Shown here piece by piece: positions 1 to 45,225 of a stretch of DNA of 45,225 nt (the stretch's first letter is position 1; each line of letters begins with the position of its first letter). The stretch comes from Brevundimonas sp. (GTDB lineage Bacteria > Pseudomonadota > Alphaproteobacteria > Caulobacterales > Caulobacteraceae): contig NZ_JACESB010000021.1 of assembly GCF_013912005.1 (NCBI RefSeq), positions 1 to 45,225 on the forward strand, in the 5' to 3' direction. The position numbers and the translations under genes were made by a program. The notes below the pieces were generated by a model, which saw nothing but the letters and a program-made list of their open reading frames with translations, ran no database searches and was not told where the DNA came from.

Positions 1-119
1 CGCAGGTCTGCGCCCACGCCTCGAAGGCGGCGAGGTGGTCCTCGTCGGCCCCGCCACCCTCCCCGGCTGGGCCGACGAGGACCACCTCGCCGCCTTCGAG
101 GCGTGGGCGCAGACCTGCG
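1..119. repeat. Perfect 51-base inverted repeat (fold-back) at the contig start
   Basis: Bases 1-51 are the exact reverse complement of 69-119, with a 17-base loop at 52-68. The right arm reads as normal mltA coding sequence and the left arm is only its mirror image. A perfect palindrome of this length at the very first base is typical of a fold-back chimera made in library preparation or assembly. I therefore read 1-51 as artefact; this is inference. Confidence 0.9.
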
Positions 120-997
120 GGGTCGCCCGCGGCGCCGCGGCCGAGCGCCAGTGCCGCCGCGCCCGGGACCTGCAGCGCACCTCACGACCCGTGACGCCGA
201 CCCTCGCCCGGGCCTATTTCGAGACCGGCTTCGTGGTGGCGCCGGCGGAGACCGCCGACGGCGGGCCCGGTCGGTTGACCGCCTATTTCGCGCCAGAGTA
301 TGCGGCCCGTCGGGCGCCCGACGCGGAGTTCGACGCCCCGGTGCTGGCCCCGCCGCCGGACTGGCGGCCCGGGGACGTGCTGCCGCCCCGCGCGCAGATC
401 GAGGCCGCGCCTCCGGGGCCGGTCCTGGCCTGGATGCGGGCCGAGGACCTGTTCTTCCTGCAGATCCAGGGCTCCGGCTACCTCACCTTCGAGGATGGCG
501 GCCGCGCCCGGGCGGCCTACGCCGCCGACAACGGCCAACCGTTCGTGGGCATCGCCAGGCCCATGGCGGAACAGGGGCTGCTGCCGCCCGACGGGACCTC
601 GGGAGAGGCGATCCGGGCCTGGCTCGCCGCCCGCCGCGGCGGAGAGGCGCGGGCGGTGATGGCGCTCAATCCCCGCTACATCTTCTTCAGGCTGGACGCC
701 GACGACGGCGGCCATCCCGCCGGCGCCGCCAACACGCCGCTTCCGCCCCGCCGCGCCATCGCCGTCGATCCCGCCCACTGGCGCTACGGCGATCTGGTGT
801 GGATCGCCGCCGACGGCGGCGACCTCCGCGGCGCGCGCGGCAGCTACAGCGGCCTGGTGGTCGCCCTGGACACGGGTTCGGCCATCCGCGGCCCGGTGCG
901 CGCCGACCTCTACATGGGGCGCGGCCCGGACGCCGGGGCCGAGGCCGGCGCGGTCCGGCATCCGCTGCGCATGTGGCGGCTGACGCCGCGGGACTGA
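35..997 (+). CDS. mltA: Membrane-bound lytic murein transglycosylase A (MltA family), 5' end missing
   Basis: Lytic transglycosylase that cleaves the MurNAc-GlcNAc bond of peptidoglycan to leave 1,6-anhydro-MurNAc ends, acting in the periplasm. The family pattern is clear: an LPGW start of the mature domain, the insert domain with LTAYF and DLFFLQIQGSGYL, NPRYIFFR, and the C-terminal 3D double-psi barrel with ALDTGSAIRG and RADLYMGRG, whose Asp residues include the catalytic one. The ATG at 35 lies inside the fold-back arm, so its first six residues are probably not real. The native signal peptide and N-terminus lie beyond the contig end, and trustworthy sequence begins about base 52. The stop is at 995-997. 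An AI-2E-type permease follows 67 bases downstream on the same strand. Confidence 0.88.
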   Translation: MVLVGPATLPGWADEDHLAAFEAWAQTCGVARGAAAERQCRRARDLQRTSRPVTPTLARAYFETGFVVAPAETADGGPGRLTAYFAPEYAARRAPDAEFDAPVLAPPPDWRPGDVLPPRAQIEAAPPGPVLAWMRAEDLFFLQIQGSGYLTFEDGGRARAAYAADNGQPFVGIARPMAEQGLLPPDGTSGEAIRAWLAARRGGEARAVMALNPRYIFFRLDADDGGHPAGAANTPLPPRRAIAVDPAHWRYGDLVWIAADGGDLRGARGSYSGLVVALDTGSAIRGPVRADLYMGRGPDAGAEAGAVRHPLRMWRLTPRD

Positions 998-1064
998 GCG
1001 CGAAGGCGCGCAGCGTCTTCCGCGGACGATTGACGGCGGGGCGCGGCGGCTTGACCATGGATCG

Positions 1065-2198
1065 ATGAAGCCGCCGATCACCGTCCCCACCTCGACCGTG
1101 GCGCGCAACGCGCTGGTGGCCATCGCCATCGTCGCCTGCGGCGGCGCGCTCTACTGGCTGGCGGACATCCTGACGCCGCTGGCGATGGCCATCTTCCTGC
1201 TGATCATGATCGACGGCCTGCAGCGGTTCATCGAGGACCGCACGCCGGTGCCGTCGCATCTGGCCGGGGCGGCGGCGCTGATCGTGGTCACCCTCGGCTT
1301 CTTCGCCTCGATCGCCATCATCGCCAACGGGGCGCTGAACTTCTTCGACGCAGCCTCGGGCGTGACCACCCGGATCGGCCCGCGGCTGGACCAGATCATC
1401 CGCGACGTGTCCGGGCTGATCGGGGTCAGGACCGCGCCGACCGCCTCGGAGCTGATCGCCCAGCTCGACATCCGGAACTACCTGACCGCCTTCGCCCTGC
1501 AGGCGCAGGGCGCGGTGTCGGGCGCCATCTTCGTGCTGATCTACCTCGGTTTCCTGCTCGCCTCGCGGGCCGGGTTCAAGCGCAAGCTGGTCAGCATGTT
1601 CCCGGAGCGGGAGGCGCGCGGCGAAGCCCTGGAGGTGTTCCAGCGGGTGCGCAGCGGCGTGGAGGGCTACCTCTGGGTGCAGGCAGTCACGGGCGCGCTG
1701 ATCTGCGCCTTCGCCTGGGTGCTGATGCGGGCGGTCGGGCTGCAGAACGCGGAGTTCTGGACCTTCGTCATCTTCGTGGTCGGCTTCATCCCCGTGCTGG
1801 GCGGGGCCGTGGCCGGTCTGGTGCCGCCGCTGTTCGCCCTGGTCCAGTTCGAGACCTACTGGCAGGCCACGGTGCTGCTGGTGGGCCTGCAGGCGATCCT
1901 GTTCGTCAGCGGCAACTTCATCCAGCCCCGCATGCAGGGCGAGAACCAGAACATCGATCCGGTGGTGGTGCTGCTGGCGCTCGCCTTCTGGGGCAAGGTC
2001 TGGGGCGTGGTCGGCATGTTCCTGTCGACGCCCCTGGCCGTCATGGCCATGGCCATCCTCGCCGAGTTCAAGGGCTCCCGGTGGATGGCCGTGCTGTTGT
2101 CGGGGGACGGGGAGCCCTATGGCGACGGCGCGAAGCCCTCCGACGCCGCGTCAACCCGCCGCAGCCTTCCGGCCGCGCCGGAGGAATCCGGCCATTGA
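1065..2198 (+). CDS. AI-2E/PerM-family membrane permease
   Basis: Polytopic inner-membrane protein of 377 residues in the AI-2E transporter (PerM/TqsA/YhhT) family. Some members export autoinducer-2 and others act as sodium/proton antiporters, so the substrate here is unknown. Hydrophobic segments occur near residues 12-50, 65-90, 150-165, 205-235, 235-265, 265-285 and 295-330. The family signature is visible in the later part: FVVGFIPVLGG, then NFIQPRMQG, then DPVVVLLALAFWG with GVVGMFLSTPLAV. The length is normal. The final 40 residues are a polar, low-complexity tail. The start is the ATG at 1065; no strong Shine-Dalgarno sequence is visible. A strong terminator follows at 2314-2348. Confidence 0.92.
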   Translation: MKPPITVPTSTVARNALVAIAIVACGGALYWLADILTPLAMAIFLLIMIDGLQRFIEDRTPVPSHLAGAAALIVVTLGFFASIAIIANGALNFFDAASGVTTRIGPRLDQIIRDVSGLIGVRTAPTASELIAQLDIRNYLTAFALQAQGAVSGAIFVLIYLGFLLASRAGFKRKLVSMFPEREARGEALEVFQRVRSGVEGYLWVQAVTGALICAFAWVLMRAVGLQNAEFWTFVIFVVGFIPVLGGAVAGLVPPLFALVQFETYWQATVLLVGLQAILFVSGNFIQPRMQGENQNIDPVVVLLALAFWGKVWGVVGMFLSTPLAVMAMAILAEFKGSRWMAVLLSGDGEPYGDGAKPSDAASTRRSLPAAPEESGH

Positions 2199-2313
2199 TC
2201 GGCCACACGCGGCGCCTATCTGCATCCTGTCGCCGCGGCCCCCTCCCCCTCCCCCAAGGCCGTGGCGGAATTGATCGGCGCCACCCCTCCCCTCCTGGGC
2301 GCCGGTCCGAAGA

Positions 2314-2348
2314 GGCCGCCGGGCGAAAGCCCGGCGGCCTTGTCGTTT
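2314..2348 (+). terminator. Rho-independent terminator between the permease gene and gdhZ
   Basis: A perfect 11-bp GC stem (2314-2324 with 2329-2339) with a GAAA tetraloop is followed by a T-rich stretch (TTGTCGTTT). It lies in the 328-base gap between the permease and gdhZ. The rest of that gap is pyrimidine-rich with no credible small gene; I see no clear promoter for gdhZ. Confidence 0.8.
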
Positions 2349-2526
2349 CCGGCAGGCCCCCCGCCGCAGCGCGCCGCCGATCGACCCGGAACCCCGCCGG
2401 GGCTTCCCGTGGGCGACGGGCTGGCCTAGGACCGCCGGAGGCGGCTTGTCCGGGCGGAGAAGCAGCCTAGTCTGGCGCCCACTGACGGACCCGCAGCGGT
2501 CCGCAACCACATCCAAGAGAGCCCTC

Positions 2527-5500
2527 ATGTCCGGCGAAACGGCCCCCAAGCTCCCTCAGGCGATCACGCTGGAGGCGCTGGAGACCGCTTTCGCGAGGGT
2601 GATGGGCCAGCCCCCCGGCCCGGCGGAGACTTCCTTCCTCGCCCAGGTGCTGGACGACTATGCGGCGGACGAGACCCCGGAGCTCGATCTGACCGACCTG
2701 TGCGCCCTGCTGGCGGCGGTGTGGCGCTCGTCCCGCGACCGGGAGCCGGGCGGCGCGGCGCTGATCAGCGTGGGTCCCCATACCGGCGCGCAGGGGCATC
2801 CGACCGGCTATGACGTCCTGTGGATCGTCCAGGACGACAAGCCCTTCCTCGTCGACAGCGTGATGGGCGAACTGGCCGAGGCCGGGGTCAGCGTCCGCGC
2901 CATGTACCACCCGGTCGTCGACCGCCCCGATGGCCGCATCTCCCTGATCATCGTGGTGATGGACTCCCTGCCGCAGGAGCGGCGGGACGCCCTGGGCGAG
3001 ACCCTGGCGGCGACCATGGCGGACGTCCGCGCCGCCGTCGCGGACCACGGCGCCATGCACGCCCTGATCGAGCGCTCCATCGCCGAGCTCGAGGCCTCGG
3101 CGCCGGCCGTCGACCCGGAAGTGCTGGCCGAGAATCTCGCCTTCCTGCGCTGGCTGGCGTCGGACCACTTCGTCTTCCTGGGCGCCCGCGCCTACGAGTT
3201 CCCGCGCACCGCCGACGGCGGCTACGAGGCCGAGGCGCCGCTGTCGCTGTCCGGGGTCGGTCTCGGCGTGCTGGCCGATCCGGACCGCACCGTGCTGCGC
3301 CGGACCAACGAGCCGGCGGTGCTGACCCGCTCGATGAAGGCGCAGCTGAACCTGTCCGAGCCGGTGACCGTGGCCAAGGCCAACGTCCGCTCCCGCGTCC
3401 ACCGCCGCGCCTACATGGACTACGTCGGGGTCAAGCGCTTCGGGCCGGACGGCAAGGCCTCGGGCGAGATCCGCTTCGTCGGCCTGTTCACCGCCGAGGC
3501 CTACGACAAGGTCGCCGGCGAGGTGCCGCTGATCCGGCGCAAGGTCCGCCAGGCCCTGGCCGCGGCCGGCAAGACCGAGGGCACCCACAGCTACAAGCGG
3601 CTGAAGAACATCCTCGAGAACTATCCGCGCGACGAGCTCTTCCAGGTGTCCGGCGAGGAGCTGCTCGAGATCGCCCTCGGCATCCTGCACCTGCACGACC
3701 GGCCGCGGATCAAGACCTTCACCCGCCGCGACCCGTTCGACCGTTTCGTCTCGGTACTGGCCTTCATCCCGCGCGAGCGCTTCCACGCCTCGGTGCGCGA
3801 GCGGATCGGCGCCATCCTCGCCCGCGCCTGGGGCGGCCGGGTGTCGGCCTGGTACCCCCAGTTGACCGACCAGCCGCTGGTGCGCATCCACTACATCATC
3901 GGCGTGACCCCGGGGGACCACCCCTGCCCGGACGAGGCGGCGCTCGCCGCCGAGATCGCCGAGGCGGGGCGCAGCTGGGTCGACCGTTTCGAAAGCGCGC
4001 TGCGCGCCGTGGACATCGACGAGGTCTCGGTCGGGCCCGTCAGCGCCCGCTGGGCCGAGGCCTTCGGGGCCGCCTACCGCGACCGCTACGACGCGGCCGA
4101 GGCGGTGCGCGACTACCGCGCCATCGACGCACTGAACGCCTCCGGCCAGGTCGGGGACGGCGAACCGGTGGCCGTGCGCGCCTTCCGCACCGACCGCGAC
4201 GGCCCGCTGAACTTCCGCTTCAAGCTCTACCGCCGGGGCTCGGCGGTGCCGCTGTCGGACGTGCTGCCGGTCCTCGCCGACATGGGCCTGAAGACGCTGG
4301 AGGAATGGGGCCACGCGCTGAAGCCGGCCGGCGATCCCGAGATCCATGTGCACGAGTTCCTGCTCGAGGACCCGCGCGGCGGCGACCTCGACTTCGCCGA
4401 CGTGCGGGGTCCGTTCGAGGACGCCTTCGTGGCCGTGTGGAACGGCCGCACCGAGAGCGACGGCTTCAACCGTCTCGTGCTGGAGCTCGGCGTCAGCTGG
4501 CGCGAGGCGGCCCTGATCCGCACCCTCGCCCGCTACCGGCAGCAGACCGGGCTCGATCCGAGCCAGGCGGTGCAGGAAGAGGCGCTGCGCGACTATCCGG
4601 ACGTGGCGCGGGCCATCCTCGCCCTGTTCGCGGCCAAGTTCGACCCGGCCTCCGGCCTGGACGCCGCCGCCCGCGAAGCCGCGGTGGCGGAGCTGGACCG
4701 GCGCATCGTCGAGCTGCTGAAGGCGGTGAAGAGCCTCGACCACGACAAGGCGCTGCGCCGCCTCGCCCTGCTGGTCGGCGCGGTGAAGCGGACCAACTAC
4801 TACCAGCCGGCCGCCGACGGGACGGCGAAGCCGTACATCTCGATCAAGATCGCCTCGCGCGAACTGGACGACCTGCCGCTGCCGAAGCCGTTCCGCGAGA
4901 TCTTCGTCTGGGCGCCGCACGTCGAGGGCGTGCACCTGCGCTTCGGGCCGGTGGCGCGGGGCGGCCTGCGCTGGTCCGACCGCCGCGACGACTTCCGCAC
5001 CGAGGTGCTCGGCCTGGTCAAGGCGCAGCAGGTCAAGAACGCGGTCATCGTGCCGGTCGGCTCGAAGGGCGGCTTCTATCCCAAGCACCTGCCGGCCATC
5101 GTCCGCGCGGGCGGCGACCGCGACGCCCAGCAGCAGGAGGCGATCCGGGCCTACAGGACCTTCCTGTCCGGCCTCCTCGACCTGACCGACAACATCGTGC
5201 GCGACGGGAGCGTCGTGCCGCCGGCCGCGGTGGTCCGCTGGGAGGGGGACGACCCCTATCTGGTGGTGGCGGCGGACAAGGGCACGGCGACCTTCTCCGA
5301 CATCGCCAACGGCGTGTCGCGCGACTACGGCTTCTGGCTGGACGACGCCTTCGCCAGCGGCGGCTCGGCCGGCTACGACCACAAGCAGATGGGGATCACC
5401 GCCCGCGGCGCCTGGGAGGCGGTGAAGCGCCACTTCCGCGAGATGGGCAAGGACATCCAGACCGAGCCCTTCACCGTCGTCGGGGTCGGCGACATGTCGG

Positions 5501-7392
5501 GCGACGTGTTCGGCAACGGCATGCTGCTGTCCAAGGCCATCCGGCTGGTGGCGGCGTTCGACCACCGCGACATCTTCATCGATCCGGATCCGGATCCGGC
5601 CACCTCCTGGGCCGAGCGCAAACGCCTGTTCGAGCTCCCCCGCTCGAGCTGGCAGGACTATGACAGGTCCCTCATCTCGAAGGGCGGCGGGGTCTTCTCC
5701 CGTTCGGCCAAGTCGATCGAGCTGAGCCCGGAGATCCGGACCGCGCTGGACATCGCCGACGAGGCCCTGGACCCGGCCGGGCTGATGAAGGCGATCCTCA
5801 AGGCGCCGGCCGAGCTGCTCTACTTCGGCGGCATCGGCACCTATGTGAAGGCGGCGCACGAGACCGACGCCCAGGTCGGCGACAAGGCCAACGACGCCAT
5901 CCGCGTCGACGGGATCGAGCTGCGCGCCAGGGTGATCGGCGAGGGGGCCAATCTCGGCCTCACCCAGGCCGGCCGCATCGGCTTCGCCCGCAACGGCGGC
6001 CGCGTGAACACCGACGCGATCGACAACTCCGCCGGCGTGGACAGCTCGGACCACGAGGTCAACATCAAGATCCTGACCGGATCGGCCATCGCCTCGGGCG
6101 CGCTGAAGGTCGAAGACCGCAACGCCCTGCTGGCCTCGATGACCGAGGAGGTCGGGCTGAAGGTGCTGGCCCACAACTACGACCAGACCCTCGCCCTGAC
6201 CCTGCAGCAGGCCCAGGGGGCGGAGGCGCTCGACGCCCAGCAGCGCTTCATGCAGTGGCTGGGGGCCAAGGGCCGGCTGGACCGCAAGGTCGAGGGCCTG
6301 CCCGACGACCTGAGGCTGGCGGAGATGAAGGCCTCGGCCATGCCGCTGACGCGGCCCGAGCTGGCGGTGCTCACCGCCTATTCGAAGATCGAGCTGTTCG
6401 ACGACATCGTGGCCTCGACCGCGCCGGACGATCCCTTCTTCCGCCAGACCCTGGTGCGGTACTTCCCGGGGCCGCTGGCGCGGTTCGAGACCGAGATGCA
6501 GGGCCACCGTCTCCGCCGCGAGATCATCTCGACCATCCTGTCGAACGAGATCGTCAACATGTGCGGCGCGACCTTCCCCGAGCGCCTGCGGCAGTCGGCC
6601 CGCTGCGACACCGGGGCCATGGTCATCGCCTTCGAGGCGGCGCGGCAGATCTTCCGCCTCGACGAGGCGTGGGACGCGGTCTCGGCCCTCGACCTGAAGA
6701 TCAGCGCCGAGGCGCAGACGGCGCTCTACCAGGAGATCGCCACCGTGCTCCGCCGGCAGACCTTCTGGCTGGCGCGGCGGGCGACCCGCGGCGGCGCGAC
6801 GGTCGACGGGCTGATCGCCGCCTATCGCTCGGCCGCGGACACCCTGCGGGCGGCCGGCGGCGCCGTGTTGTCGCGCTTCGAGCAGGGCAAGCTGGAGGGC
6901 CGGGTCCAGCAGTTCGTCGCCCTCGGGGCCGACGAGGCGATGGCCCGCGACCTGGCGATGCTGCGTCCGCTGGTGGCGACCGCCGACATCGCCGATCTGG
7001 CGCGCGAGGCCGGCTGGCCGGAGCCGGCCATGGCCATGCTCTACCACCAGGTCGGCGCGGCCTTCGATCTCGACAGGCTCCGGGCCGCCGCCGGCGCGGT
7101 GCCCGCCGCCGACCATTTCGACCGCCTCGCGGTGCGCCGGCTGATCGAGGACCTGATGTCCGAACAGACGGTGCTGACCCGGGCGGTGGCGCGGGCGTCC
7201 GACGCCGCCGTCGGCGCCACCGAGGCCGCGGCCGAGGCGGCGGTCGACGCCTGGATCGGCCACCGGCTGGAGATCGTCGAGGGGGTGCGGAGCTCGGTCG
7301 ACGAGATCGAGACCTCCGGCGCCGGCTGGACCTTCGCCAAGCTGACCATCGCCAATGCGGCGATCCGGGAGATCGCGGCCGTCGCCGCCTGA
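2527..7392 (+). CDS. gdhZ: NAD-specific glutamate dehydrogenase, large 180-kDa class
   Basis: Oxidative deamination of glutamate to 2-oxoglutarate and ammonium with NAD+, linking amino-acid use to the TCA cycle in the cytoplasm. The 1621 residues match the large (GDH180) class rather than the 45-kDa class. It has a long N-terminal region with ACT-like segments, then the catalytic domain with GGLRWSDRRDDFRTEVLGL, the substrate-binding lysine in PVGSKGGF (about K847), and a Rossmann-type GVGDMSGDVFGNG. GEGANLGLTQ and NTDAIDNSAGVDSSDHEVN follow. The reading frame is open from 2446, but homology starts at the ATG at 2527 (MSGETAPK), preceded by a weak AAGAGAG. In Caulobacter GdhZ also takes part in coupling metabolism to cell division, which is known of the family and not shown here. 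A universal stress protein gene follows after 39 bases. Confidence 0.96.
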   Translation: MSGETAPKLPQAITLEALETAFARVMGQPPGPAETSFLAQVLDDYAADETPELDLTDLCALLAAVWRSSRDREPGGAALISVGPHTGAQGHPTGYDVLWIVQDDKPFLVDSVMGELAEAGVSVRAMYHPVVDRPDGRISLIIVVMDSLPQERRDALGETLAATMADVRAAVADHGAMHALIERSIAELEASAPAVDPEVLAENLAFLRWLASDHFVFLGARAYEFPRTADGGYEAEAPLSLSGVGLGVLADPDRTVLRRTNEPAVLTRSMKAQLNLSEPVTVAKANVRSRVHRRAYMDYVGVKRFGPDGKASGEIRFVGLFTAEAYDKVAGEVPLIRRKVRQALAAAGKTEGTHSYKRLKNILENYPRDELFQVSGEELLEIALGILHLHDRPRIKTFTRRDPFDRFVSVLAFIPRERFHASVRERIGAILARAWGGRVSAWYPQLTDQPLVRIHYIIGVTPGDHPCPDEAALAAEIAEAGRSWVDRFESALRAVDIDEVSVGPVSARWAEAFGAAYRDRYDAAEAVRDYRAIDALNASGQVGDGEPVAVRAFRTDRDGPLNFRFKLYRRGSAVPLSDVLPVLADMGLKTLEEWGHALKPAGDPEIHVHEFLLEDPRGGDLDFADVRGPFEDAFVAVWNGRTESDGFNRLVLELGVSWREAALIRTLARYRQQTGLDPSQAVQEEALRDYPDVARAILALFAAKFDPASGLDAAAREAAVAELDRRIVELLKAVKSLDHDKALRRLALLVGAVKRTNYYQPAADGTAKPYISIKIASRELDDLPLPKPFREIFVWAPHVEGVHLRFGPVARGGLRWSDRRDDFRTEVLGLVKAQQVKNAVIVPVGSKGGFYPKHLPAIVRAGGDRDAQQQEAIRAYRTFLSGLLDLTDNIVRDGSVVPPAAVVRWEGDDPYLVVAADKGTATFSDIANGVSRDYGFWLDDAFASGGSAGYDHKQMGITARGAWEAVKRHFREMGKDIQTEPFTVVGVGDMSGDVFGNGMLLSKAIRLVAAFDHRDIFIDPDPDPATSWAERKRLFELPRSSWQDYDRSLISKGGGVFSRSAKSIELSPEIRTALDIADEALDPAGLMKAILKAPAELLYFGGIGTYVKAAHETDAQVGDKANDAIRVDGIELRARVIGEGANLGLTQAGRIGFARNGGRVNTDAIDNSAGVDSSDHEVNIKILTGSAIASGALKVEDRNALLASMTEEVGLKVLAHNYDQTLALTLQQAQGAEALDAQQRFMQWLGAKGRLDRKVEGLPDDLRLAEMKASAMPLTRPELAVLTAYSKIELFDDIVASTAPDDPFFRQTLVRYFPGPLARFETEMQGHRLRREIISTILSNEIVNMCGATFPERLRQSARCDTGAMVIAFEAARQIFRLDEAWDAVSALDLKISAEAQTALYQEIATVLRRQTFWLARRATRGGATVDGLIAAYRSAADTLRAAGGAVLSRFEQGKLEGRVQQFVALGADEAMARDLAMLRPLVATADIADLAREAGWPEPAMAMLYHQVGAAFDLDRLRAAAGAVPAADHFDRLAVRRLIEDLMSEQTVLTRAVARASDAAVGATEAAAEAAVDAWIGHRLEIVEGVRSSVDEIETSGAGWTFAKLTIANAAIREIAAVAA

Positions 7393-7431
7393 GGGGGGCG
7401 GCCGGTCACGGACGGGAACAGGAGAGGGCCT

Positions 7432-7902
7432 ATGCCGCGCAAGTTTCTGGTCGTGGTCGACGACAGCCCCGAGTTCGAGGGTGCGCTGCGCTACGCCGCG
7501 CGCCGCGCCCGCTCGACCGGCGGGCGGCTGGTCATGCTGCGGGTGATCCCGCCCGCCGCCCCGGACGCCCACTGGTCCGGGGTGCGGGAGGAGATCGAGC
7601 GGCAGACCCGGGCCGAGGCGGAGGCCATCCTCAACCGCTGGGCCGCCGAGGCGGGAGAGCGCGCCGGCTCGACGCCGATGCTGCTCATCGAGCGCGGCGA
7701 GCCGCAGGACTGCATCCGCAAGGTCGTCGGCGAGGATGCCGACATCAAGATCCTCGTGCTCGCGTCGGGGGAGGGCGGCCGCGGCCCGGGCCCGCTGGTC
7801 ACCGCCCTCGTCAAGCAGGGCGCCGCCTTCACCGGGCGCAAGCTGCCGGTCACCATCGTGCCGGGCGAACTGACCGAGAAGGACATCGAGGACCTCGCCT
7901 GA
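7432..7902 (+). CDS. Universal stress protein (UspA family)
   Basis: Single-domain UspA-type protein of 156 residues, a cytoplasmic nucleotide-binding or signalling protein without a defined reaction. The fold signature is visible: the first beta strand FLVVVDDSPE, a long helix ending RARSTGG, and LVMLRVI. The second half has ADIKILVLASG, followed by the variable ATP-loop region GPLVTALVKQG and the last strand LPVTIVPG. The usual G-x2-G-x9-G-S/T pattern is only partly present, so ATP binding is uncertain. The start at 7432 is supported by GGAGAG 6-11 bases upstream. It follows gdhZ on the same strand and may be co-transcribed with it. Confidence 0.88.
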   Translation: MPRKFLVVVDDSPEFEGALRYAARRARSTGGRLVMLRVIPPAAPDAHWSGVREEIERQTRAEAEAILNRWAAEAGERAGSTPMLLIERGEPQDCIRKVVGEDADIKILVLASGEGGRGPGPLVTALVKQGAAFTGRKLPVTIVPGELTEKDIEDLA

Positions 7903-7940
7903 GCCGCGGCGGGCGGGCCCCTTGAACCGGGCCGGCGCCG

Positions 7941-7956
7941 GGCGCACTTGTGCGCC
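7941..7956. promoter_or_regulatory. Perfect inverted repeat abutting the start codon of the Nfu-type gene
   Basis: GGCGCAC-TT-GTGCGCC, a perfect 7-bp inverted repeat with a 2-base centre, ends exactly at the base before the ATG at 7957. No Shine-Dalgarno sequence fits in this space. It could be an operator for a dimeric regulator or an RNA hairpin limiting initiation. The function is unknown. Confidence 0.4.
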
Positions 7957-8514
7957 ATGTTCATCCAGACCGAGCCCACGCCGAACCCGAACGTCCTGAA
8001 GTTCCTGCCCGGCCGCGCCGTGGCGGCGGAGCCGTGCGAGTTCCGGACGATCGACGAGGCGGCGGCCTCGCCCCTGGCCGAGGCCCTGTTCGAGCTCGAG
8101 GGGGTCAGCGGCGTCTTCTTCGGGGCCGACTACGTCTCCGTCTCCCGGGAGGCCCACGGACCCGGCTGGCCGGCGCTCAAGGCGCCTGTGCTCACCGTGC
8201 TGATGGACCATTTCATGTCGGGCGCGCCCCTGCTCCGCGCCGGCGCTGCGGCCGGCGCGGAGGCCGGCGGCGAGGACAGCGAGGTCGTCGCCGAGATCAA
8301 GGCCCTGCTCGACAGTCGCATCCGACCGGCCGTGGCCCAGGACGGCGGGGACATCCTGTTCGACTCCTTCGACGAGGCCAGCGGCGTGCTGAGCCTGCGC
8401 ATGCGGGGCGCCTGCGCCGGCTGCCCCTCCTCCTCCGCCACCCTGAAGGCCGGGGTCGAGCAGATGATGAAGCACTACGTGCCCGAGGTGACGCGGGTCG
8501 AGCAGGTGCTCTGA
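7957..8514 (+). CDS. NifU/Nfu-type iron-sulfur cluster scaffold or carrier
   Basis: Delivers [4Fe-4S] or [2Fe-2S] clusters to client apoproteins in the cytoplasm. The 185 residues have two domains: an N-terminal Nfu domain starting FIQTEPTPNPNVLKFLPG and a C-terminal NifU domain (about 108-185) with the cluster-binding C153-x2-C156 in GACAGCPSSSATL and the typical VAQDGGDI. The start is the ATG at 7957, because family homology begins at MFIQTEPTPNP. The frame also opens upstream at a TTG (7948), inside a small palindrome. The likely local client pathways, biotin synthase and MiaB, both need Fe-S clusters, but that is a general link and not an operon. Confidence 0.93.
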   Translation: MFIQTEPTPNPNVLKFLPGRAVAAEPCEFRTIDEAAASPLAEALFELEGVSGVFFGADYVSVSREAHGPGWPALKAPVLTVLMDHFMSGAPLLRAGAAAGAEAGGEDSEVVAEIKALLDSRIRPAVAQDGGDILFDSFDEASGVLSLRMRGACAGCPSSSATLKAGVEQMMKHYVPEVTRVEQVL

Positions 8515-8565
8515 GCCGGGCGGGCTGAAACGGATTCGTCCTCGCCAGCCTCGCCGCCGTCGGCC

Positions 8566-9165
8566 ATGATGCGGCCGATGGCGCGATTTGAGACCGACGA
8601 CGAGGCCCGCCGGCTGGGCGACGCGCTCGCCGCCCTGCGGCGCGCGCGCGGCCTGAGCCAGGCCGAGGCGGGCGCGCGCCTGGGGATGACCAGCCAGGGC
8701 TGGGGCCTCTACGAGGCCGGCAAGCGCCCGGGCCTGTTCCGTCCGGACGTGCAGCGCCGGATGACGGCCGCCCTCGCCTCGACGCCCGAGGCGCTCCAGG
8801 CGCTCGCCGCGGGCGCCGACGCGCCCGAAGGCGAGGCCGGCCTTCCCGGCGTGCGCAGCGACGCGGCGGTCTGGGAAGGTCCGCCGCCGGCGGCGCGGCA
8901 GAGGCTTCAGCTCTCCACCGACGAACTGGCGCCGTGGGCGGCGTCCGGCGTGATTCTGGAGTACGCCCCCGGGCAGTGGCCGCGCCGCGACCAGGGCTGC
9001 GTGATCGAAACCGCGGACGGACGGCGGCTGGTGCGACTCTTCGAGCGCGCCGAGGCCGATCTGCTGGTCCTGCGCGGCGGGCCCGGCGGCCTGCAGGCGG
9101 AGGAGCGGCTGCCCCGGGCGGAGGCGCGGCGGGTGGCGGCGGTGGTGGCGCGGATCGAAACCTGA
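8566..9165 (+). CDS. XRE-family transcriptional regulator with an S24-like C-terminal region
   Basis: DNA-binding protein of 199 residues. Residues about 15-70 form a Cro/C1-type helix-turn-helix (LGDALAALRRARGLSQAEAGARLGMTS, then W-GLYEAGKR). The C-terminal third (GVILEYAPGQWPRRDQGCVI, then RRLVRLFERA) resembles the beta-rich fold of LexA/CI S24 proteins. I see no Ser-Lys catalytic dyad, so self-cleavage is not supported. The start is uncertain: ATGs at 8566, 8569 and 8578 are in frame and none has a good ribosome binding site. It is followed by an AT-rich gap and a second XRE gene. A phage-type repressor remnant is possible, but base composition is like the neighbouring core genes. Confidence 0.8.
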   Translation: MMRPMARFETDDEARRLGDALAALRRARGLSQAEAGARLGMTSQGWGLYEAGKRPGLFRPDVQRRMTAALASTPEALQALAAGADAPEGEAGLPGVRSDAAVWEGPPPAARQRLQLSTDELAPWAASGVILEYAPGQWPRRDQGCVIETADGRRLVRLFERAEADLLVLRGGPGGLQAEERLPRAEARRVAAVVARIET

Positions 9166-9204
9166 TGAAACGATATTGTTGCCATGGCTCCAAAAAGATG
9201 AAAC
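9164..9204. promoter_or_regulatory. AT-rich promoter region with direct repeats before the second XRE gene
   Basis: GATGAAAC occurs at 9164-9171 and again at 9197-9204, 33 bases (about three helical turns) apart. They lie in the only AT-rich patch nearby, directly upstream of the XRE gene at 9235. Same-face spacing suggests an operator, perhaps for the encoded regulator itself. This is inference. Confidence 0.4.
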
Positions 9205-9234
9205 ATTGGCGTTGGACATCGGGGAGCAGGCGCC

Positions 9235-9618
9235 ATGGGGAGGAGCAGCCCGGCGGAAGAGGTCGACGCCTATGTCGGCGCGCGGATCAGCCTGCGCCGC
9301 GCCGCGCTGGGCCTGTCGCAGGCGGCGCTGGCGCAGCGGATCGGCGTGAGCTTCCAGCAGGTCCAGAAGTACGAGAGCGGGCAGAACCGCATCTCCGCCT
9401 CGCGGCTGCATCGGGTCGCCCGGGTTCTTGGAACCTCCGTCGAGACCTTCTTCCCGACCGCCGAGGGGCGCGAGATGGAGGCGGGGGGCGTGCAGACCCT
9501 GCGCGCGATCACGGCGACCCGGGACGGGCGCGTGCTGGCCTCCGCCTTTCCCCGCATTCCCGACCCGGCCCTGCGGCAGGCGGTGGCGCGGATCGTCGCC
9601 GCCCTGGCGCGGGACTGA
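9235..9618 (+). CDS. XRE-family transcriptional regulator (small, Caulobacterales type)
   Basis: Helix-turn-helix protein of 127 residues. Residues about 13-70 carry a typical HTH_3 domain with LGLSQAALAQRIGVSFQQVQKYESG, then NRISASRLHRVARVLG. The C-terminal half, including the RIPDPALRQAVARIVAAL helix, is predicted to be helical. It is a clear paralogue of the regulator at 15803 (shared FQQ[VI]QKYE-x-G-x-NRISAS). The start is the ATG at 9235, with GGAG about 10 bases upstream. Targets are unknown. It lies just before tsaB (28 bases), so it may share the tsaB transcript or set its expression. Confidence 0.87.
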   Translation: MGRSSPAEEVDAYVGARISLRRAALGLSQAALAQRIGVSFQQVQKYESGQNRISASRLHRVARVLGTSVETFFPTAEGREMEAGGVQTLRAITATRDGRVLASAFPRIPDPALRQAVARIVAALARD

Positions 9619-9646
9619 AAACGCCCGATCGGGCCAGGAGCGCGCC

Positions 9647-10312
9647 GTGCGGGTGATGGTGATCGACACGGCCCTCGGCCTGTGCACGGCGGGCGTGTTC
9701 GAGGTCGGCGCCGGGGCGGCGCCCCTCGGCGTGCGGTCCGAGGCGATGGCCAAGGGGCACCAGGAGCGGCTGGGCGGGCTGGCCCGGGACGCCGCGGCCG
9801 AGGCCGGCGGGTTCGACCGCATCGAGCGGATCGGCGTGACGGTCGGTCCGGGGTCGTTCACCGGCCTCCGGGTCGGGCTCGCCTTCGCCCAGGGCCTCGG
9901 CGCGGCGCTGGGGCGGCCGGTCGTCGGGATCTCGACGCTCGACGCCCTCGCCGCGTCCGCCGGCGCCCCCGACGTCGCCGCCCTGATCGACGCCCGGCGC
10001 GGGCAGGTCTACGCGCGCTTCTGGCGGGACGGCTCGCCGGACGGCGGACCCCAGGCCCTGTCGCTGGAGGAGGCCGGGCGCCGCCTCGACGCCTGCCCGC
10101 CGGGCACGGTGCTGGTCGGGTCGGGCGCGGCCCTGTTCCCCGACGACGGGCGTCGGCGGCTGGAGCTGGCGGGCCCCGACCCGGCGGCGCTCGCCCGCCT
10201 GACCGCCCAAGGCGACCCGGCGGCGGAGCGGCCTGCGCCGCTCTACCTGCGCGCCCCCGACGCCACCCCGCCCAGCCGGCTGCCCGGCCAGGCCCGGCCG
10301 CCCCGGACGTGA
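9647..10312 (+). CDS. tsaB: tRNA threonylcarbamoyladenosine biosynthesis protein TsaB
   Basis: Non-catalytic partner of TsaD in the TsaBDE complex that makes t6A at position 37 of ANN-decoding tRNAs. TsaB carries the ASKHA fold. Seen here are MVIDTALGLC at the N-terminus, then VTVGPGSFTGLRVGLAFAQGL, and VAALIDARRGQVYARFW, all typical of TsaB/YeaZ; the length of 221 residues is normal. I chose the GTG at 9647 because AGGAG lies six bases upstream and the conserved strand starts at residue 4. Its stop overlaps the GTG start of rimI (GTGA), so the two are translationally coupled. Confidence 0.93.
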   Translation: MRVMVIDTALGLCTAGVFEVGAGAAPLGVRSEAMAKGHQERLGGLARDAAAEAGGFDRIERIGVTVGPGSFTGLRVGLAFAQGLGAALGRPVVGISTLDALAASAGAPDVAALIDARRGQVYARFWRDGSPDGGPQALSLEEAGRRLDACPPGTVLVGSGAALFPDDGRRRLELAGPDPAALARLTAQGDPAAERPAPLYLRAPDATPPSRLPGQARPPRT

Positions 10313-10746
10313 GCGACCTGCCGCCGATGGACCCGGAACGGCTGGCGGAAATCCACGCCAGCGCCTTTGCGGAGCCGTGGGACGCCGCGGCGCTCGCCAG
10401 CCTGCTGTCGCAACCGGGCGTGTTCGTGGTCGCGGCGGAGGACGGATTCGCGCTGCTCCGGCGGGTCGTCGACGAGGCCGAACTCCTGACCGTGGCCGTG
10501 CGGCCCGGGGCCCGGCGCCGCGGCCTGGGCGCCCGCCTCGTCGCCGAAGGCCTGGCGCGGGCGCGGGCGTCGGGCGCGGAGCGGGTCTTCCTCGAGGTGG
10601 CGGAGGACAACGCCGCCGCCCGCGCCCTCTACGCCGGCTTCGGCTTCGTCGAGGCCGGCCGCCGGCGCGGCTACTATCCGGCGGCGGACGGCGGACGCCG
10701 CGACGCCCTGCTTTTGACACTCAACTTCCCGGCCGCGCTTCCCTAG
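10309..10746 (+). CDS. rimI: Ribosomal protein alanine N-acetyltransferase RimI (GNAT family)
   Basis: Acetyl-CoA-dependent N-terminal acetyltransferase; the E. coli protein acetylates ribosomal protein bS18. The 145 residues show the GNAT fold: LAEIHASAFAEPWDAAAL, the ELLTVAVRPGARRRGLGARL motif A with the R/Q-x-x-G-x-G/A acetyl-CoA loop, FLEVAEDNAAARALYAGFGF, and R-RGYYP. The start is the GTG at 10309, overlapping the tsaB stop. The tsaB-rimI pair followed by fur matches the order I know from Caulobacter. The exact acetylation target cannot be read from sequence. Confidence 0.92.
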   Translation: MSDLPPMDPERLAEIHASAFAEPWDAAALASLLSQPGVFVVAAEDGFALLRRVVDEAELLTVAVRPGARRRGLGARLVAEGLARARASGAERVFLEVAEDNAAARALYAGFGFVEAGRRRGYYPAADGGRRDALLLTLNFPAALP

Positions 10747-10773
10747 GGCGACGACGCCCCCTATTCTGACGTC

Positions 10774-11250
10774 ATGGACCGGATCGAGAAACTCTGCGCC
10801 GAGCGCGGCATGCGGATGACCGAGCAGCGCCGGGTGATCGCCCGCGTGCTCTCCTCGGCGGAGGACCATCCGGACGTCGAGGAGCTCTACCGGCGCGCCT
10901 CGGCGATCGATCCGCACATCTCGATCGCCACCGTCTACCGGACGGTGCGCCTGTTCGAGGAGGCCGGGGTCGTCGAGAAGCATGACTTCGGCGACGGCCG
11001 CAGCCGCTACGAGGAGGCGGGCGACGACCACCACGACCACCTGATCGACACCCGGTCGGGGGAGGTGATCGAGTTCTTCGACGCCGAGATCGAGCGTCTC
11101 AAGACCGAGATCGCCGAGCGCCTCGGTTTCGAACTGGTCGGCCACAAGCTCGAACTCTACGGCAAGCCGATCGAGGGGGCGGAGCCCTCGAAGCGGGAAG
11201 GGCTGATCTTCAAGCGCCACGCCCAGCGCGGGGACGACGCGGCGACCTGA
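10774..11250 (+). CDS. fur: Ferric uptake regulator (Fur family)
   Basis: Metal-responsive repressor of 158 residues: winged-helix N-terminus ([29 protein letters not shown], then [19 protein letters not shown]) and a C-terminal dimerisation domain with metal ligands including DDHHDHLID and [11 protein letters not shown]. The CxxC pairs that bind structural zinc in E. coli Fur are absent; the only Cys is near the N-terminus. That is normal for many alphaproteobacterial Fur/Mur proteins. Whether it senses iron or manganese is not decided by sequence; the synteny with the tsaB-rimI and miaB genes favours the Caulobacter Fur orthologue. The start is the ATG at 10774. Confidence 0.93.
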
Positions 11251-11291
11251 TCGCCTTGCCGTCGCCGGTTTCGGCGATCATAAGCCGCAGG

Positions 11292-12664
<1,373 letters not shown>

Positions 12665-12665
<1 letters not shown>

Positions 12666-13660
12666 TGGCGCGTGAGACCGAGTTCCTGGCCCTCGACGAC
12701 GCGGCGCTGCGCGCGGTGATCGGTCCCAACAGCCGCCACGTCGCCCTGATCGAGGACGCCTTCAAGGTTCTGATCGAGGCCCCCGGCGGCGGCGTCACCA
12801 TCAACGGTTCGCCCAAGGACCGCGCCCAGGCCCGACGGGTGGTGCAGACCCTGTCGGACCGGGCCGACACGGGTGCCGAGATCACCGAGGCGGACGTCCG
12901 CACCGCGCTGGGCGCGGCGGTCGCCACGCCGCGTCCCGGTCAGGGCCGCACGGTGCCGGACGCGGTCGCCCTGCCGGTCGGCCGACGCGGCGCCATCGCG
13001 CCGAAGACGGCGGCCCAGGCCCGCTATCTGGAGATGCTGTCGCGCTGCGAGCTCAGCTTCGGCGTCGGCCCGGCCGGCACCGGCAAGACCTTCCTCGCCG
13101 CCGCCTACGGCGCCTCCCTGCTGCGGCGGGGCCAGGTGGACCGGCTGGTCATCACGCGGCCGGCCGTCGAGGCCGGCGAGAAGCTCGGCTTCCTGCCCGG
13201 CGACCTGAACGAGAAGGTCGACCCTTACCTCGCCCCCATCTGGGAGGCGCTGAACGACATCCTCGGCGTCGACGACGTGCGCCGTCGCCGCGACAAGGGC
13301 GAGATCGAGGCCGCCCCGATCGCCTTCATGCGCGGCCGCACTCTCAGCCACGCCTTCATCATCGTCGACGAGGCCCAGAACACCTCGCGGCTGCAGATGA
13401 AGATGGTCCTGACCCGCCTGGGCGAGGGGGCGCGGATGGTGGTCACCGGCGATCCGTCGCAGGTCGACCTGCTCAATCCCCGCGACTCCGGCCTCGGCCA
13501 CGCCCTGCGCATCCTCGACGGGGTGGAGGGCGTGGGCATGCTCCGCTTCGAGGCCTCGGACGTGGTCCGCCACGCCATGGTCGAGCGCATCGTGCGCGCC
13601 TATGACGCCGACGCCTCGCAGCAGCGGCCGCGGGCCGACCTGGAGGACCCCGACCGGTGA
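12665..13660 (+). CDS. phoH: PhoH-like ATPase (YbeZ)
   Basis: Cytoplasmic P-loop ATPase of 331 residues, of the PhoH/YbeZ group whose gene regularly sits next to ybeY and whose product is linked to rRNA/RNA metabolism. Walker A GPAGTGKTFLAAAYG and Walker B AFIIVDEAQN are intact, and TGDPSQVDL follows as the sensor-like motif. The region before the P-loop (about 1-125) is the usual KH-like N-terminus. The start ATG overlaps the miaB stop, and its own stop overlaps the ybeY GTG, indicating one polycistronic message. Confidence 0.94.
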
Positions 13661-14109
13661 TCGAGGTCGAGATCGAGGCGCCGGCCTGGACGGCGGACCT
13701 GCCCGGGGCCGCGCAGACGGTCGAGCGCGCCGCGGCGGCGGCCCTGGGCGGGACCGAGGGCGACCTCGTCGTGCTGCTGACCGACGACGCGGCCGTCCGC
13801 GCGCTGAACGCCCGCTTCCGCGACCGCGACCGGCCGACCAATGTCCTGTCCTTCCCGGCCGCGGCCAGCGCCGCGCCGCACCTGGGCGACCTCGTGCTGG
13901 CGCATGGCGTGTGCGCCGCCGAGGCGGAGGCGCAGGGCAAGTCGCTGGCCGATCACCTCGCCCACCTGACCGTGCACGGCGTGCTGCACCTGCTGGGTCG
14001 CGACCATGAGGACGAGGCCGAGGCCGAGGCCATGGAGGCGGAGGAGCGTCGCATCCTCGCCGGCCTCGGCGTCGCCGATCCGTACCGGGGGGACGGCGTT
14101 GACGCCTGA
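13657..14109 (+). CDS. ybeY: Endoribonuclease YbeY (rRNA maturation and quality control)
   Basis: Zinc-dependent single-strand RNase needed for 16S rRNA 3'-end maturation and 70S quality control. The UPF0054 signature HGVLHLLGRDHEDE, with three His ligands, is complete. The fold markers DDAAVRALNARFRDRDRPTNVLSFP and HLGDLVLAHGV are also present. Its 150 residues are normal. It starts at a GTG overlapping the phoH stop (GTGA). The next gene, lnt, starts within its last codons; the CorC/hemolysin gene that usually sits between them in relatives is not here. Confidence 0.95.
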   Translation: MIEVEIEAPAWTADLPGAAQTVERAAAAALGGTEGDLVVLLTDDAAVRALNARFRDRDRPTNVLSFPAAASAAPHLGDLVLAHGVCAAEAEAQGKSLADHLAHLTVHGVLHLLGRDHEDEAEAEAMEAEERRILAGLGVADPYRGDGVDA

Positions 14110-15691
14110 TCCCGCCCGTCGCCGACGCATGGCCGCCCGCTTCGGGCGCATCGCCCTGGCGCTGCTCGCCGGCGCCGGCGCAGCGCTGGCGCACCCCCCG
14201 TTCGGCCTGCTGCCGGGCCTGCTCGGCTATCCCCTGCTGATGCTCCTCGCCGAGCGCGCCGCCGGCCCCCGCGGGGGGTTCTGGATGGGCTGGCTGGCCG
14301 GCTTCGCCTACTTCTTCATCAGCTGCTGGTGGGTCGCCGAGGCCTTCCTCGTCAACCCGGCCCAGGCCTGGATGGCGCCTTTCGCCGCCTCCCTGCTGCC
14401 GATCGGACTGGGCCTGTTCTGGGGGGCCGCCGCCGCCCTGTACCGCCGCTTCCGCCCCGGCGGCGTCCGGCGCGTGCTCGTCTTCGCCGCCCTGTTCTGC
14501 CTGATGGAGTGGCTGCGCGGCCATGTGCTGACCGGCTTCCCCTGGAACCCCGCCGGGGCCAGCTGGAAGGCGGGCTCGGGGGCGTCCCAGTTCGCCGCCG
14601 TCGCCGGCGTCTACGGCCTCAGCCTCGTCACCGTCGCCTCGGTCTCCGCCCTGGCGCCGCTGCTCGCCCCTGGCGACCGGCGGCGGCGGATCGGCGCGGC
14701 CGTGGCCGGGGGCCTCGCGCTGGCGGCCCTCGTCGTCGGCGGCCAGGTCCGGCTGGCCGGGGCCCGGCTCGAGGCGACCGGGCCGCTGGTGCGCGTCGTC
14801 CAGGCCGACGTGCCGCAGGAGTCAAAGTGGTCGCCGGAGGCCTACCGGGGCATCGTCCAGCGCTATGTGAACCTCACCGCCCGGCCCGGCGCCGCCCGGC
14901 CGGACATCGTGGTCTGGCCGGAGGGCGCCCTGCCGGCCTCGGCCAACCAGGTCTTCGCGCCCGGCGCCTGGGAGGCGGCGGCCATCACCCGCGCCCTGCA
15001 GCCGGGCCAGACGCTGATCGCCGGCCTCGGCCGCGGCGAGCCCGACCCGTCGAGCCCCGAGGGCGCGCGCTACTACAACAGCGCCTTCGTGCTCACCGAC
15101 GCCGGCGCCGCCGGCGTGCGCATCGCCGCCGTCTACGACAAGCACCGGCTGGTGCCCTTCGGCGAGTACCTGCCGGCCGGGGGCGTGCTGGGGGCGCTCG
15201 GGGTGCGCAGCCTCACGCACATGCCGCTGGACTTCAGCCCCGGCCCCCGGCCCGCGCCGGTCTCCATCCCCGGCGCGCCCTCCGCCCAGCCGCTGATCTG
15301 CTACGAGAGCCTCTATCCCGGGTTCACGCCCGGCGCGGCGGGTCGGCCGGGCTGGATCGTCAACATCTCGAACGACGCCTGGTTCGGCCGCACCTCGGGT
15401 CCGGTCCAGCACCTGAACCTCGCCAGCTACCGGGCGATCGAGACCGGCCTGCCGGTGGTGCGCTCCACGCCGACGGGCGTCTCGGCGGTCATCGATCCCT
15501 GGGGGCGGGTGGTCGACGGCCAGCGCCTGGACCCGGGCGAAAGCGGCGTGATCGACGCGCGCCTGCCGCAACCGGCGGCGATCACCCTCTACGGTCGGGT
15601 CGGGGACCTGCTGTTCTGGCTGGGCGTCATCGCCGCCCTGGCCGCCGGGATTCCCTGGCGGCGACTCCGCGGCCGCCGGCGGGCCGCCTGA
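14099..15691 (+). CDS. lnt: Apolipoprotein N-acyltransferase
   Basis: Transfers the third acyl chain to the N-terminal cysteine of lipoproteins at the periplasmic face of the inner membrane. About six N-terminal hydrophobic segments (residues 15-210) are followed by a nitrilase-type domain whose Glu-Lys-Cys triad is visible: E275 in WPEGALPAS, K348 in YDKHRLVPFGEYLP and C401 in LICYESLYPG. A last hydrophobic helix lies at about 500-520. The start is uncertain: the TTG at 14099 has GGGGGGA five bases upstream and overlaps ybeY, while the ATG at 14129 has no ribosome binding site; numbering here uses the TTG. Several lipoproteins in this window (16220, 31891, 40478) are possible substrates. Confidence 0.94.
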   Translation: MTPDPARRRRMAARFGRIALALLAGAGAALAHPPFGLLPGLLGYPLLMLLAERAAGPRGGFWMGWLAGFAYFFISCWWVAEAFLVNPAQAWMAPFAASLLPIGLGLFWGAAAALYRRFRPGGVRRVLVFAALFCLMEWLRGHVLTGFPWNPAGASWKAGSGASQFAAVAGVYGLSLVTVASVSALAPLLAPGDRRRRIGAAVAGGLALAALVVGGQVRLAGARLEATGPLVRVVQADVPQESKWSPEAYRGIVQRYVNLTARPGAARPDIVVWPEGALPASANQVFAPGAWEAAAITRALQPGQTLIAGLGRGEPDPSSPEGARYYNSAFVLTDAGAAGVRIAAVYDKHRLVPFGEYLPAGGVLGALGVRSLTHMPLDFSPGPRPAPVSIPGAPSAQPLICYESLYPGFTPGAAGRPGWIVNISNDAWFGRTSGPVQHLNLASYRAIETGLPVVRSTPTGVSAVIDPWGRVVDGQRLDPGESGVIDARLPQPAAITLYGRVGDLLFWLGVIAALAAGIPWRRLRGRRRAA

Positions 15692-15802
15692 GGGCGGGGG
15701 CCGTCATCCCCGCTGCGCCGCCGCAGTGCAAAAATTGGATGACATAAGCTCAAGCTCGGCGCATTCAGGCGCTGCGGGTTCCGTGTCGTGAGGACGAACA
15801 CC

Positions 15803-16216
15803 ATGGCTAGAGGCAAGGGCGAGGACGGCCCCCACCCGGTCGACCGGCACGTGGGACGCCGCGTGTGCGAGAAGCGGCTGGCGCTGGGCTACAACCAGAG
15901 CGATCTCGGGCGCGCGCTGGGCCTGACCTTCCAGCAGATCCAGAAGTACGAGAAGGGCGCGAACCGGATCTCGGCCTCCAAGCTTTGGGACATCGCCCGC
16001 TTCTTCAAGGTCGACATCGGCTACTTCTTCGAAGGCCTGGCCGGCGCCCAGGCGGGCGTGGCCGAGGGCGGCGGGACGTACGAGCACGACTTTCCCTCGA
16101 CCCGCTACACGATCGAGATCGGCCGCCTGGCGCCGCAGCTGCCCACCCGACAGCAGAAGCTGGCGCTGGAGCTGATCCGCGAGATGGCCGGCCGCGACGA
16201 CGCGGACGAGGCCTGA
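15803..16216 (+). CDS. XRE-family transcriptional regulator following lnt
   Basis: Helix-turn-helix regulator of 137 residues. The HTH domain (about 15-75) reads RVCEKRLALGYNQSDLGRALGLTFQQIQKYEKG, then NRISASKLWDIARFF. The C-terminus is predicted to be helical (QQKLALELIREMAG). It is a paralogue of the regulator at 9235. In Caulobacter relatives a regulator of this type follows lnt and precedes metK; here a minus-strand lipoprotein gene follows instead. The ATG at 15803 is preceded by GAGG about nine bases upstream; a GTG at 15788 would add five residues. The 111-base gap after lnt is locally AT-rich, so it likely has its own promoter. Confidence 0.88.
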   Translation: MARGKGEDGPHPVDRHVGRRVCEKRLALGYNQSDLGRALGLTFQQIQKYEKGANRISASKLWDIARFFKVDIGYFFEGLAGAQAGVAEGGGTYEHDFPSTRYTIEIGRLAPQLPTRQQKLALELIREMAGRDDADEA

Positions 16217-16219
16217 GCG

Positions 16220-16723
16220 TCAGCCCCCGGCGTCGTTTCGCGCCCGCCCGAAGGTCGGGGCGGCGGCCTTCTGTTCGGCCCAGTAGGCGGCGCCCTCCCG
16301 CGGCTTGAACATGGTCCGCGGCGCGCCGTCGCGGGAGACCACGGCGAAGGTGTTGGTCGACGCCTCGTAGAGCAGGACGTCGCCGTTGGGCCGCTCGGCC
16401 CTTTCCGTCCCCGCCGGCGGACGGCGGGTGAAGGCCTCGACCTTGTCCAGATACTCGGCCGGCGTCCGGGCGCCGAAATCGGCGCCGTTGCGCTCGAACA
16501 GGCGGATCACCTTCTCGTCCACCGTCTCCCGCCGGCTGGCCGTCAGCCGCGGCGCCGCGCCGGTCGCGGGCGTCGCCGTCGGCGGTCCCGCATCGGCGGC
16601 CAGCGGCGGAGCCGCGGCCTCGCCGGTCGGCCGCTCGCGGGTCTCCACCGCCGAGCCGCCGTCGCCGCAGGCGGACAATCCCAGAAGCACGGCGGCGGCC
16701 GTGATCGCACGCAGGTTCGACAT
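16220..16723 (-). CDS. Lipoprotein with a C-terminal toxin-nuclease-like module
   Basis: Putative lipoprotein of 167 residues. The signal peptide MSNLRAITAAAVLLGLSAC ends in a lipobox (LSAC), followed by a Pro/Ala-rich linker. Residues about 85-160 read FERNGADFGARTPAEYLDKVEAF, then NGDVLLYEASTNTFAVVSRDG and PRTMFKP. That layout (NGD-x-YD-like, TN-x-FxV, DG-x-RTxFKP) resembles the C-terminal modules of phage minor-head proteins and polymorphic toxins of the barnase/EndoU/colicin-type (BECR) group, as I remember them. The enzymatic role is inference, and no immunity gene is visible beside it. The start at 16723 is backed by GGAGGGAG just upstream. It is divergent from coaBC. Confidence 0.75.
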   Translation of the reverse strand: MSNLRAITAAAVLLGLSACGDGGSAVETRERPTGEAAAPPLAADAGPPTATPATGAAPRLTASRRETVDEKVIRLFERNGADFGARTPAEYLDKVEAFTRRPPAGTERAERPNGDVLLYEASTNTFAVVSRDGAPRTMFKPREGAAYWAEQKAAAPTFGRARNDAGG

Positions 16724-16807
16724 CACTCCCTCCCTCCATCGGGAACGACCCCGGCAAAGGTTAATCACAGGTGGGATGTTCGCGCAATGTTCTCGTAGTG
16801 TCGGCCC

Positions 16808-16843
16808 TCGACGGCAAAGCACGGCGTCGCTAGACCAGCGACA
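16808..16843 (+). promoter_or_regulatory. Housekeeping-type promoter of coaBC, predicted leaderless
   Basis: TCGACGG (-35) at 16808-16814, a 14-base spacer, and GCTAGACC (-10) at 16829-16836 fit the Caulobacter sigma-73 consensus TTGACGS-N10-14-GCTANAWC. The start codon lies only six bases after the -10 element, so transcription should begin at or beside the ATG. There is no Shine-Dalgarno sequence, which fits a leaderless message. Confidence 0.6.
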
Positions 16844-18069
16844 TGACCCCAGGCACGCTCTCCGGACGCCGGATCCTGCTCATCGTCGGGGGCGGCATCG
16901 CCGCCTACAAGGCGCTGGAGCTCGTGCGCCTGCTCCGCAAGGCCGGGGCGGAGACGATGAGCGTGCTGACGGCGGCGGGGGCGGAGTTCGTCACCCCGAT
17001 GTCGCTCGCGGCCCTGACCGGCCATCCCGTCCGGCAGTCGCTGTTCCTGCCCGACGACGAGACGGCCATGGGCCACATCGAGCTGTCGCGATGGGCGGAT
17101 CTCGTGGTGGTGGCCCCGGCCACGGCGGGCCTGTTGGCCAAGGCCGCCAACGGCCTCGCCGACGATCTCGCCTCGACCACCCTGCTGGCCACCGACAAGC
17201 GCGTGCTGTGGGCCCCGGCGATGAACGTGCGCATGTGGCTGCACCCGGCCGTGCAGGCGAACGTCGAGCGTCTGCGCGCCTTTGACGGGTTGCACGCGGG
17301 CGCCTTCGTCGGACCGGACGAGGGCGAGATGGCCTGCGGCGAGTTCGGTCCCGGCCGGATGGCCGAGCCGGCGGCGATCCTGTCCGCGGTCGAGGCGCTG
17401 GTCGCCGGCCCGGCGGGGCGGCCGCTCGCCGGACGGACCGCCGTGGTCACGGCCGGGCCCACCTTCGAGCCGATCGACCCGGTGCGCGGCCTGACCAACC
17501 GCTCCAGCGGCAAGCAGGGCTACGCCATCGCCGGAGCCCTGGCCGATCTCGGGGCGCGGGTCACGCTGGTGTCGGGCCCCGTGGCGCTGCAGGCGCCGCC
17601 GGGGGTCGAGCGGGTGTGGATCGAGACCGCCCGGGAGATGCAGGCGGCGGTCGACGCCGCCCTGCCCGCGGACATCGCGGTGATGAGCGCCGCCGTGGCC
17701 GACTGGCGCGTGGACGGCGTCGCCTCGGGCAAGATCAAGAAGGCCCCCGGCGGGCCGCCGTCCCTGGCCCTGATCGAGAATCCCGACATCCTCGCCGGCG
17801 TCTCCGCCCCCGGAAAGAAGCGGCCGGGGCTGGTGGTCGGCTTCGCCGCCGAGACCGCGGACCTCGAGGCCAACGCCCGGGCCAAGCTGTCGCGCAAGGG
17901 CTGCGACTGGATCGTCGGCAACGACGTCTCCGCCGGCGTCTTCGGCGCCGAGGACAACGCCGTCACCCTGTTCACCCGCGGCGGCGCCGCCGAACCGTGG
18001 CCGCCCCTGTCCAAGGCCGAGGTGGCGCGCCGGCTGGCGGCCCGCATCGCCGGTCATTTCAGCGCCTGA
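16843..18069 (+). CDS. coaBC: Bifunctional phosphopantothenoylcysteine decarboxylase / phosphopantothenate-cysteine ligase
   Basis: Two successive steps of coenzyme A synthesis: CTP-dependent joining of cysteine to 4'-phosphopantothenate (CoaB), then FMN-dependent decarboxylation to 4'-phosphopantetheine (CoaC). The N-terminal flavoprotein domain shows [17 protein letters not shown], the [19 protein letters not shown] segment, the PAMNVRMW substrate clamp and [13 protein letters not shown]. The CoaB domain (about 190-408) begins [30 protein letters not shown] and includes MSAAVADWR and KIKK. The 408-residue length is normal. The initiating ATG follows a -10 element by six bases. dut follows 13 bases downstream. 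Confidence 0.95.
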
Positions 18070-18082
18070 GGATTTCCGCCCC

Positions 18083-18532
18083 ATGACGACCGTCCGCGTC
18101 GAACGTCTGCCGTCCGCCGAAGGACTGCCGCCGCCCGCCTACGAAACCTCCGGATCGGCCGGGATGGACCTGCGCGCGGCCCTGCCGGAGGACGCGCCGC
18201 TGACGCTGGAGCCGGGCGGGCGGGCGCTGGTCCCCACCGGGCTGAAGATCGCGCTGGAGCCCGGCTTCGAAGCCCAGGTGCGGCCGCGTTCGGGCCTGGC
18301 CCTGAAGCACGGGATCACCTGCCTGAACGCGCCGGGCACCATCGACAGCGACTACCGGGGCGAGGTAGGGGTGATCCTCGTCAACCACGGGCGCGAGCCG
18401 TTCGTGATCCGCCGGGGGGAGCGGATCGCCCAGATGGTCGTCGCCCGCCACGAGCAGGCGACGCTGGTGGAGGTGGAGGCCCTGGACGCCACCGCCCGCG
18501 GCGCCGGCGGTTTCGGCTCGACCGGCCGCTAG
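18083..18532 (+). CDS. dut: Deoxyuridine 5'-triphosphate nucleotidohydrolase
   Basis: Trimeric dUTPase converting dUTP to dUMP and pyrophosphate, which keeps uracil out of DNA and supplies dTMP synthesis. The five family motifs are visible: [45 protein letters not shown] and the P-loop-like C-terminus [11 protein letters not shown]. The 149-residue length is normal. It lies 13 bases after coaBC with AGGA upstream of the ATG, and is very likely co-transcribed with coaBC, the usual alphaproteobacterial arrangement. Confidence 0.96.
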
Positions 18533-18607
18533 GGAGCGGAACGGGGCGCAGGCGCGTTAACCCTGCCTCACGGCCAAGCTGGCCGCAGCTGCAGAGGGAG
18601 GTCGCGT

Positions 18608-18973
18608 ATGGAGTCCATGTTCGATTCTGCGGGAGCAATCCTTGCGGGTCTGTTCGAGCTCGCCCAAGGCGGGTTCGACGGCGTCAACCAGGTCACGGGC
18701 TTGCTGATCGCGGTCATCGGCGCGTTGCTGATGCCAGGGTGGAGCCGCCTCTGGGCCACGGCGCTCGGCGCGGCCTTCGCCCACATTCTGATCGGCGTGC
18801 TCCGCCCGGTGCTGGACGGCGGGGCGCTGGCCCTGCCGCCCCTGCTGAGCCTCGGCTTCTGGATGACTGTGCTGGCCCTGTTCCTGGGCTACGCGATCGT
18901 CATCGCCGTCTTCTTCCTGATCCGCACCCTGTTCACCGGCGGACTGCATGTCCGTCGGCGTCACGCGCACTGA
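18608..18973 (+). CDS. Small integral membrane protein of unknown function
   Basis: A 121-residue protein I do not recognise. Three hydrophobic stretches (about 30-60 with VTGLLIAVIGALLMPGW, 70-88, and 88-112 with FWMTVLALFLGYAIVIAVFFLI) suggest three membrane passes, and the C-terminus is basic (HVRRRHAH). GGGAGG lies 6-11 bases before the ATG at 18608, so translation is well supported. It is downstream of dut with a 75-base gap and runs tail to tail into dapB with no spacing at all (stop 18971-18973, dapB stop from 18974). Confidence 0.72.
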   Translation: MESMFDSAGAILAGLFELAQGGFDGVNQVTGLLIAVIGALLMPGWSRLWATALGAAFAHILIGVLRPVLDGGALALPPLLSLGFWMTVLALFLGYAIVIAVFFLIRTLFTGGLHVRRRHAH

Positions 18974-19723
18974 TCACGCCTGGCGAAAGCCCAGCACGTC
19001 CTGCATGTCGTAGAGGCCGGGCTTGCGGCTGCGCACCCAGGCCGCGGCCGCGACCGCGCCCTTGGCGAAGAGCGAGCGGTCGATGGCGGAGTGGCTGAGG
19101 GTCAGCACCTCGTCCGCCGAGGCGAACAGGACCGTGTGCTCGCCGATGATCCCGCCGGCGCGGATCGAGGAGAAGCCGATCCGGCCTTCCGGGCGCGGTC
19201 CGGTGATCCCGTCCCACGGCGCGGCGCGCAGGGCCGACAGGTCCTCGCCCCGACCGTTGGCGGCGGCTTCGCCCAGCATCAGCGCGGTCCCGGACGGGGC
19301 GTCCACCTTGCGCCGGTGGTGCGCCTCGGCGATCTCGATGTCCCACTCCCGGCCGTCCAGCCGCTGGGCGGCGTGCTCGACCAGGCCGATCAGGATGTTG
19401 ACGCCGAGCGAGAAATTGCCGCTGCGAACGATGGCGATCCGCTCGGAGGCCCGGAGGATTTCGGCCTCCTGCTCCGGCGACAGGCCGGTCGAGCCGATCA
19501 CCAGGGCGGGTCCGCCGTTGTCGGCGCAGGCGCGGGCCAGCTCGACCGAGGCGTCGGCGGTGGAGAAGTCGATGATCACGTCGCACAGCGACAGGTCGGG
19601 GGTTTCGCCGCGGTCGAAGCGGGCCGCGACGACCACGTCCTCCCGCGCGTCCAGCACGGCGGAGACGGCCCGGCCCATCCGGCCGCGGGCGCCGGAGATT
19701 CCGGCGTGAAAGATGGCGCTCAA
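18974..19723 (-). CDS. dapB: 4-hydroxy-tetrahydrodipicolinate reductase
   Basis: NAD(P)H-dependent reduction in the diaminopimelate/lysine pathway. The nucleotide-binding GISGARGRMGRAV is at the N-terminus; IGSTGLSPEQEAE and the substrate/catalytic segment EIAEAHHRRKVDAPSGTAL (His pair, Lys, SGT) are intact. The C-terminal AGGIIGEHTVLFA and LSHSAIDRSLFAKGA are typical. The 249-residue length is normal. It is downstream of dnaJ by 19 bases on the same strand, so dnaK-dnaJ-dapB may be partly co-transcribed. It converges with the small membrane protein gene with zero gap. Confidence 0.95.
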   Translation of the reverse strand: MSAIFHAGISGARGRMGRAVSAVLDAREDVVVAARFDRGETPDLSLCDVIIDFSTADASVELARACADNGGPALVIGSTGLSPEQEAEILRASERIAIVRSGNFSLGVNILIGLVEHAAQRLDGREWDIEIAEAHHRRKVDAPSGTALMLGEAAANGRGEDLSALRAAPWDGITGPRPEGRIGFSSIRAGGIIGEHTVLFASADEVLTLSHSAIDRSLFAKGAVAAAAWVRSRKPGLYDMQDVLGFRQA

Positions 19724-19742
19724 GTCCTGCCCCCCGGCGTGA

Positions 19743-20918
19743 TCACTGGGCTGTTTCCCCGAGGATGTCGGCCCAGAAGCGCTTGGCCTTGCCGGCGAAG
19801 CTGGTGTTTCGCGGCGTCTGGCTCTCGCCTAGGGAGGCGGCCAGCTCCTCGAGCAGCGCCTTCTGGTGCGGCGTCAGGTCCGTCGGCGTCTCGACGAACA
19901 GCTCCACCACCAGGTCGCCGCGCTGGCGGCCGTTCAGGTGGGGCATGCCCTTGCCCTTGATGCGGACGGTCTTGCCGGTCTGGGCCCCGGCGGGCACCGC
20001 CACCGGCTGCTTGCACCGGCCGTCGCAGGCGTCGGAGACCAGACAGGGCGCCTCGATCTCGCCGCCGAGGGCGGCCACGGTCATCGGCACGGGCACGGTC
20101 ACCAGCAGGTCGAGGTTGTCGCGCTCGAACAGCTCGTGCGGCGTCACCGAGACGAAGACGTAGAGGTCGCCCCGCGGACCGCCGCGCTGGCCGGCGTCGC
20201 CCTCGCCCGACAGGCGGATGCGCGAGCCGTCGTCGACCCCGGCCGGGACCTTGAGCTGCAGCTTGCGGGTCTTCCGAACCTGGCCGTGGCCGTGGCAGGT
20301 CCCGCACGGCTCGGCGATCATCTGGCCCTGGCCGCCGCAGCGGGGGCAGGTGCGCTCGACCTGGAAGAAGCCGTTGGCGGTGCGAATGCGCCCGGCGCCC
20401 TGGCAGGTGGTGCAGGTGACCGGCTTCGTGCCCGGCTTCGCGCCCGAGCCTTCGCAGGTCTCGCACGCGGCGGTGGTGGGCACGCCGATCTCGACGTCGG
20501 CGCCCTTGTAGGCCTGCTCCAGGGTGATCTCGAGGTCGTAGCGGAGATCGGAGCCGCGGCGGGGGCCCGCCTGGGCGCGGCCGGTGCGGCCGCCGAACAC
20601 GTCCCCGAACGCCTCGCCGAAGACCTGGGAGAAGATGTCGTTGACGTCGGCGAAGCCGGCCCCGCCGGCCCCGAAGGGATTGCCGCCGCCGCCGCCGTTC
20701 ACCCCCGCATGGCCGAAGCGGTCATAGGCGGCGCGCTTCTGCTCGTCGGAGAGCACCGAATAGGCTTCGGAGATCTCCTTGAAGCGCGCCATGGACTCCT
20801 CGCAGCCGCCGTTGCGGTCGGGGTGGTGCTGCATGGCCAGCTTGCGGTAGGCCGACTTCAGGCCGGCCGCGTCGACCGTCCGCTCGACTCCCAGAATTTC
20901 GTAATAGTCCCGCGCCAT
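19743..20918 (-). CDS. dnaJ: Chaperone protein DnaJ (type I Hsp40)
   Basis: Co-chaperone that stimulates DnaK ATPase activity and delivers unfolded clients. J domain at 1-70 with YEILGVERT and the HPD motif in MQHHPDRNGG; a Gly/Phe-rich linker about 74-100 (GGGGGNPFGAGGAG). The zinc domain has four CxxCxGxG repeats (CETCEGSG, CTTCQGAG, CPRCGGQG, CGTCHGHG), and the C-terminal substrate-binding beta domains are complete. It has 391 residues. A minus-strand terminator at the end of dnaK separates the two genes, but read-through or a promoter in the 169-base gap is likely. Confidence 0.97.
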   Translation of the reverse strand: MARDYYEILGVERTVDAAGLKSAYRKLAMQHHPDRNGGCEESMARFKEISEAYSVLSDEQKRAAYDRFGHAGVNGGGGGNPFGAGGAGFADVNDIFSQVFGEAFGDVFGGRTGRAQAGPRRGSDLRYDLEITLEQAYKGADVEIGVPTTAACETCEGSGAKPGTKPVTCTTCQGAGRIRTANGFFQVERTCPRCGGQGQMIAEPCGTCHGHGQVRKTRKLQLKVPAGVDDGSRIRLSGEGDAGQRGGPRGDLYVFVSVTPHELFERDNLDLLVTVPVPMTVAALGGEIEAPCLVSDACDGRCKQPVAVPAGAQTGKTVRIKGKGMPHLNGRQRGDLVVELFVETPTDLTPHQKALLEELAASLGESQTPRNTSFAGKAKRFWADILGETAQ

Positions 20919-21033
20919 CCGGCGTTCGTCCTCTTACTCTCCCGCCCCGCCGCGCGCCCTTGTGCCGGGCGTCTGAAGCTGGGGCGTTGACCGGGCTGAC
21001 ATGGGCGCCCGATCCCGTGATGCAAGTTTCATG

Positions 21034-21069
21034 AAAAGGCCCCGCCTGCCGGAAAGGCAAGCGGGGCCT
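21034..21069 (-). terminator. Rho-independent terminator after dnaK
   Basis: Read on the minus strand, an imperfect but long GC stem (AGGCCCCGC pairing with GCGGGGCCT, plus TTGCC with GGCAG) with a TTTCC loop is followed by TTTTC. It sits about 20 bases after the dnaK stop, before dnaJ, and probably lowers dnaJ relative to dnaK. Confidence 0.75.
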
Positions 21070-21087
21070 CAAGGCTCGGCGCCGTCG

Positions 21088-22995
<1,908 letters not shown>

Positions 22996-23138
22996 GGGCT
23001 TGTTCTTCTCTCCGTTCAGCGGGCGATGCGGCGGCCTCACAGGGAGCGCCGCGCGTGACCGCCCCCGATCAAGGGTCCGATCTGTTGATGTCGTCTCGCC
23101 CGATAGCCCCACGAAACGCGGGGTTTTCCGGCGGTTGT

Positions 23139-23171
23139 CGCCGATATGGGAAACACCCCCCCGCCCGCAAG
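23139..23171 (-). promoter_or_regulatory. Candidate sigma-32 (RpoH) heat-shock promoter of dnaK
   Basis: Minus strand: CTTGCG (-35, 23171-23166), a 14-base spacer and TCCCATAT (-10, starting 23151). The spacing equals that of the E. coli dnaK heat-shock promoter (CTTGAT-N14-CCCCAT), and -10 matches CCCATnT closely. The leader to the dnaK ATG would be about 145 bases and contains a CCCCGCG/CGTGGGG hairpin. Activity is inferred from the match only. Confidence 0.55.
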
Positions 23172-23217
23172 GCCCCGGCGCGGATTCCGTGGGCCGCGCC
23201 GCCGGGCCGTTTCGGGC

Positions 23218-24210
23218 TCAGGCGGCCGTCTGGGCCGCCGTCTCCGTCGGCTTCAGGTCCAGCAGGGCGAACAGACGGGCGTCCTCGTCCTGCTCCGGAT
23301 TGGGCGTGGTCAGCAGCTTGCCGCCGATGAAGATAGAATTGGCCCCGGCGAGGAAGCACAGGGCCTGCATCTCCGGGCTCATGGTCTCGCGTCCGGCCGA
23401 CAGGCGCACCCTCGCCTTCGGGCAGACGAGCCGGGCCACGGCCACGGTGCGCACGAACTCGATCGGGTCGATCTCCCCGTCCCGCTTCACCCGGTCGCCC
23501 AGCGGCGTGCCGGTCACCGGAACCAGCGCGTTGACCGGCAGGCTGTCGGGGTGTTCCGGCAGGGTGGCCAGGGCGTGCAGCAGGCCGGCCCGGTCGCGGC
23601 GACTCTCGCCCATGCCGACGATGCCGCCGCAGCAGGTGCTCATCCCCGCCTCGCGCACGTGGCGCAGCGTCTCCAGCCGGTCCCCCCAGGTCCGGGTGGT
23701 CACCACCTCGGCGTAGTATTCCGGTCCGGTGTCGAGGTTGTGGTTGTAGTAGTCCAGCCCCGCCGCCTTCAGCTGGCGGGCCTGGTCCGCCGTCAGCATC
23801 CCCAGGGTCGCGCAGGTCTCCAGGCCCAGCGCCTTCACCCCGGCGATCATCGCCGCCAGCTTCGGCGTGTCGCGGTCCTTCAGCTCACGCCAGGCCGCGC
23901 CCATGCAGAAGCGGTCGGCGCCGCCGGCCCTGGCCGCCATGGCCTCGGCCAGCACCGCCTGGGCGTCCATCAGCTTCCCGGCCTTGAGGCCGGTGTCAAA
24001 GCTGGCGGACTGGGAGCAGTAGCCGCAGTTTTCGGCGCAGCCCCCGGTCTTGATCGACAGCAGCTGGCTCCGCTGCACCTCCGACGGGTCGAACCAGCGC
24101 CGGTGCACCGTGGCGGCCGCGTAGACCAGCTCCATGAACGGCCGGGCGAACAGGGCCTCGACCTCTTCGAGGGTCCAGTCGTGGCGGGGGGTGGAGGGAT
24201 CCTGGGCCAT
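23218..24210 (-). CDS. bioB: Biotin synthase
   Basis: Radical-SAM enzyme that inserts sulfur into dethiobiotin, the last step of biotin synthesis. The SAM-cluster motif C58-x3-C62-x2-C65 lies in [16 protein letters not shown]. Cluster-2 region residues are present ([30 protein letters not shown]), as are [11 protein letters not shown] and the late VRLSAGRE. The 330-residue length is normal. No other bio genes are in the window, so this is an isolated bioB. It is followed by the dnaK promoter region and preceded by a chemoreceptor gene 39 bases upstream on the same strand. Confidence 0.96.
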
Positions 24211-24249
24211 GGGGCGTTCCTGCCCGCCCCGGACCCGCGGTGCAAGGCG

Positions 24250-25728
24250 TCAGGCGGCCCGGGACAGGCGAACGGCCGGACCCGCGTCTTCCAGCCGGAA
24301 GCGGGCCACCGAGGCCGAAAGGCTCTCCGCCTCCTGGCGCAGCGAATGGCTGGCGGCGGTCGCCTCCTCGACCATGGCGGCGTTCTGCTGGGTCACCTGG
24401 TCCATCTGGTTGACGGCGGTGTTGACCTGCTGGAGCCCGGTGGCCTGTTCCTGGGCCGAGGCGGCGATCTCGGAGACCAGGCTGTCGATCTCGGCCACCC
24501 GGTCAACGATCCGCTGCAGCGCCTCGCCGGTCTGGCCGACCAGGCTGACGCCCGAGCCGACCTGGGCGGTCGAGGCGGAGATCAGGGTCTTGATCTCGCG
24601 CGCCGCCTCGGCCGAGCGCTGGGCCAGGGCCCGCACCTCCGAGGCCACCACCGCGAAGCCGCGGCCGGCGTCGCCCGCCCGGGCCGCCTCGACCCCGGCG
24701 TTCAGGGCCAGCAGGTTGGTCTGGAAGGCGATCTCGTCGATCACGCCGATGATCTGGCTGATCTGCTGCGCCGACTGCTCGATCGCGCTCATGGCGGCGA
24801 CGGCGTCGCGGACGACCACCCCCGAGGTCTCCGCGTCGCCGCGGGCGCCGAGCACGACGTCCGCCGCGAGGCGCGCGCCTGCGGCTGTCCTCTTGACCGT
24901 GGCGGTGATCTCGTCGAGCGCCGCCGCCGTCTCCTCAAGACTGGCGGCCTGCTGCTCGGTGCGGCGGGACAGGTCGTCCGAAGCCTGGCTGATCTCGTCG
25001 GAGCCGGAGCGGATCACGCCCGCGTTCTCCGCAACACGGCTCATGGCCTGGCGAAGCGCGCCGACCGCGGCGTTGAAATCGTTCCTGAGGCCCCGGTACT
25101 CCTCGGGGAAATCATCGTCGATGCAGGAGACGAGGTCGCCTTGGGCGAGACCGGCCAGGCTCTTGCCGACGATGGACACGACCCGCGTCTGGCGCGCTTC
25201 CGCCTCGGCGCGCGCGGCCTCGCTGCGGTCCCTCTCTGCGGCGAGAACCTCGAGATAGATCGAGATGGCGAGATCCATGTCGAGCATGACCCGCTGGGTC
25301 AGTTCGGCGATGGCTTCGGCCGTGATCCGGTCGTGCTCGGCGCCGGCAAACCGGGACCGTCGACGGTTCGCGACCCGCTCCACCAGATGGGCGAGCAGAA
25401 CGCTGTAACCGCCGATGTACCAGCGAGGCTCCAGGCCGATGCGGGCGTGAATCTCGCCGATCGTGCGGACGGATGTGGCGTAGCCATGGTCCAGCCGGCC
25501 GTCGATGATCGCGTCCCAGTGCTTGCGCTGCGCGGCGCTGGCGGCGGACATGTGCTGGTCGTCGCGGAAGAAGCGGCGGGTCTCGGGGTACTCCCGGACC
25601 CGGGCGTAGAAGGCGTCCAGCCCCACCGGGACGGCCTCGCGCAGAACGTCGCTGACGGCGCGGTACGACGGCGAGGGCTCCGACAGCCCCATGAAAGCCG
25701 CCCGGCGTTCGAGTTCGTGACCTGACAT
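24250..25728 (-). CDS. Globin-coupled chemoreceptor (soluble methyl-accepting protein)
   Basis: Cytoplasmic oxygen or redox chemoreceptor signalling to CheA/CheW. Residues about 15-165 form a sensor-globin domain. IHARIGLEPRWYIGGY contains the proximal heme histidine (H94), matching the HemAT pattern. A HAMP-like stretch (SLAGLAQGDLVSCIDDDFPEEY) follows at about 195-230, then the methyl-accepting domain with the hairpin tip DEIAFQTNLLALNAGVEAARAG and GRGFAVVASEVRALAQRS. There are no membrane segments. I chose the ATG at 25728 (GGAG five bases upstream) over the GTG at 25764. It has 492 residues. It is divergent from ahcY, and no che genes are nearby. Aerotaxis is inference from HemAT. Confidence 0.9.
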   Translation of the reverse strand: MSGHELERRAAFMGLSEPSPSYRAVSDVLREAVPVGLDAFYARVREYPETRRFFRDDQHMSAASAAQRKHWDAIIDGRLDHGYATSVRTIGEIHARIGLEPRWYIGGYSVLLAHLVERVANRRRSRFAGAEHDRITAEAIAELTQRVMLDMDLAISIYLEVLAAERDRSEAARAEAEARQTRVVSIVGKSLAGLAQGDLVSCIDDDFPEEYRGLRNDFNAAVGALRQAMSRVAENAGVIRSGSDEISQASDDLSRRTEQQAASLEETAAALDEITATVKRTAAGARLAADVVLGARGDAETSGVVVRDAVAAMSAIEQSAQQISQIIGVIDEIAFQTNLLALNAGVEAARAGDAGRGFAVVASEVRALAQRSAEAAREIKTLISASTAQVGSGVSLVGQTGEALQRIVDRVAEIDSLVSEIAASAQEQATGLQQVNTAVNQMDQVTQQNAAMVEEATAASHSLRQEAESLSASVARFRLEDAGPAVRLSRAA

Positions 25729-25833
25729 TGGCGCTCCGGGGTCTGCCTCTTCTTTGAAGGCCACACTGAAGCGCAGGCGCTGGCGCGGGGTTAACCGTGA
25801 CGTGCGTAGTTTCCCGTATCTCGCGTATAAGAC

Positions 25834-25849
25834 ATAAAGACATCCTTAT
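25834..25849. promoter_or_regulatory. Imperfect palindrome upstream of ahcY, candidate SahR-type operator
   Basis: ATAAAG-ACAT-CCTTAT is an inverted repeat with one mismatch in an AT-rich patch between the chemoreceptor and ahcY. It resembles the ATAAAG-N4-CTTTAT sites that I recall for SAH-responsive ArsR-family regulators of methionine-cycle genes in proteobacteria. The regulator gene is not in this window. The identification is tentative. Confidence 0.45.
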
Positions 25850-25915
25850 ATGTTTTCTTGCTCCGCAGCGGCAGGCGGTCTAAAGGCCGCCTGAACAGCC
25901 GACCGGAACCGAACC

Positions 25916-27307
<1,392 letters not shown>

Positions 27308-27324
27308 GGCGCGGATCGAGGAGG

Positions 27325-27357
27325 CGAAGGCCGGCGGCTGAACCGCCGGCCTTTCGC
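27325..27357 (+). terminator. Rho-independent terminator after ahcY
   Basis: A perfect 9-bp stem GGCCGGCGG / CCGCCGGCC (27329-27337 with 27343-27351), extended by flanking AA/TT and CG pairs, has a 5-base loop and a following TTTCG. It lies between ahcY and the convergent gene whose stop is at 27374, and may act in both directions. Confidence 0.8.
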
Positions 27358-27373
27358 ATGTCCGGCCCGGAGA

Positions 27374-28495
27374 TCAGGCGGCGAGCTGCGACTGTCCGTG
27401 ATCGGCGTCGCGATCCGCCAGGCCGGTCTCGAAATCCATGAAGATGTCCATCAGCTCCTCGGGCCCCACGGGCACGGCGCCCGGGGCGAAGCGGAACCGC
27501 CAGAAGCTGATGATGTGCTGGACGGCCCCGAGCTGCTCGCCCAGCCGGATGAACATGCGCGGCGCGCGCAGCAGGAAGTCGCGGAAGGCGCCGGGGTCCG
27601 CCCGCCGCGTCAGACCCGCGTAGGCCTCGTCATAGACCTCGAGGGTGCGCTCGGCCTCGGCGCAGGTGCGGGCGATCCGGTCCGTGAGGATGCGCCGGCA
27701 GCGATCCAGCTCGGCGCGGGTCTCCCGGTCGCACCGCCCCGCCGGCCGGGCGACGCCGACCGCGGCGGCGACCTCGGCGGCCTGGGGCCTGAGGCTGGTC
27801 AGCACCCATTTGTAGTAGAGGAAGCCCTTCCAGCAGAAGACGCCCTCCTCGTAGTCCTCGGGGCGCAGCTGGAGCGTGTCGCGAAGGGCGTCCAGCTGCC
27901 CGCCCGCCTCGTTCGACAGGATCTTGCCGGCGAAGCGCCGCGTCGAGCCGACAGCCTCGAGATCGGATCCGATGCTGAGCGTGACCAAGGGCCGGATCTC
28001 GGCCTCGACGAACTGCACCATGCGGGTGAGGTCCGCGTCGCTGACCGCGAAGTAGAAGGACGCCGGCTCCACGCCGTTGCGGCGCAGCTGCTCGCGCAGC
28101 AGGAAGGGGTCGAGGGAGGGAAGGGCGTCCATCAGCCTCAGCGTGGCGAGGTCCGGGTGATCGGAGTCGAGCCCGAAGGCCTCCCGCATGCTGCGCTCGA
28201 ATCCGCGCTGGTCGACGAGGATCGAGCGTCCGCCGCTGGACAGGTCGGTGGTGTCGATGGGCACGACCACCTTGGTGGCGACGTGCCGGCGCAGGTGGAA
28301 CAGGTCCAGTTCGTCGCGGCGCAGCCGGTGCTTGATGACCAGGCCGCGATTGAGCGCCGGCGTGCGGAACACGGGACGCGCCCGCCATTCCGGATCGCGT
28401 TCGTGCGTCTCGGCCACCCGCAGCAGGTTGAGCACGCGCGCCGTCGACGCCGATCGGCGCAGGTGGGCCAGATTGCGGATAGCGCGGTCGGTCAT
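27374..28495 (-). CDS. Conserved-looking cytoplasmic protein of unknown function
   Basis: A 373-residue protein I cannot assign. There is no signal peptide or membrane segment. It is rich in Arg, Leu and Glu and looks largely alpha-helical after about residue 110. Recognisable pieces are an N-terminal basic segment (MTDRAIRNLAHLRRSASTAR), VVVPIDTTDLSSGGRSILVDQ near 85, a PALxPF-like LPSLDPFLLREQLRRNG, FCWKGFLYYKWVLTSL near 240, and a C-terminal region with RLGEQLGAVQHIISFWRF. Codon use is like the core genes. The ATG at 28495 has GAGGGGG upstream; a longer start at 28525 lacks support. It converges on ahcY and diverges from the HIG1 gene. Confidence 0.75.
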   Translation of the reverse strand: MTDRAIRNLAHLRRSASTARVLNLLRVAETHERDPEWRARPVFRTPALNRGLVIKHRLRRDELDLFHLRRHVATKVVVPIDTTDLSSGGRSILVDQRGFERSMREAFGLDSDHPDLATLRLMDALPSLDPFLLREQLRRNGVEPASFYFAVSDADLTRMVQFVEAEIRPLVTLSIGSDLEAVGSTRRFAGKILSNEAGGQLDALRDTLQLRPEDYEEGVFCWKGFLYYKWVLTSLRPQAAEVAAAVGVARPAGRCDRETRAELDRCRRILTDRIARTCAEAERTLEVYDEAYAGLTRRADPGAFRDFLLRAPRMFIRLGEQLGAVQHIISFWRFRFAPGAVPVGPEELMDIFMDFETGLADRDADHGQSQLAA

Positions 28496-28594
28496 CGGGC
28501 CCCCTCGTCCCGCCCACCAAAGCACGGAAGCGTAACCTTTGCCTTAGCGCCGCGCCCGCTGGTTTCCCCGCCCGGCGCGGCCTAGAGTGAAGTC

Positions 28595-28798
28595 ATGACC
28601 GTCTTCGACATCCTCATCCTGCTGGCCATCGCCGCCGTCGCGATCACCCTCGGCTTCGGCATACGCTCGCTCTACCAGGAGGGCCCCGAGGCGCGCTCGC
28701 GGTCCAACAAGCTGATGCGGCTGCGGGTCGCGCTGCAGGCGCTGGCGGTGGCGCTCCTCGTCATCGGGATGTGGTGGAAATCCACGCACGGGGCCTGA
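28595..28798 (+). CDS. HIG1-domain twin-transmembrane protein
   Basis: Small inner-membrane protein of 67 residues with two hydrophobic helices (about 4-24 and 45-62) joined by a polar loop. The loop ARSRSNKLMRLRVALQALAV matches the HIG1 (hypoxia-induced gene 1) family motif SNKLMRLRVxxQ. Alphaproteobacterial HIG1 proteins have been found associated with cytochrome c oxidase; the role here is inferred from family only. The ATG at 28595 lies six bases after CCTAGAGT, a possible -10, so a leaderless start is possible. The PduO-type gene follows 4 bases after its stop. Confidence 0.85.
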   Translation: MTVFDILILLAIAAVAITLGFGIRSLYQEGPEARSRSNKLMRLRVALQALAVALLVIGMWWKSTHGA

Positions 28799-28802
28799 GC
28801 CG

Positions 28803-29375
28803 GTGGTCGTGCTGAACCGGATCTACACGAAGACCGGCGACGACGGGCGGACCCGGCTGGCCTCCGGGGCCCCGGTGTCCAAGAGCGACGCCCGGGTCGA
28901 GGCCTACGGCGCGGTCGACGAGCTCAACGCGGTGATCGGGGTGGCGCGGCTGCATTCGGGCCAGAACGACCGCATCGACGCCATGCTGGGCCGCATCCAG
29001 AACGAGCTGTTCGACCTCGGCGCCGATCTGGCGACCCCGCTCGACCCGGCGCCGAAGTGGGAGGCGCTGCGCGTGCTGGACAGCCAGGTGGAGCGGCTGG
29101 AGCAGGAGATCGACTGGATGAACGAGAGCCAGAAGGCGCTCGACAGCTTCATCCTCCCGGGCGGGTCGCCGCTGTCGGCCCATCTTCATCTGGCCCGCAC
29201 CGTCTGCCGCCGCGCCGAGCGCGAGGCGGTGCGGCTGATGGAAGCGGGGGAGGCGGTGACGCCGGCGGCGGTGCGCTACCTCAACCGGCTGTCGGACCAC
29301 CTGTTCGTCGCGGCGCGCCGGGCCAACGCCCACGGCGCCGACGATGTGAAGTGGGTCCCCGGCGCGACCCGCTGA
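28803..29375 (+). CDS. pduO: ATP:cob(I)alamin adenosyltransferase, PduO type
   Basis: Transfers the 5'-deoxyadenosyl group from ATP to cob(I)alamin, making coenzyme B12. The N-terminal ATP-binding motif IYTKTGDDGRTRLASG is present, followed by VEAYGAVDELNAVIG. Later come FILPGGSPLSAHLHLARTVCRRAERE and the C-terminal LNRLSDHLFVAARRAN, the complete PduO five-helix bundle pattern. It has 190 residues. The start is the GTG at 28803, four bases after the HIG1 gene, with which it is probably co-transcribed. No B12 synthesis gene is nearby, so it may serve salvaged corrinoids. Confidence 0.94.
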   Translation: MVVLNRIYTKTGDDGRTRLASGAPVSKSDARVEAYGAVDELNAVIGVARLHSGQNDRIDAMLGRIQNELFDLGADLATPLDPAPKWEALRVLDSQVERLEQEIDWMNESQKALDSFILPGGSPLSAHLHLARTVCRRAEREAVRLMEAGEAVTPAAVRYLNRLSDHLFVAARRANAHGADDVKWVPGATR

Positions 29376-29693
29376 TCAGCGCTGTTCAGCGAGGGCGGCG
29401 CGCTGGCGCGCGGCGTCGGCGTCGCGGGCGGCCTTGCGGGCCTGCAGCTGGTCCTCGATGGCGATCAGCTCGCGGTTCTTGGCGTCCGAGGCCTCGGCCC
29501 GGCTGACGCCGAGGGGCCGCCCGGTGATCTCGGCGATCGAGATCGGCTGGGCGCAGACCCGGCCCTGGGGATCCCACCACTTGCCGCCGGCCTCGCAGCG
29601 CTCCTCCGGCGCCTTGACCAGTCCCTGCCAGGCGAAGGTCAGTCCGACCGCCACCGCGAAGGTGCACAGGAACAGGACGCTGAGCCGTTTCAT
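29376..29693 (-). CDS. Membrane-anchored small protein of unknown function
   Basis: A 105-residue protein. The N-terminal hydrophobic segment MKRLSVLFLCTFAVAVGLTFAW looks like an uncleaved signal anchor, placing the rest in the periplasm. It has a short middle part with two cysteines (ERCEAGGKWWDPQGRVCAQP, possibly a disulfide) and a charged C-terminal helix with heptad character (KNRELIAIEDQLQARKAARDADAARQRAALAEQR). An ATG at 29711 would add six residues; neither start has a clear ribosome binding site. It converges with the pduO-type gene with no gap. I do not recognise a family. Confidence 0.65.
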   Translation of the reverse strand: MKRLSVLFLCTFAVAVGLTFAWQGLVKAPEERCEAGGKWWDPQGRVCAQPISIAEITGRPLGVSRAEASDAKNRELIAIEDQLQARKAARDADAARQRAALAEQR

Positions 29694-29750
29694 GGTCAGG
29701 AGTCGGTGCATGGGACGATCCGGAGGCTGGCGCGTTGACGCCGCGTTACG

Positions 29751-29779
29751 TTGACAGGCCGGGCGAGGGGTACCTATTG
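29751..29779 (+). promoter_or_regulatory. Candidate promoter of etfBA
   Basis: TTGACA (29751-29756) with a 17-base spacer and CTATTG (29774-29779) lies about 40 bases before the etfB ATG in an otherwise GC-rich region. The -35 is perfect for sigma-70-type promoters and the -10 is weak. Confidence 0.4.
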
Positions 29780-29816
29780 CCTGACCCAACATTCCGGCGA
29801 CTTTGTGGATAGCGCA

Positions 29817-30581
29817 ATGAAGGTTCTCGTCCCCGTCAAACGGGTGATCGACTACAACGTCAAGGCTCGCGTGAAGGCGGACCAGACCGGGGTCGACCTC
29901 GCCAACGTCAAGATGAGCATGAATCCCTTCGACGAGATCGCCGTCGAGGAGGCCGTGCGCCTGAAGGAAGGCAAGGAGCATCACGCCGCCGGCACCGCGA
30001 CCGAGATCGTGGTCGTGTCCATCGGCGTGACCCAGGCCCAGGAGACGATCCGCACCGCCCTGGCCATGGGCGCCGATCGCGGTCTGCTGATCCAGTCCGA
30101 CTCCGACCTCGAGCCGCTGGCCGTCGCCAAGCTGCTCAAGGCGGTGGTCGAGGAGGAGAAGCCCGATCTGGTGCTGATGGGCAAGCAGTCGATCGACGGC
30201 GACAACAACGCCGTCGGCCAGATGCTCGCCGCCCTGTTGGGCTGGCCCCAGGCCACCTTCGCCTCGAAGATCGAGATCGGCGGCGGCAAGGCCACGGTGA
30301 CGCGCGAGATCGACGGCGGCCTGCAGACGATCGCCGCCGAACTGCCGGCCGTGGTCACCGTCGACCTGCGCCTCAACACCCCGCGCTACGCCTCCCTGCC
30401 CAACATCATGAAGGCCAAGAAGAAGGAGATCGCCATGAAGGCGGTCGCCGACTACGGCGTCGACGTCGCGCCGCGCCTGAAGGTCCAGAAGGTCACCGAG
30501 CCGCCGAAGCGCGCCGCCGGGGTCAAGGTGGAGAGCGCCGCCCAGCTGGTCGAAACCCTCAAGTCCGCGGGAGTCCTGTAA
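29817..30581 (+). CDS. etfB: Electron transfer flavoprotein, beta subunit
   Basis: The beta subunit binds AMP and, with EtfA, carries electrons from acyl-CoA and other dehydrogenases to ETF:ubiquinone oxidoreductase. The N-terminal [20 protein letters not shown] is classic. The signature [19 protein letters not shown] follows, then [22 protein letters not shown] and the [26 protein letters not shown] block. It has 254 residues. The reading frame is open from 29751, but the family start is the ATG at 29817. The stop TAA shares its last base with the etfA ATG, giving translational coupling. Confidence 0.97.
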
Positions 30582-31510
30582 TGGCCGTTCTCGTCATCGC
30601 CGATCACGACGGTTCGACCGTCCGCGACACCACCCACAAGACCGTGACCGCCGCCCGCGCCCTCGGCGGCGACGTCGACCTGCTGGTCGTCGGCCAGGAC
30701 GCGCGCGCCGTGGCCGACGCCGCGGCGAAGATCGACGGCGTCCGCAAGGTGCTGCTCGCGGAAGGCGCCGGCCTCGGCAAGGCGCTGGCCGAGGCCGTCG
30801 AGGCCACCGTCCTGTCGCTGGCGGAGGGCTACGACGCCATCCTCGCCCCGGCCACCACGGACGGCAAGAACTACGCCCCGCGCATCGCCGCGCGGCTGGA
30901 CGTCGCCCCGATCTCGGACATCGTCGAGGTGGTCGCGCCCGACACCTTCGTGCGACCGATCTACGCCGGCAACGCGCTGGAGACGATCCAGAGCTCGGAC
31001 GCGAAGAAGGTCATCACCGTCCGCTCGACCGCCTTCGCGGCGGCCGGCGAGGGCGGCTCGGCGTCGGTCGAGACCGTCGCCGGCGGCGAGGCGCCGAAGA
31101 CGACCTTCGTCGGCGAGGAGATGGTCAAGTCGGACCGGCCGGAGCTGGGCGCGGCGAAGATCGTCGTCTCCGGCGGCCGGGCGCTCGGCTCCGCCGAGGA
31201 GTTCCACGCGGTGATGGACCCGCTGGCCGACAAGCTGGGCGCCGCCGTCGGCGCCTCGCGCGCGGCCGTCGACGCCGGCTATGCGCCGAACGACTACCAG
31301 GTCGGCCAGACCGGCAAGGTCGTCGCCCCGCAGCTCTACATCGCCATCGGCATCTCGGGGGCCATCCAGCACCTCGCCGGGATGAAGGACTCGAAGGTCA
31401 TCGTGGCGATCAACAAGGACCCGGACGCGCCGATCTTCCAGGTCGCCGACTACGGCCTGGTCGCCGACTACAAGACCGCCGTGCCCGAGCTGATGGCGGC
31501 GCTGGGGTAG
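30581..31510 (+). CDS. etfA: Electron transfer flavoprotein, alpha subunit
   Basis: FAD-binding subunit of ETF. The C-terminal FAD domain is complete: [40 protein letters not shown], then [23 protein letters not shown] and a late [26 protein letters not shown]. The N-terminal domain (1-190) has the expected alternating alpha/beta pattern. The 309-residue length is normal. It overlaps the etfB stop by one base. No ETF-QO or acyl-CoA dehydrogenase gene is in the window; the ubiquinone genes ubiE/ubiB are further on but in a separate unit. Confidence 0.97.
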
Positions 31511-31514
31511 GATC

Positions 31515-31808
31515 CTGGCCGGGGATCGCGCGGCCCGGCTGGCCGTCAGGCTGACGCCGGGCGCCGCCGTCGATCGCGTCGACGGCTGGGACGTGGACGC
31601 CGACGGGCGTCCCGTCCTGAGGGTCCGGGTGCGCGCCCGGCCGGTCGAGGGCGAGGCCAACGCCGCCCTCCTCAAGCTGCTGGCGAAGGCGCTGGGCGCG
31701 CCGAAATCCGCCGTCGCGCTGGATCGGGGCGGACAGTCGCGGATGAAGATGATCCTCGTCCGGGGGCTGACGATCGATGATCTGCGAAGCCGCCTTACCG
31801 ACTTGTAA
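31515..31808 (+). CDS. DUF167 (YggU-type) protein without a conventional start codon
   Basis: Small basic cytoplasmic protein of the UPF0235/DUF167 family, function unknown. The conserved core is clear: RLAVRLTPGAAVDRVDGW, then RVRARPVEGEANAALLKLLAKALGAPKSAV and RGGQSRMKMI. The family N-terminal strand begins about base 31536, yet no ATG, GTG or TTG is in frame between the upstream in-frame stop (31491-31493) and the GTG at 31593. That GTG would remove the first strand. Initiation at the CTG (31515) or ATC (31512), just after GGGGTAGG, is my best reading. It starts five bases after the etfA stop, so coupling could help a weak start. Confidence 0.7.
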   Translation: MAGDRAARLAVRLTPGAAVDRVDGWDVDADGRPVLRVRVRARPVEGEANAALLKLLAKALGAPKSAVALDRGGQSRMKMILVRGLTIDDLRSRLTDL

Positions 31809-31828
31809 TGTTTCCGGCCTTGTCGCGG

Positions 31829-31857
31829 CGGCGCGGAGCCATTTGTAATCCGCGCCG
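31829..31857 (+). other. Stem-loop in the leader of the amidohydrolase operon
   Basis: A perfect 9-bp stem CGGCGCGGA / TCCGCGCCG (31829-31837 with 31849-31857) has an AT-rich 11-base loop. There is no T-run, so it is not an obvious terminator. It may belong to the 5' leader of the gene at 31891 or be a DNA operator. TTGTAAT is repeated at 31803 and 31843. Confidence 0.4.
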
Positions 31858-31890
31858 ACCGGCGCCTCGGGCGCACCAGGGGATGCTTCG

Positions 31891-33375
31891 ATGAGACTTC
31901 ACCGCCTGCGGGGCGCCAGCCTCGCCGCCCTCGCCTGCGCGGCGCTGGCCGCCTGCGCCACGACAGGAAGCAACGGTTCGAACGGCGACGAGGCCGCCTC
32001 GTCCGGCGACTCCGGGCGCGCCGCCCTGGCGCCGGGCCTGGACGCCGCCGCCAACCCGGATCCCTTCCCGTCCACCTACCGAGGCCTGCCGCGCCAGAAC
32101 ATGGCGATCGTCGGCGGCGTGGTGTTCACCGGCGCCGGGCAGCGCATCGAGAACGGCGTGGTCATTGTCACCGACGGCCGCGTCGCCGCGGTCGGCGACG
32201 CCTCGACGCCGGTTCCGGCCGGCCACCAGGTGGTCGACGCCCGCGGCCGCTTCGTCACCCCGGGCATCATCGATGTCCACTCCCACCTCGGCGTCTATCC
32301 CTCGCCGGGCGTGCAGGGGATGAGCGACGGCAACGAGGCGACCAGCCCGAACACCGCCCAGGTCTGGGCCGAGCACTCGCTGTGGCCGCAGGATCCCGGC
32401 TTCAACGCCGCCCGCGCCGGCGGCGTGACCACCCTCCAGATCCTGCCCGGCTCGGCCAACCTGTTCGGCGGCCGCGGCGTCACCGTCCGCAACGTCCCCT
32501 CGGTCACGATGCAGGGCATGAAGATGCCCGGCGCCCCCTACGGGCTGAAGATGGCCTGCGGCGAGAACCCGTCGCGGGTCTACGGCTCGCGCAACCAGTC
32601 GCCGGCCACCGGCATGGGCAACATGGCCGGCTACCGCGCCGCCTTCATCGCCGCGCGCGAGTACAAGGCCAAGTGGGACAAGTGGCGCGAGGACGGCGAG
32701 GGCTCGCCGCCTACCCGCAACCTGCAGAACGAGACCCTCGCCGGCGTGCTGGACGGCTCGATCCTGGTGCAGAACCACTGCTACCGGGCCGACGAAATGG
32801 CCCAGATGATCGATCTGGCGAAGGAGTTCGGCTTCCGCATCACCGCCTTCCACCACGCCATCGAGGCCTACAAGCTGGCCCCGACCCTCGCCCGGGAAGG
32901 CATCTGCGCCGACATGTGGACCGGCTGGTGGGGCTTCAAGATGGAGGCGCTGGACGCCGTCGAGGCCAACGCCGCCCTCGTCGACGCCCCGCCGAACAGC
33001 TGCGCCGTGATCCACTCGGACGACGCGGAACTGACCCAGCGCCTCAACCAGGAGGCCGCCGCGGCCCTTGCCGCCGGCCGCCGCATGGGCATGGACATTC
33101 CCGAGGAGCGGGCGATCAGCTGGATCACCCTGAATCCGGCCCGGTCACTCGGCATCGCCGACCAGACCGGCTCTCTGGAGCCCGGCAAGCGCGCCGACGT
33201 GGTGATCTGGAGCGCCAATCCGCTCAGCGTCTACGCCCGCGCCGACCAGGTCTTCATCGACGGCGGCCTGGCCTTCGACCGCATGAACCCGGCCTACCAG
33301 CCGCTGTCCGACTTCGAGCTGGGCCAGCCCGGCTACGGCCTCGCCGCCGCCAACGTTCCGCAGGGAGCCCGCTGA
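31891..33375 (+). CDS. Amidohydrolase-family lipoprotein (active-looking member of a pair)
   Basis: Metal-dependent hydrolase of 494 residues in the imidazolonepropionase-like amidohydrolase group. A signal peptide ends in LAAC (C22), so it should be lipid-anchored, facing the periplasm or outer membrane. Metal ligands are visible: H130-x-H132 in GIIDVHSHLG, His in LVQNHCYRADEM and ITAFHHAIEAYKLAP, and Asp in AVIHSDDAEL. The C-terminal SWITLNPARSLGIADQTGSLEPGKRADVVIWS is the family's closing beta-sandwich. The natural substrate is unknown; peptidase- or prolidase-like activity is common in relatives. Its stop overlaps the ATG of a second, degenerate amidohydrolase gene. Confidence 0.9.
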   Translation: MRLHRLRGASLAALACAALAACATTGSNGSNGDEAASSGDSGRAALAPGLDAAANPDPFPSTYRGLPRQNMAIVGGVVFTGAGQRIENGVVIVTDGRVAAVGDASTPVPAGHQVVDARGRFVTPGIIDVHSHLGVYPSPGVQGMSDGNEATSPNTAQVWAEHSLWPQDPGFNAARAGGVTTLQILPGSANLFGGRGVTVRNVPSVTMQGMKMPGAPYGLKMACGENPSRVYGSRNQSPATGMGNMAGYRAAFIAAREYKAKWDKWREDGEGSPPTRNLQNETLAGVLDGSILVQNHCYRADEMAQMIDLAKEFGFRITAFHHAIEAYKLAPTLAREGICADMWTGWWGFKMEALDAVEANAALVDAPPNSCAVIHSDDAELTQRLNQEAAAALAAGRRMGMDIPEERAISWITLNPARSLGIADQTGSLEPGKRADVVIWSANPLSVYARADQVFIDGGLAFDRMNPAYQPLSDFELGQPGYGLAAANVPQGAR

Positions 33376-34727
33376 TGCGCCTCAGGACCCTCATCCTCGC
33401 GGCGGCCGGCGCGGCCGCCTTCGCCCTCCCGGCCGCGGCGCAGCAACTGACCGCCATCACCGGCGGCCGGGTGCTGACCGGAACCTCGGTGATCGAGAAC
33501 GGCACGGTGGTCATCCGCGACGGCCGCGTGGTCTCGGTCGGCGCCGGCGCCGCCCCCTCCGGCGCCACGGTGATCGACGCCCGCGGCAAGGTGGTCTCGC
33601 CCGGCTTCGTGGCGGTGGACTCCGGCCTCGGCGGCTCGGAGATCTCCTCGGTCGGCGATTCCGACGACCTGCGCAACGGGGCCAATTCGATCAGCGCCTC
33701 GTTCGACGTCAGCTACGGCCTCGATCCGTGGTCGATCACCCTGCCGGTGGCCCGGCTGGGCGGCATCACCCGCGCGGTGGTCGTGCCCAACCACCCGGGC
33801 GGCGGGGGCGGCGGCCACGCCCATGACGATTCCGACTTCGCCGGCGTCGGGCACGGCGGCCTGCAGTCGCCCAGCCTGTTCGCCGGCCAGGCGGCGGTCA
33901 TCCACCTCGCCGCCGGGACCGACATCCTCGTCAAGCCGCGCGTGGCCATGGTCGCCCCGTTCGGCGAGGCCGGGGCGGGCGTCGCCGGCGGCGCCCGCGG
34001 GGCCCAGTTCGTCCAGTTCAAGGAAACCCTGGCCGAGGTCCGCCTCTACGCCCGCAACAAGGCCGCCTACGACCGCGCCGGCCTGCGCGACCTCAGCCTC
34101 TCACGCGCCGATCTGGAAGCCCTGATCCCGGTGGCGAACGGCCAGATGCCGCTGATCGTCACGGTGCGCCGCGCCGCCGACATCCTGCAGGTGCTGCGTC
34201 TGGCGCGCGAGGAAGGGGTGAAAATCATCCTCGACGGGGCCGAGGAGGGCTGGCTGGTGGCGTCGCAGATCGCCGCCGCCGACGTGCCGGTGCTGCTGAA
34301 CCCGATCTCCAACCTGCCGGGCAGCCTCGAGACCCGGGCGGCGCGGATGCAGAACGCCGCGGCGCTGGACGCCGCCGGGGTGACCATCGCCATCAAGGGC
34401 AACGAGGGCTCGATTCATCGCGCCCGCGAGACCCGCTACAACGCCGGCAACGCCGTGTCGCACGGCCTGCCCTACGAAGCGGCGATCGAGGCGATCACCG
34501 TCAACCCGGCCCGCATCTTCGGCATGGCCGGCCAGTTCGGCGAGCTGCGCCCCGGCGCGGCGGCCGACGTGGTGGTCTGGTCCGGAGATCCGCTGGAGCC
34601 GCTCAGCATCGCCGAGCGCATCTGGGTCAACGGCGAGGAGCAGGCCCCGACCAGCCGCCAGTTCCTGCTGCGCGACCGCTATGCGCAGGGTGGCGAAGGG
34701 GCGATGCCGCCCGCCTACGGCCGGTAG
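33375..34727 (+). CDS. Degenerate amidohydrolase-family periplasmic protein
   Basis: Partner gene of 450 residues with a cleavable signal peptide (MRLRTLILAAAGAAAFALPAAAQ). The overall fold is the same as its neighbour (GGRVLTGTSVIENGTVVIRDGRVVSVG, and late ITVNPARIFGMAGQFGELRPGAAADVVVWSG). The HxH metal motif is replaced by VAVDSGLG at about 79-86, and I cannot find the later His ligands. A Gly/His-rich loop (HPGGGGGGHAHDDSD) is present near residue 139-153. Loss of the metal site suggests a non-catalytic partner of the upstream lipoprotein; that is inference. The ATG overlaps the upstream stop, and GGGAG precedes it. Confidence 0.88.
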   Translation: MRLRTLILAAAGAAAFALPAAAQQLTAITGGRVLTGTSVIENGTVVIRDGRVVSVGAGAAPSGATVIDARGKVVSPGFVAVDSGLGGSEISSVGDSDDLRNGANSISASFDVSYGLDPWSITLPVARLGGITRAVVVPNHPGGGGGGHAHDDSDFAGVGHGGLQSPSLFAGQAAVIHLAAGTDILVKPRVAMVAPFGEAGAGVAGGARGAQFVQFKETLAEVRLYARNKAAYDRAGLRDLSLSRADLEALIPVANGQMPLIVTVRRAADILQVLRLAREEGVKIILDGAEEGWLVASQIAAADVPVLLNPISNLPGSLETRAARMQNAAALDAAGVTIAIKGNEGSIHRARETRYNAGNAVSHGLPYEAAIEAITVNPARIFGMAGQFGELRPGAAADVVVWSGDPLEPLSIAERIWVNGEEQAPTSRQFLLRDRYAQGGEGAMPPAYGR

Positions 34728-34733
34728 GGCCAG

Positions 34734-34807
34734 GTGTTAGGTTCTAGGTTCTAGGTGCTAGGGAGGGCTTCCTCTTCCCTAGCACCTAGAACCTGATCCC
34801 TAGAACC
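34734..34807. repeat. CTAG-rich heptamer repeat and long perfect hairpin
   Basis: Tandem 7-base units (TAGGTTC, TAGGTTC, TAGGTGC, TAGGGAG) are followed by their inverted counterparts. The core is a perfect 19-bp inverted repeat (34746-34764 with 34776-34794) around an 11-base loop, and a further CTAGAACC follows at 34800-34807. CTAG, usually rare in such genomes, occurs six times. It fills the gap between the amidohydrolase operon and the DUF188 gene. It may act as a terminator or belong to a dispersed palindromic repeat family. Confidence 0.85.
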
Positions 34808-34810
34808 TTC

Positions 34811-35269
34811 ATGTCCCCCCGCATCTTCATCGACGCCGACGCCTGCCCGGTGAAGGACGAGGTCTACCGGGTGGCGGAGCGCTGCGGGCTGAAGGTGTTC
34901 GTGGTGTCCAACGGCTGGATCAACACGCGGCGCGAGCCCTGGATCGAGCAGGTGGTGGTCGACGCCGGCCCCGACGTCGCCGACGACTGGATCGCCGAAC
35001 GGGCGGGGCCGGGCGACATCGTAGTCACCGCCGACATCCCGCTGGCCGACCGCTGCCTGAAGGCGGGGGCGCAGGCGCTGAAGGCCAACGGCCAGCCGTT
35101 CACGCCCGACTCCATCGGCTCCGCCCTCGCCGGACGGATGGTCGGCGAGCACCTGCGCTCCATGGGGGTGGCCACCTCCGGCCCGCCGCCGTTCGGGCCG
35201 AAGGACCGTTCGAACTTCCTGCAGGCGCTGGACCGGGCCGTGGTCGCGGCGCGGCGGGCGGCGCGATGA
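34811..35269 (+). CDS. yaiI: DUF188 protein of the YaiI/YqxD family
   Basis: Cytoplasmic protein of 152 residues in UPF0178 (DUF188), a PIN-like fold with conserved acidic residues but no established reaction. The signature starts IFIDADACPVKDEVYRVAERCGL. VVSNGWINTRREPWIEQVVVDAGPDVADDWIAE follows, then DIVVTADIPLADRCLKAGAQAL and the C-terminal GPPPFGPKDRSNFLQALD, all present. The clustered Asp residues suggest a metal-dependent nuclease; that is inference from the fold. The ATG lies three bases after the CTAG repeat, without a good ribosome binding site. The stop overlaps the arfB ATG (ATGA). Confidence 0.93.
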   Translation: MSPRIFIDADACPVKDEVYRVAERCGLKVFVVSNGWINTRREPWIEQVVVDAGPDVADDWIAERAGPGDIVVTADIPLADRCLKAGAQALKANGQPFTPDSIGSALAGRMVGEHLRSMGVATSGPPPFGPKDRSNFLQALDRAVVAARRAAR

Positions 35270-35670
35270 CCGTCATCCCCGAGGACGAGCTGGAGTTCCG
35301 CTTCTTCCGCGCCGGCGGCCCGGGCGGCCAGAACGTCAACAAGGTCTCGACCAGCGTCCAGCTGCGCTTCGACGTGGTCAACTCGCCGTCCCTGTCCGAG
35401 GCGGTCAAGGAACGGCTGCTGAAGCTCGCCGGCAGCCGGGCGACCCAGGCGGGCGAGGTGCTGATCACGGCCGTGCGCTTCCGCACCCAGGAGCGGAACC
35501 GGGCGGACGCGATCGCCCGGCTTCAGGCCCTGGTCGACGAGGCTTCGATCAGGCCGGTGTTCCGGGTGCCCACCCGCCCCACGCGCGCCTCGAAGGAGCG
35601 CCGGCTGGAAGGCAAGGCGAAGCGCGCCTCGATCAAGAGCGCCCGCGGCAAGCCCCGTCTGACGGACTGA
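35266..35670 (+). CDS. arfB: Alternative ribosome-rescue factor ArfB (peptidyl-tRNA hydrolase)
   Basis: Releases peptides from ribosomes stalled without a stop codon. The catalytic GGQ motif is in FFRAGGPGGQNVNKVSTSVQLRFD, like class I release factors, but the codon-recognition domains are absent. The basic C-terminal tail (about 100-134, TRASKERRLEGKAKRASIKSARGKPRL) is the part that enters the empty mRNA channel. The 134 residues match the family. It overlaps the DUF188 gene by four bases. In Caulobacter an ArfB-type factor backs up trans-translation, which fits. Confidence 0.95.
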   Translation: MTVIPEDELEFRFFRAGGPGGQNVNKVSTSVQLRFDVVNSPSLSEAVKERLLKLAGSRATQAGEVLITAVRFRTQERNRADAIARLQALVDEASIRPVFRVPTRPTRASKERRLEGKAKRASIKSARGKPRLTD

Positions 35671-35673
35671 GTC

Positions 35674-36111
35674 CTATTCCGCCGGACGGAACAGCAGGGC
35701 GGCGACCTTGCCGGCGGCGTCGAAGCCGATGATCCACTGGGTGTCGGCGTTGGCGAAGGTGACGGCGAACAGGTCCGCCCCGTCCTGGCTGCCGACGAAG
35801 TCGATCGCCTGCACCGCGCCGAAGCCCTGGATTAGCGGCGTCACCTGGGCCTCCTGCTCGCGCACCTTGCCGGCGAGGTCCTCCGACATCAGCGAATAGT
35901 CCATCGCGCCGGCCTGGGCGCCGGCGATGATGGCGCGCAGGGTCTCCTCCGATGCGGCGTTCAGCGGTTCGCGCGCCGCGGGGGCCGCGGGTTCGGGCGC
36001 GGCGGCCTGGCCCTGCCGGGCGAAGGGGTCGGGCACGGCGCCGGCCGCGACCTGGGCCTGGGCGGCGGCGGGGAGGGCGGCCAGGACGGCGGCGAGCAGA
36101 AGCGGCTTCAT
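35674..36111 (-). CDS. Secreted protein of unknown function
   Basis: A 145-residue protein with a clear Sec signal peptide (MKPLLLAAVLAALPAAAQA), then an Ala/Pro/Gln-rich segment. A compact domain of about 90 residues follows (LRAIIAGAQAGAMDYSLMSEDLAGKVREQEAQVTPLIQGFGAVQAIDFVG, then DLFAVTFANADTQWIIGFDAAGKVAALLFRP). The last part resembles the small alpha+beta folds of secreted SnoaL/DUF-type proteins that follow peptidase domains, but I cannot name a family. The start at 36111 has GGAG upstream; a longer frame to 36165 lacks a signal peptide at its N-terminus. ubiB begins to end 22 bases away on the same strand, so it may be the last gene of the ubiE-ubiB unit. Confidence 0.72.
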   Translation of the reverse strand: MKPLLLAAVLAALPAAAQAQVAAGAVPDPFARQGQAAAPEPAAPAAREPLNAASEETLRAIIAGAQAGAMDYSLMSEDLAGKVREQEAQVTPLIQGFGAVQAIDFVGSQDGADLFAVTFANADTQWIIGFDAAGKVAALLFRPAE

Positions 36112-36133
36112 GGGGTCGTCTCCGTTGTCGACT

Positions 36134-37738
36134 TCAGACGATGGCGGGCCAAAGCGACAGAACAAGGGCGGCTCCGGCCGCAGCGGCGACGAAGCCGAGG
36201 GCGAAGGCCGCCCAGCCCGGCAGGCGCTCCTCGCGGATCACCACCGTGTGGGTCCGCGGCGGATCCTGCACCAGTTTCGACAGCGCCTTCAGCGTCGTCC
36301 GCAGCTCGTTGACCGCGTCCCGCACCTGGGCCTGCGGTCCCAGTTCGCGGCGGATCCAGCGCTCCACGACCGGCTGGGCTGCGGCCCACAGGTCGTGATC
36401 CGGGTTCAGCCGCCGCGCCACGCCCTCGACCGAGACCATGGTCTTCTGCAGCAGGATCAGCTCCGGCCGCAGGTGCATGTCGAACAGGTCGGTGATCTCG
36501 AACAGCTGGCCCAGCAGGCGGCCCATGGACACCTGCGACGCCTGCTTGCCGATCACCGGCTCGCCCACGGCGCGCAGCGCCTGGGCGAAGGCCTCGACCG
36601 AGTGCTCGGGGGGCACATAGCCCGCCTCGAAGTGGACCCGGGCGATGCGGTCGTAGTCGCGGCTGATGAAGCCCCAGAGGATCTCGGCCAGGTAGCGACG
36701 CTCGGCCGGCCCCAGCCGTCCGACGATGCCGAAGTCGATCGCCGTCAGCTCGGCCGGGGCGTGGCAGAACAGGTTGCCCTCGTGCAGGTCGGCGTGGAAG
36801 GCGCCGTGGTCCAGCGCCTGGCTCAGGAAGGCGCGGACGACGTTGTCGGCCAGGGCGTCGCGGTCGATGCCGGGCTGCTCGGCGGCGGCCGGATCGGTCA
36901 ACGGCAGGCCGCGGGCCCACTCCAGCGTCAGCACCCGCTTGCCGACCCCGTCCCAGATCACCCCCGGCGCGGTCATGTGGCCGCCGATGTCGCCGGCGGC
37001 GGCGCTGCGGGCCATGATTTCCCCGAGCTCGGAGGCGGCCGCGGCCTCGAGCCGCATGTCCAGCTCGAGGGTCAGGGCGCGGGCGATGGTCTCGACGAAG
37101 GCCGCCGGCTCGAGCCGCCGCGCCAGCGGCACGAAGCGGACCGCCAGCCGCGCCGCCAGACGCATGGCGTCCAGCCCCTGGGCGACGCGACGCTCCACGC
37201 CCGGCCGCAGGATCTTGACGGCCACGCGCCGGCCGTCGGCGAGCACCGCCGGGTGGGCCTGCGCCAGCGAGGCGGCGGCCACCGGCGGACCGAAGTCGGT
37301 GAACAGGCTCTCCACCGGCCGGCCGAGCGACCGTTCGACCTCGCGGCGGGCCTGGTCGACGGGGAAGGGCGGCAGGGCGTCCTTCAGTCGGCCGAGGTCG
37401 CGGGCGAACTCCACGCCGAAGATGTCGGCGCGCGTCGCCAGCACCTGGCCCAGCTTGATGGCGACGGGCCCGAGATGCTCGAAGGCCTTGCCCAGCCGCT
37501 GGCCCGGCCGGCCGTCCCGGCCCTCGCGGCCGGCGAACAGGTGCAGCAGATGGGCGATCCAGCGCGCCCAGACCGGCAGCAGCGGGGTGATCTCGCGCGG
37601 GATCAGGGCGTCGTGGCGAACCAGCACGCCCAGCCAGCCGAGCAGGCGCAGCAGGGATTCGGCCGGGCGGCGCACCGGCAGGGTCGCCGGCGGCGGCGGC
37701 GGCGTCGCGGGATCGATGCGTGCGGTCAGATCGCCCAC
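36134..37738 (-). CDS. ubiB: Ubiquinone biosynthesis regulatory protein kinase UbiB
   Basis: ABC1/ADCK-type atypical kinase/ATPase at the membrane, needed for coenzyme Q synthesis. The KxGQ region is [19 protein letters not shown], the Ala-rich loop [12 protein letters not shown], the ATP Lys AVKILRPGV, the catalytic-loop-like HADLHEGN and the DFG-like AIDFGIVG. The C-terminus has a hydrophobic helix pair ([23 protein letters not shown]). I chose the GTG at 37738: it gives 534 residues and overlaps the ubiE stop by 13 bases; the frame continues to 37894 without homology. Translational coupling to ubiE is likely. Confidence 0.94.
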
Positions 37739-38502
37739 CCGTGGTGAATGGCGGCGACGCCGCCGGAGAGGTTGGTCACCGTCACCCGGCTGAAGCCGGC
37801 CGCCTCGATGAGGCCCCGGAAGGTCTGCTGGTCGGGAAAGCGGCGGATGCTCTCGACCAGGTACTGGTAGCTGTCGCGATCCTTCGCCACCCACTCGCCG
37901 ATGCGGGGAATGGCATGGAAGGACCAGGCGTCGTAGGCCTTGCGGATCGGCCCGGCGACGGGCCGCGAGAACTCGAGGCAGAGGAAGCGGCCGCCGGGCT
38001 TCAGCACCCGCCGCGCCTCGGCGAGCGCCTGCGGCACGTCCGCGACGTTGCGGATGCCGAAGCTGATCGAATAGGCGTCCACCGAGGCGTCGGGCAGCGG
38101 CAGGGCCATGGCGTCGCCGACCGTCCAGCTCATCTCCGGCTCGCCGCCCTTGTTCACGCCGGCCATGATCATCTCGGCATTGTAATCCAGCACGATGACC
38201 GAAGCGTCGGGACCGCCGCGGCGTTCCTGCGCCCGCCGGGCCATGCGGGCGTAGCGCCGGGCCATGTCGCCGGTGCCGCCGGCCACGTCGAGGATGGTCT
38301 CGCCCGGCCGCGGATTGAGCTTCGCCGCCGCCGCGTCCTTCCAGAGCCGGTGCACGCCCGCGCTCATCAGGTCGTTCATCAGGTCGTAGTTCGACGCCAC
38401 GCTGTCGAACACGCCGCGGACCAGCTGCACCTTCTCGCGCGCATCGACGTCGCGGAAGCCGAAGGAGGAGGTCTTGCCGGAAGGCGGGGCGGTGTCGCTC
38501 AT
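37726..38502 (-). CDS. ubiE: Demethylmenaquinone/2-methoxy-6-polyprenyl-1,4-benzoquinol methyltransferase
   Basis: SAM-dependent C-methyltransferase of ubiquinone (and menaquinone) synthesis. The motifs are complete: [35 protein letters not shown] at the N-terminus and the SAM-binding [15 protein letters not shown]. Then follow [28 protein letters not shown] and [15 protein letters not shown]. It has 258 residues. It is preceded by a promoter with the GCTAGACC -10 only six bases from the ATG. The overlapping ubiB gene is downstream. Confidence 0.96.
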
Positions 38503-38537
38503 ACCGGCGGTCTAGCCGCTCGCGGGAGCGGCGTCAT
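38502..38537 (-). promoter_or_regulatory. Housekeeping-type promoter of ubiE, predicted leaderless
   Basis: Minus strand: ATGACGC (-35, 38537-38531), a 14-base spacer, and GCTAGACC (-10, 38516-38509), then six bases and the ATG. This is the same architecture and the same -10 octamer as the coaBC promoter at 16808. It fits the Caulobacter sigma-73 pattern, with a transcript start at or next to the ATG. Confidence 0.6.
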
Positions 38538-38559
38538 CCGTCCGCATGGCCGCACGGCC

Positions 38560-39264
38560 TCAGCGGCGGCTCTTGGGGTTCGGCACCCCGAGATCCTTCA
38601 TCACGCTGCGGGTCATGGCGTAGCAGCCGCAGGCGGCGCGCTCGAGCCCCGGGCGGTCCAGCACCTCGACCCAGCCGCGGCCGCGGCGGATCAGCCCCTT
38701 GCCCTCCAGGTCGGATCCGATCTCGCTCACCGTGGCGCGGCGCACGCCCAGCATGCCGGCGATGTCGGCCTGGGTGAGGGAGAAGCGGTCGTCGCCGGCG
38801 CGGTCGTGGACCGCCAGCAGCCAGCGCGCCAGCCTCTCGTCCAGCCGGTGCTGGGCGTTGCATGCGGCGTTCTGCTGGACCTGGGCCAGCAGGCTCTCGG
38901 TGAAGCGCGACAGGGCCGAACGCATGTCCTCGCTTTCCGACAGCACCTCGGAGAAGGCCTCTGAGGGGCAGCAGGCGGCGGCGCCGTCGATCTGGGCGAT
39001 GGCCCGGCTGGAGGCGCGGGCGTTGAGGGGTCCGCAGGTCACCCCGACCAGGCCCTCCCGCCCGATCACCGCCGTCTCCACCATCCGGTCGTCCGCCAGC
39101 AGGGTCATCAGAGACACCACGCCGCTGAGCGGGAACCAGACGGCGTCGACCTCCTCGCCGGCGTCGTACAGGGTCTGCCCCTGCGAGAAGGTCCGCTGCT
39201 CGAGGTGCGGCTCTATCCCCGCGCGGTCATCCGGCGACAGGGCGCCGAGCCACAAGTTCTCCAT
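38560..39264 (-). CDS. Crp/Fnr-family transcriptional regulator
   Basis: Regulator of 234 residues. The N-terminal cyclic-nucleotide-binding-like beta roll is about 10-120 ([45 protein letters not shown]), followed by a dimer helix and a winged helix ([36 protein letters not shown]). The cAMP-binding Arg/Ser motif and the N-terminal FNR cysteines are not evident, so the signal is unknown. Several cysteines occur late ([15 protein letters not shown]), which could support redox sensing, a weak inference. The ATG at 39264 has GGGAG upstream. It is divergent from the phhB-SDR pair. Confidence 0.88.
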
Positions 39265-39392
39265 CGAACAACTCCCTGCCAAAACGGTCACGCTCGCTAA
39301 CGCCCAAGCTTCGCGCTGCGTTCCTGTGTGGGAAATCACCGTCTTGTGGCGGTCCCGGCGGCGGGATAGGCGGTAGGCGTGGAGGACGCCTG

Positions 39393-39689
39393 ATGCAGAA
39401 GCTTGAGATCGACGCCGTGCTGGCGCAGCTGCCCGCCTGGTCGCGGGCGGAGGACGAACGCCCGGCCATCGCCCGCTCCCTCGTCTTCGACGATTTCAAC
39501 GCGGCCTTCGGCTTCATGACCCGGGTCGCCCTGCACGCCGACAAGGTCGATCATCATCCGGAGTGGTCGAACGTCTACAACCGGGTCGAAATCCTGCTCA
39601 CCACCCACGACGCCGGCGGGGTGACGGAGCGGGACCTCGCCATGGCGCGGTTCATCGACGCGGCCGCCGCCGGCCGGGAGGCCCGGTGA
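39393..39689 (+). CDS. phhB: 4a-hydroxytetrahydrobiopterin dehydratase (PCD)
   Basis: Dehydrates 4a-hydroxy-tetrahydropterin in the recycling of the pterin cofactor of phenylalanine hydroxylase, and in some bacteria takes part in molybdopterin metabolism. The single domain of 98 residues is complete: [31 protein letters not shown], then the catalytic [27 protein letters not shown], with the His and Trp residues in place. No phenylalanine hydroxylase gene is in the window. The stop overlaps the start of the SDR gene, so the two are coupled. Confidence 0.94.
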
Positions 39690-40471
39690 TGGGCGGGCGC
39701 GTCGCCGGCAAGGCCGCCCTGATCACCGGCGCGGCGGGCGGTCTGGGCCAGGCCATGGCGTGGATGCTGGCGCGGGAGGGGGCGCGGGTCGCCCTCACCG
39801 ACATCGACCTGACGGGCGCGCAGGCGCTGGCCGACGCGATCAACGCCGACCATCCCGGCGCCGCCTTCGCCTTCGCCCACGACGTCACCGACGAGGCGCA
39901 GTGGGCGTCGGTCGTCGCCCAGGCGGTCGCGGCGATGGGCGGGCTGTCGATCCTCGTCAACAACGCCGGCGTCGGCGGCTCGCTGGTCTGGGCCGAGCAG
40001 GACACCCTCGACAACTGGCGCCGGGTGCAGGCGATCAATCTTGAGAGCGTGATGCTGGGCTGCAAGCACGCCCTGCCGCACCTGCGCGCCTCGGGGGCCG
40101 GCTCGATCGTCAACATCAGCTCGGTGGCCGGGCTGGCCGCGGCGCCCGGCATGGGGGCCTACAACGCCACCAAGGCGGCCGTCTGGATGTACACCAAGAC
40201 GGTGGCGCTCGAGGCGGCGAAGGCCGGCTGGAACGTGCGCTGCAACTCGGTGCACCCGGTCTTCATCAAGACGCCGATCCTCGACCCCTTCGTGGCCATG
40301 GCCGGCGGCGACGAGGGCGTGGCCCACGAGAAGCTGGCGCGGGGCATCCCGATGAAGCGCATCGGCGAACCGGACGATGTCGCGTACTGCGTCCTCTACC
40401 TCGCTTCGGACGAGTCGAAATTCGTCACCGGCGCCGAGTTCAAGATCGACGGCGGCATGCTGGCGCAGTGA
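39689..40471 (+). CDS. Short-chain dehydrogenase/reductase (classical SDR)
   Basis: NAD(P)-dependent oxidoreductase of 260 residues. The cofactor motif is TGAAGGLGQAMAW (TGxxxGxG), with D after the second strand (LTDIDLTG), which favours NAD. NNAGVGG is present, and the Ser-Tyr-Lys triad is SSVAGLAAAPGMGAYNATK. The C-terminus FVTGAEFKIDGGML is classical. The substrate is not given by sequence; 3-alpha/20-beta-hydroxysteroid- or 3-hydroxyacyl-type alcohols are typical of close groups. The ATG overlaps the phhB stop, with GGGAG upstream. It converges with the DUF885 gene. Confidence 0.92.
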   Translation: MGGRVAGKAALITGAAGGLGQAMAWMLAREGARVALTDIDLTGAQALADAINADHPGAAFAFAHDVTDEAQWASVVAQAVAAMGGLSILVNNAGVGGSLVWAEQDTLDNWRRVQAINLESVMLGCKHALPHLRASGAGSIVNISSVAGLAAAPGMGAYNATKAAVWMYTKTVALEAAKAGWNVRCNSVHPVFIKTPILDPFVAMAGGDEGVAHEKLARGIPMKRIGEPDDVAYCVLYLASDESKFVTGAEFKIDGGMLAQ

Positions 40472-40477
40472 CGGCCG

Positions 40478-41764
40478 TCAGAGCAGGTCGACCGGCAGGA
40501 TCTGGCTCGACAGCAGCGTCTCCATGGCGTCCCAGCGGTCGCCGCCCTGCTCCTCGACCCACGCCTGCACCACGTCGCGGCCGAGGCCGTAGTTGATGAT
40601 GTAGCTGCGGTAGGTGTCGATGAAGCGCAGCCGCTGGGCCGCCTTGTCGCGCGGTGACAGGCTGTAGGTCATCAGCTGGTCGATGGCCGTGTCCCGGTCG
40701 ATCCGGCCGGCCAGCCAGGCGTCGGCGATGGTGTACTCCGCCCGCGCCAGCCGGCGCAGCAGGCCCTGCAGCTCGGCCTTCCTCTCGGCCGTCGCCGGAT
40801 CGAGGCCGGCCAGCGGGAACAGCACCTGGCGCTCGAAGGCCAGCGCCTCGTCGCCGGGGAAGGCCAGGTCGATGCCGTAGTTGGCGCTGCCCTCGGCCAC
40901 GAAGCTCATCGGCGAGAACAGCGGATAGACGCTCATCTCCACCCAGCCGCGCTCGCGCACGAAGGTCCGCTCCAGCAGGGCGTTGTAGACATGGTGCCCC
41001 GGGTAGCCCTCGTGGCAGCCCAGATCGATCGCCCGCTCGGTGTAGATCGGAAAGTCGGCGTTGATCTCGATCTTCGACTGCGAATTGCCCTGGTAGTAGT
41101 TGTACCCGGACCACGGCTTGTCGCCGACGAAGGCGAGGGTGAAGTTCTCGTTCGCCGGCAGGGTGATGTGGCGCGCCGTGCGCGCCCGGCACTCGGCGAT
41201 GGCGGCGTCCATCACCGCCTGCAGCCGGTCCTTCGGGATGACGTAGTGCGACTTGAACTCGGTGACCCGCTCGGTCAGCGAGCCCGGGCCCGGCAGAAGG
41301 GCGTCGATCTCGGCCAGCACCGGATCGAAACTGGACAGCGGCGGCAGCTCGGGCCGCACGCCGAACAGGGCCTCGGCCTCGTCGGCGAAGCCCATGCGCT
41401 CGCCCGACAACATGCGCAGGCGCGCCGCCGCCGCGGCGACGTGGGCCAGCAGGTATTTCCTCCGCTGCACGACGGCCGGTTCGGCGCCGGCCGTGGAGAT
41501 CGCCTCCAGCCGCTGCGTCAGGGTCGCGGCGCCCTCGACCAGCTGCGGCACGGTGCGCGGGTTCGCCTTCGCCGCCTCGGCCCACTCCGCCGGGCCGTAG
41601 TAGGCGTCGACATAGCCGGGCTCGCGCTCTCCGATCTCGAGCGTGAGGGCCACGTAGTCGCGGGCGATGGCGTCGAGCGTGTCGCCGCCCGGGGCGGCCG
41701 GCGCCGTCGGGGTCGTGGCGCAGGCGCCGACAAGGGCGCAAAGGCCGATCAGGAACGCGCGCAT
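40478..41764 (-). CDS. DUF885-family lipoprotein, putative metallopeptidase
   Basis: Predicted lipoprotein of 428 residues ([15 protein letters not shown]; Cys15 is the lipobox cysteine). The DUF885 pattern is visible: [21 protein letters not shown] early, and later [16 protein letters not shown], where HE-x3-GHH resembles a zinc-peptidase helix. VAEGSANYG follows, whose Glu could be the third ligand. Catalysis is inferred from these motifs. The start at 41764 has GGGAGGA six bases upstream; the open frame further upstream runs through the tRNA gene and is not coding. It lies 130 bases from the tRNA, on the opposite strand. Confidence 0.9.
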
Positions 41765-41893
41765 AGAGGTCCTCCCACCGCTTCCAGCCTGCAAACCCGC
41801 GGACCCGCCCGGGGTTCGCTCCGGACGCATTCGGGATTGAGGGCGGCGCGCTCCTGCTGTAGAGGCCATTCCTCCCGGCCCCGGCCGGCGCAC

Positions 41894-41970
41894 GCACCCG
41901 TAGCTCAGCTGGATAGAGCGTTGCCCTCCGAAGGCAAAGGTCACACGTTCGAATCGTGTCGGGTGCGCCA
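41894..41970 (+). tRNA. tRNA-Arg(CCG)
   Basis: A complete cloverleaf of 77 bases: acceptor stem GCACCCG/CGGGTGC with discriminator G and encoded CCA, D-arm GCTC...GAGC, anticodon stem TTGCC/GGCAA with loop CTCCGAA (anticodon CCG at positions 34-36), and T-arm with GTTCGAATC. It reads CGG codons. Its last 17 bases are repeated, inverted, at 44862-44878, and an integrase gene follows, so its 3' end is the integration target. Confidence 0.95.
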
Positions 41971-42144
41971 CTCCTCCTCCAATCGTTGAAAACGCTGCGG
42001 ATTTACCGTCCGCACGACCGTCTTTGGACGATTGCTCCACAACGCTGCTCCACAACCCGGTCGCCGACATCGCGCTAACCTCGTGTGATCGTTCGGAAAA
42101 GCGCAAGCCCAGCGTCTACACAGGCCGTCTACACAACAGTCGCT
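41954..42144 (+). repeat. Left copy of the inverted leader/attachment repeat (191 bases)
   Basis: It is identical to the reverse complement of 44675-44878, except that the right copy has one extra 13-base unit. It begins with the final 17 bases of tRNA-Arg (41954-41970), taken as the attachment core, and ends at the start of the conserved part of the integrase gene. It contains TGCTCCACAAC at 42033 and 42046, and GTCTACAC at 42114 and 42127, both with a 13-base period. These look like arm-type integrase or directionality-factor binding sites; that reading is inference. Confidence 0.9.
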
Positions 42145-43496
42145 CTCATCTGGTCGAAAAGCGGGGTCGCTTTCACTACCGGCGTCGGGTGCCCGACGCG
42201 CTTCGGGAGATCGTAGGGAAGAACGAAGTCTGGAGATCGTTAGGCACGGACAGCCTCACGGTGGCCAAGCGTCGCGCCTTGAGAATTGCTGCGGAGATCG
42301 AACAAGAGTTCGAGGTCGCTCGATCACACGCCGGTCTTCCGGTCGATCAGATCGTGCTCAACGGATTTCCAGCCAAGCCAATAGCACCGATCGGGCCGCA
42401 GTCGGGCATCAGTCTTGGCGACCTCTATGAGGGTTATATGTCTGACCCGACCCGGAACTGGTCGCCAACGACGCGCATGGCCTACCAGACCACGATGCGG
42501 ATCGTTCTGGCGATCCTTGGTCGCGACACCCCGGCTCGGGCCGTCACGCGCGCCATGTGCCGGGAGATGATCGAGGTGTTGCGGTGGCAACCGCGCAACG
42601 CCTCGAAGCTCTTCCCGAACAGCACACCGATGGACATAGCGGATCGCGCCAAGGCCGAGGGGCGAACAGACCTGATCAATGCGGCTAACATAAACACCTA
42701 CCTGAATAAGCTTGGCGCCGCCTTCAATTGGGCGGTGAAGGAGGAGGTGATCGACCGCAATCCCTGCGCGGGCTTGCGGGTGCCCGATCTCGTGGCGCGT
42801 CGTGACAAGCGACTGCCATTCTCCCCAGCCCAACTGACCGCCATTTTTTCGGCGCCGCTCTACACCGGCTGTCGCGACGACGGGCACGGCTATGCCGTGC
42901 CCGGTCCACACCGCCCGAAGAACGCGCGGTTCTGGATTCCTCTGGTGTCGATGTTCGGGGGGCTGCGCCTCAATGAAGCTTGCCAACTGGACGTAGCCGA
43001 CATCCGCAGCATCGAGGACATCGACTGCTTCGTCGTCACCGAGCGGTCGGATGAGGAAGATAACGACAAGCGGCTCAAGACAAGTGCCAGCGAGAGGGTC
43101 GTCCCGATCCACGCTACGCTGATCGATCTCGGCTTCTTGGACTTCGTGGAAGAGCGGCGACGCGCTGGAGAGATCAAGCTTTTCGTCGAGGTAGGAATGG
43201 GGGCGACGGGCTATCGCTCAACCACCTTTTCCGCGTGGTTCCGTCGCTTCGCGATGAAGGCTGGAGCCAACTCACGAAAAACCTGCTTCCACAGCTTCAG
43301 GCATGGCTTTCGAGACGCCATGCGCGAAGCTCGGATCGACCGGGACATCGCCTTGGCCTTGGGCGGGTGGACTGGCCCGAGTGGTTCAGCTTCGGTGTCG
43401 GACGTCTACGGCAGTGGCTATCGGGTGCCGACCCTTAAAGAGGCGATCGACCGGGTTAGTTATCCGGGGTTCGATCCAGACTCCATCAGGGGGTGA
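42024..43496 (+). CDS. Tyrosine recombinase / phage-type integrase with an N-terminal DUF6538-like domain
   Basis: Site-specific recombinase that would act at the tRNA-Arg 3' end. A DUF6538-like arm-binding domain begins about residue 41 ([35 protein letters not shown]), followed by a core-binding SAM-like region (130-250). The catalytic residues are all present: R315 (GGLRLNEAC), K352, H423-x-x-R426 (HSFRHGFR), W449 and the nucleophile Y462. The start is odd: TTG at 42024 is the only ATG/GTG/TTG in frame before the conserved region, and the first 40 residues are encoded by the repeat. G+C is visibly lower than in the core genes. It converges with the endonuclease gene 24 bases away. Confidence 0.9.
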
Positions 43497-43520
43497 CCTC
43501 TTGGAGACCCTTCGCCCATC

Positions 43521-44636
43521 TCACGCGAAAAGCCGCGAAGCGGTGCCGAGATCGGTGTCTCGCAATAGGCGGACACCGGTTTTCGCTGCCAAGTTCTCGG
43601 CAGCTTTGGTGTAGCCGCTTGATGAAATCACGGCACCATAACTAGCCCCGTAGAATCGTGCTCCTGCGAACACCTCTTGGACGGCTGTGACACCAATGGG
43701 CCGTCTATGGTTCTTACATTGGAAGGCGATCAACTTTCCATTGATTGTGGAAAGGATGTCCACGCCGTTATCCGCAGAAGCGGAAGTTATCTCGGCAGGG
43801 TAGCCGAACGAGCGGATCGTTTCTAGGCAACTCTGCTCAAACGCTGTCCCCCCAGACAAGGCCGTTGGTGCCCGTTCCAACAGCGCAAGCTGCGCGAGTT
43901 CATCTCCCCATTCGGCACCTGCCTCTCTCCGCGCAAACCGCGAGAGTTCTCTTGCTAGACCGTCGTGGTTTGGCTCGCCCCAGAAGCTGTCACTCTGGCA
44001 GCGCGACACTATGGACCCGATCCGAAGCTTATTCCTCCGATAGAAGTCGGCGATCTCGGCTATGACCAGCCACGGCCTCAACAGACTTCTGACGCCCAGA
44101 TCGATCTGATCCCCGAGAACATCCGGCAAGGGGCCGCCGTGCGGAAAACGCCTTCCGAAGTGATGCTCAAGGCTCGGCTCGGCTGCCAAACCAATGAGTT
44201 CATCTCCGGTGTTCCAGAGGCTGTATGGAGCGACGCCGATAGATTTCTCGATCTCCTTTCCAATTATCGCATGTGCCTCGCTTCTAATTCTGCCGTATGT
44301 GGACCAGAATGTCTCGGGGTGCCTTATGATGGGTTGGATCAAAAAATACTTTCGAATCGACTCTTCGGCTGTGTAGCTGCTCAATGCGGCCGCAAGTCTA
44401 TCCATCTCGCCGCCGAAGCCGATGAACACTTTCGATGCTTTTAGGCGAGCGCGAGCCGAAGCCGAAACATCTTGAGCGACTCGCTGCATTCCATCTCGCC
44501 CCCCGCTCCGCTGGAACCCCAGTGAAATGGTCTCTGGATGGCTTATCATCCACGCCGCGATCGCCGCGTCCATCGACGGTGATGGTTCAGGCTCCCAGCG
44601 GAAGGGTGGGTAGATGTTCGGGTCGTTAACGGTCAT
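43521..44636 (-). CDS. Mrr-type restriction endonuclease with an unrecognised N-terminal half
   Basis: A protein of 371 residues. The C-terminal domain (about 262-371) is a PD-(D/E)xK nuclease of the Mrr_cat type: E267 in GTAFEQSCLETIRSFGY, D293 in ADNGVDILS, Q306-C-K308 in LIAFQCKNHRRPIGVTAVQEV, then YGAVISSSGYTKAAENLA. No methyltransferase is beside it, so a modification-dependent (type IV) or other DNA-targeting defence role is likely by inference. Residues 1-260 match nothing I recognise; they look mostly helical, with SLLRPWLVIAEIADFYRRNKL near 185-205. The ATG at 44636 is preferred to the GTG at 44648. The leader upstream is the same repeat that precedes the integrase. Base composition is low-G+C like the integrase. 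Confidence 0.85.
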   Translation of the reverse strand: MTVNDPNIYPPFRWEPEPSPSMDAAIAAWMISHPETISLGFQRSGGRDGMQRVAQDVSASARARLKASKVFIGFGGEMDRLAAALSSYTAEESIRKYFLIQPIIRHPETFWSTYGRIRSEAHAIIGKEIEKSIGVAPYSLWNTGDELIGLAAEPSLEHHFGRRFPHGGPLPDVLGDQIDLGVRSLLRPWLVIAEIADFYRRNKLRIGSIVSRCQSDSFWGEPNHDGLARELSRFARREAGAEWGDELAQLALLERAPTALSGGTAFEQSCLETIRSFGYPAEITSASADNGVDILSTINGKLIAFQCKNHRRPIGVTAVQEVFAGARFYGASYGAVISSSGYTKAAENLAAKTGVRLLRDTDLGTASRLFA

Positions 44637-44674
44637 GGCTGCCCCCACTCGCCTTCACTCCAGTATCGTTTTCT

Positions 44675-44878
44675 AGCGACTGTTGTGTAGACGGCCTGTG
44701 TAGACGGCCTGTGTAGACGCTGGGCTTGCGCTTTTCCGAACGATCACACGAGGTTAGCGCGATGTCGGCGACCGGGTTGTGGAGCAGCGTTGTGGAGCAA
44801 TCGTCCAAAGACGGTCGTGCGGACGGTAAATCCGCAGCGTTTTCAACGATTGGAGGAGGAGTGGCGCACCCGACACGA
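44675..44878 (-). repeat. Right copy of the inverted leader/attachment repeat (204 bases)
   Basis: Read on the minus strand, it repeats 41954-42144 exactly with one additional 13-base unit: three GTCTACAC (plus-strand 44685, 44698 and 44711) against two on the left. It contains a 17-base tRNA-Arg 3' end copy (44862-44878) without the rest of the tRNA. It lies directly upstream of the endonuclease gene, 38 bases before its ATG. Confidence 0.9.
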
Positions 44879-45173
44879 GACCGGGCGTGGGCTTGGCTCT
44901 GCGGGATTTGGGTGTCGTCGGTCAAGAGCGCGCTCCATCGTTCTGGAGCGTCCCAGCCATCGTCAGGAGAGCGATTCAGTCAACGCTCTGGAGGGCGATC
45001 TCTCGACGCTTGCGACCGATCCTGTCGTCCGGTGGCGACGCTCTCCTGACGGTCTCCCTCGGCCGAGGCACGGAGCGTCTTGATCGTCGATGTCGGCCAT
45101 GGGAGCAGAGCGGCTCTGCGGCTGGCGACGAAAGAGGCGCCGAGGCTCTGATTTCAGCGGGGAGAAGGTCAAC
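44879..45173. other. Non-coding stretch with nested inverted repeats at the contig end
   Basis: No convincing gene is present in these 295 bases. CGTCAGGAGAGCG (44961-44973) is perfectly inverted at 45039-45051. CGCTCCA-N6-TGGAGCG lies at about 44931-44950, and GCAGAG-CGG-CTCTGC near 45104. The short open frames here lack ribosome binding sites. It could be the regulatory region of a gene starting at 45174, or the far arm of an attachment site. Confidence 0.45.
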
Positions 45174-45225
45174 GTGTGGAAGCTGGACCACTTCGTTCCT
45201 GCGTCCGATGTTGATGCCGAGGAGC
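45174..45225 (+). CDS. Possible start of a gene cut off by the window end
   Basis: A GTG at 45174 has GGGGAGAAGG five to fourteen bases upstream, and the frame stays open to the window end: 17 codons beginning MWKLDHFVPASDVDAEE. It is too short to assign. The ribosome binding site is the only support. Confidence 0.3.
   Translation, partial: MWKLDHFVPASDVDAEE

Follow-up and report, generated by a model that had tools for sequence, protein, structure and literature searches.

The window, that is, the whole 45,225-nt stretch of Brevundimonas sp. DNA analysed here, carries near its right-hand end a tRNA-Arg (CCG) gene, called by ARAGORN at positions 41894–41970 of the forward strand. This gene is the target of integration, and its final 17 nt (41954–41970) constitute the attL core. 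A complete tyrosine integrase adjoins attL, as in tRNA-integrating genomic islands. It is encoded on the same strand (42024–43496) by a 490-aa open reading frame without internal stops, which contains DUF6538, SAM-like and Phage_integrase domains (Pfam E-values of 1.4e-19 for DUF6538, 5.4e-7 for Phage_int_SAM_5 and 3.2e-7 for Phage_integrase). Residues R315, K349, H423, R426, W449 and Y462, which we take to be the catalytic set of the tyrosine recombinase family, are all found, and translation may start 3' of position 42024, beyond the repeat arm described below. The G+C content amounts to 59.3% over 41971–44878, compared to 71.9% over 1–41893. The tRNA-Arg gene, the intact integrase and a G+C content below that of the flanking core had all been proposed in a sequence-only reading of this DNA, with which the present analysis agrees.

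Convergent with the integrase lies the gene of a 375-aa nuclease (43521–44648, reverse strand), residues 267–367 of which match the Pfam domain Mrr_cat with an E-value of 4.9e-18. The protein holds the E271/D297/Q310xK312 pattern, presumably the Mrr-type catalytic motif, in line with the residues assigned earlier. The C-terminal domain and the expected motif are thus shared with the Mrr-type nucleases of Type IV restriction, whereas the N-terminal ~260 residues match no profile in Pfam, NCBIfam, PADLOC or PHROGs, and the window module comes without a partner methylase or helicase. Residues 1–240 had no match among PDB sequences at E ≤ 1, and the PDB search gave nothing below E = 0.12; a recognisable N-terminal DNA-recognition domain of Type IV Mrr enzymes is accordingly absent as judged by these four libraries and the PDB sequences. 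The earlier description of this part as unrecognisable is therefore upheld by the profile searches, which speak neither for nor against the suggestion of a new sensor domain. An AlphaFold2 model built from the single sequence was too poor for use (pLDDT 39.8). Relatives of the nuclease occur in 11 of 385 genomes sampled from the class, the window's own included; ten of them share the C-terminal domain only, and the eleventh is the window itself. Virus contigs yielded no relative, and none of the 154 matching plasmid records covers 80% of the query, the widest match among the 15 listed of these records spanning residues 172–367. The protein is probably an Mrr-like enzyme with a predicted role in defence.

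Both genes are enclosed by a feature absent from the earlier description, namely a 182-nt inverted repeat with 100% identity between its copies at 41954–42135 and 44697–44878. A 20-mer from this repeat occurs twice in the window, against 0.00 copies expected in shuffled sequences. The first 17 nt of the repeat are the 3' end of the tRNA, so that the outer, forward copy consists of the attL core and a P' arm with direct repeats, while the inner copy presents the same P' arm and core on the reverse strand, with the core at 44862–44878. The position 44878, given in the sequence-only reading as the end of the unit, is the exact end of this repeat. At the inner P' arm the identity continues for 32 nt in a shifted register (44675–44706), since a 13-nt unit is repeated three times there and twice at attL. 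On the other side of the inner core, 72 nt (44879–44950) also adjoin the attR core on another contig of the assembly, C37 (C37:1–91). Judged from its sequence, the inner copy with the DNA beyond it (44697–45225), which reads on the reverse strand as T-arm, core and P' arm, is a complete attP in inverted orientation. The T region holds the first 17 codons of a small open frame (45174–45225, forward strand), which is conserved, with a DNA match of 84.5% over 71 bp to the relative L034, and reaches about 92–108 aa in relatives. The contig stops within this frame at 45225, 347 bp beyond the inner repeat.

The attR site is a 17-nt direct core at C37:73–89. The left flank of the window and C37 are contiguous in two empty-site relatives, G010 and G006, and share the 17-nt core, which gives direct repeats of the tRNA 3' end on both sides of the insertion and a contiguous empty site, as found for tRNA-integrating islands. 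In nine relatives for which the attR end was found, the integrase module bounded by the inverted arms forms the left-hand end of a 6–25 kb island. The order in complete relatives is tRNA, core, P', integrase and cargo, inverted P', inverted core, T, a larger segment, inverted T, core and chromosome. On this comparison of sequences, the window shows the left module of an island that the end of the contig interrupts. The remainder of the island is missing from the window's own genome assembly (G000), where neither the 92-aa T protein nor the 330-aa protein was found. As the contig carries the inner site only, with attR on C37, the full inverted attP pair would be present in the window element by analogy with the relatives. 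When plasmid DNA was searched with the entire region as query, the match lay at the tRNA in the 20 listed of 139 records.

The sequence-only reading had taken the 2.9 kb from the tRNA to 44878 as a stand-alone mobile defence unit of only two genes, and the inverted repeat would indeed resemble the terminal inverted repeats of a small element. We consider this very improbable, because the inner attP is inverted and the true attR lies on C37, where its direct core follows the same T sequence, and because nine relatives continue through a larger segment up to attR. The comparison with the empty sites of G010 and G006 led us to reject it. That reading is supported in so far as it describes a mobile element linked to the tRNA and carrying a nuclease that probably acts in defence. 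Draft assemblies break within such islands, and the left module can then be mistaken for a two-gene element, as happened at the window.

The inverted-arm layout flanks the integrase family in 29 of 44 genome-contig loci, from Caulobacterales, Sphingomonadales and Azospirillum and at tRNA genes with eleven anticodons, and the arms are at least 96% identical in 26 of these 29. A fold-back or a collapsed repeat at the contig end might be suspected, given that the contig stops 347 bp past the repeat and that many draft contigs of the family end nearby. Such an artefact has a negligible probability: the layout recurs in the single-contig genomes G154, G009, G072, G101 and G135, for which reason we rejected it, and the two arms of the window differ in repeat copy number just beyond the 182 nt. 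No inverted arm was seen in the remaining 15 loci, seven of which (L134, L140, L144–L147 and L149) are interrupted by the contig end inside the integrase gene or at most 720 bp after it, and eight of which (L114, L119, L129, L133, L138 and L151–L153) have some room to show an arm. Two of the latter, L151 and L153, are distant relatives, and L152 is a partial match. One of four virus-contig loci has the inverted arm. The virus contig L154 was considered as a possible excised circle, having core and P' arm beside T-like DNA and no tRNA; a different integrase lies just upstream, and we read it as a tandem insertion and left it uncounted.

When only 1.5 kb on each side of the integrase is compared, with the family loci trimmed alike, inverted repeats are found in 8 of 16 family loci and in none of 14 integrases that are more distantly related, 13 of which have a tRNA gene in the locus. 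An integrase tree was built from the 54 of 64 rows with at least 320 aa, leaving out six of the 14 controls as well as L111, L122, L150 and L152. The 44 family rows group together with a support of 92/96, which lies under the tool's star mark, in a tree rooted for drawing only, and the rows without the repeat are scattered among them. The orientation of the integrase is strongly fixed: of the 28 repeat-bearing loci that could be placed, 27 have its 5' end turned to the target side, as judged by the tRNA found there in 26 cases and by a tRNA-like end in L143; the 29th locus, L122, starts inside an arm and offers no placement. Only L112 (genome G163) is reversed. Its target gene was not identified, and an Rfam search of its flank gave no matches.

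Of the 16 elements that could be followed for 8 kb or more beyond the inner site, 9 have a second inverted repeat, T, which extends from this site to attR. Its length varies between 0.37 and 2.9 kb (2347 nt in G154, 1878 in G009, 1355 in G072, 1408 in G101, 781 in L130, 2887 in G157, 1048 in G158, 1572 in G160 and 374 in G163), with an identity of 98.1–100%, and four of the nine repeats (G154, G009, G072 and G101) lie in single-contig genomes. A 20-nt search finds the core copies of eight of these elements in the order +,−,+. In the same eight, the inner site combines the left-hand part of attR with the right-hand part of attL, which identifies it as attP. The core shared in the ninth, G163, measures just 14 nt, and the 20-nt search does not recover attR there. 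Since T extends from the inner site to attR, a circle formed from such an element would hold two identical inverted copies of attP. In seven of the nine, T codes for a second recombinase: a serine resolvase by Pfam in G154 (5.6e-41) and G072 (1.3e-38), by eye in G009, G101 and G158 and in a short form in G160, and a tyrosine recombinase in G157 (Pfam, 7.2e-19). The other seven elements followed have no T repeat, and three of them (G135V, G086 and G155) keep 100% identical P' arms.

Within ten Brevundimonas elements, the paired arms are 98.9–100% identical over the aligned repeat stretches, whereas between these elements the arms are 36–93% identical over such stretches. Less identical pairs occur as well: 87.8% in L118, 91.5% in L139, 71.8% in L125 and 88.8–97.7% in G135A. 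The inner module often carries a defence-type gene, and its cargos include a dCTP deaminase, a ThsB-type TIR protein, an OLD/Gabija-like ATPase, SoFic, AlbA_2, an HTH-IrrE protein and Mrr; the window nuclease is one among many interchangeable cargos of the bay between integrase and inner attP. This wide variation of cargo next to constant arms and integrase would fit inverted arms that serve homologous recombination, for which long arms are good crossover targets. The cargo and the segment between the T repeats would then be swapped among islands, with host gene conversion keeping the arms alike and the integrase ignoring the inner site. We regard this as unlikely. Modules with the integrase alone and no cargo (L112, L113 and L116) still have 100% identical arms, and some cargos recur, such as the 170-aa protein of L034 and L142. 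Moreover, swapping by homology would do without a complete core and attP, whereas the elements searched for core copies have kept the inner core intact or almost intact.

Considering the architecture alone, the element is, as far as its sequence can tell, almost certainly a tRNA-integrating defence island with two attP sites in inverted orientation. It shares with the known tRNA-integrating islands and integrative elements the integrase beside the tRNA, the direct 17-nt cores at attL and attR that restore the tRNA 3' end, the low G+C content and the defence cargo, but adds a complete inverted attP and one or two nested long inverted repeats. Tandem arrays of SGI1 reportedly contain an internal attP, and likewise have it inside an integrated array; those arrays are, by title, tandem, while the inner attP of the window type is inverted and lies within a single element. 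RIT elements combine flanking inverted repeats with a trio of adjacent tyrosine recombinase genes. A tyrosine recombinase and flanking inverted repeats are thus common to both, but here each module has a single integrase rather than three adjacent genes, and the target is a tRNA gene.

The layout resembles that of the yeast 2-micron plasmid: its 599-bp inverted repeats contain FRT, and double rolling-circle replication makes inverted repeats recombine (PMC3147054). There, too, a tyrosine recombinase (Flp) acts with two inverted repeats that each hold a target site and split the circle into two unique halves, an arrangement found here, with two identical inverted repeats, in 9 of the 16 elements followed. 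The islands differ in integrating into bacterial tRNA genes, in their fixed orientation when integrated, in having no recognised replication gene and in a T repeat that often encodes a second recombinase.

By analogy, the integrase would excise the island as a circle with two identical inverted attP sites, and recombination between these would invert one half relative to the other. If this inversion took place with one site replicated and the other unreplicated, the forks would chase each other in double rolling-circle replication, comparable to Flp/FRT, and the circle with its defence genes would be amplified. The second recombinase encoded in T could then cut the multimers to monomers, and the same process would keep the paired arms identical. 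The architecture and this mechanism taken jointly are, in our estimate, just short of evenly poised, while amplification of the island by inversion is possible but on the doubtful side. The most extensive reading is put forward only tentatively, and we lean against it: that these are widespread bacterial integrative defence islands with two inverted attP sites, in which integrase-driven inversion amplifies the element during replication as a chromosome-integrating counterpart of 2-micron/Flp, the second recombinase in the repeat resolves the products and the bay exchanges defence genes. Inspection by eye of the larger segments in five elements revealed no recognisable replication-initiator gene, and the smallest complete elements (7.2 kb in L130 and 6.0 kb in G163) leave little room for one. 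The T-less elements with 100% identical P' arms and the uneven arm identity in L118, L139, L125 and G135A also count against the mechanism.

Free inversion predicts both integrase orientations, and in a 2-micron-like element the two isomers would be expected at about equal frequency; the single orientation of 27 of the 28 placeable loci when integrated therefore argues against it. This fixed orientation would be accounted for if amplification played no part and the integrase flipped its own half via the inverted attP, the inner site being a self-silencing device after integration. With the integrase end facing T, the gene would be expressed from T and would flip; with that end facing the tRNA gene, which at attL takes the place of T upstream of the integrase, the promoter would be severed and the state frozen. 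We judge such self-silencing fairly unlikely. The sole promoter-like match in 41800–45225, where 0.7 are expected, lies inside the nuclease gene and not in the 347 bp of T, and self-silencing would explain neither the long T repeat of nine elements nor why most arms are almost perfectly identical.

The routine assumption for integrases acting at tRNA genes is that they need a single attP and that two att sites in direct orientation result. A full-text literature search, judged on titles and abstract openings and with preprints and most subscription journals outside its coverage, returned no integrated island with an inverted internal attP, and this argues weakly for novelty. In this clade a third, inverted site is conserved, the arms are mostly identical within an element and the cargo, often for defence, is placed between the sites, all of which points towards another kind of life cycle. 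The inverted third att site also offers a simple signature by which such islands can be found in sequence data. If the inversion-driven amplification considered above is true, it would represent a bacterial case in which a site-specific recombinase amplifies genes through double rolling-circle replication, and excision would raise the dosage of the defence genes.

The window, which makes up the whole of contig C14 (45,225 bp) in a 2.89-Mb draft of 42 contigs, contains a 182-nt perfect inverted repeat (41954-42135 and 44697-44878) that opens with the final 17 nt of a tRNA gene (TCGTGTCGGGTGCGCCA), hereafter the core. The ends left by integrases are direct repeats, not inverted ones, and the inner copy (44697-44878) therefore cannot be attR. 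The first 72 nt of another contig of the same genome, C37, equal 44879-44950 of the window reversed; the core comes next, with chromosomal DNA beyond it. Two relatives, G010 and G006, lack the island, and in both the left flank of the window runs on into C37 from base 73, the two overlapping by the 17-nt core. This continuity places attL at 41954-41970 and attR, in direct orientation to it, at C37:73-89. The inner copy and its neighbour sequence together constitute a complete but inverted attP, with the P side from attR and the P' side from attL.

The tRNA-Arg(CCG) gene (41894-41970), the tyrosine integrase (490 aa, catalytic residues present, 42024-43496) and the convergent Mrr_cat nuclease (375 aa, 43521-44648) were all found where the sequence-only reading had put them, and its assignment of the nuclease to Mrr_cat is sound. 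The G+C content is 59.3% in the element versus 71.9% in the flanking core genome. Searches with residues 1 to ~260 of the nuclease found no relative in profile libraries, genomes, virus contigs, plasmids or PDB sequences, and a single-sequence structure model of the protein was of poor quality and unusable. The P' arm, which adjoins the core on the attL side, holds 13-nt direct repeats (42113-42144 and 44675-44706), two copies at attL and three at the inner site, that are possibly arm-binding sites of the integrase.

Past the inner repeat, the window continues for 347 bp and ends inside a small open frame that is conserved in the corresponding region of relatives (T, the sequence on the other side of the inner core). 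The remainder of the island is missing from the assembly, which encodes neither the small protein of T nor a 330-aa protein known from the larger half of the G154, G009 and G072 islands. The small protein (about 92-108 aa, no Pfam match) is conserved beside the inner attP (L034 7595-7891; L029 2623-2949; L028 10025-10303; window 45174-45225); it occurs in 9 of 131 genus genomes, and in two inverted copies in G154.

Searches covered 60 relatives plus the own genome, and 131 genus genomes with the own included; the integrase or more distant kin is present in 34 of the 131 at E<=1e-30. Both gave the same picture as a single scan in which an alignment of 14 integrase sequences was run against genome_contigs. 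That scan yielded 44 loci, 29 of which carry an integrase-flanking inverted repeat, with an arm identity of at least 96% in 26 (below that in L118, L125 and L139). Where the contig permits, the arm starts at or near a tRNA 3' end (Arg CCG/ACG, Ala CGC/GGC, Val GAC/CAC, Gly GCC/TCC, Leu CAG, Phe GAA, Thr CGT). Within 1.5 kb on each side, none of 14 more distant integrases (13 loci with a tRNA gene) has the repeat, against 8 of 16 family loci trimmed to the same flanks. In the integrase tree, all 44 rows of the family fall into a single group (support 92/96). Rows without the repeat are scattered inside it, a pattern suggesting that the trait is old and has been lost in places, not that it arose repeatedly by accident.

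The P' arm pairs, compared over the aligned repeat stretch only, are 98.9-100% identical inside each of ten Brevundimonas elements and 36-93% identical between them; G135A, excluded from the ten, has arm identities of 88.8% and 97.7%. Likeness within and divergence between elements imply that in most of them the copies must regularly recombine or be copied from one another. A tRNA-Ala element of G135 (L082 7349-13163) has one full and one partial integrase gene and three arms, apparently because the module is stacked or has been duplicated in part.

We surveyed for a second, nested repeat the 16 elements with an inverted P' arm whose contig extends unbroken for 8 kb or more beyond the inner site. 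Nine have an inverted repeat of T, beginning at the inner core and stopping at attR: G154 (2347 nt), G009 (1878 nt), G072 (1355 nt), G101 (1408 nt), L130 of Sphingobium lactosutens (781 nt), G157 of Azospirillum canadense (2887 nt), G158 of Erythrobacter sp. WG (1048 nt), G160 of a Novosphingobium MAG (1572 nt) and G163 of Sphingobium arseniciresistens (374 nt, with a shared core of 14 nt). It is absent in G135V, G135A, G079, G086, G155, G156 and G159. The two T copies are 98.1-100% identical within an element. In eight of the nine, all but G163, the core order is +,-,+ and the inner core is flanked by the attR and attL flanks combined. Eight of the nine measure 6.0 to 25.3 kb; G101 has about 16.4 kb between the outer cores, and another insertion adjoins. 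The G+C content is below that of the flanks in six of eight measured (exceptions G160 and G163). On this layout, the circular form of each element would carry two identical inverted attP copies, dividing an integrase half (integrase and cargo) from a larger half between the T copies.

Four core copies (+,+,-,+) across 52 kb of G101 contig 1 (640773-692723) suggest islands stacked at one tRNA-Ala gene, and in an IMG/VR contig (L154 6479-7819) another integrase element directly adjoins a family element at a tRNA-Ala-type core. A 1.4-kb sequence that is present in three near-identical copies within the G160 island and past its end (L168/L169, joined positions 7775-9195, 13714-15146 and 23587-25019) is perhaps an insertion sequence.

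The integrase half lacks other genes in L112, L113, L116 and L086 and elsewhere holds small cargo. PADLOC, run on ten selected cargo proteins, matched four strongly, namely a dCTPase (G154, 1.7e-146), a ThsB-type TIR (L128, 8.7e-67), a GajA/Old-type ATPase (L125, 2.9e-20) and SoFic (L083, 3.9e-121), two weakly (an AlbA_2 protein in L085, and L130) and four not at all (L135, L127, L117, L150). Pfam gave HNH (L135), an HTH-IrrE protein (L124) and DUF2971 (L120). A defence role of the Mrr_cat nuclease is plausible from the company of these cargos. Several arsenic-type frames, recognized by eye in L139 (11354-14131) and L141 (6897-9904), mean that the cargo bay is not confined to defence. Frames of the larger half, named by eye, read as type I restriction-modification (G154, G101), as a DNA methylase accompanied by Vsr-like and HNH frames (G009) and as a helicase-type cluster (G072). 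The larger half of G154 (L080 1065-2421), G009 and G072 also has a gene pair (330 + 124 aa) without Pfam match; relatives of the 330-aa protein occur in 22 of 131 genus genomes, part of them at just 26-33% identity.

T encodes a second recombinase in seven of the nine elements: a serine resolvase (by Pfam in G154 and G072; by eye in G009, G101 and G158, with a short form in G160) or a tyrosine recombinase (by Pfam in G157). T of L130 has a recombinase fragment only, and that of G163 no clear recombinase.

From the observed layout, arm identity and recombinase genes, we infer a life cycle in which the island would be excised as a circle, the integrase would invert it between its two attP sites, the inversion would lead to double rolling-circle replication and amplification, and the T recombinase would cut the multimers. 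PMC3147054 describes Flp/FRT inversion as able to start double rolling-circle replication, which strongly promotes recombination of inverted repeats; the integrase and attP pair would play the role that Flp/FRT has in this replication of the yeast 2-micron plasmid. Two findings count against this mechanism. By eye, no replication gene is evident in the larger halves of five elements, and the integrase 5' end lies at the target side in 27 of 28 placeable loci, reversed only in L112/G163, although inversion between identical sites is expected to give a 1:1 mix. Hence, either the single orientation is a state frozen after integration, with the integrase silencing itself once it faces the tRNA gene, as would fit the 27 loci, or inversion does not occur in the integrated form. 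Integrase-driven inversion leading to double rolling-circle replication is still the mechanism that we prefer.

Full-text searches of open papers brought up no title or abstract on an integrated island with an inverted internal attP. The component parts are of known kinds, and it is their arrangement that appears to be new; should the life cycle prove to be the inferred one, these islands may be a new class.
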